Source of the DNA: Algoriphagus sp.
GTDB taxonomy: Bacteria; Bacteroidota; Bacteroidia; Cytophagales; Cyclobacteriaceae
Direction: 5' to 3'
DNA: 49,263 nt
NCBI GenBank assembly: GCA_023653075.1
Contig: JAMNXQ010000011.1
Location: 1 to 49,263, forward strand
Positions 1 through 49,263 of this stretch are shown here, piece after piece (the stretch's first letter is position 1; each line of letters opens with the position of its first letter). The notes beneath the pieces were generated by a model that did not search any database, had not been told where the DNA came from, and was given only the letters and a program-made list of their open reading frames with translations. The position numbers and the translations under genes were made by a program.

Positions 1-1
1 G

Positions 2-151
2 GATTCGTGTTCTGACTCAAATGGTACTTCTGAGGGTACTTTGTACATTGTTCTTGGTACTTTGTACAAATTCTTGCTACTTGATACTAGCTACTTGATA
101 CTTTTTTTAATGTCGAATATCGAACTCCGATTGTTGAATGAAGAAGTGGGG
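2..151 (+). repeat. intergenic repeat element, copy A
   Basis: First of three related elements in the first 1.9 kb. It begins GATTCGTGTT, continues through AAATGGTACTTCTG, then a run of GTAC-containing units (TTGGTACTTTGTAC type), then a run of TCGAA-like units, and ends in AAGAAGTGGGG. Copy B at 1013-1111 shares both the beginning and the end. Unit length inside the arrays is about 10-11 bases and the units are degenerate. No open reading frame of note lies in it. The remaining bases up to 220 hold further GTAC units and no gene. Confidence 0.7.
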
Positions 152-220
152 ATTCGTGGGCTGTACTATGTACCAAGTACCAATTACCCTACTTACCGTA
201 AAGTCAACTTAACGAACTAA

Positions 221-901
221 TTAAAATCTTCCAGTAGTCTCTCCTAAGTCCCAGATTTTCCCGCCAAGGTCAAACTCCCTAAAAATTCGTTTTGCATCGT
301 CAATGGACCATTTAATCCACTCTGGGTTTAAGTGGTTCCCGTACCATTTTTTAGAAAATGACCAGATCTTTTCAATGGGTTGGATATCCCCCTTTGGGAT
401 TTGATGTCGTTTTGCCCAGTCTTCTATTTGGGTTTCGTTTTCAAAAACTAACATGTTACTACAGGTGTAAATCACATTATCCCAAGCTTGTTTCATGGGA
501 ATGGGAAAGTGGATAAACAGATTCTTCTCTAAGATCTCACCATTTTGAATATGTATCTCCACCTGTTTTGTTTCAGCTCCAAGGGTGGTGGTGATTTTTA
601 CATCTTCGCCAAGAAGAGCAGCAATTCCTAAGGAACACCAGGCACAATTTCCCCACCACTGCCCCTTTTTGGATTCCACATAAAAGTTAGTCGGTGCCAA
701 GGAAAAGGGATGAAGTACCCAAACCTTCGGTTCATTGGGGTGCAATACTACCCCATGATATTCCTGCAACTGTCGCAACCCTTCAATTACCTGCTCAATA
801 TCTGAATTGAAGATTTCCGCTAATTCATCAACTGTTGGTGCGAATCCATGATCAATGATACCTTTGATCAATTGGAAATGCAGGTTTGAATTGGTTATCA
901 T
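221..901 (-). CDS. alkylmercury lyase (MerB)-family protein
   Basis: This 226-residue protein resembles the MerB (organomercurial lyase) family. An N-terminal winged-helix-like part (about residues 15-60, VDELAEIFNSDIEQV) precedes a core with the signature NCAWCSLGIAALLG (residues 85-98). Cys89 aligns with the catalytic MerB Cys of AWCALD and Cys147 (YTCSNM) lies where the second catalytic Cys is expected. The position of the catalytic Asp of MerB (WCALD) is Gly92 here, so activity on organomercurials is uncertain. No merA, merR or merT lies nearby, and the gene stands alone between copies A and B of an intergenic repeat. The start ATG at 901 fits the family length (about 210-220 residues). 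Family assignment is fairly sure; mercury resistance as the function is inference. Confidence 0.75.
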   Translation of the reverse strand: MITNSNLHFQLIKGIIDHGFAPTVDELAEIFNSDIEQVIEGLRQLQEYHGVVLHPNEPKVWVLHPFSLAPTNFYVESKKGQWWGNCAWCSLGIAALLGEDVKITTTLGAETKQVEIHIQNGEILEKNLFIHFPIPMKQAWDNVIYTCSNMLVFENETQIEDWAKRHQIPKGDIQPIEKIWSFSKKWYGNHLNPEWIKWSIDDAKRIFREFDLGGKIWDLGETTGRF

Positions 902-1012
902 ACTTGAAAGGAAGTGATTAGTCGGCTAAATGTACGAAATACATAAAATTACATCTGTCCAAAGTTGAATGAAAAAGGATGAAGAAGAAGATTGTACCAA
1001 GTACGAAGTAGT

Positions 1013-1111
1013 GATTCGTGTTTTGACCTAAATGCTACTTCTGAAGGATCTTGGTACATTGTACAAATTCTTGCTAATATCGAATGCTGAATGATGATTT
1101 AAGAAGTGGGG
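1013..1111 (+). repeat. intergenic repeat element, copy B
   Basis: Second copy of the element described at position 2. It shares the leading GATTCGTGTT, a TGACCTAAATG stretch, CTACTTCTG, a GTAC-containing core and a tail ending in AAGAAGTGGGG. It is shorter than copy A because it has fewer internal units. The 902-1207 interval holds only this element, a palindrome and a 14-bp tandem repeat; I see no gene there. Confidence 0.7.
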
Positions 1112-1119
1112 AAGACTAG

Positions 1120-1138
1120 CCTGCCTGACGTAGGCAGG
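1120..1138. repeat. CCTGCCT palindromic repeat
   Basis: Perfect 7-bp inverted repeat CCTGCCT/AGGCAGG around a 5-base loop GACGT. A close relative (CCTGCC-TAC-GGCAGG) lies at 26403-26417 inside the leu operon, so this is a dispersed palindromic family. There is no T-run directly beside the stem, so it is not a standard intrinsic terminator. Confidence 0.65.
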
Positions 1139-1163
1139 TCTCCAATGTCAGGAGGCTTTCTAG

Positions 1164-1191
1164 TCTCGGCTCTTGCATCTCGGCTCTTGTG
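1164..1191 (+). repeat. 14-bp tandem repeat, two units
   Basis: Two adjacent 14-base units, TCTCGGCTCTTGCA and TCTCGGCTCTTGTG, directly downstream of the M23 peptidase gene. They look like the remains of a short intergenic tandem array. No function is visible. Confidence 0.6.
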
Positions 1192-1207
1192 TCTTAAAAA
1201 AAATACC

Positions 1208-1723
1208 TTACAAATCCTCCAGATAATCAATAGGATTCAGGTAGAACATTTTCATCCAGCCCTGCTTGGCTTCGTCTATGCGCCAGAAATAAGGAATTGG
1301 GGTTGCCAAAGCATAATGCAAGTGTGGCGGTTTGCCAGCTGCATTTCCGGTAGTTCCGACGGTACCCAGATGCTCTCCGTTAGCAACAAAGGAGAAGTTT
1401 GACGTGGTAATTTCGTTTAGATGCGCATAGTAATGCAAGCGCCATTTGGGACCTAAAACCAGTACAATATTTCCACCCAGTTTGAGTTGTCCAGTATAAA
1501 GGACCAGTCCACTCGTAGCAGAACGAACAGGTGTTCCCTGTCTCGCAAAAATGTCCACTCCCTTGTGGGTACCAGATTTTCCCCAAGGATAATACCAAAA
1601 TGATTGTTGATTGTAGCTCGACTGTGAAGCTCCTTCAACCGGCATGGAATAATGCTGTAGATACAACAGACCCATACTAATTACCGCTAAAAGTAGGAGT
1701 GCCAGTTTTTTAAAACCCTTCAT
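1208..1723 (-). CDS. M23 family metallopeptidase
   Basis: Putative cell-wall endopeptidase of the LytM/M23 type, 171 residues. Residues 7-22 form a hydrophobic stretch, so the protein is an exported or membrane-anchored periplasmic enzyme. The M23 zinc ligands are present: HKGVD (His53, Asp57) and HLH (His134, His136), with an intervening YAHL (His101). M23 enzymes cleave peptide cross-links in peptidoglycan; here activity is inferred from the intact motif. There is no LysM or coiled-coil part, so this is a minimal catalytic-domain version. A repeat element (copy C) ends about 20 bases before the start codon and carries a TTTCTTTG sequence that could act as a -7 element. Confidence 0.85.
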   Translation of the reverse strand: MKGFKKLALLLLAVISMGLLYLQHYSMPVEGASQSSYNQQSFWYYPWGKSGTHKGVDIFARQGTPVRSATSGLVLYTGQLKLGGNIVLVLGPKWRLHYYAHLNEITTSNFSFVANGEHLGTVGTTGNAAGKPPHLHYALATPIPYFWRIDEAKQGWMKMFYLNPIDYLEDL

Positions 1724-1741
1724 GGATGGATTCGTTTTTCA

Positions 1742-1823
1742 AACAGGTGCAAAGAAAGTACCATGTACAAAGTACCATGTACAAAGATCTTCCAGAAGTA
1801 CCATTTAGGTCCTAACACGAATC
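1742..1823 (-). repeat. intergenic repeat element, copy C (inverted)
   Basis: Read on the minus strand, this begins GATTCGTGTT and continues GACCTAAATGGTACTTCTG followed by GTACATGGTACTTTGTAC-type units, matching the first half of copies A and B. It lacks the TCGAA-type second half. It lies immediately upstream of the M23 gene and could supply part of its promoter region. More GTAC units follow on the plus strand up to about 1868. Confidence 0.7.
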
Positions 1824-1868
1824 CCTACTTGGTACTTGGTACAACTCATGGTACCTCGTACCTAGTAC

Positions 1869-1893
1869 AAAAAAAGGCTACTTATTCGTAGCC
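1869..1893 (-). terminator. intrinsic terminator overlapping a stop codon
   Basis: On the minus strand, GGCTAC-GAATAA-GTAGCC forms a 6-bp stem followed by seven T. The loop contains the TAA stop codon of the 35-residue protein, so the gene's last codons and its terminator are the same sequence. Confidence 0.8.
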
Positions 1894-1989
1894 TCCTTTC
1901 TTTTTTTCTCTTTTTTCTTCCTTTTTCTCCTTTGGAGTTTTGGTAGGCGCTTTCTTTGTCGCTTTCTGGGAATTCATTCCTTTAGCCAT
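1882..1989 (-). CDS. 35-residue Lys-rich small protein
   Basis: A short reading frame starting MAKGMNSQKATKKAPTKT and ending KKKGGYE. It is strongly basic: Lys makes up more than a third of the residues and there is almost no hydrophobic residue, so it cannot form a normal folded core. Support for it being a real gene comes from the ATG start, the codon-like sequence, and a terminator hairpin whose loop holds the stop codon. I recall similar short Lys-rich proteins starting MAKGM in other Bacteroidota, but I cannot check this here. Nucleic-acid binding is a guess from charge alone. Confidence 0.65.
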   Translation of the reverse strand: MAKGMNSQKATKKAPTKTPKEKKEEKREKKKGGYE

Positions 1990-2106
1990 CTTCGTATGGG
2001 GTTTAGGGGTTCAACAGATTAACTCGTATCCTAAGCTAGGAAAATTCTAGGAGGAACCAAATCCATATTCTCCTCAAATATCAATTTCATTGACTTTTAC
2101 AGCGAT

Positions 2107-3012
2107 TTATAACAGTTTGAAATACCGCACATACGCGATCCATTTTCCGTCTGGAGACCAGCTATGTACATTAATCGTGCCCTGACCTCCAAAAAACACA
2201 GGCGTTAGGTCTTTACTTTCCCGAGAATTCAGGTCAAAAATTCGAAGCTTTACATCTTTACCAAATGGATGGGATCCTTTTTGATCCTCTAAATAGGAAA
2301 TATAAACTAGCTTTTGATTGTCTGGGGAAGGGTGAGGAAACCAATTGTCTAATTCATCAAACGTAAGCTGTTCCTGTTTGCTGCCATCAGCCTTCATCCG
2401 GAAAAGATGCATCCTTCCAGTTCGGTGAGAATTAAAATAGATCCATTGTCCATCGTAACTGTATTCTGGGCCATCATCTAATCCCTCCTCTGTTGTCAAG
2501 CGAACTTCCTCCCCGCCCTGTGTGGGTACCCGATAAACATCCCATTTCCCATCTCTTTCGGCACAATACGCTAAATAGTTTCCATCTGGGCTGATTCCAT
2601 GCCAGTAACTAGGGTAATTTGGAGTGATTAATTTAGGAGTTCCACCTGCAAGTGGAACGGTGTAAATTCTGGACCCTAAGCCTTTTTCATTTTTGCTATA
2701 AACAAGGATTTTTCCATCAAAACTGAGTCCATGGTCATTATTTACGGTGGAAATTACGCCTTCTTGAACGAGACCCAAACTCCTTCCATTCAAGTCAATT
2801 TTTTCCAATAGCCCTCCCAAATTGATAAGCAAATAATCCCCCTCTCTGGACCAGTTGGGAGCTTCAAAATGTCGATTTTGACGAATAATACTTCTTTCTT
2901 CACCCGTCATGACATTTAAGATAACAAGCTCACTTGCTATATTTTCTTGAACTTGAGTGAATCCTTTTACTCCAATTAGAAGCAATAAAGCTAGCAGTAC
3001 TGATTTCCTCAT
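2107..3012 (-). CDS. TolB-like PD40 beta-propeller protein
   Basis: Exported protein of 301 residues with a signal peptide (hydrophobic residues 5-15, then GFTQ). The rest consists of WD40-like/PD40 propeller repeats, seen as recurring SPDG or SYDG motifs (HGISPDGNYLAY, EYSYDGQWIYF, HPSPDNQKLVYI, SWSPDGKWIAYV), the pattern of TolB and of the propeller in S9 peptidases. No peptidase domain follows, so it is probably a periplasmic binding or scaffold protein. It lies 48 bases downstream of selD on the same strand and may be transcribed with it. Its substrate cannot be told from sequence. Confidence 0.75.
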   Translation of the reverse strand: MRKSVLLALLLLIGVKGFTQVQENIASELVILNVMTGEERSIIRQNRHFEAPNWSREGDYLLINLGGLLEKIDLNGRSLGLVQEGVISTVNNDHGLSFDGKILVYSKNEKGLGSRIYTVPLAGGTPKLITPNYPSYWHGISPDGNYLAYCAERDGKWDVYRVPTQGGEEVRLTTEEGLDDGPEYSYDGQWIYFNSHRTGRMHLFRMKADGSKQEQLTFDELDNWFPHPSPDNQKLVYISYLEDQKGSHPFGKDVKLRIFDLNSRESKDLTPVFFGGQGTINVHSWSPDGKWIAYVRYFKLL

Positions 3013-3060
3013 GATTTCTTTAGGGATTGATTTTCATGAAGTTAGCAGTAAATTATTTTT

Positions 3061-4101
3061 TCAGTTCACCACCTGTACCCAAAAATTATCCTTCGGTAAA
3101 AATTCTCCTATCTCCCAAAAGGTTTGCTTATTCAAGCGCATCGTCTCCTCAAACCAGGCCTTATCCTCGGCGCCCACGGAGATCAATAATCCACCGCTTG
3201 TTTGAGGATCGCACAGGGGTACCAATTCCATCCCGTTTACTCCAATTACCTTGGAATTGAAGGCATTCCAGTTGCGGTAAGTGTTGTCCGGAAAAATAAA
3301 CTGTTGAATATAGTCCTGAACCCCTTCAATAAGTGGAAGTGCCTTGAAGTCTAGTCTCAAGGAAAGCTCAGCTCCCTCAGCCATTTCTAGGGCATGCCCC
3401 AACAAGCCAAACCCAGTGACGTCCGTGAGGGCATGTACCTCCTCGTGGTTGCCCAAGACCTCTCCAATGGAGTTGAGTTGGCAAGCAATATCTACTAAGT
3501 TGCGGTAGTCTCGATCGTTGATTTTCTGCCGTTTTAAGGCGGTAGCCAATACCCCAATCCCCAGTGGCTTGGTCAAGAACAACAAATCTCCGGCCTTGCT
3601 CCCTGTGTTTTTCTTGATTTTTCTCGGGTGCACCAATCCATTCACAGAAAGCCCGAAAATGGGATCCTTGGCAGCAATGGAATGTCCTCCCGCTAGCTCT
3701 ATTCTAGCCTGGGAACAAACCAATTTGGCTCCCTCCAGTACTTTGGCAGCAAGTTCAGGTGCTAGCTTCTCCACCGGCCAACTCAAGATCGCATTTGCGA
3801 AAAGAGGCTTTCCGCCCATGGCGTACACATCGGAAATGGCATTGGTCGCCGCAATTCGGCCAAAGTCAAATGGGTCATCCACTATTGGGGTGAAAAAATC
3901 TACGGTATTGATGATTGCAATATCCTCTGATACCTGATACACAGCAGCATCGTCCTTGCTAGAATTTCCTACAAGTAGCCGTGGGTCAGTTTGTGCGAAG
4001 GAGCCGCTCGCTCCAAGAATTTGGTCCAGTACAGCAGGTGCAATCTTACAGCCACAGCCTGATCCTTCACTCCACTCCGTCAACCTAGTCACTTGTTCCA
4101 T
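3061..4101 (-). CDS. selD: selenide, water dikinase
   Basis: Makes selenophosphate from selenide and ATP, the selenium donor for selenouridine and selenocysteine synthesis. The 346-residue length is normal for the family. The N-terminal GSGCGCKI motif (residues 13-20) supplies the catalytic Cys16 and Lys19, corresponding to Cys17 and Lys20 of E. coli SelD, so this is a Cys and not a selenocysteine form. The ATP-binding part follows (NTVDFFTPIVDDPFDFGRIAA; GHSI; LTDVTGFGLLGHALEM). The start codon overlaps the end of mnmH by 17 bases, which implies translational coupling. No selA or selB is present in this window, so the visible use of selenium is tRNA modification. Confidence 0.95.
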   Translation of the reverse strand: MEQVTRLTEWSEGSGCGCKIAPAVLDQILGASGSFAQTDPRLLVGNSSKDDAAVYQVSEDIAIINTVDFFTPIVDDPFDFGRIAATNAISDVYAMGGKPLFANAILSWPVEKLAPELAAKVLEGAKLVCSQARIELAGGHSIAAKDPIFGLSVNGLVHPRKIKKNTGSKAGDLLFLTKPLGIGVLATALKRQKINDRDYRNLVDIACQLNSIGEVLGNHEEVHALTDVTGFGLLGHALEMAEGAELSLRLDFKALPLIEGVQDYIQQFIFPDNTYRNWNAFNSKVIGVNGMELVPLCDPQTSGGLLISVGAEDKAWFEETMRLNKQTFWEIGEFLPKDNFWVQVVN

Positions 4102-5128
4102 TGCTTTTTGGTTTTGTTTGTAATAGTAAGTCCACCTGCTCCTTTAAAGATTTACCTGCTAGATTTAGTCGGATAGTTTTTGAAGGTTCGTGGCGCTGCA
4201 AGTCAAACTCGTAGGTTTTGTCGTAATAGCCTAGCAAGATGGTAATCCAGATTTCTGACTCACCTGCGCGGATCGCCTCTAGTGCTTGGGTGGTTCGATC
4301 TCCTCCCAATCGCTTATGCAATCGCAGCACGGCAGCTAGGAGTTCTTCCTGGTCCAGATATGCATATTCACTTGCGATATGCCCGATGCGTTCGGCCTCG
4401 GATTTTTCCACTTCAATGCGCGGACTTTCGGTCATCTGTGCGTAAAAAGCATCTGGGAGGATGATGCGTCCAATTCTTCGGCTCTCATTTTCTACCCAAA
4501 TAGCCTGGTTTGAATTCATTTCCCGTAACTCTTCCGCCAAAAGATTTTCAAATTGCTCCACAGTGGGTTGAGGGGCTTGCCCAATGGACCCAAAGGAGGA
4601 CCCCTTGTGATTAGCCAGTCCTTCCAAATCGATGACCTGCTCCCCTCTCGCTTTCAGTTGATGGAGTAAAACCGTCTTTCCTGCCCCAGTGCTACCACCC
4701 AAGATTAGAATGGGGAAGGGCTTTCTTACCCAAGAAAACGTGAAACTTCGGTAAGTTTTGTATCCTCCTTCGAGTCTAAAAATCTCAAATCCTACCAACG
4801 TTAGTAGCCAAGAAAGGATCTGACTTCGCATTCCTCCTCGCCAGCAATACAGAATCAGTTTTTTAGCTGGAAATTTCCGTAACGCCTCTTTTTGAATGAG
4901 GTGAAAGCGTGGTCCTACCAATTCAAAACCCTTGAGGGTTGCATTTTCAGCCCCCGCAGTCCTGTAAAGGGTGCCCACAGTAATCCGTTCGACGTTGTTG
5001 AGGATAGGGATATTGACTGCTCCAGGAATATGACTTTGTTCAAACTCCCCCTCACTGCGGGCATCTACCACAGGTAGTTGCTGGCGCAATGTCCAAAATT
5101 GGTCAAGGGATAAAGTTACTTCAGCCAT
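4085..5128 (-). CDS. mnmH: tRNA 2-selenouridine synthase
   Basis: Replaces sulfur by selenium in the 2-thiouridine at the wobble position of certain tRNAs, through a geranylated intermediate, using selenophosphate from SelD. Residues 1-130 form a rhodanese domain with the active-site loop CWRGGMRSQ (Cys95). A P-loop GGSTGAGKT (about residues 144-152) starts the C-terminal domain. The length of 347 fits. It overlaps selD, forming a two-gene selenium unit. Upstream, the terminator of trxA ends only about 20 bases before this start codon, so expression probably depends on read-through from trxA or on a promoter inside trxA. Also known as selU or ybbB. Confidence 0.93.
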   Translation of the reverse strand: MAEVTLSLDQFWTLRQQLPVVDARSEGEFEQSHIPGAVNIPILNNVERITVGTLYRTAGAENATLKGFELVGPRFHLIQKEALRKFPAKKLILYCWRGGMRSQILSWLLTLVGFEIFRLEGGYKTYRSFTFSWVRKPFPILILGGSTGAGKTVLLHQLKARGEQVIDLEGLANHKGSSFGSIGQAPQPTVEQFENLLAEELREMNSNQAIWVENESRRIGRIILPDAFYAQMTESPRIEVEKSEAERIGHIASEYAYLDQEELLAAVLRLHKRLGGDRTTQALEAIRAGESEIWITILLGYYDKTYEFDLQRHEPSKTIRLNLAGKSLKEQVDLLLQTKPKSNGTSD

Positions 5129-5143
5129 GGAGTTAGGGAAGAT

Positions 5144-5175
5144 AAAAAAAGCCGCAAAGGTTTCTTTACGGCTTT
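5144..5175 (-). terminator. intrinsic terminator after trxA
   Basis: On the minus strand, AAAGCCGTAAAG pairs with CTTTGCGGCTTT through one G-U wobble, and is followed by a run of seven T. On the plus strand the same position would be a C-A mismatch, so the hairpin is built for minus-strand transcription, that is for trxA. It lies between trxA and mnmH. Confidence 0.85.
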
Positions 5176-5195
5176 AGGGAATGCTGGTGATTAAA

Positions 5196-5516
5196 TTAAA
5201 GCTGTGCGTCTAGCTTCTGTGCCAAAACTGCTTTTGGAACAGCGCCCACTTGCTTATCAACGATTTCTCCTCCTTTAAAAAATAGGAGGGTAGGGATGGA
5301 ACGAATGCCAAAAGCTTGTGCCACAGAAGGATTGGCATCTACATCCACCTTTCCAATCACTGCTTTTCCTTCGTAATCTGACGCCAATTCTTCGACTACT
5401 GGGCCAATCATTTTGCATGGGCCACACCATTCTGCCCAAAAGTCAACCAAGATTGGTTGGCTTCCAGAGATGATTTCTTCAAAGTTTGCGTCGGTAATTT
5501 CAATTGCTTTTGCCAT
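5196..5516 (-). CDS. trxA: thioredoxin
   Basis: Cytoplasmic dithiol oxidoreductase of 106 residues. The active site is WCGPC (Cys31, Cys34) in the context VDFWAEWCGPCKMIGP, and the cis-Pro loop is SIPTLLFF. The length and motifs match classical thioredoxin 1. It has its own -7 element (5545-5552) and its own terminator. It lies between dnaE and mnmH; rhodanese-type MnmH needs reductant, so thioredoxin next to it may be of use, but that link is inference. Confidence 0.96.
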   Translation of the reverse strand: MAKAIEITDANFEEIISGSQPILVDFWAEWCGPCKMIGPVVEELASDYEGKAVIGKVDVDANPSVAQAFGIRSIPTLLFFKGGEIVDKQVGAVPKAVLAQKLDAQL

Positions 5517-5544
5517 GGGATGCTTTCAGGTAAGGTTCTTTTTT

Positions 5545-5552
5545 CAAATATA
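5545..5552 (-). promoter_or_regulatory. trxA promoter, -7 element
   Basis: Perfect Bacteroidota -7 motif TATATTTG on the minus strand, 28 bases before the trxA start codon. I could not find a good TTG at the usual -33 distance, so the call rests on the -7 element and its position. Confidence 0.5.
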
Positions 5553-5634
5553 TCAGCAAAATGCAATTGAATCCGAATAAGTTCCGTTCAATTTTAATTA
5601 ATTGCTGGAAGGAGGGTAATTTTTATGCTGTTGG

Positions 5635-8600
5635 TTAACGATCCATGATTTTATAGGCCACTTCTGGCATGAGTTTCAATTCCTTGATCAACTCTGCACT
5701 GGGGTCTACCTTAATTTTTTTGGAGAAAAGTTCTAAGCTAATATTCTCTTGCTGATCCACCACTTCAATATACAATTTGGCTTCGCCCTTGTACTTGGCA
5801 GTGATGGTTTCTAATTTTTCCATCAGCTCGTAAGTCAAGTCATTCAAATTGATATTGACCTTGAGGCCTTTGATTAAGCGTCCCCGAATCTCGCTGAGTA
5901 GGGAGATGGCATTGATTTTAAACTCCAACTCGTTCTCCGCTCCCCACTTTTTTTGAACTACCGCACCAGAAATAAACAAGAACCAGCCCGTCATGAAGTA
6001 TTGTTTAAACTTCACGTAATCTTCTCCAAAAAGGAAAAAGGTAAAGGAACCATGGTAATCTTCCACCGTTAGCGTTCCGAAGGGCTTGCCATTCTTGGTC
6101 GTTCGGTGGGCAAAGCTTGCTACTGAGCCCGCCATACGCAATTCATTTTTCCCTTTGAGCCCCTCCAAATCCGTGAGGGCCGTCAGCGTAGCATTGGTAA
6201 AGGAGTCGATCTCCAATTGGTACTGATCTAGGGGGTGCCCTGAGATAAAGAGTCCCACTACTTCTTTTTCGATATTCAATTGCTGAATCTGTGAAAAGGG
6301 CTCCATGGCTGGAACAGATGGCAGCGGAACCTCTGCGGTACCTGAGCTACCGCCAAAAAGGCTGACCTGCGCACTGTCTTCTTCTTGCTGGATTTTCTGG
6401 GCGTATCGGCTTGCTTTTTCAATCAAACTGATATCTCCTTCAGGTGCTTCCAGGTACTGTCTCCGGTGGTGTTCTTTGAAACAATCAAAGCTTCCTGCCA
6501 TGGCCAATGCCTCTAGGGTTCTTTTATTCAATGCACGGGAATTTACGCGTTTGGCAAAGTCAAAAATGCTCGAATAAGGACCGTTGCTAATTCTTTCCTT
6601 GATGATTTCTTCCACTGCTCCCGCTCCCGCACCTCGGATTGCAGCCATGCCAAATCGGATTTCCCCTTGCGTATTTACGGTAAATCCACTCTTGGATTCA
6701 TTGACATCGGGTCCAAGAACCGAGATTCCCATTCGTCTACATTCTTCCATGAAAAAGGTCACCTGGGTGATGTCATTCATGTTGTTGCTCAGTACCGAAG
6801 CCATGTATTCTGCCGGGTAATGAGCCTTGAGATAAGCCGTCTGGTAGGCAATCCAGGCATAACATGTGGAGTGTGACTTGTTGAAGGCGTAGGAGGCAAA
6901 AGCTTCCCAGTCTGTCCAGATTTTCTCCAGCTTTTTGGCATCGTGCCCTTTGGCAGCGGCCTGCTCCACAAACTTGGGTTTCATCTTATCCAATACATCC
7001 TTCTGCTTCTTACCCATTGCTTTTCGCAGGACGTCTGCCTCACCCTTGGTGAAGCCAGCAATCTTTTGGGAAAGGAGCATGACCTGTTCCTGGTAAACCG
7101 TGATTCCGTAGGTTTCTTCCAGGTATTCTTTCATGTCCTCTAAATCGTAGGAAATGGGTTCGGCCCCATGCTTTCTTTTGATAAAAGAGGGGATGTATGC
7201 CAAAGGACCTGGACGGTAAAGCGCATTCATGGCAATCAAATCCGCAAAAACAGTAGGCTTTAGTTCGCGCATGTATTTTTGCATGCCCGGACTTTCGTAC
7301 TGGAAAATACCGACTGTTTCGCCGCGTTGAAAGAGTTCGTAGGTTTTGACATCATCAATCGGGAAGGTGTCCGCATCCAATTGGATATCGTGCCTTTCTT
7401 TCACGATTTTGATCGCGTCCTTGATCAGGGTTAGTGTCTTTAAGCCCAAAAAATCCATTTTTAGCAAGCCTGCAGATTCCACTACGGCGTTGTCAAATTG
7501 GGTGCACACCATGTCCGAATCCTTTGCCAAGGCGACAGGAACAAAGTTGGTGATGTCGGATGGAGTAATGATGACTCCACAGGCATGGATCCCCGTATTG
7601 CGGACCGATCCTTCCAAGACGGCTGCCTGGTTGATGGTCTTGGCAGACTCATCGATGCCTTGGGCGATGCGAATCAGTTCCTCCGCCTTTTGAAGTAACT
7701 CGCCCTGTCCCTTGAGTTTTTCCAATAAGGCAGGTCTATTCTTGGCCAATTCAAAAAGCGTTTTCAACTTGATTTCTGGCACTAAGTTGGCCAGTCTTCC
7801 GGCTTCGGCTAGTGGTAAATTAAGCACGCGTGCGGTATCTCGGATGGCCGATTTGGCCGCCATGGTGCCGTAAGTAATGATTTGAGCTACCTGGTTGGTG
7901 CCGTACTTGTTGATTACATAGTCAATGACTGCTTGACGACCTTCGTCATCAAAGTCAATATCAATATCGGGTAAGGATACTCGGTCTGGATTTAGAAAAC
8001 GTTCGAATAGGAGGTTGTATTTGATGGGGTCGACATTGGTGATTGCCACACAATAGGCTACTGCTGACCCTGCCGCTGATCCTCTTCCAGGACCTACGGA
8101 TACGCCCATATCACGGGCAGCCCTTGTAAAATCCTGAACAATCAAAAAATACCCTGGATAGCCCGTGTTTTCAATGGTTTTCAGTTCAAAGTCCAGGCGC
8201 TCCTGAATTTCAGGGGTAAGTTCTGGATACCGTTTCTTAGCGCCCTCATAGGTGAGGTAGCGGAGGTAGGCATTTTCGCCGCGCTTTCCCCCGTCTGCCT
8301 CGTCTTCGGCATGCTTAAACTCCTCCGGGATGTCAAATTTTGGCAGCAATACCTCTCGAGCCAGTTTGTAGGCTTCGCACTTGTCCACGATTTCCTGAGT
8401 GCAAAGAATCGCCTCTGGCAAGTCGGCGAAAAGTTGCTTCATTTCCTCCGGACTCTTGAGGTAAAATTCGTCGTTTGGAAAGCCAAATCGAAACTCTCTT
8501 CCTCGCTTGCCTACATACTTTTTAGGCTTTTCTACCAGTTCACCATCCTTTACACAAAGTAAAATATCGTGTGCTTTGGCATCGCCCTTTTCATTGTAGT

Positions 8601-9933
8601 AGCTGTTGTTGGCGGCGAAATACTTGACACCGTATTTCTGGGCAAATTCGAGGAGCACTTCATTGACCTTGTCTTCTTCAGGGATGCCGTGGCGATTCAG
8701 TTCTACGTAAAAATCATCCCCAAACTGTTCTTTCCACCACACAAAAGCCTCTTCTGCCTGCGTTTCTCCCACATTGAGGATGAGGTAGGGAATCTCGCCC
8801 CAAATGCCTCCTGTGGTGGCGATCAAATCGCCTTTGTACTGAACTAGGAGTTCCTTATCGATACGTGGCACATAATAAAAGCCTTCAATATTTGCATAAG
8901 AAGCGAGCTTGGCCAGGTTGTGGTATCCTGCCTTATTTTTTGCCAGCAGTACGGTTTGGTAGCCATCGTCCTTGGCGGTTTTATTCTTTCTGTCACGACT
9001 GAGGTTAAATTCGCCCCCAAGAATTGGGGTTATGTCCTTGCTCATGGCTTCTTTCACAAAGTGAAAGGCTCCCATCATGTTTCCATGGTCGGTCATCGCC
9101 AAGGCTTTCATTCCTAGGGATTTGGCCTTGGCAATGAGGGTTGGGATTTCCGAAGTGGCCTGCAATACCGAAAATTGCGTATGCACGTGAAGGTGGGTAA
9201 AAGGGCGATCTCCTAAGTCTGCAGCAGGTGCTTGCTCAATTTTTCCTTCCACTGCTTTAGCCACTGGGGCTTGCTTTTGGGTCGGTTGAGCAAAATTAGC
9301 CTCTCCAAGGATAGGTGCCTCATACTTTACCTCCTCCCAAGTTACCCCAGGCTCAGTAGCCTGTATTTTTTGATTGATCAGCCCAAAAAAGCAGCGGGCA
9401 GTGGCATCGACGTCGTAAGCGGCATCGTGCGCATCTCCAAAGCCCACCCCAAATAATTTTTGATGAAGCTCGGTCAAGGTTGGCCATTTGAACTTACCTC
9501 CTTTGCCTCCAGGTAGTGCACAAAAATTGGTAGAAATGTCTTTGGTATCCAATTCGGATTTGCCTTCAAAGGGCATGACCAGGGCTGCCCGAAGAAATTC
9601 CGAACCCACCACATGAATGTCAAAGCCAATGTTGTGCCCTACCAAATACTTCGTTTGTGCGACATCCTCCCGAAAGATCTGGAGGATCTCTTGGAGGGGA
9701 TGGCCTTCTTCTAAAGCCCGCTTGGTGGAGATTCCGTGTACTTTTTCCGCATTGTAAGGAATGGTAAATCCCTCTGGGCGAATGATAAAATTCTTATTGG
9801 ATAGCAAGCGGCCCTTTTCGTCATGCAATTGCCAAGCGAGCTGAACCAGCCTAGGCCAATTGTCCAGGTCCGACATGGGGGCATTGTACGATCTGGGTAA
9901 TCCAGTAGTTTCTGTATCAAAAATTAAGTACAT
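5635..9933 (-). CDS. dnaE: DNA polymerase III alpha subunit with N-terminal proofreading exonuclease
   Basis: Replicative polymerase of 1432 residues, about 270 longer than E. coli DnaE. The extra length is an N-terminal DnaQ-type DEDDh exonuclease: FDTETTGLP (residues 5-13), GHNIGFDIH (Exo II) and HDAAYDVDA (Exo III, His and Asp). A PHP domain starts near residue 243 (FTHLHVHTQFS; TDHGNM) with its metal-binding His residues in place. The polymerase catalytic acidic motif PDIDIDFDDEGR lies at about 655-666. A helix-hairpin-helix region and an OB-fold domain (about 1225-1310, ELRMAGSVASF) follow. The fusion puts polymerase and proofreader in one chain; a separate DnaQ may exist elsewhere. The ATG at 9933 directly begins the exonuclease domain. 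Confidence 0.95.
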   Translation of the reverse strand: MYLIFDTETTGLPRSYNAPMSDLDNWPRLVQLAWQLHDEKGRLLSNKNFIIRPEGFTIPYNAEKVHGISTKRALEEGHPLQEILQIFREDVAQTKYLVGHNIGFDIHVVGSEFLRAALVMPFEGKSELDTKDISTNFCALPGGKGGKFKWPTLTELHQKLFGVGFGDAHDAAYDVDATARCFFGLINQKIQATEPGVTWEEVKYEAPILGEANFAQPTQKQAPVAKAVEGKIEQAPAADLGDRPFTHLHVHTQFSVLQATSEIPTLIAKAKSLGMKALAMTDHGNMMGAFHFVKEAMSKDITPILGGEFNLSRDRKNKTAKDDGYQTVLLAKNKAGYHNLAKLASYANIEGFYYVPRIDKELLVQYKGDLIATTGGIWGEIPYLILNVGETQAEEAFVWWKEQFGDDFYVELNRHGIPEEDKVNEVLLEFAQKYGVKYFAANNSYYNEKGDAKAHDILLCVKDGELVEKPKKYVGKRGREFRFGFPNDEFYLKSPEEMKQLFADLPEAILCTQEIVDKCEAYKLAREVLLPKFDIPEEFKHAEDEADGGKRGENAYLRYLTYEGAKKRYPELTPEIQERLDFELKTIENTGYPGYFLIVQDFTRAARDMGVSVGPGRGSAAGSAVAYCVAITNVDPIKYNLLFERFLNPDRVSLPDIDIDFDDEGRQAVIDYVINKYGTNQVAQIITYGTMAAKSAIRDTARVLNLPLAEAGRLANLVPEIKLKTLFELAKNRPALLEKLKGQGELLQKAEELIRIAQGIDESAKTINQAAVLEGSVRNTGIHACGVIITPSDITNFVPVALAKDSDMVCTQFDNAVVESAGLLKMDFLGLKTLTLIKDAIKIVKERHDIQLDADTFPIDDVKTYELFQRGETVGIFQYESPGMQKYMRELKPTVFADLIAMNALYRPGPLAYIPSFIKRKHGAEPISYDLEDMKEYLEETYGITVYQEQVMLLSQKIAGFTKGEADVLRKAMGKKQKDVLDKMKPKFVEQAAAKGHDAKKLEKIWTDWEAFASYAFNKSHSTCYAWIAYQTAYLKAHYPAEYMASVLSNNMNDITQVTFFMEECRRMGISVLGPDVNESKSGFTVNTQGEIRFGMAAIRGAGAGAVEEIIKERISNGPYSSIFDFAKRVNSRALNKRTLEALAMAGSFDCFKEHHRRQYLEAPEGDISLIEKASRYAQKIQQEEDSAQVSLFGGSSGTAEVPLPSVPAMEPFSQIQQLNIEKEVVGLFISGHPLDQYQLEIDSFTNATLTALTDLEGLKGKNELRMAGSVASFAHRTTKNGKPFGTLTVEDYHGSFTFFLFGEDYVKFKQYFMTGWFLFISGAVVQKKWGAENELEFKINAISLLSEIRGRLIKGLKVNINLNDLTYELMEKLETITAKYKGEAKLYIEVVDQQENISLELFSKKIKVDPSAELIKELKLMPEVAYKIMDR

Positions 9934-10127
9934 GGGAGACTCGGGGAATAAGCACTCAAATTAGGGCTTTAAATGGGAAGCAAAAAATGGCATGACGGAA
10001 ATTGTCGCAAAGACTTTTGGAAAAAGAAAACTTGATAAAATAGAGCTTGGTGAGAAGTTTTTTTGGATGGTTTACTCTAGTTTTTGTTGGTTGCACTTAT
10101 CAAAACATGGATTCAACCCCTTTCAAC

Positions 10128-11294
10128 TTAAAACCCAGGAAAGTCTCTCCAAGAAATCAACTGCCCTTGGGACCTTTTTTGATTTAGATCGCCTGCATAG
10201 ACCAAACCCTTGGCGGTCAAAGGCATGTCGGAGAGCTGCTCAAATTTGGTCAAGCCCTTGAAGTGCTCGGTGAGAATGGTCTCGCTAGCTTTGATTTCGT
10301 AGGCCTGCAGACTTCCTCCTTGATCCAGCAGCAAATCCACTTCGTCGCCGTGATTGTCTCTCCAAAACCAAGGGCTTTCATCGCGATAGTTGTGATGCAT
10401 TTGCTTGTGAAATTCAGCAACTAACATGTTTTCAAACAAGGCTCCTTTGACGGGATTCGTGAGAAGTGCTTCCCTGGTTTTTATTTTCAGTAAGTAGGCC
10501 AAAAGTCCAGTATCGTAGAAATAGAGCTTTGGAGTTTTGACTACCCGCTTGCTAAAATTTTTGTGATAGGGATACAGCTGAAAGGTGATGTAGCTGGTCT
10601 CAAGCGCTGAAAGCCAGGACTTTGCGGTAGGCTGACTGATGCCGGCTTCATTCGCGAGGGAACTCATGTTCAAGAGCTGGCCCGCACGAGCTGCGCATAG
10701 GCTTAGAAAATTTTTAAACAATCGCAACTCTTTCACCTCAATCAGCTCTGACACATCACGATTCACATAGGTCTGCACGTAATTAGAGTAGAAAACCGCC
10801 GGGGCGATTTTTCGGTCGTAGAGTGCAGGATAGAACCCGTGAATCAATTGCTCCAAGGGATCCTCAGCGAGCAAATCGGCTTCCTTTAATTCTTGCATGT
10901 CGAGGGGAAGTAGCTTGAAAAGCGCAACTCTACCTGCCAGACTTTGCGTGATCCGCTCCATCAAATGAAAATTTTGGGAGCCAGACAAAATAAATCCCCC
11001 CATGCGGTCAGGGCGACTGTCCACTAAGGTTTGGAGGTAAGAAAACAAGGCAGGCGCCTGTTGCACTTCATCAAAAATCACTTGGTCATTGTATTCCGCT
11101 AGAAATCCATTGGGGTCCTTGAGTGCGAAGTCACGGGTATCTGGATTCTCCAGGCTGACATATCGGTAATCGGGGAAAAGGGTCTTGAGCAAGGTGGTCT
11201 TGCCCGATTGCCTTGGTCCGGTCACGGCTAGTATCGGGTATTTAGTTTGGTATTCCCGTATTGCCTTGTAAATGTGCCTGTTGATTACGTTCAT
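10128..11294 (-). CDS. AAA-type ATPase with C-terminal DUF4143 domain
   Basis: Protein of 388 residues from the ATG at 11294; an upstream TTG at 11303 in the same frame is less likely. Walker A is GPRQSGKTTLL (about residues 26-36), Walker B is QVIFDEVQQ, and a sensor-like FILSGSQNFHLM follows. The second half (YVQTYVNRDVSELIEV; LFENMLVAEFHK; WFWRDNHGDEVDLLLDQGG; AYEIKAS) is the DUF4143 domain, which resembles restriction-nuclease-like folds (D-EVDLL...EIK). The family is widespread and multicopy in Bacteroidota; its function is not settled. It stands alone, behind four 22-bp direct repeats that end about 22 bases from the start codon and may autoregulate it. Confidence 0.85.
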   Translation of the reverse strand: MNVINRHIYKAIREYQTKYPILAVTGPRQSGKTTLLKTLFPDYRYVSLENPDTRDFALKDPNGFLAEYNDQVIFDEVQQAPALFSYLQTLVDSRPDRMGGFILSGSQNFHLMERITQSLAGRVALFKLLPLDMQELKEADLLAEDPLEQLIHGFYPALYDRKIAPAVFYSNYVQTYVNRDVSELIEVKELRLFKNFLSLCAARAGQLLNMSSLANEAGISQPTAKSWLSALETSYITFQLYPYHKNFSKRVVKTPKLYFYDTGLLAYLLKIKTREALLTNPVKGALFENMLVAEFHKQMHHNYRDESPWFWRDNHGDEVDLLLDQGGSLQAYEIKASETILTEHFKGLTKFEQLSDMPLTAKGLVYAGDLNQKRSQGQLISWRDFPGF

Positions 11295-11316
11295 GCACCA
11301 CAAAGGAACGTATAAT

Positions 11317-11404
11317 TTTGAAATTGTACAAGACTAACTTTGAAATTGTACAAGGTTAACTTTGAATTTGTACAGAGTTGATTTTGAAATTGTACAAGAA
11401 AATT
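11317..11404 (-). repeat. four 22-bp direct repeats upstream of the ATPase gene
   Basis: Four head-to-tail units of exactly 22 bases at 11317-11338, 11339-11360, 11361-11382 and 11383-11404. Each holds the core TTTGAAATTGTACAAG (third unit TTTGAATTTGTACAGA), with the palindrome TGTACA in all four. The end of each unit varies (ACTAAC, GTTAAC, GTTGAT, AAAATT). The spacing of two helical turns puts each TGTACA on the same face of the DNA. The array sits directly before the DUF4143 ATPase start, which suggests an operator. No spacers are present, so it is not CRISPR. Confidence 0.9.
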
Positions 11405-11508
11405 AGTAAAATTTTGTGCTTCAAAATTATCAAAAACTGGTTTTAAGGCTAAATAGGTTAAGCTTCAGCGATACTGCAAAGCCAAACAACATTCAACTAA
11501 GCAGGTGA

Positions 11509-12153
11509 TTACCGCTTATCCTCCCAAGGCATGTAAATCACCTTTTTGGTCTCAAAAAATTCCTCTTTGAAATAATCTTCGAGGTGGTAGCTGACGTAGG
11601 ACTTGCCTGTTTCCTCCATTTCCTCATCTACATCGCCGCCTTTGAGGTAGAGGATTCCATTCGGGTAGTCATTGATGTCCTCCTTTTTAATTTTTCCCTT
11701 CACCCAAGGGTAAAATTGAATCATGCGCGTCACAGCGCGGCTCACGACAAAATCATATTTACGGACCAAAGATTCTGCTCGGGCTTGCTGAGCTTCTACA
11801 TTCGTCAATTTGAGTGCCTTGGCCACTTCTTTCACCACCGTAATTTTCTTGCCAATCGAATCCACGAGATGGAAATGGGTGTCTGGAAAAAGGATAGCTA
11901 AGGGGATACCTGGAAACCCGCCACCCGTACCTATGTCCAATACTTTGGTGCCGGGCTGAAACTCCATCACTTTGGCGATGCCCAGCGAGTGGAGTACATG
12001 ATGCACGTAAAATTGCTCCATGTCTTTGCGACTGATTACGTTGATTTTGGCATTCCAATCCTGATAGAGCTCTTCCAATTGCTCAAATTGCTGAAGCTGT
12101 TTGGGGCTGAGTCCAGGGAAATAAGAAGCGATCAAGGCGCTAGTTGGATTCAT
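11509..12153 (-). CDS. rsmG: 16S rRNA (guanine-N7) methyltransferase RsmG
   Basis: Methylates N7 of G527 (E. coli numbering) of 16S rRNA with S-adenosylmethionine. The 214 residues include the class I methyltransferase motif VLDIGTGGGFPGIPLAI, the acidic LVDSIGKK at the end of beta-2, and the SRAVTRM motif typical of RsmG/GidB. The N-terminal NPTSALIASYFPGLSPKQLQQF and YQDWNAKINVISRKD are also family-typical. Its ATG overlaps the TAA of the sigma factor gene by one base (TAATG), so it is the last gene of a three-gene overlapping unit. Confidence 0.95.
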   Translation of the reverse strand: MNPTSALIASYFPGLSPKQLQQFEQLEELYQDWNAKINVISRKDMEQFYVHHVLHSLGIAKVMEFQPGTKVLDIGTGGGFPGIPLAILFPDTHFHLVDSIGKKITVVKEVAKALKLTNVEAQQARAESLVRKYDFVVSRAVTRMIQFYPWVKGKIKKEDINDYPNGILYLKGGDVDEEMEETGKSYVSYHLEDYFKEEFFETKKVIYMPWEDKR

Positions 12154-12764
12154 TAAATTTGGTTTTCTTTTCCAGAAGCGATTTCATAGAGTAGCTCTCG
12201 TGAACGGTGCAATTGTGCTTTGACCGTTCCCAAAGGTTTGTCGAGTTCCTGGGCAATTTCCTCGTAGGATAACTCGTCGAAATAGCGAAGCTGGACCAAC
12301 TTTCGGTATTTGGCAGGCAGCTTGTCTACAAAAAGGCGCACCATTTCAATGCGTTGCGACTTGATAAACTCATCTTGTGGATTGTCGTCTTTGTCCTCCA
12401 CATCCATGGTGACGGCATTGCCGTTGTCATCAGAGAGGGTATTATTTAAGCTCATGGTTTTGAGCTTTTTCTTACGGATAAAATCAATGGCATTGTTGGT
12501 AGCAATGCGAAACAACCAAGTTGAAAAAGTATACTCTTTCTTGAATCGCTCAAGATTTCGAAAGGCCTTGGCAAAGGCTTCCATGGTCAGATCTTCTGCA
12601 TCATCCGCATCGCGAATCATTTTCAGAATCATGAAATAAACCGCCTTTTTGTACCTCTTCATCAAGGTAGCATAGGCAGCTTGATCTTTTCCCTGAACAG
12701 CTCGGTCTATGAGTTGAAAATCCTCTAGGGCCTTGGATGAAAATTCGCGTTCGTTACCGTTCAT
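12153..12764 (-). CDS. ECF-family RNA polymerase sigma factor
   Basis: Sigma-70 family protein of the extracytoplasmic-function type, 203 residues from the ATG at 12764. Region 2 is seen in YKKAVYFMILKMIRDADDAEDLTMEAFAKAF and TFSTWLFRIATNNAIDFIRKKK; region 4 is LPAKYRKLVQLRYFDELSYEEIAQEL with the helix-turn-helix LGTVKAQLHRSRELL. I chose 12764 because its ATG overlaps the stop of the upstream glycosyltransferase as ATGA; an in-frame TTG at 12806 lies inside that gene. No anti-sigma gene is adjacent. An acidic linker (DDNGNAVTMDVEDKDDNPQDE) separates regions 2 and 4. Target promoters are unknown. Confidence 0.9.
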   Translation of the reverse strand: MNGNEREFSSKALEDFQLIDRAVQGKDQAAYATLMKRYKKAVYFMILKMIRDADDAEDLTMEAFAKAFRNLERFKKEYTFSTWLFRIATNNAIDFIRKKKLKTMSLNNTLSDDNGNAVTMDVEDKDDNPQDEFIKSQRIEMVRLFVDKLPAKYRKLVQLRYFDELSYEEIAQELDKPLGTVKAQLHRSRELLYEIASGKENQI

Positions 12765-13894
12765 TTGGTGGTTTTTGCCTGATAGGATATGGATCCTAGA
12801 ACCCAAAAGTATGCCAAGTACAACAAATCGTTGAGTAAAACCTTCATTTTAGGAACATTTCCTTGTACTGTTTTGGAAGTGGCCTTAAAAGTGACGAGTA
12901 ATAAAATAGAACGAAGGCTCATGCTTCCCAGTACGACTAAGAAATATTCCCATTGGAGTCCAATTCCAAAATAGATCAAAAGTCCAATTCCTCCAATCCA
13001 GTAAAGTGCATGAGAAACCCCGTAAAGGCCCATTTTTCGCTTGTCTTCCACTCGAAAATAGCGCTCTGCATGCAGGAGCCGTTTTTCCTGTTGCACATAC
13101 TCCTTCCAAGTTTCCTTTGGAGCAGCTACGGTGATTGCATTGGCGTCGATTACCAGTTTGGTGTTGGCGCCAGAGGCGTAGGTGTTTACAAAAATGGAGT
13201 CATCACCCCCCTCGATGTTCCAAAAGCCTTTGAAGCCCTTCACTTCCATAAAAAAGCTTTTCCGGTAACATAAATTCTTGCCTGTTCCCATAAATGGAGC
13301 TTTCCATAGCCCAAAGGAGAGGTAGAAGAGTGCCCGCAAGATCGTTTCAAATTGAATCCACTGGTTTAGGGATCCTGGCTGGTCCTGGTAACCCGAAAAG
13401 CCAAGGGCAAAGGTTTTCCCTTCTTGCCTAACGGGAGCGGTCATTTTACGAATCCATTGATCTGAATTGGGAAGACTATCGGCATCCGTAAGGAGAATGA
13501 CATCGTTTTTGGCAACTTTTATTCCCAACGTGATGGCGAATTTTTTAGCAGTGACATGTTTGGGAGTGTACTTTACAGTCACCGATCTTAGCTTAGGATA
13601 CTGAGCCATCAAGTCTTCCAAAAGCCGCTTGGTTCGGTCACTGCTCTGATCGTTGACGATCATCACGTCAAATTTTGGATAATCCTGCTCAAAAAGTTTG
13701 GGGATCAATACTTTTAGGTGCTGAAATTTATTTCGTGCGGTCACCAAGACGGTCACCCCTTCTTCTGGATATTGGATTCCTGATTTTTTAGATCCTCGGG
13801 TATACCAGGCAGTTCGAGAGAATACCATCAACAGGTATCCCCCTTGAATGAGAATTCCAAAACCGAAGAAAAACCACAATAAAAATAGGCCCAT
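12761..13894 (-). CDS. membrane glycosyltransferase, family 2
   Basis: 377-residue GT2 enzyme. A transmembrane helix at residues 2-25 is followed by the GT-A domain: VTVLVTARNK, VMIVNDQSSD (nucleotide-sugar binding), LLTDADS (DxD-type metal site), EGGDDSIFV (acceptor site) and QQEKRLLHAERYF (QxxRW-like). At least two more hydrophobic segments lie in the C-terminal third (IGGIGLLIYFGIGL; YFLVVLGSMSLRSILLLV). It probably acts at the inner membrane on a lipid or polysaccharide acceptor; the substrate cannot be read from sequence. It is the first gene of a unit with the ECF sigma factor and rsmG. Confidence 0.85.
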   Translation of the reverse strand: MGLFLLWFFFGFGILIQGGYLLMVFSRTAWYTRGSKKSGIQYPEEGVTVLVTARNKFQHLKVLIPKLFEQDYPKFDVMIVNDQSSDRTKRLLEDLMAQYPKLRSVTVKYTPKHVTAKKFAITLGIKVAKNDVILLTDADSLPNSDQWIRKMTAPVRQEGKTFALGFSGYQDQPGSLNQWIQFETILRALFYLSFGLWKAPFMGTGKNLCYRKSFFMEVKGFKGFWNIEGGDDSIFVNTYASGANTKLVIDANAITVAAPKETWKEYVQQEKRLLHAERYFRVEDKRKMGLYGVSHALYWIGGIGLLIYFGIGLQWEYFLVVLGSMSLRSILLLVTFKATSKTVQGNVPKMKVLLNDLLYLAYFWVLGSISYQAKTTK

Positions 13895-13911
13895 AGGTCA
13901 ATACTGCTCGG

Positions 13912-13919
13912 CAAATATA
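13912..13919 (-). promoter_or_regulatory. -7 element for the glycosyltransferase-sigma-rsmG unit
   Basis: Perfect TATATTTG on the minus strand, 17 bases before the glycosyltransferase start. No clear TTG at -33. It lies back to back with the tgt -7 element at 13956. Confidence 0.45.
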
Positions 13920-13955
13920 AAATCAATTTCAGCAAGTCATTTAAGAATAAGTGGA

Positions 13956-13963
13956 TATTTTTG
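13956..13963 (+). promoter_or_regulatory. tgt promoter, -7 element
   Basis: Perfect TATTTTTG matching TAnnTTTG, about 55 bases before the tgt start codon. The -33 region is not recognisable. Confidence 0.45.
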
Positions 13964-14017
13964 CATTAGCAACTCTGGCCAAGACCGTCTTGCATTTTTG
14001 CTCCTTTTCGCGTTCCA

Positions 14018-15148
14018 ATGAAGTTTGTTTTAGAAAAAAAAGATACCCACAGTCATGCCCGTACTGGGAGCTTGATTACCGACCACGGCACGATCCAAAC
14101 GCCCATTTTTATGCCTGTAGGGACAGCTGGAACGGTGAAGGCGGTGCACCAACGCGAGCTAAAAAAAGACATTCAAGCCCAAATAATCCTAGGCAATACC
14201 TATCACCTCTACCTTAGACCCGGATTAGACACCTTGGAGAAAGCTGGAGGACTGCATCAATTTATTGGTTGGGACCGGCCGATGTTGACGGATTCAGGAG
14301 GATATCAGGTTTTTTCACTAGCTGGCACGCGAAAAATCAAGGAGGAAGGGGTAACCTTCAAATCCCATATTGATGGTTCCAAGCATTTTTTTGCCCCTGA
14401 AAACGTGATGGATATTCAGCGTAGTATTGGCGCGGACATCATCATGGCCTTTGACGAGTGTACTCCCTATCCCTGTGACTATGCCTATGCAAGGCAGTCC
14501 ATGGAAATGACCCACCGCTGGCTGCTTCGCTGTCAAGACCGCTTCGACTCTACTGAAGGGAAATATGGATATAGCCAAAGCCTATTTCCGATTATTCAAG
14601 GGTCCGTCTACAAAGATCTACGCATACAAAGTGCCGAATTTATCGCCAAGCAGGGAAGGGAAGGGAATGCCATTGGCGGACTTTCTGTAGGAGAGCCGGC
14701 GGAACTCATGTACGAAATGACCGAATTGGTGACAGCAATTTTGCCAGCAGACAAGCCTCGCTACTTGATGGGGGTGGGTACACCTGCCAATATTCTGGAG
14801 TGCATTGCCCTAGGGGTGGATATGTTTGATTGTGTGATGCCTACTCGAAATGCGAGAAATGGCATGCTTTTTACATCAGAAGGGATTATCAATATCCGAA
14901 ATGAAAAGTGGAAAGATGATTTTAGCCCCATCGATCCAGCAATAGGGAATGAAGTAAGTAGTACCTATTCTAAGGCCTACTTGCGGCACCTTACGGTTTC
15001 CAAGGAGATATTGGCGGCGCAGATTGCAAGTATTCACAACCTTTCCTTTTACCTCTGGCTAGTAGGTGAGGCAAGAGCACACATTCAAGCAGGAGATTTT
15101 GCAAGCTGGAAAGCCTCCATGGTCAAAAAAGTAAGCACGCGATTGTAA
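14018..15148 (+). CDS. tgt: queuine/preQ1 tRNA-ribosyltransferase, zinc-cysteine-free form
   Basis: Exchanges guanine 34 of GUN-anticodon tRNAs for a queuosine precursor. 376 residues. Family motifs are GNTYHLYLRPG, TDSGGYQVFSL (general acid/base Asp), GGLSVGEPAELM, and MFDCVMPTRNARNG with the nucleophilic Asp. The usual zinc site C-x-C-x2-C is absent: the aligned stretch DPAIGNEVSSTYSKAYLRHL has Ile, Asn and Ser in place of the three Cys, while the His of IHNL is kept. I recall other Bacteroidota Tgt proteins having the same change. It starts a plus-strand unit, one base before the permease gene. Confidence 0.95.
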   Translation: MKFVLEKKDTHSHARTGSLITDHGTIQTPIFMPVGTAGTVKAVHQRELKKDIQAQIILGNTYHLYLRPGLDTLEKAGGLHQFIGWDRPMLTDSGGYQVFSLAGTRKIKEEGVTFKSHIDGSKHFFAPENVMDIQRSIGADIIMAFDECTPYPCDYAYARQSMEMTHRWLLRCQDRFDSTEGKYGYSQSLFPIIQGSVYKDLRIQSAEFIAKQGREGNAIGGLSVGEPAELMYEMTELVTAILPADKPRYLMGVGTPANILECIALGVDMFDCVMPTRNARNGMLFTSEGIINIRNEKWKDDFSPIDPAIGNEVSSTYSKAYLRHLTVSKEILAAQIASIHNLSFYLWLVGEARAHIQAGDFASWKASMVKKVSTRL

Positions 15149-15149
15149 G

Positions 15150-16223
15150 ATGAAAATTCTAGACAAGCTCATCATCAAAGAATTTTTAAAGACCTACTTT
15201 TTTGTAGTCGTCCTCCTGATTCTGGTGGTTTTGGTCTTGGATTTTACGGAGAAAAACGACACCTACATCCGGAATCAAGTGCCCACGCGGGATATCCTTT
15301 CCTACATGGGCAATTACGGCTTGTATTTAAACAACCTGCTGACTCCAATTACGGTATTCATTTCCGTCATTTTTATTACTTCTAAGATGGCCGGACGAAC
15401 AGAAATTGTAGCCATCTTGAGTTCAGGCATCAGCTTTATTCGCTTACTCCGTCCTTTTCTTTTTGCAGCTGCATTGATAGGAGCTACCAGTTTTGTGTTG
15501 AACGGATGGGTTTTGCCTCGCGCTACCGCTGGCGTAGCCCAATTCCGAATGCAATACCTGGAAAAAGGCGATGCCTCCACAGATCCCAATATTCACATCA
15601 AAGTAGGACCAAATGCATATGCCTACATCAGTCGATTTTACAAGACGAGTAATACAGGTTACAACTTCACTTTGGAGGAAATCCGGGAAGGAAAGTTAAT
15701 CTCTAAACTTTCCTCTGACTTGATTCAGTGGGATACCACCAAGAATGTTTGGAGGCTAGAAAATTGGAGGCTACGAGTGCTGAAGGAAAAAGGGGAGGAT
15801 TATTCTACTGGAAATGCGCTGGATACAGTGCTCTCCATTTCTCCTTCTGACTTTGACCTTCCTGAAAATCACCACGAAACGCTCAAGCTCCCCGAATTGA
15901 GTCGGCAGATCACCCTCTTGGAAGAGCGTGGAGCGGACAATGTGAGCTATTACCGAATCGAACGAATCGTGCGCTACATGTCACCCTTTGCCTCAGTTAT
16001 CCTCACGTTTATTGGGGTGATTATGTCAGCACGCAAATCGAGGGGAGGGTCTGGATTTCAAATTGCAATGGGCTTTTTTCTGGCCTTTGTCTACATTCTC
16101 CTGTTTTTGCTTTCCCGTACCTTTGCGGAAGCGGGCACTCAATTTCCTGTACTTGCAGTCTGGACGCCTAACTTGGTTTTTGCACTTACAGGATTGATTT
16201 TGTACAAAACTGTTCCTCGGTGA
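15150..16223 (+). CDS. LptF/LptG-family permease
   Basis: Integral inner-membrane protein of 357 residues in the YjgP/YjgQ family, whose members form the LptB2FG transporter that lifts lipopolysaccharide from the inner membrane. Transmembrane helices lie near residues 15-32, 50-75, 95-120 at the N-terminus and 280-300, 305-325, 335-352 at the C-terminus, with a periplasmic beta-jellyroll domain between. The N-terminal MKILDKLIIKEFLKTYFFVV is family-typical. LptF and LptG are hard to tell apart in Bacteroidota, so I give no symbol. It starts one base after tgt and its TGA overlaps the next ATG. Confidence 0.88.
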   Translation: MKILDKLIIKEFLKTYFFVVVLLILVVLVLDFTEKNDTYIRNQVPTRDILSYMGNYGLYLNNLLTPITVFISVIFITSKMAGRTEIVAILSSGISFIRLLRPFLFAAALIGATSFVLNGWVLPRATAGVAQFRMQYLEKGDASTDPNIHIKVGPNAYAYISRFYKTSNTGYNFTLEEIREGKLISKLSSDLIQWDTTKNVWRLENWRLRVLKEKGEDYSTGNALDTVLSISPSDFDLPENHHETLKLPELSRQITLLEERGADNVSYYRIERIVRYMSPFASVILTFIGVIMSARKSRGGSGFQIAMGFFLAFVYILLFLLSRTFAEAGTQFPVLAVWTPNLVFALTGLILYKTVPR

Positions 16224-17134
16224 TGCTTCCTTCCACCTTCAAGGATTACCTACTACTTCACTTTATTGTGTTGATCTGGGGAATCACCTCCATCTTAGGG
16301 TTGTTGATTAGCCTTCCGTCTTTGGAGCTCGTGTTTTACCGCACACTTCTGGCGGCGATAGGAGTAGCGGTCTTGATGGGAATTCGAAAAGAATCGCTCC
16401 GTGTAGCCCCCATGGACTTGCTCAAAATCGTAGGGGTAGGGGTACTGATTTCCTTGCATTGGATCTTCTTTTTTTGGTCGGCCAAGGTGTCTACTGCTTC
16501 TGTTTGCCTGGCGGGAATGGCTACCACCTCACTTTGGACCTCTTTTTTGGATCCCTTGATCAACAAAAAGCGCATCAAACCCTTCGAGGTCGCCTTAGGT
16601 TTGCTGGTAATTTCAGGCTTGCTCGTCATCTTTCAGTTTGAAAATGGGTACTGGCTGGGACTATTTATGGCCTTGGCTGCCGCATTTTTGAGTGCCCTAT
16701 TTTCCATACTCAATGGACGCCTGACATTTCGATACAGCCCTTACCAAATCACTTTTTACGAAATGGCGGCCGCGAGCTTAGTTGCCTTGCTGTTTTTGCC
16801 CCTCTATTCCTACATCGATGGTTCAGCGATTCAATGGGATTGGAAAGGAATGGATTGGTTTTGGCTCCTGATTCTAGCTGGAATTTGTACGGTGTATGCG
16901 TTTTCGGTTTCGGTGGAATTGATGAAGCGCCTACCGGTTTTTTCCATCAATCTGACCATCAATTTGGAGCCCGTTTATGGAATTCTGTTGGCGGTCTTAA
17001 TTTTTGGGGAAAAAGAAAAAATGACCCAAGAGTTTTACTTGGGTACAGGCATCATTTTCGTTTCGGTGTTGATCTATCCGGTCATCAACTATTGGCAAAA
17101 AAAGAGAAAAGAGGCATCGATACCGAAAGCCTAA
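16223..17134 (+). CDS. EamA/DMT-family transporter
   Basis: Ten-helix drug/metabolite transporter of about 303 residues with two EamA repeats (residues 5-140 and 150-290). Hydrophobic segments alternate with short charged loops throughout, and the second repeat ends YGILLAVLIFGEKEKMTQEFYLGTGIIFVSVL, the usual EamA finish. The ATG at 16223 overlaps the TGA of the permease gene (TGATG), so translation is probably coupled; an in-frame GTG at 16220 is less likely. The substrate is unknown. It converges on ispE with about 20 bases between the stops. Confidence 0.85.
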   Translation: MLPSTFKDYLLLHFIVLIWGITSILGLLISLPSLELVFYRTLLAAIGVAVLMGIRKESLRVAPMDLLKIVGVGVLISLHWIFFFWSAKVSTASVCLAGMATTSLWTSFLDPLINKKRIKPFEVALGLLVISGLLVIFQFENGYWLGLFMALAAAFLSALFSILNGRLTFRYSPYQITFYEMAAASLVALLFLPLYSYIDGSAIQWDWKGMDWFWLLILAGICTVYAFSVSVELMKRLPVFSINLTINLEPVYGILLAVLIFGEKEKMTQEFYLGTGIIFVSVLIYPVINYWQKKRKEASIPKA

Positions 17135-17153
17135 TTTTTTCAATCCGTTCCCA

Positions 17154-17960
17154 TTAAAGCAGGGATTCAAACACAAAATATTCCGTAGGCCAATCTGGGA
17201 AAGTGGGCTTTTGGTCAAATAAGCCAAAAATACTTGAGCCAGAACCCGACATGGCAGCATAGTATGCTCCCGCTTGGTAGAGGCTAGCTTTCAATTCGGC
17301 TAATTTAGGATGGGCAAGAAACACGGAGGGTTCAAAGTCGTTGACCAATTCCTCTTTCCAGCGGTTACGGTCTGCCAAAATGGTTTCTAGATTTGTTTTG
17401 GGAGCCTTTGGAACTACTCCGGCGTAAGCTTCTTTGGTCCCTACATGAATTCCTGGGTAGATCAAGACTAAGTAAGAACCGTGTAAGGATACCGAAGAGG
17501 GTTCAAGAATTTCTCCTCTTCCGCGGATAATTTTGGGTGAATTTTCTATGAAAAACGGGCAATCACTCCCCAATTCTGCTGCGTATTCTTCCAGGAAAAA
17601 ATCGTCCAGGTGCAAGTCAAAAAGATTATTCATCAGCGTCAATGCAAAAGCCCCATCTGCGGAGCCACCACCCAAGCCAGCGCCCATGGGAATATGTTTG
17701 TGCAAGTGGATCTGGAGACTAGGCAAACCATGGTAATCTTTTTTGAGCAGCTTTTCAGCTTTCAAGATCAAATTGTCCTTGGGATCTCCAGGCACGTCCA
17801 AACCGGTTACAGTCCAAGAAGGCTTTTTGTCCAAGATCATTTCCAAGGCGTCACAGAGCGGGATAGGAACCATGCAGGATTCGATTTCATGGTAGCCATC
17901 TTTACGCTTTTGCGTGATGTGAAGTCCGAGGTTGATTTTGGCGTTGGGAAAGGTGATCAT
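17154..17960 (-). CDS. ispE: 4-diphosphocytidyl-2-C-methyl-D-erythritol kinase
   Basis: GHMP kinase of the MEP isoprenoid pathway; phosphorylates CDP-methylerythritol at the 2-hydroxyl. 268 residues from the ATG at 17960; upstream in-frame TTG codons would add only MLKLCP. Motifs: NAKINLGLHITQKRKDGYHEI at the N-terminus (catalytic Lys region), the ATP loop PMGAGLGGGSADGAFAL, SDCPFF, and the C-terminal AMSGSGSSIFGLF. It is monocistronic, between the EamA gene and the ilv leader region, with a -7 element very close to the start. Confidence 0.95.
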   Translation of the reverse strand: MITFPNAKINLGLHITQKRKDGYHEIESCMVPIPLCDALEMILDKKPSWTVTGLDVPGDPKDNLILKAEKLLKKDYHGLPSLQIHLHKHIPMGAGLGGGSADGAFALTLMNNLFDLHLDDFFLEEYAAELGSDCPFFIENSPKIIRGRGEILEPSSVSLHGSYLVLIYPGIHVGTKEAYAGVVPKAPKTNLETILADRNRWKEELVNDFEPSVFLAHPKLAELKASLYQAGAYYAAMSGSGSSIFGLFDQKPTFPDWPTEYFVFESLL

Positions 17961-17975
17961 GGGGCACAATTTCAA

Positions 17976-17983
17976 CAAAAGTA
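17976..17983 (-). promoter_or_regulatory. ispE promoter, -7 element
   Basis: Perfect TACTTTTG on the minus strand, 15 bases before the ispE ATG, which would give a very short leader. No clear TTG at -33. Confidence 0.4.
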
Positions 17984-18192
17984 AGGGAAATCAGGGTAGA
18001 ATGGCTGCTTTCGTTTCTTTTTTAAATATTTCAAACTTTGGTCAAAATTTTAGCAATTGTTAGGGTATTGCCCTAATTCTTTAGTCGAAATGCAGGTATG
18101 AATCAAAAAAATTGAAAAAAATAAAAATCAGTAGAATATTTTGAGAAGGTAGAATATTCAGCCTGTTTTCGTGGTACTGGTTTTGACATTTC

Positions 18193-18231
18193 TTTATTTT
18201 AGAAATAAAAGTCCGTAAAAATAGATTTTAC
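18193..18231 (+). promoter_or_regulatory. pair of AT-rich dyads upstream of the ilv promoter
   Basis: Two 17-base dyads: TTTATTT-TAG-AAATAAA (18193-18209) and GTAAAA-ATAGA-TTTTAC (18215-18231). Their centres are 22 bases apart, two helical turns, and the second ends about 45 bases before the candidate -33 element. They could be a binding site for a dimeric regulator such as an Lrp-type protein; this is inference. The interval 17984-18275 otherwise holds a small TTAGGG-TATTG-CCCTAA hairpin near 18058 and no gene. Confidence 0.4.
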
Positions 18232-18275
18232 CCAATTTTAAGCGCTGAATAAATGGTTACACGAAGAATTAAATA

Positions 18276-18306
18276 TTGTAAGTCTCGGCCTAGATAATTA
18301 CTATTG
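18276..18306 (+). promoter_or_regulatory. ilv/leu operon promoter
   Basis: TTG at 18276-18278, a 20-base spacer, and TACTATTG at 18299-18306 (one mismatch to TAnnTTTG). Transcription would begin near 18312, giving a leader RNA with about 32 bases before the leader peptide ATG. Position and spacing fit the attenuator downstream. Confidence 0.6.
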
Positions 18307-18344
18307 TATGGTAATTGAGTACTGAATCATCTTACCGTGAACAC

Positions 18345-18404
18345 ATGACTTACTCCTTGTTCCTACTCCTGCGATTTAGCATTCTCCTTTCTAATTCCAA
18401 GTGA
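18345..18404 (+). CDS. ilv/leu operon leader peptide
   Basis: Short reading frame encoding MTYSLFLLLRFSILLSNSK, 19 residues. Six codons are Leu (TTG, CTA, CTC, CTG, CTC, CTT) and one is Ile; there is no Val codon. Leu codons form the clusters LFLLL and ILL. The frame ends at TGA (18402-18404), which overlaps the first base pairs of a GAGGCAC segment able to pair with the terminator arm. It lies between the promoter and the terminator of a Leu/Ile/Val operon, as leader peptides of enteric ilv and leu operons do. No Shine-Dalgarno is seen, as usual in this phylum. It is a sensor of charged tRNA-Leu (and perhaps tRNA-Ile), not expected to work as a protein. Confidence 0.85.
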   Translation: MTYSLFLLLRFSILLSNSK

Positions 18405-18448
18405 GGCACAAGACTATAGCGATACTTCTATACTTTGTAAAGTGCCTC
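18403..18448 (+). promoter_or_regulatory. antiterminator of the ilv/leu attenuator
   Basis: GAGGCAC (18403-18409) is the exact complement of GTGCCTC (18442-18448), the left arm of the terminator. A smaller hairpin TATAG/CTATA (18415-18419 with 18428-18432) lies inside and would shorten the loop. The first arm overlaps the leader stop codon, so a ribosome that finishes the leader covers it, whereas a ribosome stalled at the Leu codons leaves it free. Confidence 0.75.
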
Positions 18449-18470
18449 CATCCAAAGAGGCACTTTTTTT
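18439..18470 (+). terminator. attenuator terminator before ilvD
   Basis: AAAGTGCCTC pairs with GAGGCACTTT across the loop CATCCAAA: a 10-bp stem with a run of seven T (18464-18470) overlapping its 3' end. It ends 12 bases before the ilvD start, so it can only be a conditional terminator. Confidence 0.9.
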
Positions 18471-18482
18471 ATTTACGATACC

Positions 18483-20171
18483 ATGGCCCAAAATAAGCTT
18501 AAAAAATACAGTTGGGAAATAAGTGACAACCCAGAGCATCCTGCAGGGATGGCGATGTTGTATGCCACTGGCATGTCTGACAAAAAAATGAAGCAGCCTT
18601 TTGTAGGAATCGCAAGTTGCGGCTACGAAAGTAATCCCTGCAACATGCACCTCAACGACTTTGCTGCGCACATCAAAGCTTCCTCCCAGGAAGAAGAATT
18701 GACGGGATTGATTTTCAATACCATTGGAATCTCTGACGGAACTTCCATGGGCACTCTAGGGATGCGCTATTCCTTGGTTTCCAGAGAAATTATTGCAGAT
18801 TCCATAGAATCCTTTGTGCTTGGACATTCTTTTGATGCCTGCATCGCTGTAGCTGGCTGTGATAAAAATATGCCTGGTGCGGTGATGGGAATGCTTCGCA
18901 TCAATCGCCCTAGTATCATGGTCTATGGGGGCACCATTGCATCGGGCCTCTACAAAGGAGAAAAGCTAAACATTGTCTCAGCATTTGAGGCTTTTGGTAA
19001 AAAAATTCAAGGCACTATTACCCCGGAAGATTACGATGGGGTGATTCGCAATGCCTGCCCGGGAGCTGGAGCCTGTGGAGGAATGTACACAGCCAACACC
19101 ATGTCTTCAGCGATTGAAGCATTGGGTATGTCCTTGCCGTATTCAGCGTCGTATCCAGCCAACTCCCCTGAGAAATTACGGGAATGCCGAGAGGTAAATC
19201 ATTACCTACGCATCTTGCTAGAGATGGACCTGAAGCCCAAAGACATTGTCACTCGAAAAAGTATTGAAAATGCTGTGCGGGTAGCCATCGCCCTTGGAGG
19301 AAGTACCAATGCGGTGCTCCACCTTCTGGCAATCGCTCGTACGGCAGGCGTGAATTTTTCACTTCAAGACTTCAAGGATCTCAATGCCAAAACCCCTATG
19401 GTGGGTGACTTTAAGCCTTCAGGAAAGTTCCTGATGGAAGACTTGCACGAGCAAGGAGGCCTTCCCGCCTTTATGAAGTACTTTTTAGAAAAAGGCTACC
19501 TCCATGGAGATTGCCTTACAGTGACAGGGAAAACCTTGGCGGAAAATTTGGAAAAGGTGGAGGCGCTTGTGCCTTCTAGAGTCAATGTGATCCATCCTGT
19601 AGAATCTCCCATCAAAGACACGGGGCATCTCTGCATCCTGTCTGGAAACCTTGCCCCTGAGGGTGCGGTAGCCAAGATTACAGGCAAGGAAGGAAGGCTA
19701 TTTACTGGGCCTGCCAAGGTGTATGACTCCGAGTTGGATGCCAATAATGCCATCCGTGACCACCAGGTCAAGGCGGGTGATGTGGTAGTCATTCGCAACG
19801 TGGGTCCAAAAGGCGCGCCTGGAATGCCAGAAATGCTCAAGCCTACCTCCATGATCATCGGTGCTGGCTTGGGTTCAGATGTAGCCTTGATTACTGACGG
19901 TCGTTTTTCAGGAGGTACCCACGGATTTGTGGTGGGTCACGTGACACCTGAAGCCTGGTGTGGAGGCCCTATTGGACTTCTCCGAGATGGAGACCTCATT
20001 ACCATCGATACCGACAGTCAAAGCCTTCAGGTAGCGGTAACCGCAGAGGAGTTTGCTACACGCAAAACTACCTGGTCACCCAAGCCCCTTGTAGGATTGC
20101 AAGGCACGCTCAAAAAATACAATCAACTCGTAGCCACCGCCTCTGAAGGTTGTGTCACAGATAACTTCTGA
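18483..20171 (+). CDS. ilvD: dihydroxy-acid dehydratase
   Basis: Dehydrates 2,3-dihydroxy-isovalerate and 2,3-dihydroxy-3-methylvalerate to the 2-keto acids before Val/Leu and Ile. 562 residues, normal length. Iron-sulfur ligands are in NPCN (Cys53), AGCDKNMPG and [16 protein letters not shown]; the C-terminal [21 protein letters not shown] is the family signature. It is the first gene of the nine-gene operon, directly after the attenuator terminator. The ATG sits in ACCATGG with no Shine-Dalgarno. Confidence 0.97.
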
Positions 20172-20175
20172 TTCC

Positions 20176-21867
20176 ATGGAAACAAAAATGAGAGGTGCTG
20201 ACATTGTCGTTCGATCGCTGATTGCCGAGCAAGCTGAAATAATTTTCGGCTATCCCGGGGGTGCTATCATGCCGGTGTATGATGCTCTATACGATTACCA
20301 CGACCAAATCAAACATGTACTTACCCGTCACGAACAAGGTGCCATCCATGCCGCCCAAGGCTATGCGCGCATTTCGGGTAAGGTAGGAGTTTGTCTTGCG
20401 ACTTCAGGTCCAGGGGCCACTAACCTGATTACAGGATTGGCGGATGCCCAGATCGACAGTACCCCTTTGGTTTGCATCACGGGTCAGGTAGCCGCACATC
20501 TCTTAGGAACGGATGCGTTTCAAGAAACGGATGTGATGGGTATTTCTATGCCTGCCACCAAGTGGAACATCCAAGTAAGGCATGCAAAAGATATTGCGCC
20601 TGCCATTGCTAAAGCATTTTTTATCGCACGTTCTGGAAGACCGGGTGCTGTGCTGATCGACATTACCAAAAATGCGCAAGTGGAACTAGAAGAGTTCAAT
20701 TACAGCCCTTGCCAAGAGTTTAGATCCTATAAAATCCATCACCCAGTAGACCTTCCAGCCATACAAGAAGCGGCAGAGCTAATCAATAGTGCAAGCCGAC
20801 CTTATTTGCTGTTTGGTCAAGGAGTGATTTTGGGAAAAGCGGAGGCGGAGCTGAAGTTCTTCTTAGACAAATCTGGAATCCCTGCCGCATCCACCCTTTT
20901 GGGTTCTGGAGCCCTTTCCCAGGAGCATCCTAACTATGTAGGGAAATTGGGAATGCATGGCAATTATGCCCCTAATCTACTCACTAACCAGTGCGATGTG
21001 TTGATTGCGGTCGGCATGCGTTTTGATGACCGAGTGACGGGAGATTTATCCCGCTATGCCAAGCAAGCCAAAGTGATCCACTTGGAATTGGACCCTTCCG
21101 AAATCAACAAAAATGTGAAAGCGGATGTCGCAGTCCTTGGAGATTGCAAGGAAAGCTTAGCCACATTGACCGAAGCGATTACGGGCAAAAAACACGAGGC
21201 TTGGATGGCCAAATTCCGAGCCTTGGAACAGCAGGAAAAGGAAGCTGTCGTGCAACACGACCTGACCCCAACCAAAGCAGGTTTAACCATGGGTGAGGTC
21301 ATCCACCAAATCAACCAGTACAAGGCAGACGATGCCGTATTGGTGACCGATGTGGGGCAGCACCAGATGATTGCCTGGCGGTATTTCGATTACAAGAAAA
21401 CGCGAACTCAGGTAACTTCAGGTGGATTGGGAACCATGGGATTTGCCCTTCCAGCGGCGCTTGGCGCTCAGCTACACGACTATTCGCGACAAGTGATTTG
21501 CGTGGTGGGCGATGGAGGAATTCAGATGACTATCCAAGAGCTGGGTACCATCATGCAGACCAAGGCTCCTGTCAAAATTGTCTTGCTGAATAACAATTAC
21601 CTCGGTATGGTGCGCCAATGGCAGCAGATGTTTTTTGACAAGCGCTACTCTTTTACCGAACTAGATAATCCAGATTTTATCAAGCTTGCTGATGCGTACG
21701 GAATCAAAGCTCAGAAAGTCGATGAACGTTCCAGTCTCCAAGAAGCAATCGAAGACATGCTGATTCATGATGGTCCGTTTTTCCTAGAAGTGGTGGTTGA
21801 AAAAGAGGACAATGTATTCCCCATGATTGCCACGGGATGCTCCGTAGAAGAAGTTCGACTCCATTAA
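20176..21867 (+). CDS. ilvB: acetolactate synthase, large (catalytic) subunit
   Basis: Thiamine diphosphate enzyme joining pyruvate to pyruvate or 2-ketobutyrate, the first common step of Val/Leu and Ile synthesis. 563 residues from the ATG at 20176, four bases after the ilvD stop; an in-frame GTG at 20152 overlaps ilvD and is less likely. Motifs: GYPGGAIMPVYDAL with HEQGAIHAAQGYAR (catalytic Glu), the FAD region (GMRFDDRVTGD), and the thiamine diphosphate motif VGDGGIQMTIQEL...NNNYLGMVRQWQ. It works with IlvN, encoded next. Confidence 0.97.
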   Translation: METKMRGADIVVRSLIAEQAEIIFGYPGGAIMPVYDALYDYHDQIKHVLTRHEQGAIHAAQGYARISGKVGVCLATSGPGATNLITGLADAQIDSTPLVCITGQVAAHLLGTDAFQETDVMGISMPATKWNIQVRHAKDIAPAIAKAFFIARSGRPGAVLIDITKNAQVELEEFNYSPCQEFRSYKIHHPVDLPAIQEAAELINSASRPYLLFGQGVILGKAEAELKFFLDKSGIPAASTLLGSGALSQEHPNYVGKLGMHGNYAPNLLTNQCDVLIAVGMRFDDRVTGDLSRYAKQAKVIHLELDPSEINKNVKADVAVLGDCKESLATLTEAITGKKHEAWMAKFRALEQQEKEAVVQHDLTPTKAGLTMGEVIHQINQYKADDAVLVTDVGQHQMIAWRYFDYKKTRTQVTSGGLGTMGFALPAALGAQLHDYSRQVICVVGDGGIQMTIQELGTIMQTKAPVKIVLLNNNYLGMVRQWQQMFFDKRYSFTELDNPDFIKLADAYGIKAQKVDERSSLQEAIEDMLIHDGPFFLEVVVEKEDNVFPMIATGCSVEEVRLH

Positions 21868-21877
21868 TCTCTCGCCT

Positions 21878-22378
21878 ATGAAACGCTATACCATCTTTGT
21901 CATCACCGAAAATTTCATTGGGATTCTCAACCGAATCACCATCATTTTTACCCGAAGGGGAATCAATATCGATGCGCTTACGGCCTCTGAAAGCCGGATC
22001 CCAGGAGTGCACCGCATCACCATTGAAGTGACGGTCACCGAGGAGACTGTCATCCAGCTCGTCAACCAAATCGAAAAGATTATCGATGTGATTAAGGCCT
22101 TCCACCACGAGGATTCGGGGGTGGTCTACCAAGAGTTGGCCTTGTATAAAATTCCTGTATCACGACTAGATGGAGGCTTGGAAAAAATTATCCGTGATCA
22201 CCATGCCAAAATCATTGCAGCAGAGCCAGACTTTGTCGTGCTGGAATTGACCGGACACAAGGAAAAGACGCGAGAGCTGCTGGAACTATTGAAAGACTAT
22301 GGCATACTTGAATTTGCGCGATCCGGTAGGGTGGCTGTCGCCAAGCGCATGCTCACCATAGACTCATTTGTCAACTAA
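21878..22378 (+). CDS. ilvN: acetolactate synthase, small (regulatory) subunit
   Basis: Regulatory partner of IlvB that confers valine feedback inhibition and raises activity. 166 residues: an N-terminal ACT domain (residues 2-80, FVITENFIGILNRITIIFTRRGINIDALTAS) and a C-terminal ALS small-subunit domain (KIIAAEPDFVVLELTGHKEKTRELLELL). The first domain has the N-x-x-G-x-L-x-R pattern of valine-binding ACT domains. It starts 10 bases after ilvB. The name ilvH would be equally fair. Confidence 0.94.
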   Translation: MKRYTIFVITENFIGILNRITIIFTRRGINIDALTASESRIPGVHRITIEVTVTEETVIQLVNQIEKIIDVIKAFHHEDSGVVYQELALYKIPVSRLDGGLEKIIRDHHAKIIAAEPDFVVLELTGHKEKTRELLELLKDYGILEFARSGRVAVAKRMLTIDSFVN

Positions 22379-22414
22379 ACTCAACCTAAAAATCTATTCT
22401 TAAAATTTTCTACT

Positions 22415-23458
22415 ATGAAATTGAAATTTGGAAACGTTGAAGAAAACGTAGTAACCCGAGAAGAGTTCCCCTTAGAAAAAGCTAGAGAGGTCCTAAAAAA
22501 TGAAGTCATCGCAGTGATTGGATACGGGGTGCAAGGCCCAGGCCAAGCGCTCAACCTTCGTGACAACGGCTTCAACGTAATTGTGGGTCAGCGAAGCGGC
22601 TCCAAGACCTGGGACAAGGCCATCGCCGATGGATGGGTACCAGGAGAAACTCTTTTTGAAATTGAGGAAGCTTGCTCTTGTGGAACTATCCTCCAATTTT
22701 TGCTTTCAGATGCAGGGCAAATCGCCTTGTGGCCTACGTTGAAAAAACACTTGACCCCTGGGAAAGCCCTTTATTTTTCCCATGGATTTGGAATTACTTA
22801 CAAGGAAAAAACAGGAATCATTCCTCCAGCAGATGTGGATGTGATCTTGGTTGCTCCTAAAGGTTCCGGTACTTCCTTGAGAAGAATGTTTGTGGAAGGC
22901 AGAGGACTTAATTCTTCCTACGCCATTTACCAAGATGGAACAGGAAAAGCGAAAGACCGCGTAGTGGCTTTGGGTATCGGTGTCGGTTCTGGCTACCTTT
23001 TTGAAACAGACTTCTACCGTGAGGTAACTTCTGATTTGACTGGAGAGCGTGGTACCTTGATGGGTGCCATCCAAGGAATTTTCGCAGCTCAGTACGAGGT
23101 GCTTAGAGCCAATGGACATACTCCTTCTGAAGCATTCAACGAGACAGTCGAAGAATTGACCCAGTCTTTGATGCCCCTAGTGGCAGAAAATGGAATGGAT
23201 TGGATGTATGCCAACTGCTCTACTACTGCACAGCGCGGTGCTTTGGACTGGTGGAAGCCTTTCCGTGACGCGACCAAGCCGGTATTTGAAGCATTGTATC
23301 AGTCTGTAAAATCTGGAACAGAAGCGCAAAAATCCATTGACTCCAACTCCAAGGCGGATTATAGAGAAAAGTTAGAAGCTGAACTTGCTCAACTTCGTGA
23401 ATCTGAAATGTGGCAGGCGGGCGCCGTCGTGCGTAAGTTGAGACCAGAAAATAATTAA
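22415..23458 (+). CDS. ilvC: ketol-acid reductoisomerase
   Basis: Isomerises and reduces acetolactate and acetohydroxybutyrate. 347 residues, the short class I form. The Rossmann motif GYGVQGPGQALNLRDNG starts at residue 36, and the cofactor loop GQRSGSKTWDKA (Arg60, Ser61, Ser63) looks suited to the NADPH phosphate. Metal and catalytic residues lie in the C-terminal knotted domain (DLTGERGTLMGAIQGIFAAQYE; NCSTTAQRGALDWWKPF). It is fourth in the operon with a 36-base gap after ilvN. Confidence 0.96.
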   Translation: MKLKFGNVEENVVTREEFPLEKAREVLKNEVIAVIGYGVQGPGQALNLRDNGFNVIVGQRSGSKTWDKAIADGWVPGETLFEIEEACSCGTILQFLLSDAGQIALWPTLKKHLTPGKALYFSHGFGITYKEKTGIIPPADVDVILVAPKGSGTSLRRMFVEGRGLNSSYAIYQDGTGKAKDRVVALGIGVGSGYLFETDFYREVTSDLTGERGTLMGAIQGIFAAQYEVLRANGHTPSEAFNETVEELTQSLMPLVAENGMDWMYANCSTTAQRGALDWWKPFRDATKPVFEALYQSVKSGTEAQKSIDSNSKADYREKLEAELAQLRESEMWQAGAVVRKLRPENN

Positions 23459-23479
23459 TTTACCCAAACCCAAAAGCTC

Positions 23480-24988
23480 ATGAGTGAAAAGCTATGGATA
23501 TTCGATACCACGCTTCGAGATGGAGAACAAGTGCCTGGATGTCAACTCAATACCCAAGAAAAAATCATTGTTGCTAAGGCGCTGGAAGAACTTGGGGTAG
23601 ACATCATTGAGGCCGGATTTCCGATTTCTAGCCCTGGAGATTTTAATTCAGTCATTGAAATATCGAAAGCTGTTACTAATCCTATTATCTGTGCGCTTTC
23701 GCGTGCTGTAGAAAAGGACATTGAGGTAGCGGGTGCAGCACTTCAATACGCCAAAAAAGGGCGTATTCACACGGGTATCGGCGTTTCACCCTACCACATT
23801 CAGTACAAGCTCCGCTCCACTCCCGAAGACATCATTCGTCGTGGGGTAGCGGCGGTTAAGTTTGCCAAGCGATTCGTGGAAGATGTGGAGTTTTATGCGG
23901 AAGATGCAGGTCGAGCGGAAGCAGATTTTCTCTGCAAAATCATCGAAGAGGTGATCAAGGCAGGAGCTACAGTGGTGAATATTCCCGATACTACGGGGTA
24001 TTGCTTGCCTGAACAGTACGGAGCCATCATTTCTAGCCTAAAAAATCGGGTACCTAATATTGATCAGGCCATCATCGCTACCCATTGTCACAACGACCTA
24101 GGCATGGCAACCGCCAATACCGTGGCCGGCGTGCAGCAAGGTGCCAGACAAGTCGAGGTGACCATCAATGGAATCGGAGAACGTGCCGGCAACACCTCCA
24201 TGGAAGAGGTGGTGATGGCCATCAAGTGCCACCAATCCATTCCGGTTTACACGGATATCGTCACTCCAAAAATCTACCACACCAGCCGCCTGGTATCTAA
24301 ATTGATGAACATGCCGGTGCAGCCCAACAAGGCCATTGTGGGAAGAAATGCTTTTGCGCACTCCTCAGGAATCCATCAGGATGGGGTTTTGAAGCATCGC
24401 GAAAATTACGAAATCATCGACCCCAAAGAAGTGGGTGTTTCCGAGTCCACCATTGTACTCACCGCACGTTCTGGAAGAGCTGCACTCAAGCATCACCTGG
24501 ATGCCTTGGGAGTGGAACTCGAAGGAGAGGAATTACGTGAAGTGTATGAGGCGTTTCTAATCTTAGCTGATTCCAAGCGGGATGTGGGGAGAAAAGATTT
24601 ATTGGAGCTAGTGGGTAAATACATTGAGGATTCCAATTTCATTGAATTAGGTGATGTCAAGTACACCTCCAATGGAGCTATCCAAGCTGAGGTACACCTT
24701 AAAATCGGAAATGAACACTATTCAGCGATTTCTACGGGTGTAGGACCAGTGGACGCAGTATTGAAAGCCATTGAATCACTCGTACAGCCTCAGGTAGAAC
24801 TTGAGGAGTTCCTCATTCAGGCCATGACTCAGGGAAGTGACGATGTCGCCAAGGTGCACATGCGTCTCATCAAGTCTGACAAGCCCTACTATGGCTTTGC
24901 CTCCAATCAAGACATCGTCCTTGCTTCCGCGCAAGCATTTGTCGATGCACTCAACAAAATTCCAGTCAAAGAATATGCGACTGCCTAA
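23480..24988 (+). CDS. leuA: 2-isopropylmalate synthase
   Basis: Condenses acetyl-CoA with 2-ketoisovalerate, the first leucine-specific step. 502 residues. The TIM barrel begins [13 protein letters not shown] (residues 8-20), with metal-binding [13 protein letters not shown] near residue 200 and [31 protein letters not shown] marks the linker. The C-terminal 100 residues form the LeuA allosteric domain for leucine feedback. It is close to the classic bacterial LeuA, in contrast with the second LeuA-family gene at 27091. Confidence 0.95.
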
Positions 24989-24990
24989 CT

Positions 24991-26397
24991 ATGGAAAAGA
25001 ACACCTTATTTGATAAAATCTGGGATGCACACGTAGTCAAATCCGTGCCCGCTGGCCCTGATGTATTTTTCATCGACAAGCACTTCATTCACGAAGTGAC
25101 TTCGCCCGTGGCTTTCTTGAATTTGGAGAAAAGAGGGATAGGAGTAAAGTACCCACACCGAACCATTGCCACTCCTGATCACAACGTGCCTACGGTAGAT
25201 CAAGACCAGACAATCAAGGATAAGCTTTCCCGAATGCAAGTAGAAAAGCTTCGCGAGAATTGTGCGAAGTACGACATTGAATTGCATGACTTGGGCTCTG
25301 CACACCATGGTATCGTCCACGTGATCGGCCCTGAGTTGGGGGTAACTCAACCCGGAATGACCATTGTTTGTGGGGATTCACATACTTCCACGCACGGTGC
25401 TTTTGGAGCCATTGCTTTTGGTATCGGTACCTCCGAAGTGGAGATGGTATTGGCTACCCAATGCATCATGCAGTCCAAGCCCAAGAAGATGCGCATTTCT
25501 GTGGAAGGCGCGCTAGGAAAAGGGGTGACTTCCAAAGACATTATTCTCTACATCATCTCCAAAATCTCAGCAGCAGGTGCCACTGGCTATTTTGTAGAAT
25601 ATGCAGGTTCGACCATCCGAAGCCTATCCATGGAAGCTCGCATGACGATTTGCAACATGTCCATCGAAATGGGTGCTCGTGGAGGATTAATTGCTCCCGA
25701 TCAAACTACCTACGATTTTCTAAAAGGAAAGCAGTATGCTCCCGCAGGGGAAGACTGGGAAAAAGCGGTGGCCTATTGGAACACCTTGCGTACCGACGAT
25801 GGAGCAGTATTTGATGAAGAGTTGACTTTTGATGCTGCGGATATTGAACCGATGATTACCTATGGTACCAATCCAGGCATGGGCATCAAGGTAGTAGATA
25901 ACATCCCATCCACCGAGGGCATGGAAGGCTCCAACAAGACCTCTTACCTCAAAGCCTTAGACTACATGGGATTTGCACCAGGGGAACCAATCCTTGGAAA
26001 ATCGGTAGACTACGTATTTGTAGGTTCCTGTACCAACGGGCGTATCGAGGATATCCGTGCAGTAGCTCAATTTGTGAAAGGGCATAAAAAGGCAGATTCC
26101 ATTACTGCTTGGATTGTACCAGGATCTCGGGAAGTGGAAAAACAAGCCCAAGCCGAAGGATTGGTTGCTATTTTGGAAGAAGCAGGATTTGAACTTCGTC
26201 AACCAGGTTGCTCGGCTTGCCTTGCCATGAACGACGACAAGATTCCTGCTGGTAAATACGCTGTTTCTACTTCCAACAGAAACTTTGAAGGTCGGCAGGG
26301 ACCGGGTGCACGTACCTTACTCGCTTCTCCACTGACAGTGGCTGCTGTAGCCATTACGGGGAAAATCACCGATCCACGGGAAGTATTTAAAGCTTGA
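24991..26397 (+). CDS. leuC: 3-isopropylmalate dehydratase, large subunit
   Basis: Aconitase-family subunit carrying the [4Fe-4S] cluster; isomerises 2- to 3-isopropylmalate with LeuD. 468 residues, normal length. Cluster cysteines lie in [15 protein letters not shown] and in [36 protein letters not shown] is the family signature. It may also process citramalate for the isoleucine branch, as known for several organisms. Two bases separate it from leuA. Confidence 0.96.
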
Positions 26398-26402
26398 AAA
26401 TA

Positions 26403-26417
26403 CCTGCCTACGGCAGG
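26403..26417. repeat. CCTGCC palindromic repeat between leuC and leuD
   Basis: CCTGCC-TAC-GGCAGG, followed by a partial second copy CAGGCG, in the 90-base gap between leuC and leuD. It belongs to the same family as the palindrome at 1120. No T-run follows, so it should not terminate transcription, but a hairpin here could affect mRNA stability or leuD translation. Confidence 0.65.
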
Positions 26418-26487
26418 CAGGCGAAATTTATGGAGTGCGGGGAAAAGACTACCCGAAGTCCTATTTGACCACCTTTGAACGAAAAAA

Positions 26488-27078
26488 ATGGCTTACGATA
26501 AATTTACCATCCTACAGAGTACAGTAGTACCCCTTTCGACAGAGAATGTGGATACAGACCAAATCATCCCCGCTCGCTTTTTAAAGGCAACAGAAAGAGA
26601 AGGCTTTGGAGACAACCTGTTTCGCGATTGGCGCTACGACTCTGCTGGAACGCCAAAGACAGATTTTGTGCTCAATGATTCCACTTACAGCGGAAAAATT
26701 CTTGTTGCGGGAAAAAACTTTGGATGCGGATCGAGCCGAGAACATGCCGTTTGGGCCTTGTATGACTATGGCTTTCGCTGTGTAGTATCCAGCTTTTTTG
26801 CAGATATCTTTAAAAACAACTGCCTCAATATCGGCGTACTGCCTGTGACGGTGACGCCTGCGTTTGCAGATAAACTTTTTGCTGCCATAGCTGCAGATCC
26901 GCTAACCGAAGTGGAAGTAAACTTACCAAAACAAACGATCACCTTACTTGCTACGGGGGATGCTGAATCCTTTGATATCAACGAATACAAGAAGGACAAC
27001 ATGCAGCATGGGTTCGATGACATCGATTACCTAATCAACATGGCTACAGAAATCGAAGGCTTTGAAGCCAAGCGATAA
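26488..27078 (+). CDS. leuD: 3-isopropylmalate dehydratase, small subunit
   Basis: Swivel-domain partner of LeuC, 196 residues. Motifs: TENVDTDQIIPARFLK near the N-terminus and AGKNFGCGSSREHAVWALYDYGF, which carries substrate-binding residues; ADIFKNNCLNIGVLPV follows. It is separated from leuC by a 90-base gap containing a palindromic repeat, the largest gap inside the operon. Confidence 0.95.
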   Translation: MAYDKFTILQSTVVPLSTENVDTDQIIPARFLKATEREGFGDNLFRDWRYDSAGTPKTDFVLNDSTYSGKILVAGKNFGCGSSREHAVWALYDYGFRCVVSSFFADIFKNNCLNIGVLPVTVTPAFADKLFAAIAADPLTEVEVNLPKQTITLLATGDAESFDINEYKKDNMQHGFDDIDYLINMATEIEGFEAKR

Positions 27079-27090
27079 ACTGAGTTAAGC

Positions 27091-28629
27091 ATGGAGGCAC
27101 GAAGATTGGAACTGATGGATACAACCTTGAGGGATGGCGAACAGACCTCAGGCGTATCTTTTTTGCCCTCCGAAAAGCTTCACCTCGCCAAGGCACTCTT
27201 GGAAGAATTAAAAGTAGACCGCATCGAAGTAGCTTCTGCTCGCGTGTCAGCGGGGGAACTAGAGGGAGTGCAGCGCATCACCCAATGGGCAGCTCAAAAA
27301 GGGTATTTGGACAAAGTAGAAGTCCTGGGATTTGTGGACACCCCCATTTCTGTGGATTGGATTGTGGAGGCCGGTGCCCAGGTGCTCAATTTACTAACCA
27401 AAGGTTCCCTCAATCACCTTGTTCATCAATTAAAGAAAACGCCCGAGGAACATTTTTCCGAAATCCGCCAGTGCATTGCCTATGCTCTGGATCAAGGGCT
27501 TCAGGTAAATGTCTACTTGGAAGACTGGTCCAATGGGATGCGTAGCTCTCGGGACTATACGCTAAGCCTCATCGAAATGCTTGCGCAGCAACCCATTCAG
27601 CGAGTGATGCTTCCAGATACGTTGGGCATCCTTTCTCCTGCAGAGGTAAGCGACTTTTTTGGGGAGGTAATCTCCAAATTCCCTTCTTTACGATTCGATT
27701 TCCATGGACACAACGATTACGATTTGGCAGTAGCCAACGTGCTTGAGGCAGTGCTTCAGGGGGTGTCTGGTATTCATAGCACCATCAATGGGCTAGGTGA
27801 ACGGGCGGGAAATGCTCCTTTGGAATCCGTCGTAGCCGTGATTAAGGATTTTACGGATTTGGAAATCGGCGTTCAGGAACAAAAGATCTTTCGGGTATCC
27901 AAGTTGGTGGAACAATTTTCCGGGCAATACATTCCTGCCAATAAGCCCGTGGTAGGAGAAAATGTATTTACCCAAACTGCCGGCATTCATGCCGATGGGG
28001 ATCAAAAAAAGAGTTTGTACTTCAATCAATTGCTGCCCGAGCGATTTGGTAGAGAGCGAAAATATGCCCTAGGCAAAACCTCAGGGAAGGCCAATATTTC
28101 AAAAAATCTGGAGGCCCTGGGAATTTCTTTGGAGCCGGATGAATTGGCTCGCGTCACCCAGCGAATCATCGAATTGGGAGACAAAAAGGAACGAGTGACT
28201 ACGGAGGACCTGCCCTACATCATTTCCGATGTCCTCCAAAACAATTCATTTACCAAAAACATCAGCATAGATGGGTACCACATGACCCAATCCAAAGGCC
28301 TAAAGCCTTCGGTTCAATTGCGACTCAAGGTGTACGACAGCTACCACGATGCCACTGCTACGGGTGATGGACAGTACGATTCGTTTATGAAGGCAGTGAG
28401 CCTGATTTATGCTTCTTTGCAAAAAGACCTACCCAAATTAGTTGATTACCACGTGACCATTCCTCCAGGGGGAAAAACCGACGCTTTTGTGGAGACGGTT
28501 ATCACCTGGGAATATGGAGGTCGATTCAAAACCAAAGGATTGGATCCAGACCAAACCGTAGCTGCCATGATGGCTACAGAAAAAATGTTGAATATCATGG
28601 ATAAGTACCCAAAGGAAATTCATCCGTAA
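27091..28629 (+). CDS. second LeuA-family synthase, probable (R)-citramalate synthase
   Basis: 512-residue enzyme of the isopropylmalate/homocitrate/citramalate synthase family. It shares [13 protein letters not shown] (residues 9-21), DFHGHNDYDLAVAN (metal-binding His), NGLGERAGNAPLESVVAVI and a C-terminal LeuA regulatory domain (LRLKVYDSYHDATATGDGQYDSFMKAV), but is clearly different from LeuA upstream. Position between leuD and leuB, in an operon with ilvBNCD but no ilvA, suggests citramalate synthase, which would feed 2-ketobutyrate to isoleucine from pyruvate and acetyl-CoA. A second isopropylmalate synthase or homocitrate synthase remains possible. Substrate is inferred from context only. 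Confidence 0.75.
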   Translation: MEARRLELMDTTLRDGEQTSGVSFLPSEKLHLAKALLEELKVDRIEVASARVSAGELEGVQRITQWAAQKGYLDKVEVLGFVDTPISVDWIVEAGAQVLNLLTKGSLNHLVHQLKKTPEEHFSEIRQCIAYALDQGLQVNVYLEDWSNGMRSSRDYTLSLIEMLAQQPIQRVMLPDTLGILSPAEVSDFFGEVISKFPSLRFDFHGHNDYDLAVANVLEAVLQGVSGIHSTINGLGERAGNAPLESVVAVIKDFTDLEIGVQEQKIFRVSKLVEQFSGQYIPANKPVVGENVFTQTAGIHADGDQKKSLYFNQLLPERFGRERKYALGKTSGKANISKNLEALGISLEPDELARVTQRIIELGDKKERVTTEDLPYIISDVLQNNSFTKNISIDGYHMTQSKGLKPSVQLRLKVYDSYHDATATGDGQYDSFMKAVSLIYASLQKDLPKLVDYHVTIPPGGKTDAFVETVITWEYGGRFKTKGLDPDQTVAAMMATEKMLNIMDKYPKEIHP

Positions 28630-28639
28630 TTTTATACCT

Positions 28640-29707
28640 ATGAAAATGAAAATAGCACTCCTGTCTGGCGACGGCATTGGGCCGGAGGTAATTGCTCAGG
28701 CAGTAAAAGTGGTTGAAGCCATTGGAAAGAAATTTGGCCACCACATCACCTTCGAAAAAGGTTTGGTAGGGGCTTGTGCCATAGATGCAACAGGGGATCC
28801 CTATCCGGATGCTACCCATGAAATATGTGTGGGAGCTGATGCGGTTCTTTTCGGGGCTATTGGTGATCCTAAATACGACAACGATCCCAAAGCAAAGGTT
28901 CGTCCAGAGCAGGGCTTATTGCGCATGCGTCAGAAGTTAGGACTCTTTGCCAATGTTCGCCCCACCTTTACCTTTCCTTCCTTAGTACACAAATCTCCCC
29001 TCAAGTTGGACCGAGTGGATGGGGTAGATCTAGTTTTTTTTAGGGAACTGACCGGAGGCATCTATTTCGGGGAGCCTAGAGGCAGAAACGAACAAGGAAC
29101 CAAAGCTTTTGATACCAACGTCTACAGCAAGGAGGAGATTGTGCGTTTGGCTCGTATGGGTTTTGAAGCTGCGCAAAAGCGGAGAAAACTACTGACCTGC
29201 GTGGACAAGGCAAACGTAATGGCTACTTCCAGATTGTGGAGAGAAACCGTCCAAGAATTGGCACCTGAGTATCCAGATGTAAAAGTAGAATATGAATTTG
29301 TGGATGCCGTAGCCATGCGATTAATCCAATGGCCCAAGGCCTACGATGTGTTGATCACCGAGAATCTATTTGGAGATATTTTGACTGACGAGGCCTCTGT
29401 GATCTCTGGTTCGATGGGCTTGATGCCTTCGGCCTCCTTGGGAGCCAAGGTGAAGCTATTCGAACCAATCCACGGTTCTTATCCTCAAGCTGCTGGCAAG
29501 GACATTGCCAATCCGCTGGGGACCATTCTATCTGCTTCCATGATGTTCGATTATGCATTTGGATTGGAAGCTGAAGCCAAATTGATCAGCGATGTAGTCA
29601 ACCAATCGCTAGCTGAAGGAATCGTCACCGAAGATATCGCTGAAGGAGGGAAGGCCTACAAAACCTCCGAAATAGGAGACTGGCTGGCAGCTCGAATTTT
29701 GAGTTAA
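28640..29707 (+). CDS. leuB: 3-isopropylmalate dehydrogenase
   Basis: Oxidises 3-isopropylmalate with NAD and decarboxylates it to 2-ketoisocaproate; may also act on methylmalate in the citramalate route. 355 residues. Motifs: LSGDGIGPEVIAQAVKV, RMRQKLGLFANVRP (substrate Arg residues), CVDKANVMATSRLWR (catalytic Lys), and LFEPIHGSYPQAAGKDIANP near the NAD site. Last gene of the operon, followed at once by a strong hairpin. Confidence 0.96.
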   Translation: MKMKIALLSGDGIGPEVIAQAVKVVEAIGKKFGHHITFEKGLVGACAIDATGDPYPDATHEICVGADAVLFGAIGDPKYDNDPKAKVRPEQGLLRMRQKLGLFANVRPTFTFPSLVHKSPLKLDRVDGVDLVFFRELTGGIYFGEPRGRNEQGTKAFDTNVYSKEEIVRLARMGFEAAQKRRKLLTCVDKANVMATSRLWRETVQELAPEYPDVKVEYEFVDAVAMRLIQWPKAYDVLITENLFGDILTDEASVISGSMGLMPSASLGAKVKLFEPIHGSYPQAAGKDIANPLGTILSASMMFDYAFGLEAEAKLISDVVNQSLAEGIVTEDIAEGGKAYKTSEIGDWLAARILS

Positions 29708-29712
29708 GCTTT

Positions 29713-29755
29713 AAACTAAAAACACCACCTCGAAACGGGGTGGTGTTTTAGTTTA
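29713..29755. terminator. bidirectional terminator, leuB / hepT
   Basis: AAACTAAAAACACCACC pairs with GGTGGTGTTTTAGTTT with one bulged A, around the loop TCGAAACG. The long A/T flanks give T-runs in both directions. It separates the convergent leuB and HEPN genes, and the hepT stop codon lies within its right arm. Confidence 0.85.
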
Positions 29756-30083
29756 AGAGTTGATCTAATTGAAAAACTAATTCTTCTAGGTCCTGGGTTA
29801 GGATGGACCATACAATTTCATAGTCAATCCCAAAATAGTCGTGAACGATTCGATTTCTAAAGCCTCGTAATTTTTTCCATTCAATTTGAGGATTATCAGA
29901 CCTAAAATCTTCGTCAATACGCAGGGAAGCTTCGCCTATAATTTCAAAATTTCGTACTACCGCATCTATGGTTTTGTCATCAGCTAAAAAATCCTCAAAT
30001 GATAAGCCCTGAGTATATTTAAGAATTTTTTCAGCTGCTTCCTTCATATCCAGGAGCAGTAAGTCACTGGATCTTTTAGACAT
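29748..30083 (-). CDS. hepT: HepT-like HEPN ribonuclease toxin (DUF86)
   Basis: 111-residue all-alpha HEPN protein. The RNase motif RX4HXY is intact in GFRNRIVHDYFGID (Arg76, His81, Tyr83); the Tyr is the residue AMPylated by the MNT partner in studied HepT/MntA systems. It overlaps the upstream nucleotidyltransferase gene by 8 bases, as expected for a toxin-antitoxin pair. The known role is tRNA or mRNA cleavage with growth arrest or phage defence; that it does so here is inference. Confidence 0.88.
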   Translation of the reverse strand: MSKRSSDLLLLDMKEAAEKILKYTQGLSFEDFLADDKTIDAVVRNFEIIGEASLRIDEDFRSDNPQIEWKKLRGFRNRIVHDYFGIDYEIVWSILTQDLEELVFQLDQLLN

Positions 30084-30366
30084 AGATTAACTCGTCTTTG
30101 ATTTGTTCGAGATAGCGTGGTTTAATTCCTTTTTTTGAAACCAAATCCACTTTGATACCGAGCAGTTCTTCTAGTTCATCTCCTAGTTCAATAAACTCCG
30201 AACCTACGCTACTGTGAAATTCCACAAGCACATCTAAATCGCTCTTTGGGCTTTGTTCCTCGCGTGCGTAGGAACCAAAAATCGCAAGCTCTTTGATTGG
30301 GTATTTTTGGAACAAGGATTTTTTTTGTTCCATTAACCTTTTTCTTATGGCGTTGAGCTGGTTCAT
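30076..30366 (-). CDS. mntA: MntA-like nucleotidyltransferase antitoxin
   Basis: Minimal nucleotidyltransferase with the motif GSX10DXD intact: FGSYAREEQSPKSDLDVLVEF. In studied pairs such MNT proteins AMPylate the HepT tyrosine and so neutralise it. I prefer the ATG at 30366 (96 residues, starting MNQLNAIRKRL), which matches the usual distance to the FGS motif; an upstream ATG at 30417 would add 17 residues including a HHHH run. It lies first in the pair and diverges from the truA-like gene. Confidence 0.85.
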   Translation of the reverse strand: MNQLNAIRKRLMEQKKSLFQKYPIKELAIFGSYAREEQSPKSDLDVLVEFHSSVGSEFIELGDELEELLGIKVDLVSKKGIKPRYLEQIKDELIYV

Positions 30367-30422
30367 GAAGTGATGATGATGGATAGGACAACCTAAAGGA
30401 TAGGTACTTTGAAGCATTCTAA

Positions 30423-30454
30423 TTGAACAATATACTTAAATATACCTATTTTTC
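30423..30454 (+). promoter_or_regulatory. candidate promoter of the truA-like gene
   Basis: TTG at 30423-30425, a 21-base spacer and TATTTTTC at 30447-30454, one mismatch to TAnnTTTG. This makes the downstream ATG at 30465 the likely translation start, close to the transcription start. Confidence 0.45.
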
Positions 30455-30464
30455 GGCTGTAAAT

Positions 30465-31241
30465 ATGCAGCATAAACCTTTCTCCTACCTTTTTTCCATT
30501 TCCTACTTTGGGGCTCGCTTCAAAGGATGGGCGAAGCAACCCGAACAGCCTACGGTGGAGGGGAAGTTGGAGCGGGTACTCCGATTTGTCTTGGAGGAGC
30601 GTCACTTTACCTTGATTGGTTCTAGCCGGACGGACTCTGGCGTAAGCTGTAGAAAGGGCTATGTGCAGCTTTTTGTGGAGGAGAAAATTGAATTTGAAGC
30701 TCTTTTAGAAACGATCAATGTCCACCTTGGAGGAGATATTCACCTAGAAGGGGTTGAGCCCATTGCTCGGGACTTCAACTTGATTCAATCAGTTCAACAA
30801 AAAACCTACCGCTATTTCTTCGCCTCTCCCCAGGACTTTCATCCCTTTGCTTCCTCGTTTGTCTCCGCGGTTCCCTTTTCCAACTCCCTAGATCAAATGC
30901 AGGCCTTGGGAAACTTGTTTGTAGGCGTTCACAACTTTAAGGCTTTTTGCCAAGCGGCTTCTACCAAATCTTCCTACGAAAGGAGCGTGGAGGCAGTCTC
31001 TGTGTTTGTGTCAAATGACTTGACTTCTCCCTTTGCTCCAGCACAAGTTGGGGTAATAGAGGTAGTTGGGCAGGGTTTTTTGCACCATCAGGTGCGCAAG
31101 ATGGTCTATGCGATTTGGAACTGGAATGCTGCGCAAATCCAGGAGCGCTTGGAAAATCCAGAAGGGGACTGGACTCCCGTGCCCACGGCACCTGCCAATG
31201 GACTGGTTCTCTGGGATACGGTGCTCGAAAAAAAGAATTAA
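30465..31241 (+). CDS. truA: TruA-family tRNA pseudouridine synthase
   Basis: Isomerises uridines 38-40 of tRNA anticodon stems. 258 residues from the ATG at 30465; an in-frame TTG at 30423 lies in the promoter. Motifs: SISYFGARFKGWAKQPEQPTVEGKLE, the catalytic SRTDSGVSCRKGYVQL (standard form GRTDAGVHA, so the Asp is kept but its surroundings differ), and GVHNFKAFCQA, HHQVRKMVYAIW. The altered active-site loop suggests a divergent member. The TAA overlaps the stop of the convergent GNAT gene at a shared TTAA. Confidence 0.85.
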   Translation: MQHKPFSYLFSISYFGARFKGWAKQPEQPTVEGKLERVLRFVLEERHFTLIGSSRTDSGVSCRKGYVQLFVEEKIEFEALLETINVHLGGDIHLEGVEPIARDFNLIQSVQQKTYRYFFASPQDFHPFASSFVSAVPFSNSLDQMQALGNLFVGVHNFKAFCQAASTKSSYERSVEAVSVFVSNDLTSPFAPAQVGVIEVVGQGFLHHQVRKMVYAIWNWNAAQIQERLENPEGDWTPVPTAPANGLVLWDTVLEKKN

Positions 31242-31735
31242 AGCGCTAATTCCATCACCGCATCATCCATCACGTATCCATTGCCGATGTCGATGACCTC
31301 CTTGTAGGTTTCTACAAATCCTTGGCTCCTATAAAAATCAATTGCTTTTTGGTTGTCCTTATTCACATTCAGGGTCAGAATTTGTTGACCTGCTGCTCGT
31401 GCTCGGTTCGCCACTTCTTGAAGGAGGGCTTTTCCAGTACCTTTTCCATGGCTGCTAGGGAGTAAGTACAATTTATGAAGTTTGGCCTTCGTGCCTTCTT
31501 TGTAGAAGAGTTCGAATCCAGCAAATCCAATTGCAGTTCCCTGCGCTTCAGCAATCAAAAAAGTATGGCCCTCCTCCACTTGTGATTCGAGTAGCGGCAG
31601 GTCATACATCCAATTCAGCATGTAGGCAATCTGTTCCTCACTCAAAATAGCTCCAAAGGTCGAGGGCCAAGTTTGGTGCGCGATGTGGTGTACTTTGGAG
31701 AGCTCTTCTTTTGCAATTTGTCTGAGTTGAACCAT
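31238..31735 (-). CDS. GNAT family N-acetyltransferase
   Basis: 165-residue acetyl-CoA-dependent acyltransferase. Motif A is LYLLPSSHGKGTGKALLQEVANRA with the pyrophosphate loop HGKGTG, and motif B is LNVNKDNQKAIDFYRSQGFVETYKEVIDIGNGYVMDDAVM, typical of the RimI-like/GNAT group acting on small molecules. It starts 24 bases after the E1 dehydrogenase gene on the same strand and may share its transcript. Substrate unknown. Confidence 0.85.
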   Translation of the reverse strand: MVQLRQIAKEELSKVHHIAHQTWPSTFGAILSEEQIAYMLNWMYDLPLLESQVEEGHTFLIAEAQGTAIGFAGFELFYKEGTKAKLHKLYLLPSSHGKGTGKALLQEVANRARAAGQQILTLNVNKDNQKAIDFYRSQGFVETYKEVIDIGNGYVMDDAVMELAL

Positions 31736-31759
31736 GGGGGTTGAATTTCTGGTTTGCGC

Positions 31760-33763
31760 TTAAAAAGCAAGCAGTTCTTGAAGTTTCACCTTGAATCTTT
31801 CCGTAGGTAAGAATTGCTTTTCCAAGTTGGGAGCAAAAGGAACAGGTGTGTCCAAACTTGCTTCCCGCATCACAGGAGCGTCTAGCCAAGAGAAGCAGTG
31901 CTCCGAAATCCAGGCGCATATTTCTGCACCAATCCCACCGGTAAGCGTGTCTTCGTGTAGGAAAATGACTTTTCCCGTCTTTTTAACTGTTGCTGCTACC
32001 GCTTCCTGATCCCAAGGGAGCAAGGTACGGAGGTCTAAAATGTCAGCAGAAATGCCCAACTCTTCTACGGCCTTGGTGGCCCAATGCACGCCCATGCCGT
32101 AGGTAATGATGGAAACCTGTGTTCCAGTGGCTGCTAGGGCCGCTTTCCCGATTTCTACCGTGTAGTAGCTATCTGGCACCGGTCCCGAGATGGATCGGTA
32201 GAGGAGTTTGTGCTCAAAGTAGAGGTAAGGATTCGGGTCTTCCAAAGCCGCATTGAGAAGCCCTTTGGCATCGTGAGGATTGGAAGGATAGACGATTTTT
32301 AAACCTGGGGTATGAAAAAACCAGGCTTCGTTGGATTGCGAGTGAAAGGGTCCAGCAGCCGTACCAGCTCCGGTAGGCATTCGAATCACTACATCCGCAT
32401 TTTGACCCCAGCGGTAATGGATTTTGGCTAGATTGTTTACAATTTGATTGAAGCCGACACTCACAAAGTCGGCAAACTGCATTTCGACCATGGCCTTAAA
32501 GCCTTTGATGGAGAGTCCAAGTCCTGCGCCAATGATGGCACTTTCGCATAGGGGCGTGTTGCGCACTCGATCCCCTCCAAATTGGGCTTTGAAACCATCC
32601 GTAATTTTGAATACTCCTCCATAATCCCCGATGTCCTGGCCCATCAGCACTAGGTTGGGGTATTTTTCCATGGATTGGCGAAGGCCATCGCTGATCGCAT
32701 CGATGAAGCGCTTATCGGTTTGGGCAGGGCCTGGAGCCTGCACGCTTTGTGTCCAGGGGGCATACACATCGCCCAATTCCTTTTCCACCTGCGCATTCAC
32801 CGCTTCTTCCGCAAAGGCAATTTCTAAGGCGTCGTTGATTTGGGTTTTAATTTTTGTATTGAGTGTTTCTTTGAGCGCCTCATTCAACACACCAATGGAA
32901 GTGAGGTAATCCTCGTAGCGGTCTACGGGATCCAGTTGCCCCCATTCTTCCATCATGAATTTGGGGACATACTTGGTGCCCGATGCTTCCTCGTGTCCCC
33001 GCATGCGGAAGGTGATTGCTTCGACGAGTACAGGTCTTGGATTTTCACGAAGATCCTCTGCTAGCCTGAGGATGGTATCGTAAACCTCCAATACATTGTT
33101 GCCATGAATCCGTATTGCCTCCATGCCATATCCCGGGCCCTTTTCGGTGAAGTATTGAAAGGCAAACTGCTCCTCACTAGGGGTGGAAAGACCATAGCCA
33201 TTGTGCTCCACGACAAAGATCACCGGTAGTTTCCAGACTGCGGCCACATTCAATCCTTCATGAAAGTCTCCTTCTGAGCTCGCGCCATCTCCAGAAAAGA
33301 CCAGAGTCACTTTTTTCTCATCTGCAAGTTTGTGTGCCAAACCAATCCCATCTGCCAAGGCGAGCTGAGGGCCCAAATGGGAAATCATACCCACTACATG
33401 GTGTTCGATGCTTCCAAAGTGGAAAGAGCGATCTCTGCCCTTGGTAAAGCCCAACTCTTTGCCCTGAAACTGTGCAAATAGGCGCTCGAGAGGCATATTT
33501 TTGCCCGTGAAGATTCCTAAGTTGCGGTGCATGGGAAGGATAAACTCATCCGAAGCAAGGGCATTTACCGCACCAATCGAAATGGCTTCCTGCCCCCATC
33601 CACTAAACCACTTGGAGATCCGTCCCTGACGAAGCAGAATCAGCATTTTCTCTTCAATTCTTCGCGGTACTAGCAAGGATTCGTAGAGCTTCAGCAGGGT
33701 CTCGTCTGAATAATTTTTTCGATCAAAAGTTAATTTTTGGGCGTTTGGGGCGGTGAATTCCAT
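31760..33763 (-). CDS. 2-oxoacid dehydrogenase E1, fused alpha and beta subunits
   Basis: 667-residue thiamine diphosphate E1 component. The alpha part (residues 1-330) has the cofactor motif GDGASSEGDFHEGLNVAAVWKLPVIFVVEHN and FRMRGHEEAS. The beta part (about 345-667) has GQDIGDYGGVFKITDGF, FADFVSVGFNQIVNNLAKIHYRWG, RMPTGAGTAAGPFHSQSNE and the C-terminal Rossmann-like EELGISADILDLRTLLPWD. The fusion and sequence point to branched-chain 2-oxoacid dehydrogenase rather than pyruvate dehydrogenase; E2 and E3 are not in the window. If so it degrades the keto acids made by the nearby ilv/leu operon, or primes branched fatty acids. Confidence 0.9.
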   Translation of the reverse strand: MEFTAPNAQKLTFDRKNYSDETLLKLYESLLVPRRIEEKMLILLRQGRISKWFSGWGQEAISIGAVNALASDEFILPMHRNLGIFTGKNMPLERLFAQFQGKELGFTKGRDRSFHFGSIEHHVVGMISHLGPQLALADGIGLAHKLADEKKVTLVFSGDGASSEGDFHEGLNVAAVWKLPVIFVVEHNGYGLSTPSEEQFAFQYFTEKGPGYGMEAIRIHGNNVLEVYDTILRLAEDLRENPRPVLVEAITFRMRGHEEASGTKYVPKFMMEEWGQLDPVDRYEDYLTSIGVLNEALKETLNTKIKTQINDALEIAFAEEAVNAQVEKELGDVYAPWTQSVQAPGPAQTDKRFIDAISDGLRQSMEKYPNLVLMGQDIGDYGGVFKITDGFKAQFGGDRVRNTPLCESAIIGAGLGLSIKGFKAMVEMQFADFVSVGFNQIVNNLAKIHYRWGQNADVVIRMPTGAGTAAGPFHSQSNEAWFFHTPGLKIVYPSNPHDAKGLLNAALEDPNPYLYFEHKLLYRSISGPVPDSYYTVEIGKAALAATGTQVSIITYGMGVHWATKAVEELGISADILDLRTLLPWDQEAVAATVKKTGKVIFLHEDTLTGGIGAEICAWISEHCFSWLDAPVMREASLDTPVPFAPNLEKQFLPTERFKVKLQELLAF

Positions 33764-33829
33764 AGAGGGTAATTTTCGAAACTAAGGTACACCAAGACAA
33801 ATAAACCCCAAAAGGTTTGGGGGAGGAAT

Positions 33830-33907
33830 GGCTAAAAATAAACAGGAGGCGGAGGTAATTTACTCTCCTGCAATGCGCCCCGACTCGCATCGGGGGCTAA
33901 AAATAAA
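33830..33907 (+). repeat. hairpin segment between 13-bp direct repeats
   Basis: Two perfect copies of GGCTAAAAATAAA (33830-33842 and 33895-33907) flank 52 bases that contain the inverted repeat CCCCGA-CTCGCA-TCGGGG (33878-33895, sharing its last G with the second copy). The arrangement resembles a small palindromic element with a target-site duplication. The rest of the 33764-34119 gap holds no gene that I can support. Confidence 0.6.
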
Positions 33908-34119
33908 TGCAAGGAGTTAAAAAATTTTGCTGTATGTGACGAAATTAGGTAATACTAGACCCCTACTTCCAATCTCCACGTTAAGGTTGTTTTACCAATG
34001 TGTTAAGAAGGGATGAGCAAGGGGGGAAAAGACAGCGTCCAAACAAGAGCTAAGGCAGCTAACTATTCTTTTTCAAGCCTTTTTACCTACCTTCGTCCTC
34101 CCAAATCGATGTAAATTCT

Positions 34120-35433
34120 GTGAAAGCAAGAACATTAAAAAAGGATAAAGTCAACATCATCACGATGGGCTGCTCCAAAAATCTGGTGGATTCTGAGGTA
34201 CTCCTTACCCAACTCAAGGGCAATGGCATCGATGCCAGCCACGAGTCTGATCATCAGGACAACAACATCATCATCATCAACACCTGCGGATTTATTGACA
34301 ATGCCAAGCAAGAATCCATCGATACGATTTTGCAATATGTAGATGCGAAGGAAAAGGGCCTGGTAGACAAGGTCTACGTGACGGGCTGCCTTTCGCAGCG
34401 GTACAAGGATGACTTGGAACAGGAGATTCCACAAGTTGATGCATTCTTCGGAACCCGCGATCTGCCTGCCATTCTGAAAAAATTCAAAGCCGATTACAAG
34501 CATGAATTGGTCGGGGAGCGCTTGCTGACCCATGCAAGTCACTATGCGTACATGAAGATATCTGAGGGCTGTGATCGCCCTTGTTCCTTCTGTGCCATCC
34601 CGCTGATGCGTGGAGGCCATATTTCCAGACCCATCGAAGAACTCGTCAAAGAAGCCCAGCACCAAGCCGCTAACGGTACGAAGGAACTGTTGCTCATCGC
34701 ACAGGACTCGACCTACTATGGGTTGGACTTGTACAAAAAGCGTAACCTGGCTGACCTCCTCCGCAACTTGTCCGAAGTGGAAGGGATCGATTGGATTCGA
34801 CTCCACTATGCCTATCCAACCGGTTTTCCGATGGACGTCATTGACGTGATGAAGGAGCGTCCCAATATTTGCAAGTACCTAGACATTCCACTCCAACACG
34901 GTTCGACGGATGTGCTCAAGGCCATGCGTCGAGGAACTACCCGCGAGAAGCAGGAGGAATTGATCCACAGCATCCGCGACCTGATTCCTGAGATTGCGAT
35001 TCGTACGACCCTCATTGCCGGGCATCCTGGTGAAGGAGAAAAGGAATTCCAAGAGATGGTCGATTTTGTGGAGCGCATGAAATTTGAACGCTTGGGGGTA
35101 TTTACCTATTCCCACGAGGAAAATACGCATGCCTTTGGGATGGAAGACAAACTCTCCCAAGAAGAAAAGCAAGCACGCGCCAATCACTTGATGGAGGTAC
35201 AAGAGCAGATCAGTTACGACCTCAACCAAGAAAAAATTGGCAAAACCTTTAAGGTGTTGATTGATAAGAAGGAGGGAGGCCATTTTGTGGGCCGAACCGA
35301 GTTTGATTCCGTTGAGGTAGATAACGAGGTGCTTATCGATGCGGCAACTCAGTACTGTCGAGTAGGGGACTTTGTAAATGTCAAGGTGTACGATGCCACG
35401 GAGTTTGACTTATATGCCACAGTAGTGGATTAA
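34120..35433 (+). CDS. rimO: ribosomal protein S12 methylthiotransferase RimO
   Basis: Radical SAM enzyme that methylthiolates the conserved Asp of ribosomal protein S12. 437 residues. The N-terminal UPF0004 domain has GCSKNLVDSE (Cys18), NTCGFIDNA and TGCLSQRY for the auxiliary cluster; the radical SAM cluster is CDRPCSFC (Cys151, 155, 158); a TRAM domain ends the protein. The start is GTG: KARTLKKDKVNIITMGC directly precedes the domain and there is no better ATG. Monocistronic, with a strong terminator after it. Confidence 0.95.
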   Translation: MKARTLKKDKVNIITMGCSKNLVDSEVLLTQLKGNGIDASHESDHQDNNIIIINTCGFIDNAKQESIDTILQYVDAKEKGLVDKVYVTGCLSQRYKDDLEQEIPQVDAFFGTRDLPAILKKFKADYKHELVGERLLTHASHYAYMKISEGCDRPCSFCAIPLMRGGHISRPIEELVKEAQHQAANGTKELLLIAQDSTYYGLDLYKKRNLADLLRNLSEVEGIDWIRLHYAYPTGFPMDVIDVMKERPNICKYLDIPLQHGSTDVLKAMRRGTTREKQEELIHSIRDLIPEIAIRTTLIAGHPGEGEKEFQEMVDFVERMKFERLGVFTYSHEENTHAFGMEDKLSQEEKQARANHLMEVQEQISYDLNQEKIGKTFKVLIDKKEGGHFVGRTEFDSVEVDNEVLIDAATQYCRVGDFVNVKVYDATEFDLYATVVD

Positions 35434-35438
35434 GATAG

Positions 35439-35463
35439 AAAAGGAGCAGCTGCTCCTTTTTTT
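35439..35463 (+). terminator. terminator after rimO
   Basis: A perfect 22-base palindrome, AAAAGGAGCA-GC-TGCTCCTTTT, followed by more T, starting 6 bases after the rimO stop. Confidence 0.88.
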
Positions 35464-35555
35464 ATGCTGATTATAAAAAGAACTGAAAAACTTCATGGCG
35501 GGTTATTTGTTCTACACGTACTACCTGTGATTTTGGATTTCCCTTCCCTTCACTT

Positions 35556-36932
35556 ATGAAAACCTTTCAAACGTTAGTCCTTCTTCTTTTTCTAGGCGCT
35601 CAGGCTGCGCAAGCTCAAGGATTTTTCTACTTCGGGAATTCGAATTTGGTGGGAACGGGAAAGATGGAGGGTGAAAGCAAGGAAGGTGTTTGGAGAATCT
35701 ATTCCCGAAAGTTATTGGCTGAGAATACTGGTCCTGCTGTAGCCGCGGTTCAAGAACAGGAAGTGAAAGAAAATTTTAATTTAGACATGCCCCTGTACCA
35801 ATTGGAGTTTAAAGACAACCTTTTGGATGGGGTCTTTGAGGAATTTTTCCCGGAGGGCACTGCCAAGAAAGTGGTCAACTATCAAAAAGGGATGCTTCAT
35901 GGAGATTTTTTTGAATTTAGTAAGGAGGGTGAAGTCCTTCTTTCAGGTTCCTATTTCCAAGGCGAAAAATCAGGTGACTGGTTTGTCTACCGATCGGATG
36001 GCAGCCTAAAATCCGAATACAGTTACCAAAACAATGCATTGAATGGATTTTCCATTGCCTATTATGCTTCAGGTCAAGTTTCCGAGCGTATTCCCTTCGA
36101 ACTGGGCGAAATTAATGGGATTTACGAATCCTTTTTCCCAGACGGAAAGCCAAAGCAGCGAGTAGTTTTTGTAGACGGTCAGGAGCAGGGTGAGTTTACC
36201 CAATTTCATGCGGATGGGAAGTTGGCCATCGTAGCAAATTTTGCGAAGGGAATCTTGGAAGGGATTTGGGAAGACTACGATGACCAAGGTCGCTTGCTTT
36301 CTAAAGGGATCTACCAGCAAGGAGACCGGGTAGGAGAATGGAAGGAGATTTATCCTTTGGTACCTGAATTTTACCAAAAGGGCAATTATGAAAATGCCGC
36401 TAAAAGTGGTGCCTGGCAAGTGCTAGGAAAAGAAGATTTTGTGCATCAAGAAGAAATCTATAAGGATGGAGTTTTAATTGAATTCAGTGCATTCACGACT
36501 CGTTCGGGGGAGATTTTAGATGCTGGAAGCCTGGCCAATGGAGATGGAAGGAGGGAGATGTATGATGGGGAAGGTAACCGTCTCGAGAAGGGGAGGTATA
36601 TCAATGGCTTGCGTACGGGCACCTGGTTTACCTATTTTCCGCAAACCAGTTTGGTCGCTAGTTCGGGCACTTACGCCGCCGGAGAGAAGCGAGGTACCTG
36701 GAAGCAGTATGATTTTAAGGGGCAGCTCGTGAGTGAGCAAGTATTCGAAGTAGGTCATTCCAGTGATTCCGAACGTATCTCAAATCCACAAACAGCATCT
36801 ACTCAAAATAGATCAAGATTGTATCGGCCGAATCAGTCTCAGAACGGTTTGATTAAACCTCAGATACTGGTATTAACCCCGGATGGAGTATTGGGCGTTT
36901 CTGGACCTGGAATGTTTCAATTGGGGAATTAA
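35556..36932 (+). CDS. exported MORN-variant repeat protein
   Basis: 458-residue protein with a signal peptide (hydrophobic residues 5-14, AQAAQAQ cleavage region). The body is made of about a dozen units of 22-24 residues of the MORN-variant/YwqK type: for example GVFEEFFPEGTAKKVVNY, SGDWFVYRSDGSLKSEYSY, GIWEDYDDQGRLLSKGIY and TGTWFTYFPQTSLVASSG. Such proteins form extended beta structures; some are annotated as YwqK-family antitoxins, but no toxin is present here and the signal peptide makes that role unlikely. The last 70 residues (VFEVGHSSDSE onward) carry no repeats. Function unknown. Confidence 0.8.
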   Translation: MKTFQTLVLLLFLGAQAAQAQGFFYFGNSNLVGTGKMEGESKEGVWRIYSRKLLAENTGPAVAAVQEQEVKENFNLDMPLYQLEFKDNLLDGVFEEFFPEGTAKKVVNYQKGMLHGDFFEFSKEGEVLLSGSYFQGEKSGDWFVYRSDGSLKSEYSYQNNALNGFSIAYYASGQVSERIPFELGEINGIYESFFPDGKPKQRVVFVDGQEQGEFTQFHADGKLAIVANFAKGILEGIWEDYDDQGRLLSKGIYQQGDRVGEWKEIYPLVPEFYQKGNYENAAKSGAWQVLGKEDFVHQEEIYKDGVLIEFSAFTTRSGEILDAGSLANGDGRREMYDGEGNRLEKGRYINGLRTGTWFTYFPQTSLVASSGTYAAGEKRGTWKQYDFKGQLVSEQVFEVGHSSDSERISNPQTASTQNRSRLYRPNQSQNGLIKPQILVLTPDGVLGVSGPGMFQLGN

Positions 36933-37136
36933 ACGAATTGAAATACAATTGAAATAAAATAGAAATAGCCCGAGCGAGCTCGGGGAAATAAGGAATTCAA
37001 TTCGTATTTCTACCTTATTTCACGAAGCGAAGCGTATTTTCATCGTACTACCATTAAATATTTCACGGAGCGTAGCGGCGTGTATTTCCATTGTATTTCT
37101 ACCTTATTTCCACTCTATTTCCCCCTGCTTTTTTCC
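36933..37136. repeat. composite short-period intergenic repeat
   Basis: Left: GAAATA-type units (GAAATACAATT, GAAATAAAAT, AGAAATA). Then a hairpin CCCGAG-CGAG-CTCGGG (36969-36984). Right: the same units in inverse orientation as TATTTC (GTATTTCTACC, TTATTTCACGAAGC, GTATTTCCATT, GTATTTCTACC, TTATTTCCACT, CTATTTCCCC), mostly spaced 11 bases, with two interruptions ACGAAGCGAAGCG and ACGGAGCGTAGCG. The whole makes an imperfect inverted repeat between the MORN and GNAT-like genes. Confidence 0.7.
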
Positions 37137-37178
37137 CAAATGATTCTTTCCTAGTAACTTCGCATCAAATCCCATTCA

Positions 37179-38342
37179 ATGAAACTGATCGAAGTCGTTA
37201 CCCCTGCACACCAAAAAGCATTTCTAGCGCTTGCTGTGTGGTTGTATCGCAACGAGAAAAATTGGATTCGTCCCATTGATCAGGACATTGAGGGGCTCTT
37301 CCATGCGGAGACCAACAAACTTTTTAGAAATGGAGCCAAGGCCAAGCGCTGGTTGCTCAAGGATGAATCTGGGAAGACCATTGGAAGGATTGCTGCCTTT
37401 GTCAATCCCAAAATGAAGGAAAAGCAGCCCACAGGCGGCGTTGGTTTTTTTGAATGCATAGATAATCAAGACGCTGCTTTTTTGCTATTTGATCAAGCCA
37501 AAGCTTGGCTTCAAAGCGAAGGCATGGAGGCCATGGATGGCCCGATCAATTTCGGGGAGCGCGACAAGTGGTGGGGACTCTTGGTGGATGGATTTTCGGA
37601 ACCGAATTACAACATGCCTTGGAATTTTGGGTACTACCAGACCTTTTTTGAGAACTATGGATTTCAGCTCTACTTCAAGCAATACACCTACGCGCGAGAT
37701 GTACAAAACGTAGGATTTGACCAAAAGATGATCCAGCGTGCCCAGGTGATCTTAGACAATGAAGATTACAGCTTCCGCTACATCAAGGGCAAAGAGCTCC
37801 AGGAAAAAGCACCCGAGTATTTCATGACCGTGTACAACAAGGCTTGGGCCCGACACATGGGCAAATCTATTGCCTTGAAAGAAGCGCAAATGATGTTCGC
37901 CAAGATGAAACCTATCTTAGATCCACGCTTGATTTACTTTGCCTTTTTCAAAGGAGAGCCAGTCGGGTTTTTTATTCAGATCCCCGAGATCAATCAGATT
38001 TTCAAACATGTCAATGGGAAACTGGACCTGATAGGGAAACTCAAATTTCTCTGGTACAAGACCTTTTTTCCACCCAATAAAATGCTCGGACTGGTCTTTG
38101 GTGTGGTGCCAGAGCATCAGGGCAAAGGGGTGGAGGGCGCCATTGTCTTGAGTTACGACCAGATGAGTGGCAAGGCCTCCTTTCCCTACAAAACCATCGA
38201 GATGAACTGGATTGGGGACTTCAATCCCAAAATGATGCGGGTATGTGAACAATTGATATCCAAAATCTACAAGACCCACCATACCTATCGCTACCTTTTT
38301 GATCGGGAAAAGCCCTTTGAAAGACACCCCATTTTTACCTAA
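37179..38342 (+). CDS. GNAT-like protein, YghO type, function unknown
   Basis: 387-residue soluble protein. Two GNAT-like halves can be sensed: KRWLLKDESGKTIGRIAAFVNP...GGVGFFECIDNQDAAFLLFDQAKAWLQSEGM in the first, and YFAFFKGEPVGFFIQIPEINQ...GLVFGVVPEHQGKGVEGAIVLSYD in the second, where HQGKGVEGA resembles the acetyl-CoA loop. DGPINFGERDKWWGLLVDGF is strongly conserved-looking. I recognise the family as a conserved bacterial protein resembling E. coli YghO but know no proven substrate. Monogenic, 71 bases before the PfkB kinase. Confidence 0.65.
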   Translation: MKLIEVVTPAHQKAFLALAVWLYRNEKNWIRPIDQDIEGLFHAETNKLFRNGAKAKRWLLKDESGKTIGRIAAFVNPKMKEKQPTGGVGFFECIDNQDAAFLLFDQAKAWLQSEGMEAMDGPINFGERDKWWGLLVDGFSEPNYNMPWNFGYYQTFFENYGFQLYFKQYTYARDVQNVGFDQKMIQRAQVILDNEDYSFRYIKGKELQEKAPEYFMTVYNKAWARHMGKSIALKEAQMMFAKMKPILDPRLIYFAFFKGEPVGFFIQIPEINQIFKHVNGKLDLIGKLKFLWYKTFFPPNKMLGLVFGVVPEHQGKGVEGAIVLSYDQMSGKASFPYKTIEMNWIGDFNPKMMRVCEQLISKIYKTHHTYRYLFDREKPFERHPIFT

Positions 38343-38413
38343 GGAATAGCGGGTAGATCCAAAGACCTTGAATTGAATACTCACAACTAGTAAAGAATTC
38401 CAACCAAAATAAA

Positions 38414-39409
38414 ATGAAAAAGTACAACGTAACTGGCATCGGAAATGCCTTAGTAGATATTGAGTTTAAGGTGACCGACCAGTTTTTTGCGAACAATGGG
38501 GTAGAGAAAGGGCTGATGACCCTTGTGGATGAGGAGCGTCAAAACCATCTCATGCAGGTCATCCACCATGCTGAAGCCAAAAAGCAAGCGGGTGGCTCTG
38601 CGGCCAACTCCGTAGTGGCGGTAAGCCAGTTTGGAGGAAAATCTTTCTACTGCTTCCGCGTAGCCAATGACGAATTGGGTCATTTTTACCTTCAAGATTT
38701 GATTGATTCTGGAGTGGATATTGCCTTGACTACGGCTAAGCTCGAGTCCGGTGTGACGGGCAAGTGTCTGGTGATGGTGACCGAGGATTCGGAGCGGACG
38801 ATGAATACCTTTTTGGGAATCACGCAGAATTTCTCTAGCCAGGATGTGCATGATGCGGCCATTCAAGACTCTTCCTATTTGTTTATCGAGGGATACCTAG
38901 TGACCTCTCCCAATGGCAAGGAAGCCATGCTTCATGCCAAGAAAGTGGCCGAGGCAGCAGGCACCAAGGTAGCCTTGACCTTTTCTGACCCAGCCATGGT
39001 CAAGTATTTTAAGGCCAACTTTGATGATGTGATCGGTCCAAGTGTGGATCTGCTTTTCGCAAACGAAGAGGAAGCCATGTTGTATACAGGCAAAAGCACC
39101 TTAGCCGAAGCGCGTGAAGAAATGAAAAAAGCAGCCAAGCATTTTGTGATCACGATGGGGAAAAATGGAGCCATGATCTTCGATGGAGATACCTTCATCG
39201 ACATCGAGCCTTATCCTACCACAGCCATCGACAGCAATGGCGCAGGTGATATGTTTGCGGGCGCCTTCCTCTATGGCATCACCAATGGACATTCCTATGC
39301 CGAGAGTGGGAAGCTAGCCTCTATGGCCAGTTCTCGCATCGTAAGCCAGTTTGGTCCTAGACTAAAGTGGCATGAGGCCAAAGAGATTTTGACCAAGCTA
39401 AAGCCCTAA
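38414..39409 (+). CDS. PfkB-family kinase, probable adenosine kinase
   Basis: 331-residue ribokinase-fold sugar/nucleoside kinase. Motifs: GIGNALVDIEFKVTD at the N-terminus, KKQAGGSAANSVVAVSQFGG (PfkB signature 1) and DSNGAGDMFAGAFLYGITNG (signature 2 with anion hole and catalytic Asp). The N-terminus and GGSAANS pattern match bacterial proteins annotated as adenosine kinase, which salvage adenosine to AMP, but other sugars cannot be excluded. It has its own terminator. Confidence 0.85.
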   Translation: MKKYNVTGIGNALVDIEFKVTDQFFANNGVEKGLMTLVDEERQNHLMQVIHHAEAKKQAGGSAANSVVAVSQFGGKSFYCFRVANDELGHFYLQDLIDSGVDIALTTAKLESGVTGKCLVMVTEDSERTMNTFLGITQNFSSQDVHDAAIQDSSYLFIEGYLVTSPNGKEAMLHAKKVAEAAGTKVALTFSDPAMVKYFKANFDDVIGPSVDLLFANEEEAMLYTGKSTLAEAREEMKKAAKHFVITMGKNGAMIFDGDTFIDIEPYPTTAIDSNGAGDMFAGAFLYGITNGHSYAESGKLASMASSRIVSQFGPRLKWHEAKEILTKLKP

Positions 39410-39435
39410 CTTGAAACAGTAGAAGCTATTCATTA

Positions 39436-39472
39436 AAAAAGCGGTTAAGCGATTATCTCTTAACCGCTTTTT
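39436..39472 (+). terminator. terminator after the PfkB kinase
   Basis: GCGGTTAAG (39441-39449) pairs with CTTAACCGC (39459-39467), flanked by A-run and T-run that extend the stem and give poly-U. Confidence 0.88.
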
Positions 39473-39538
39473 GTTGGTTTAACCTAACATGTCGTGTCAA
39501 TGTCGTCTCGGGCTTTACACTAAAAATCACCTAACGAT

Positions 39539-39546
39539 TACCTTTG
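39539..39546 (+). promoter_or_regulatory. -7 element abutting the XRE start codon
   Basis: Perfect TACCTTTG ending only four bases before the ATG of the XRE gene. With the usual 5-8 base distance to the transcription start, transcription would begin at or next to the ATG, giving a leaderless mRNA. The -33 region is weak (CTTTAC at 39513). Confidence 0.55.
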
Positions 39547-39550
39547 CAAC

Positions 39551-39940
39551 ATGGATTTAGGAGATAAAATAAAAAGTGCTCGTTCTGCGAAAGTAATGAC
39601 ACAAAAAGAACTGGCAGATAGTACAGGGCTTTCAGAACGGACAATTCAACGAATTGAGAATCACGAAGTAGAGCCTTCAGGCTACTCATTAAATAAAATC
39701 TCTGATGTTTTAGAGTTTGATTGCACGCAAGAAAAACTACGCATCATGAAAAGAAGGAACCAGGTCTTATATATTATTTTAATAATTTGGACACTTGCCT
39801 TGATTTTTAATGTGTTCTTTACCTCGTTTGATTTTGCTTCACGTTGGTGGGAATTACTGATCTGGGCATTTACTTTAATCAGTGTGGCAACAGGACAGAT
39901 TTACATTCCTTATCGAAAAAAAAAGAAACAAACGAAATAA
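39551..39940 (+). CDS. XRE-type HTH regulator with membrane segments
   Basis: 129-residue protein. Residues 1-60 are a Cro/C1-type helix-turn-helix (KVMTQKELADSTGLSERTIQRIENHEVEPSGYSLNKISDVL). The rest has two hydrophobic stretches, VLYIILIIWTLALIFNVFFTSF (about 73-94) and WWELLIWAFTLISVATGQIYI (about 99-120), then a basic tail KKKKQTK. This is a membrane-anchored transcription factor design known from Bacteroidota and Firmicutes. Its start sits directly behind a -7 element. It stands alone between two terminator/promoter regions and its target is unknown. Confidence 0.85.
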   Translation: MDLGDKIKSARSAKVMTQKELADSTGLSERTIQRIENHEVEPSGYSLNKISDVLEFDCTQEKLRIMKRRNQVLYIILIIWTLALIFNVFFTSFDFASRWWELLIWAFTLISVATGQIYIPYRKKKKQTK

Positions 39941-40052
39941 GGAGTCAATGGATTCACTCCGGACACCTTCTGTTTTTAAAAATGGTCCTTTCAAACTAAA
40001 GTTTAGTTGTTAGTAGTTGTCTTGGCCTTGTAAATCAAAAAAATAGTCCGAC

Positions 40053-40086
40053 TTGAAGTGCCTCCTTTAAAAAGAACTTATGTTTG
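40053..40086 (+). promoter_or_regulatory. promoter of the M16 peptidase pair
   Basis: TTG at 40053-40055, a 23-base spacer and a perfect TATGTTTG at 40079-40086. The expected leader is about 60 bases. The 39941-40052 interval shows only a weak hairpin GGAGT/ACTCC after the XRE gene. Confidence 0.55.
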
Positions 40087-40154
40087 CAAGGAAACAAATT
40101 TGCAGTTCATCCCGTACTTAATCCAATATCTTTTTATAACCAACCTTTAGTACC

Positions 40155-41486
40155 ATGAAAAAAACATTTCTTTTGAGTCTTCTCTTGGGATGGATAATCC
40201 TTCCTCTGGCTGCTCAGACTAAAATCGAATTCAAGGAATTTACCTTGGACAACGGACTTCATGTGATCATGCACCAAGACAATACCACGCCTATCGTGGT
40301 CACTTCTGTGTTGTACCACGTAGGTTCCAAGAATGAGAATCCTGAGCGTACGGGATTTGCGCACTTTTTTGAGCACCTCATGTTTGAAGGTTCTGAAAAT
40401 ATTGACCGTGGTCAATACATGAACATTATCCAAAGCCGCGGAGGAACGCTCAATGCCTACACTTCCAACGACATTACCTACTACTACGAGTTGCTTCCTT
40501 CCAATGAATTGGATTTGGCCTTGTACATGGAAAGTGAGCGTATGCTGCATTCCAAAGTAGATTTGACCGGTGTAGAGACACAGCGAGAAGTAGTGAAGGA
40601 AGAGCGTAGACAGCGTTACGAAAACCAGCCTTACGGAACCATCTTACCTGAGACGCTAAAAAGAGCGTACACTACGCACCCGTATCAGTGGGCTCCAATC
40701 GGTTCGATGGACCACTTGAATGCGGCTACTATTGAAGAATTCCAGCAGTTCTACAAGGATTTTTATGTGCCAAATAACGCCACTTTGACAATTGCTGGTG
40801 ACCTAGACTACGCTACCACTGAAGCAATGGTACGCAAGTATTTCTCTGAAATCCCAAAGGGTACCAAGCCTGTTTACCGTCCTAAAATCACCGAACCAAA
40901 GAAAACAGCTGAGGTTCGTGACATCATTTACGACAACATTCAGATTCCAGCAGTAATTCAGGCCTACAACTTGCCTGCAAGAAATCACCCAGATAGCTAC
41001 GCCTTGTCCATGCTTTCTACCTACTTGACTGGTGGAAAATCTTCTTTGATGACCAAGGAGCTAGTAGATAAGCAGCAAAAAGCCTTAGTGGTAGCAGCAA
41101 TTCCTCTTGAATTGGAAGACGGTGGTGTATTCTTGATGTATGGCATCGCCAACATGGGCGTAGATCCAAAAGATCTAGAGACCGAAGTAGACAAATTGAT
41201 CAAGCAGGTTCAAGATCAAGGCATCAGCGATGAGGAGTTTACCAAGTTGAAAAACATCATGGAGAACAACATTGTGAGTGGGAATTCCACCATAGCTGGT
41301 GTGGCGGAGAACTTGGCAGAAGCAAAGGTGATTTTTGGTAATACCAACTATGTCAACCAAGTAATGGATGCCTATTCCAAAGTAACCAAAGAAGATATTC
41401 AGCGGGTAGCCAAAACCTACATGGATCTAACTGGACGCGTGGTATTGTACTATTTGCCGAAATCAGCCAAGCCAGTATCTGAATAA
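40155..41486 (+). CDS. M16 family zinc peptidase (catalytic member)
   Basis: Exported peptidase of 443 residues with signal peptide (MKKTFLLSLLLGWIILPLAAQ). The inverted zinc motif HxxEH is present as HFFEH (His70, Glu73, His74), with a downstream Glu in the ETQREVVKEERRQRYENQPYG helix as third ligand. The second half is the inactive M16 domain (LTGGKSSLMTKELVDKQQ). M16B peptidases of this size act as pairs or dimers on peptides in the periplasm. It is followed 27 bases later by an M16 protein without the zinc motif. Confidence 0.93.
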   Translation: MKKTFLLSLLLGWIILPLAAQTKIEFKEFTLDNGLHVIMHQDNTTPIVVTSVLYHVGSKNENPERTGFAHFFEHLMFEGSENIDRGQYMNIIQSRGGTLNAYTSNDITYYYELLPSNELDLALYMESERMLHSKVDLTGVETQREVVKEERRQRYENQPYGTILPETLKRAYTTHPYQWAPIGSMDHLNAATIEEFQQFYKDFYVPNNATLTIAGDLDYATTEAMVRKYFSEIPKGTKPVYRPKITEPKKTAEVRDIIYDNIQIPAVIQAYNLPARNHPDSYALSMLSTYLTGGKSSLMTKELVDKQQKALVVAAIPLELEDGGVFLMYGIANMGVDPKDLETEVDKLIKQVQDQGISDEEFTKLKNIMENNIVSGNSTIAGVAENLAEAKVIFGNTNYVNQVMDAYSKVTKEDIQRVAKTYMDLTGRVVLYYLPKSAKPVSE

Positions 41487-41513
41487 TTCGTTGACTAAAC
41501 GTATCGAAAAGAC

Positions 41514-43559
41514 ATGAAAAAATTTGCATTAGGAATACTAGTTATGCTACTGGCCACGGGGATCACCTATGCCCAGGTAGATCGGAGTAAATTGCCGGCT
41601 TCTGGCCCAGCTCCTGAGATCAAGATCGGGGAGGCGGAAACCTTCACACTTGCCAATGGATTGAAAGTGTTTGTTGTGAAAAACACCAAACTCCCACGTG
41701 TATCCTTCACCCTGGTATTCGAGAGAGATCCGATCCTAGAAGGAGACAAGGCAGGTCTTACCACCTTCATCGGGGACATGATGATGGGTGGTACAAAAAA
41801 TAGAACCAAAGATCAGCTGGATCAAGAAATTGACTTCATTGGAGCAAGCCTTAGTGCTTCTGCAACTTCAGTTTCTGTTTCCTCCCTCAAAAAGCACCAA
41901 GGAAAAGTGTTGGAATTGATGGCGGATGTGCTCTTTAATCCTGTATTTCCTCAGCCGGAATTGGATAAGTTGAAAAAGCAGTCCTTAACGGGTCTTGCAA
42001 CTACCAAAGACGATCCACAGGCGATTTCTTCGCGACTTTCTCGCGCAGTGCTCTATGGAAAAAATCACCCCTATGGAGAGTCTCAAACGGAGCAAACTAC
42101 CAAGAACATCACCTTAGATGATGTGAAGGCCTACTACCAAACCTATTTCAAACCAAATATTGCTTATTTGGCAATTGTGGGAGATATCGATAAGGCAGAG
42201 GCCCAAAAGGTGGTAAACCAGTATTTTGGTGCGTGGAAGAAAGGAGAGGTACCCACCTACAAGTATCCAATGCCGGTACGCGCTGCCAAGCAGGCCGTAG
42301 CCCTTGTGGATCGCAGTTCTTCTGTACAATCCGTCATCGACGTGACGCAGCCTGTAGCCATGAAAATTGGAGACGCCGATTACATCTCCAGTAGATTGTT
42401 GAACCAGATTTTGGGTGGAGGTTCTGCCTCACGCTTGTTTATGAACCTACGTGAGGACAAAGGCTTTACCTATGGTGCCTATTCTTCCATTGATGCAGAT
42501 AAATTGGTGGGAACGATTTCCGCTTCCGCGTCTGTGCGTAGCGAAGTGACCGATTCTGCGGTATACGAGTTTGTGTATGAGATCAAAAATCTCGTGGAGA
42601 AGGGTGTGACCCAAGAAGAATTAGACAAAGCCAAAGCAGAGCTTGCAGGTAGCTTTGGTCGCTCCCTAGAGCAGCCTGGAACGGTGGCTAACTTTGCTTT
42701 GAATACAGCGCGATACAATCTCCCTAAGGATTACTATGCAACCTATTTGCAAAAGTTGAACTCCTATACCGTGGCAGACATCAATGCTACGGCTAAGCGA
42801 TTGATCGAGCCGGATAAGTTTATCATCACTACAGTAGGGAATGGAGCTGAGATTAAAGAAAAGCTTGCTCAATTTGGTGAAGTAATCGAATACGACATCA
42901 TGGGAGAGCCAGCCAAGCAGTTGGTAGCAGATGCAGATATGACTGCTGAAAAAGTCCTTGAAAATTACCTGAATGCTATTGGAGGTGCTACCCAGGTGGC
43001 GGCTATTCAAACTGCCAAAATCAGCATGGATGCCAACGTGATGGGTACCGCTTTGACCATTGCCTTTGTGTATGATTCTCAAAATGGCCGTTATGGACAG
43101 AAGCTTTCTATTGGAGGAAATGTGATGCAAAAGACCACCCTTGCCAATGGCAAAGGATCCATGTCTGTGCAGGGAAATTCTATGGAAATGACTCCTGCGC
43201 AATTGGCTGAAGCACAACTGAACTCCTACCTTTTCCCGGAGGCGGTATACAAAGCCAATGGCTACACGGTAACACTCGATGGATTGAAGGATGTGGACGG
43301 CAAGCCTGCTTACAAGGTGGTGATTGCAACTGCCTCTGGAGCCAAGTTGACCAACTACTATGCGCAAGATTCTGGTTTGAAGATCAAGTACGAAAACCCT
43401 GCCTCAGGAGATACCTACTATGGAGATTATCAGCCGATGAATGGGGTATTGCTCCCCATGTCTTGGACCATCAAATCCCCACAGATTCCTGTGCCTTTGG
43501 AAGCCAAAGTAACTTCTTTGCAAGTGAATGTGCCGGTGACTGACGGAGACATTAACTAA
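41514..43559 (+). CDS. M16 family protein lacking HxxEH, with C-terminal extension
   Basis: 681 residues with signal peptide (MKKFALGILVMLLATGITYAQ). Residues 30-455 form two M16 domains, but the zinc motif is lost: the aligned stretch reads LTTFIGDMMMGGT, with no His. Residues from about 475 on (VLENYLNAIGGATQVAAIQTAKI...GLKIKYENPASGDTYYGDYQPMNGVLLPMSWTI) form a LolA/LolB-like or outer-membrane-lipoprotein-sorting-like beta domain. In M16B pairs the inactive partner helps bind substrate; so this is likely the non-catalytic subunit of the upstream peptidase. The C-terminal domain function is inference. Confidence 0.88.
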   Translation: MKKFALGILVMLLATGITYAQVDRSKLPASGPAPEIKIGEAETFTLANGLKVFVVKNTKLPRVSFTLVFERDPILEGDKAGLTTFIGDMMMGGTKNRTKDQLDQEIDFIGASLSASATSVSVSSLKKHQGKVLELMADVLFNPVFPQPELDKLKKQSLTGLATTKDDPQAISSRLSRAVLYGKNHPYGESQTEQTTKNITLDDVKAYYQTYFKPNIAYLAIVGDIDKAEAQKVVNQYFGAWKKGEVPTYKYPMPVRAAKQAVALVDRSSSVQSVIDVTQPVAMKIGDADYISSRLLNQILGGGSASRLFMNLREDKGFTYGAYSSIDADKLVGTISASASVRSEVTDSAVYEFVYEIKNLVEKGVTQEELDKAKAELAGSFGRSLEQPGTVANFALNTARYNLPKDYYATYLQKLNSYTVADINATAKRLIEPDKFIITTVGNGAEIKEKLAQFGEVIEYDIMGEPAKQLVADADMTAEKVLENYLNAIGGATQVAAIQTAKISMDANVMGTALTIAFVYDSQNGRYGQKLSIGGNVMQKTTLANGKGSMSVQGNSMEMTPAQLAEAQLNSYLFPEAVYKANGYTVTLDGLKDVDGKPAYKVVIATASGAKLTNYYAQDSGLKIKYENPASGDTYYGDYQPMNGVLLPMSWTIKSPQIPVPLEAKVTSLQVNVPVTDGDIN

Positions 43560-43565
43560 AACGAA

Positions 43566-43589
43566 AAAAGGAGGGCTTGCCCTCCTTTT
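43566..43589. terminator. hairpin terminator between convergent genes, first
   Basis: AAAAGGAGGG-CTTG-CCCTCCTTTT, a 10-bp stem with A-run before and T-run after. It can serve the M16 unit on the plus strand and the M61 gene on the minus strand, where six T follow the stem. Confidence 0.85.
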
Positions 43590-43599
43590 AATTAACTAG

Positions 43600-43628
43600 G
43601 GGTTGGTAGAAATACCAACCCTTTTTTT
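43600..43628 (+). terminator. hairpin terminator between convergent genes, second
   Basis: GGGTTGGTA-GAAA-TACCAACCC followed by seven T; a GNRA-type loop. It is a back-up plus-strand terminator 40 bases after the M16 pair, ending at the stop codon of the M61 gene. Confidence 0.85.
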
Positions 43629-45273
43629 AGTGCATCCAGGTAGTTCGCAAGGCGGTCATTGTACCCATTTCTAAATTTAGCAGGGGGTAATAGTTTCCAG
43701 ATTCCAATTCAAAGTTGAGTTTAAGTTTTCTTCCTTGTCGTAGAACTTCTACTTCCCACATGGCATTTTCTGAATTCAGATTCAGAAGTTGATCGTGTAC
43801 CATCAGGTGCTGGTATGCCTTGCTTTCGGGGTGGATTTGCTGGATTACCTGCTTCCCATTCAGTTGGATGCCTACTTGATGTAGCAACGTGTTTTCCGAG
43901 AGCGTTTTTTGGATTTTAATGCCCAGCGCATTGAAGCAGTCTTCCAGAACTGGAAAGAGATCCTCCTTTCCGCGAACAAACGCATCGAAAAAGCGGGTGA
44001 TTTTTTTCGGGCTGCTGACACTTGCAGACACCAGGTTTTCAAAATCTTTGACCTCGTATCCTTTGAATGGAAGCCCAAAATTTTCCCACATCCCTTTCAT
44101 GACTTGTGCTAAGGAATTTCCTTCCTGCAGAAGGATTACATCCAGGCAAAGGCTAAGCAGCGCCCCTCGGGAATAGATATTGACTTTTCGATCGGGAATG
44201 CCAGCCACATAGCCATCCAGCCAGAGGTCAATGGAAGATTCTTCAATGGATGCATTTTTCCATCCAAAATGATTGGACTCCCGGTGAAGGATTTTTTCAA
44301 AATGCCGAAGGTAAGTGGACAAATCGTACGCTCCTGATTTCAGTAAATACAAATCCCCGAAGTAGGTAGTCACCCCTTCCAGTACCAAGCCTGCCCGGGT
44401 ATAGGCTTCTTTAGAAAAATCATACGGAAGAAATTCCTTGGGCCGAATTCGGCATACATTCCAGGCATGGTAGAGTTCATGGCAACTGATGCCTACTAAT
44501 TCTTCCAAGGCTTCTTCCTCGGCCAAGGAACTAGCCGGCCCAAAGGTGATGACCGTTCCCCGTCGATGCTCTACCCCGTGGTAATGGGGATAGGGTAAGA
44601 GTTGAAAAATAAAGTGGTACTCTTCTTCGGGGAAGCTCCCAATTTCAGCAATCATTCGGCTGGAAAACGCCTGAAGCTGATCGATAAATCGGGTGCGATC
44701 AAAATGAATTTCTCCGTGGAACCATGCCTGGAATCGAGTATTTCCGATAGCGTAAGTTTCCTGTTCCACTTTTTTTGCGGCCAAGACCGTCGCATCTGCC
44801 AGCACTTGGTAGTTTTCAGCCATCCAGGTGGAGGTCCCCGTCTGTTTCAAGGTCAGGAGTTGCTTGGGATAGTTTGGCAGATCCAGCTTCACCTCGAAAG
44901 CCTCTTCACTTTTTCCCAGGATTTCAAAGCAGCAGTTGACTAGATTGATATAAACTTGCTCGTCATCGACCCAAGCACTTCCGGCATCCATTTTTCCTGC
45001 CCAATAGTTGTAAGAAAGGTGGATTGCTGTGGTTTCCTCGACCTCAAGCGACCAACAATCTTTTGTTATTTTTTGGAGCGAAACGGCTTGACCTCCTTGA
45101 GTTTCTGCAGTTAGTCCGCGTAGATTTTGTGCGTAATTAGCGATTTGATACCTTCCTGCTCGCCAAGCTGGGAGCTGAAGCCGTATGTTTTCCCCAGTTT
45201 GACAGGAAAATTTAAGATCTATTCGTAGAAATTGAGAAGCTGGATTGGGGCATGAAATGGTGTAGTGAATCAT
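43627..45273 (-). CDS. M61 family glycyl aminopeptidase-like protein
   Basis: 548-residue zinc peptidase of the M61 family. HELYH (His265, Glu266, His269) lies in GISCHELYHAWNVCRIRPKEF and the third ligand Glu follows in GLVLEGVTTYFGDL. An N-terminal beta-sandwich (residues 1-160) precedes the catalytic domain; the C-terminal part (about 455-548) sits where a PDZ domain is found in the family. There is no signal peptide, so it may be cytoplasmic. Family members remove N-terminal glycine and alanine. Monocistronic, divergent from rpmH. Confidence 0.9.
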   Translation of the reverse strand: MIHYTISCPNPASQFLRIDLKFSCQTGENIRLQLPAWRAGRYQIANYAQNLRGLTAETQGGQAVSLQKITKDCWSLEVEETTAIHLSYNYWAGKMDAGSAWVDDEQVYINLVNCCFEILGKSEEAFEVKLDLPNYPKQLLTLKQTGTSTWMAENYQVLADATVLAAKKVEQETYAIGNTRFQAWFHGEIHFDRTRFIDQLQAFSSRMIAEIGSFPEEEYHFIFQLLPYPHYHGVEHRRGTVITFGPASSLAEEEALEELVGISCHELYHAWNVCRIRPKEFLPYDFSKEAYTRAGLVLEGVTTYFGDLYLLKSGAYDLSTYLRHFEKILHRESNHFGWKNASIEESSIDLWLDGYVAGIPDRKVNIYSRGALLSLCLDVILLQEGNSLAQVMKGMWENFGLPFKGYEVKDFENLVSASVSSPKKITRFFDAFVRGKEDLFPVLEDCFNALGIKIQKTLSENTLLHQVGIQLNGKQVIQQIHPESKAYQHLMVHDQLLNLNSENAMWEVEVLRQGRKLKLNFELESGNYYPLLNLEMGTMTALRTTWMH

Positions 45274-45293
45274 TTTTCTAGAATTGAGCTAAA

Positions 45294-45301
45294 CAAATGT
45301 A
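45294..45301 (-). promoter_or_regulatory. M61 gene promoter, -7 element
   Basis: Perfect TACATTTG on the minus strand about 20 bases before the M61 start. Its -33 region would fall inside the rpmH promoter, so the two divergent promoters overlap. Confidence 0.45.
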
Positions 45302-45310
45302 GGACCTCGA

Positions 45311-45341
45311 TTTGTATTTAAGAAAATGGTACTTATCTTTG
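45311..45341 (+). promoter_or_regulatory. rpmH-rnpA promoter
   Basis: TTTG at 45311-45314, a 19-base spacer and a perfect TATCTTTG at 45334-45341: the best match to the Bacteroidota consensus in the window. The expected leader of about 60 bases runs to the rpmH ATG. Confidence 0.75.
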
Positions 45342-45408
45342 CAATCCTTTTTAGGAGCAATCTTAAAAGGGAATGACAAGAACGCAACTAGATTAAAGAT
45401 ATTCGATC

Positions 45409-45567
45409 ATGAAAAGAACATTTCAGCCTTCTCGCAGAAAGAGAAAAAATAAGCACGGATTCAGAGAAAGAATGGCGACTGCAAACGGTAGAAGGGTATT
45501 GAGAGCCAGAAGAGCAAAAGGCAGACGTAAATTGTCTGTGTCTGACGAAAAGACATTGAAGAAGTAA
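45409..45567 (+). CDS. rpmH: 50S ribosomal protein L34
   Basis: 52-residue ribosomal protein, strongly basic. It starts [18 protein letters not shown] and continues [25 protein letters not shown], the classic L34 pattern. The ATG at 45409 begins exactly at the conserved MKRTFQPS. It is followed 47 bases later by rnpA, the order found in nearly all bacteria. Confidence 0.98.
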
Positions 45568-45614
45568 TTCTTTGGGTAGTTTTTCGTATGTTACCATACG
45601 ATAGCTTTCTTGCA

Positions 45615-46007
45615 ATGGAGTACACACTTCCGAAATCAGAGCGGCTTCACGCCGAAAAAAGCATAAAGGAACTTTTCGAAAAAGGTTCCTCTTTTTTTTT
45701 ATACCCCTTTAAGATCATTTTTTGGGTGGAAGAGGGTTTGGTTGAAGGCCCAAACCAGGTTCTTTTTTCTGTTTCCAAGAAGAAAATTAAGAAAGCAACG
45801 GGAAGAAATTTCATCAAGCGGAGGTTGAAAGAAGCCTACCGATTGAATAAATCACTACTTCCTCCTTCAGGACTTCTTTTGGGCTTTATTTTTGTAGGGG
45901 ATCCAAAAATGAGTTTTGGGGAGCTTGAACCGAAAATGAAGCTAGTGCTTCAACGATTACCGAGTGAATTGTCGAAAAATTTAGGGAATCATGATTCAAA
46001 AAATTAA
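45615..46007 (+). CDS. rnpA: ribonuclease P protein component
   Basis: Protein subunit of RNase P, which matures the 5' ends of tRNAs. About 130 residues from the ATG at 45615 (MEYTLPKSERL); an in-frame ATG at 45588 would add nine residues that do not look conserved. Family motifs: LPKSERLHAEKSIKELFEKG and the RNR motif KKATGRNFIKRRLKEAYR. The 3' end overlaps the next gene by 17 bases. Confidence 0.95.
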   Translation: MEYTLPKSERLHAEKSIKELFEKGSSFFLYPFKIIFWVEEGLVEGPNQVLFSVSKKKIKKATGRNFIKRRLKEAYRLNKSLLPPSGLLLGFIFVGDPKMSFGELEPKMKLVLQRLPSELSKNLGNHDSKN

Positions 46008-47652
46008 ACGTCCAGTAGTCCTCTGGTTTTTTGCTTTGCTGTTAGTGGGGGGTACGCTTGCGTTCCAAACTAAGAACGATCGGCTGTTTGCCATTGCAAA
46101 GAGCATTGACATATTTGCTACCCTCATTCGGGAGTTGGATACCTATTATGTGGATCAAATCGATCCCGAAAAGTTATTGACTGTAGGAATCCAGGCCATG
46201 TTGGAGGAGCTAGATCCGTATACAGAATACATTCCAGAGGAGGAGTCGGACGATTTTCGAATGCTCACTACTGGAGAATATGCTGGAGTAGGGGCTTTGA
46301 TTGGCAATAGAGGGGAAGGAAATATCGTTTTGATGCCCTACACGGGATTTCCCGCTCAAAATGCTGGTATGCGAATAGGTGATTTGCTGTTGAAGGTGGA
46401 TAGCGTTGCGGTTCAGAAGAAATCTACTTCTGAGGTCTCCGAGTTATTGAAAGGGCCTGCAAACACAGGCGTCACCGTAACGGTAAAAAGAGGGGATGAC
46501 ACCTTGCAATTCTCCTTGAACCGCAAGAAAATCAGCTTAAAAAATGTTCCCTTTTATGGGAAATTGGATGAGAAGACGGGATACATCAAGCTTTCCGATT
46601 TTACGCCCAATGCCTCTGCAGAGGTGCGAAATGCCCTAGTGACCTTGAAGGCCCAAGGCGCAACGCAATTGGTATTGGATCTGCGAGACAATCCAGGCGG
46701 ATTGATCAATGAAGCAGTAGAGATTGTCAACTTGTTTATCCCAAAGGGCAAGGAGGTGGTGAAGACCATTGGCAAACTACAGCAGGTCAATTACACTTAC
46801 AAGACCTCAAAGACTCCATTAGATAAGGAGATTCCCGTAGTGGTTTTGATTAACGAGCGAAGTGCTTCCGCAGCAGAAATTGTTGCCGGCGCGCTGCAGG
46901 ACTACGATCGTGCGGTCTTGTTGGGCCAAAAATCATTTGGTAAAGGCTTGGTTCAGACGACTCTACCTTTGAGTTTCAATGCGCAGGTTAAAGTGACCAC
47001 AGCCAAGTACTACATTCCAAGCGGACGATGTATCCAGGCCATTGACTATGCCAAATCTAGGGAAGATGGATCTGCAGGTACGGTGCCTGATTCCTTGAGA
47101 AAGGCCTTTAAAACTGCCAATGGAAGAATTGTGTTGGATGGGGCGGGCATTGAGCCGGACGAAAAGGTGACCGAGAAATCCTACGCACCTATTTCCTACA
47201 CTTTGGTGGCGGGGAATCATGTTTTCGATTATGCGACTACCTTTTTCTACAAAAATCCTTCGATAGCCAGTCCAAGTAAATTCCAAGTGAGCGAGGAAGT
47301 CTATGCCGAATTCAAGAAGTTCTTGGTGGGCAAGGAATACGATTACACCACCTATACTGAGAAGTCGGTTCAGGACATGGAAAAGTATTTGACAAAGGAG
47401 CCCTATTTTAACGAAGTCAAGGAGCAGTTGGAACAAATCAAATCCAAGGTCAACCATAGTAAGGAAAATGACTTGGAGACGCATGAAAAAGAAATCAAGA
47501 AAATTCTCGGAGAGGAGATTGTTTCCCGGTATTATTTTCAAGAGGGGATGATTGAAGCTGGTCTTCAAGGTGATCCAGTCATTGATTTGGCCAAGCAATA
47601 CTTCGCTTCGCCTGCCCGCATGGCGAAAGTTTTGTCAGGACCAAGTAAGTAA
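45991..47652 (+). CDS. S41 C-terminal processing protease
   Basis: 553-residue periplasmic serine protease of the CtpA/Prc group. An N-terminal hydrophobic segment (residues 9-25, VVLWFFALLLVGGTLAF) anchors or exports it. A PDZ domain covers about 85-175 (LIGNRGEGNIVLMPYTGFPAQNAGMRIGDLLLKV), and the Ser/Lys dyad is in NERSASAAEIVAGAL and GQKSFGKGLVQT; DLRDNPGGL is also typical. The C-terminal 150 residues are charged and helical. The start overlaps rnpA by 17 bases, so translation is coupled. Substrates are unknown. Confidence 0.94.
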   Translation: MIQKIKRPVVLWFFALLLVGGTLAFQTKNDRLFAIAKSIDIFATLIRELDTYYVDQIDPEKLLTVGIQAMLEELDPYTEYIPEEESDDFRMLTTGEYAGVGALIGNRGEGNIVLMPYTGFPAQNAGMRIGDLLLKVDSVAVQKKSTSEVSELLKGPANTGVTVTVKRGDDTLQFSLNRKKISLKNVPFYGKLDEKTGYIKLSDFTPNASAEVRNALVTLKAQGATQLVLDLRDNPGGLINEAVEIVNLFIPKGKEVVKTIGKLQQVNYTYKTSKTPLDKEIPVVVLINERSASAAEIVAGALQDYDRAVLLGQKSFGKGLVQTTLPLSFNAQVKVTTAKYYIPSGRCIQAIDYAKSREDGSAGTVPDSLRKAFKTANGRIVLDGAGIEPDEKVTEKSYAPISYTLVAGNHVFDYATTFFYKNPSIASPSKFQVSEEVYAEFKKFLVGKEYDYTTYTEKSVQDMEKYLTKEPYFNEVKEQLEQIKSKVNHSKENDLETHEKEIKKILGEEIVSRYYFQEGMIEAGLQGDPVIDLAKQYFASPARMAKVLSGPSK

Positions 47653-47657
47653 GTAGG

Positions 47658-48353
47658 ATGGCTCGGATACTTTCCATAGAGACTTCTACTTCCATTTGTT
47701 CGGTAGCACTACATGAACGGGGGGCTTTACTAGCCTTGGCAGAAATTAAGGAGCCGGGGGCCCATGCTGAAAAGCTATTGCTATTGGTAGATGAAGTGTT
47801 TGAAAAAGCAGGTCTGAGTTTTGCTGATTTGGATGCAGTGGCCGTTTCTCAAGGACCAGGATCTTACACGGGACTGAGAATAGGAGTGTCTACAGCCAAG
47901 GGGATTGCATTCGGGTTGGATATTCCATTAATCGGAATCAACACCTTGCAGGCTATGGCGGCAAGTCTAGCAATAGAACGAGGAGAATATGTAGTAGCCG
48001 TTTTGGATGCGCGCCGCAAAGAAGTATACACCCAGACCTTTGGCGATACCCTGGAAGAGATCACTTCGATTGAGGCCTTGATTTTGGAGGAGGGTGTATT
48101 TGCTTCCATTTTGGAAAAAGGGAAGGTCTATTTTGTAGGAGATGGAGCGGAAAAGGTAAAGGAAGAAATTCAGCATTCGAATGCCTTCTTTCCGGCGAAC
48201 TGGGAGCAATCGCTATCGGCAAAAAATATGGGACAATTGGCATTTGAAAAATTTGCTCGCCAAGCCTGGGAGGATCTGGCCTATTTTGTGCCCAATTATC
48301 TAAAAGAGTTTAAAGCCTTGCAATCGTCAAAGAATCCATTTGTTAAGTTATGA
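47658..48353 (+). CDS. tsaB: tRNA threonylcarbamoyladenosine biosynthesis protein TsaB
   Basis: Non-catalytic partner of TsaD in making t6A37 of tRNAs that read ANN codons. 231 residues of the ASKHA fold: ILSIETSTSICSVAL, HAEKLLLLVDEVFEKAGLSFADLDAVAVSQGPGSYTGLRIGVSTAKGIAF, then VLDARRKEVYTQTF. It starts 5 bases after the protease gene and overlaps the DUF2480 gene as ATGA. Confidence 0.95.
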   Translation: MARILSIETSTSICSVALHERGALLALAEIKEPGAHAEKLLLLVDEVFEKAGLSFADLDAVAVSQGPGSYTGLRIGVSTAKGIAFGLDIPLIGINTLQAMAASLAIERGEYVVAVLDARRKEVYTQTFGDTLEEITSIEALILEEGVFASILEKGKVYFVGDGAEKVKEEIQHSNAFFPANWEQSLSAKNMGQLAFEKFARQAWEDLAYFVPNYLKEFKALQSSKNPFVKL

Positions 48354-48859
48354 GTGAATTGATCAATCGAGTTGCTGCCAGTGCCATCGTGTCTTTGAAC
48401 ATGGAGGAATTTTATCCCCAGGAGGAGCGTGTTCAATTTGATCTTGCTGACTATTTATTCCAGGGCTTGGTACTTCGTGAAAAGGAGTTTCGTGCTGCGT
48501 TAAAGGTTTTGGATCGGAATCAATTTGCAGGCAAGTGGGTAGCAGTTACTTGCAGTGCAGATGCGATTGTGCCTACTTGGGCCTACATGTTGGTTTGCAC
48601 CTATTTGGAGGGTGCGGCCAAGGGATATTGTGTAGGGGATTTGGAGGCTTTGGAGCAGTACATCGTGGAGGACACCCTGTCCAAGCTCCCGCTGGAATCT
48701 TTTAAAGATCGCTCTGTAGTGGTCAAGGGATGTAGCAAGGTAGCTATTCCACTTTATGCCTATGGCCGTTTGGTGTCCTTAATTCAAGGAGAGGCGAAGA
48801 GCTTGATGTTTGGGGAGCCTTGTAGTACGGTGCCTTTGTATAAAAAAGGAAAGCCCTGA
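48350..48859 (+). CDS. DUF2480 family protein
   Basis: 169-residue protein of DUF2480, a family I know from Bacteroidota only. Recognisable stretches: NRVAASAIVSLNMEEFYP, DLADYLFQGLVLREKEFRAAL, WVAVTCSADAIVPTWAYMLV and VVVKGCSKVAIPLYAYGRL, with Cys in TCSADAIVPTWA and KGCSKV. No function is established; earlier suggestions are lacking to my knowledge. ATGA overlap with tsaB suggests co-translation. Last protein gene before the rRNA operon. Confidence 0.85.
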   Translation: MSELINRVAASAIVSLNMEEFYPQEERVQFDLADYLFQGLVLREKEFRAALKVLDRNQFAGKWVAVTCSADAIVPTWAYMLVCTYLEGAAKGYCVGDLEALEQYIVEDTLSKLPLESFKDRSVVVKGCSKVAIPLYAYGRLVSLIQGEAKSLMFGEPCSTVPLYKKGKP

Positions 48860-48916
48860 TTTTTAGTGGGTAAATCCCAGTCGGAGGAAAGTTTGCAATT
48901 TTTGTTGCTGAAATTC

Positions 48917-48947
48917 TTGCGTAATCTATTTGGGTGCGCTATGTTTG
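48917..48947 (+). promoter_or_regulatory. rRNA operon promoter, upstream
   Basis: TTG at 48917-48919, 20-base spacer, perfect TATGTTTG at 48940-48947, followed by CACTCCC at the expected transcription start. It lies about 275 bases before the 16S gene. Confidence 0.7.
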
Positions 48948-49033
48948 CACTCCCGTTCAAGAATACGTCTTGCGAGTCGGGAAATTTTAAGCGTTGATTT
49001 CGTGATTTTTCTAACTTTTTTCAAAACTTGATT

Positions 49034-49063
49034 TTGTAAAGAAGAAACTAAATCCGATCTTTG
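49034..49063 (+). promoter_or_regulatory. rRNA operon promoter, downstream
   Basis: TTG at 49034-49036 (within TTTTG), 19-base spacer, GATCTTTG at 49056-49063, followed by CGCTCGC. The start region resembles that of the upstream promoter (TTTGCACTCCC against TTTGCGCTCGC), as expected for two rRNA promoters under shared control. Confidence 0.65.
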
Positions 49064-49092
49064 CGCTCGCATTTGGGACCAGGGTCTCGCTA

Positions 49093-49126
49093 TTTTCCAA
49101 ATTCGTTGGAAAAAAAGTTCTTTGAA
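49093..49126 (+). promoter_or_regulatory. rRNA leader: hairpin and boxA-like sequence
   Basis: A stem TTTTCCAA-ATTCG-TTGGAAAA (49093-49113) is followed by GTTCTTTGAA (49118-49127), which resembles the boxA antitermination signal usually found in rRNA leaders. No T-run follows the stem, so it is not a terminator. The remaining leader up to 49215 shows nothing else I can name. Confidence 0.45.
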
Positions 49127-49215
49127 GTGATGTAAGGCAAAAAAGATTAACCTGAGAACGAGGTTGTTTATGGGTATACTTTACCTGTAGACAGACTTAT
49201 TAAAATAGACAACAT

Positions 49216-49263
<48 letters not shown>

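What the first reader, a model, noticed from the sequence alone, without database searches (positions are those of the whole stretch)
18345..18470. Complete ribosome-mediated attenuator in front of a nine-gene ilv/leu operon
A candidate promoter is followed by a 19-codon leader peptide with six Leu codons and one Ile codon, then GAGGCAC (18403-18409) that can pair with GTGCCTC (18442-18448), the left arm of a 10-bp terminator with a T-run. The antiterminator arm overlaps the leader stop codon, so a ribosome finishing the leader would mask it, and one stalled at Leu codons would free it. Two features stand out: the switch sits before ilvD and would govern Leu, Val and Ile genes together although the leader has no Val codon, and it works without a visible Shine-Dalgarno in a phylum where attenuation is far less described than in enteric bacteria.
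Basis: partly seen in the sequence, partly recalled or inferred. Interest (0 to 1): 0.85.

Follow-up and report, generated by a model that had tools for sequence, protein, structure and literature searches.

The report
Leucine-sensing attenuator before ilv-leu operon
Just in front of a cluster of branched-chain amino acid genes in a likely Algoriphagus bacterium lies a tiny leucine-rich reading frame whose stop codon overlaps one arm of a predicted RNA switch, which would let ribosomes stalled for lack of leucine turn the genes on; the same layout recurs in dozens of related genomes, so it is probably real, although this kind of switch is already known from other bacteria.

Summary
In 75 distinct sequences of one family (window included), 75 have a short ATG frame, 53% Leu/Ile/Val overall, ending at arm A. 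One arm-B position changes together with both partners in nine sequences. Folding with a placed ribosome predicts that stalls at Leu or Ile codons free the antiterminator and that the stop codon blocks it. Best reading: a classical ribosome-mediated attenuator, new as a family, without Rfam match, of a known kind. Two standout features shrink: 66 of 75 leaders carry Val codons, so this mostly Val-less clade looks derived, and lacking a Shine-Dalgarno is normal in this phylum (PMC6847099, abstract start). Attenuation clues in Flavobacterium are in print (PMC9723704). Against: two-sided change of the antiterminator rests on one base pair, the pause hairpin is unsupported here, and no transcription was measured.

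The parts
18267..18306 (+). predicted promoter: AATTAAATATTGTAAGT box (18267-18283) and TACTATTG (18299-18306, TAnn[TA]TTG type)
   Evidence: TAnn[TA]TTG 25-75 nt before the leader ATG in 75 of 75 sequences; 200 mononucleotide shuffles: mean 6.4, maximum 14. The 17-mer occurs once in the (incomplete) genome at up to 2 mismatches. That TAnnTTTG is the phylum's promoter element is recalled.
18345..18404 (+). leader peptide frame MTYSLFLLLRFSILLSNSK, UGA stop
   Evidence: ATG frame ending at arm A in 75 of 75 sequences (window included), Leu+Ile+Val 53% against 26% and 17% in the other two frames
18403..18409 (+). arm A (antiterminator 5' arm), overlaps the leader stop codon
18439..18448 (+). arm B, shared by antiterminator (18442-18448) and terminator
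18439..18470 (+). intrinsic terminator hairpin (arms 18439-18448 and 18457-18466) and T-run 18464-18470
18483..20171 (+). ilvD, dihydroxy-acid dehydratase
20152..21867 (+). ilvB, acetolactate synthase large subunit
21878..22378 (+). ilvN, acetolactate synthase small subunit
22415..23458 (+). ilvC, ketol-acid reductoisomerase
23480..24988 (+). leuA, 2-isopropylmalate synthase
24991..26397 (+). leuC, 3-isopropylmalate dehydratase large subunit
26488..27078 (+). leuD, 3-isopropylmalate dehydratase small subunit
27091..28629 (+). citramalate synthase-like (cimA-like)
   Evidence: best family NF042433, 678.4 bits but below its cut-off of 950
28640..29707 (+). leuB, 3-isopropylmalate dehydrogenase

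Best explanation
The region is most likely a ribosome-mediated transcription attenuator that would tie expression of the nine ilv-leu genes to the supply of charged leucine tRNA (with isoleucine as a minor input). Shown directly: the frame, its stop codon overlapping arm A, arm A and the terminator's right arm carrying the same GAGGCAC so that either can pair with arm B, the T-run, the genes, and recurrence of the layout across a family. Inferred: when Leu is plentiful the ribosome runs to the stop, covers arm A, arm B pairs with arm C and transcription ends near 18470; when Leu-tRNA is short the ribosome waits at one of six Leu codons (or the Ile codon), arm A is free, pairs with arm B, and RNA polymerase reads into ilvD. 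Folding puts the switch point just after codon 15, the last Leu (between codons 16 and 18, by the ribosome edge assumed). Untested: the actual read-through, and what happens without translation.
For: Exact anatomy. Stall model on RNA made to 18450: at all three assumed ribosome edges P(antiterminator) is 0.97 or more for a stall at each of the six Leu codons and the Ile codon, and 0.00 at the stop; over 38 sequences (window included) 316 of 326 Val/Leu/Ile codons leave it free (P above 0.5) and 38 of 38 stops block it. Frame in 75 of 75 sequences, Leu/Ile/Val 53%; pN/pS 0.44, pooled over non-independent close pairs and single-base codon differences. Terminator pairs in 95.5% and antiterminator pairs in 94.5% of cells, against at most 60.5% and 47.6% when slid 1-3 columns; covariation score above all 500 shuffles and above every slide for both. 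One arm-B column with its partners A,B,C: G,C,G in 65, A,U,A in 9, A,U,G in 1; these ten come from four genera. ilvD lies directly downstream in 51 of 51 loci checked (50 distinct places, window included). 51 of 196 family genomes have a strong match (54.9 bits or more, 21 genera, own genome included). 13 of 63 other ilvD regions have an Ile/Leu/Val-rich frame plus terminator, against 0 of 630 shuffles and 1 of 63 reverse complements.
Against: No RNA or reporter data. In the first 38 sequences the antiterminator shows no two-sided change and no measure exceeds its shuffles. In the 75 the two-sided change sits at a single pair and may be one event; the number of pairs changed on both sides (1; 439 of 500 shuffles reach it) and of further pair types (7; 500 of 500) do not exceed controls, and for the terminator one slide gives more two-sided cells (16 against 12). 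Full-length equilibrium folding always prefers the terminator (P 0.96), so the switch rests on timing. Without a ribosome the RNA to 18450 forms the antiterminator (P 0.99; above 0.5 in 35 of 38), so untranslated RNA might read through. The 1:2 pause hairpin is weak in the window (z 0.5). 145 of 196 family genomes gave no strong match (strict filters); whether they have ilvD was not checked. 49 of 63 other ilvD loci showed no leader-terminator unit.
Confidence: 0.9

Rival explanations
1. The hairpin is only a plain terminator in the intergenic gap, and the leader frame is a chance ORF.
For: A T-run hairpin lies in a 504-nt intergenic gap; short frames are common by chance.
Against: The upstream gene 17154-17978 is on the minus strand, so there is no upstream + strand gene next to it to terminate. 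The frame and its stop position are kept in 75 of 75 sequences, and arm A, useless to a plain terminator, changes together with the terminator arms in nine.
Confidence: 0.03
2. A tRNA- or ligand-binding riboswitch (T-box or other) controls the terminator.
For: A T-box controls ilv-leu in Bacillus subtilis (passage in PMC5794164).
Against: No Rfam match in the window at gathering score, and none in L001 or L026 at E up to 0.1. The leader frame, with conserved coding content, fills most of the space between the predicted promoter and arm A.
Confidence: 0.02
3. The leader peptide works by nascent-chain stalling or translational coupling rather than by Leu-codon supply.
For: The stretch LSFIILI is well conserved in sequence in most of the genus, not only in codon class.
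Against: Val, Leu and Ile often replace one another between relatives while the class is kept; ilvD starts 78 nt after the leader stop, with the terminator between them.
Confidence: 0.05

Closest known systems
Leucine-rich attenuator of the Staphylococcus aureus ilvD-led ilv-leu operon (PMC5794164, passages read)
   Same: Ile/Leu-rich leader peptide and terminator in front of ilvD of a combined ilv-leu operon; judged not to be a T-box.
   Different: The S. aureus leader has a putative ribosome binding site, three Ile and five Leu codons, and a proposed antiterminator that leaves the terminator stem intact and pairs with its U-tract; here arm A competes for the stem itself and overlaps the leader stop codon.
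Enteric leu, ilvGMEDA and trp attenuators (recalled)
   Same: Leader peptide, terminator and antiterminator in alternative pairing, switched by ribosome position.
   Different: No convincing strand 1:2 pause hairpin in the window; the Leu/Ile/Val set varies between relatives.
Leader-peptide attenuation clues in Flavobacterium psychrophilum (PMC9723704, passages and one section read)
   Same: Same phylum; leader peptides upstream of amino acid biosynthesis operons.
   Different: The section names pheA and hisG among conserved 5' elements; ilvD does not occur in the main text. Its supplementary table could not be read here.
Leader-like small ORFs in Bacteroides thetaiotaomicron 5' UTRs (PMC7366714, passages read)
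   Same: Same phylum; short ORFs in 5' UTRs said to recall attenuating leader peptides.
   Different: The example given is before a hypothetical protein gene, not an amino acid operon.
Corynebacterium ilvBNC attenuator (PMC11857589 and PMC10272879, search listings with abstract start only)
   Same: uORF-based control of ilv genes.
   Different: Different phylum and operon.

Membership tests
Ribosome-mediated (leader-peptide) transcription attenuator | short frame rich in codons of the regulated pathway's products | tested here: met
   6 Leu and 1 Ile of 19 codons; 53% Leu/Ile/Val over 75 sequences
Ribosome-mediated (leader-peptide) transcription attenuator | intrinsic terminator between leader and first gene | tested here: met
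   by sequence and folding:
Ribosome-mediated (leader-peptide) transcription attenuator | mutually exclusive antiterminator sharing the terminator's left arm | tested here: met
   by sequence and folding; covariation support is limited to one pair
Ribosome-mediated (leader-peptide) transcription attenuator | ribosome at the stop codon masks the antiterminator arm, ribosome at regulatory codons does not | tested here: met
   by folding only:
Ribosome-mediated (leader-peptide) transcription attenuator | strand 1:2 pause hairpin (classical four-strand form) | tested here: inconclusive
   window z 0.5; mean over 38 sequences -1.48, several between -2 and -3.5
Ribosome-mediated (leader-peptide) transcription attenuator | leader is translated, and read-through rises when the cognate aminoacyl-tRNA is short | not testable with these tools
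   needs RNA, ribosome-profiling or reporter measurement
T-box, other riboswitch or leader families of Rfam 15 | match to the family covariance model | tested here: not met
   0 matches to 4227 families at gathering score in the window

The most novel reading that the evidence does not exclude
Across Bacteroidota one fast-evolving attenuator design, with the leader stop codon built into the antiterminator arm, guards the branched-chain amino acid genes, and its amino acid sense is retuned by codon replacement: Val+Leu+Ile in most of this family, mainly Leu in the genome-reduced clade of the window, Val+Leu with one Ile or none in its sister pair, Ile/Val in Flavobacteriaceae, where two such switches are sometimes placed in series.
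Probability: 0.4. Interest if true: 0.62.

Novelty: new member of a known kind. Interest (0 to 1): 0.45.

Why it matters
It turns a single-sequence guess into 75 distinct aligned elements that could become an Rfam entry, names a likely leucine-responsive control point for a branched-chain amino acid operon in aquatic Bacteroidota, and offers a natural series in which the sensed amino acids appear to change along a tree while the RNA switch stays the same.

Tried and rejected
The sigma-70 scan gave two matches (3.3 expected in shuffles), none just upstream of the leader; the phylum-type motif was used instead. The first leader script stopped with an error part-way and was corrected; counts come. 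In one search the loci on the minus strand were read in the wrong orientation and showed no terminator; corrected from then on. Covariation on the first 38 sequences gave nothing for the antiterminator, hence the wider set. Alignment A1 left out L004 (leader cut by the contig end) and six duplicates out of 45 loci. A2 added 37 of 51 further loci, 14 being core duplicates; one strong hit (G179) was not fetched. The idea that loss of Ile codons goes with loss of threonine deaminase was dropped: 0 of 36 genus genomes pass the ilvA_1Cterm cut-off while 36 of 36 match below it, so it does not separate the clade; other ilvA models were not searched. The scan of the his region found no T-run terminator after the His leader. 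No shuffle control was run for paired units with the settings. Lopatovskaya et al. 2010, seen only as a reference in PMC4833913, could not be read and may already list Bacteroidetes attenuators.

Full report
What is there. The window reads as the finding says: ATG at 18345, nineteen codons MTYSLFLLLRFSILLSNSK, UGA 18402-18404, GAGGCAC at 18403-18409, and AAAGTGCCTC...GAGGCACTTT followed by T's (terminator scan). ilvD begins at 18483, 16 nt after the hairpin. NCBIfam names the genes ilvD, ilvB, ilvN, ilvC, leuA, leuC, leuD, a citramalate synthase-like gene (678.4 bits, below that model's cut-off of 950) and leuB. They lie on one strand with gaps of -20 to 90 nt, so one operon is likely, not shown. 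The window belongs to a 2.18-Mb genome, 67% complete; the best named match of its ilvD is an uncultured Algoriphagus, 98%.

Chance. One of 2000 dinucleotide shuffles of the 504-nt intergenic region gave a comparable Leu/Ile/Val-rich unit. On both strands of the window the same script found three units of any composition: this one (Leu/Ile/Val 0.37) and two overlapping ones within 43441-43623 (0.30 and 0.13).

Relatives. ilvD was sought in 58 related genomes (49 with a match) and in GTDB contigs (best 80 of 587 loci kept). Of the 45 loci L001-L045 (window included, some genomes held twice) the script found terminator, arm A and frame in 43; in L004 the leader is cut by the contig end, and L044 shows the layout in the alignment and the later scan. 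A covariance model of 38 distinct sequences matched 61 of 196 family genomes at E 0.001 or better, of which 51 are strong (54.9 bits or more; 21 genera; the next match has 44.4 bits; strict filters). In 148 genomes of the order the best outside the family were E 2.3e-4 and 34.5 bits. I fetched 50 of the 51 strong places; ilvD lies directly downstream in all (51 loci, one place held twice). In the 75 distinct sequences aligned (window included, 37 of them found by the model built on the other 38) each has an ATG frame of 15-23 codons ending within 10 nt upstream of, or at, arm A; stops are UGA 49, UAA 20, UAG 6; Leu+Ile+Val make 53% of residues against 26% and 17% in the other frames, which are interrupted in 64 and 53 of 75; 66 of 75 contain Val and 65 contain Val, Leu and Ile; pN/pS over pooled, non-independent close pairs is 0.44.

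Alternative pairing. On A2 the terminator keeps 95.5% of pair cells and the antiterminator 94.5%; sliding the partner by 1-3 columns gives at most 60.5% and 47.6%, and the covariation scores exceed all 500 shuffles and all slides. Not all measures do: for the antiterminator only one pair has a two-sided change (439 of 500 shuffles reach that) and 7 further pair types (500 of 500), and one slide of the terminator has more two-sided cells (16 against 12). On A1 alone the antiterminator had no two-sided change. The informative column is arm-B column 144: with its partners in A and C it reads G,C,G in 65 sequences, A,U,A in 9 and the intermediate A,U,G in 1. These ten come from four genera. Column 143 has two sequences with U-A in the terminator and G-U in the antiterminator. 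Joint change of three segments is what two competing helices through one arm predict; it may stem from one or few events.

Ribosome positions. With bases up to 11, 13 or 15 beyond the A-site codon's first base blocked, and RNA made to 18450, P(antiterminator) is 0.97 or more at each Leu and Ile codon, falls over codons 16-18 and is 0.00 at the stop. With the edge at 13, 316 of 326 Val/Leu/Ile codons of 38 sequences leave it free and 38 of 38 stops block it. Against this: once arm C is made, equilibrium favours the terminator at every position, so timing must decide; and with no ribosome the antiterminator forms in 35 of 38, so the state without translation is unsettled. A pause hairpin between leader codons and arm A appears in the full fold but is no better than codon-shuffled leaders in the window (z 0.5; mean -1.48 over 38).

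Promoter. A TAnn[TA]TTG element lies 25-75 nt before the leader ATG in 75 of 75 sequences (200 mononucleotide shuffles: mean 6.4, maximum 14), and an AATTAAATATTGTAAGT-like box lies just upstream of it in most, judged by eye. The 17-mer occurs once in the held genome. That this is the Bacteroidetes promoter form is recalled.

Amino acid sense. The common leader in the genus is of the type VV-LLSFIILI. On an IlvD tree of 40 sequences the window's clade is nested inside Val-bearing Algoriphagus; 8 of its 10 complete leaders have no Val and 2 have one, and its sister pair L012/L013 keeps Val and Leu with no or one Ile. Clade and pair together have support 0.999; their genomes are 2.2-2.8 Mb (67-91% complete), against 3.3-6.3 Mb for the other genus members searched. 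One leader outside the genus, L044, also lacks Val. The window's Leu bias thus looks derived.

Wider picture. Of 63 other ilvD loci with enough upstream DNA (two of 65 were too short), 13 have an Ile/Leu/Val-rich frame followed by a terminator within 500 nt, against 1 of 63 reverse complements and 0 of 630 shuffles; with 700 nt and looser settings, without a shuffle control, it is 14 of 63, six with two units in series. Their arms differ from those here, and in L063, L069, L078, L099 and L104 arm A again begins at the leader stop. The same genome has a His-rich frame before hisG and a Trp-rich frame (WWW) before a trpE-like gene.

Prior work. Leader-peptide attenuation of an ilvD-led operon is proposed in S. 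aureus with supporting mutants (PMC5794164, passages); strong clues in F. psychrophilum are printed (PMC9723704, section read), and leader-like ORFs are mentioned in B. thetaiotaomicron (PMC7366714, passages); tandem attenuators with two leader ORFs are known for mgtCBR (PMC3641672, search listing). Searches joining attenuation or leader peptides with Bacteroidetes, Bacteroidota, Flavobacterium or Algoriphagus (lists capped at 15-20 of up to 170 papers) showed no paper on this element, but most subscription journals are missing and a 2010 comparative study could not be read. Verdict: a real, conserved attenuator, probably new as a family, of a known kind.

Noticed in passing
L122 (G000 contig 17), upstream of hisG; also L113, L114, L116-L121, L123: Conserved His-rich leader ending LHHFHHSS or similar before hisG, followed not by a T-run terminator but by a conserved block GGTG..GCYGATGAYAGGGATTYGGC..CACC that folds as a nested hairpin in an alignment of ten. 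Rfam at E up to 0.1 gave L122 only a sub-threshold microRNA-family match further upstream and nothing in L113 or L116.
   Followed up: partly
L124 1300-1440 (G000 contig 61), upstream of a trpE-like gene: Frame MKTIANNYWWWHSNTFLGKAQKAVA followed by a terminator-like hairpin with a T-run, read by eye: a likely trp attenuator.
   Followed up: no
L055, L078, L082, L097, L103, L104, upstream of ilvD: Two Ile/Val-rich leader-plus-terminator units in series before ilvD in five Flavobacteriaceae (family of some recalled) and one Ignavibacteriae MAG, with different hairpin sequences in the two units.
   Followed up: partly
18267-18283: AATTAAATATTGTAAGT is largely kept in the family at this promoter and occurs once in the held genome; it may be more than a -33 box, for example an operator.
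   Followed up: partly
27091-28629: Citramalate synthase-like gene inside the cluster, while none of 36 genus genomes passed the ilvA_1Cterm cut-off (all 36 match below it): isoleucine may be made through citramalate.
   Followed up: no
43441-43623: Two overlapping frame-plus-hairpin units pass the mechanical scan without strong amino acid bias; probably chance.
   Followed up: no
L097 7092-7200: Match to Rfam Flavo-1 RNA (46.7 bits, gathering 42), far from ilvD's start.
   Followed up: no
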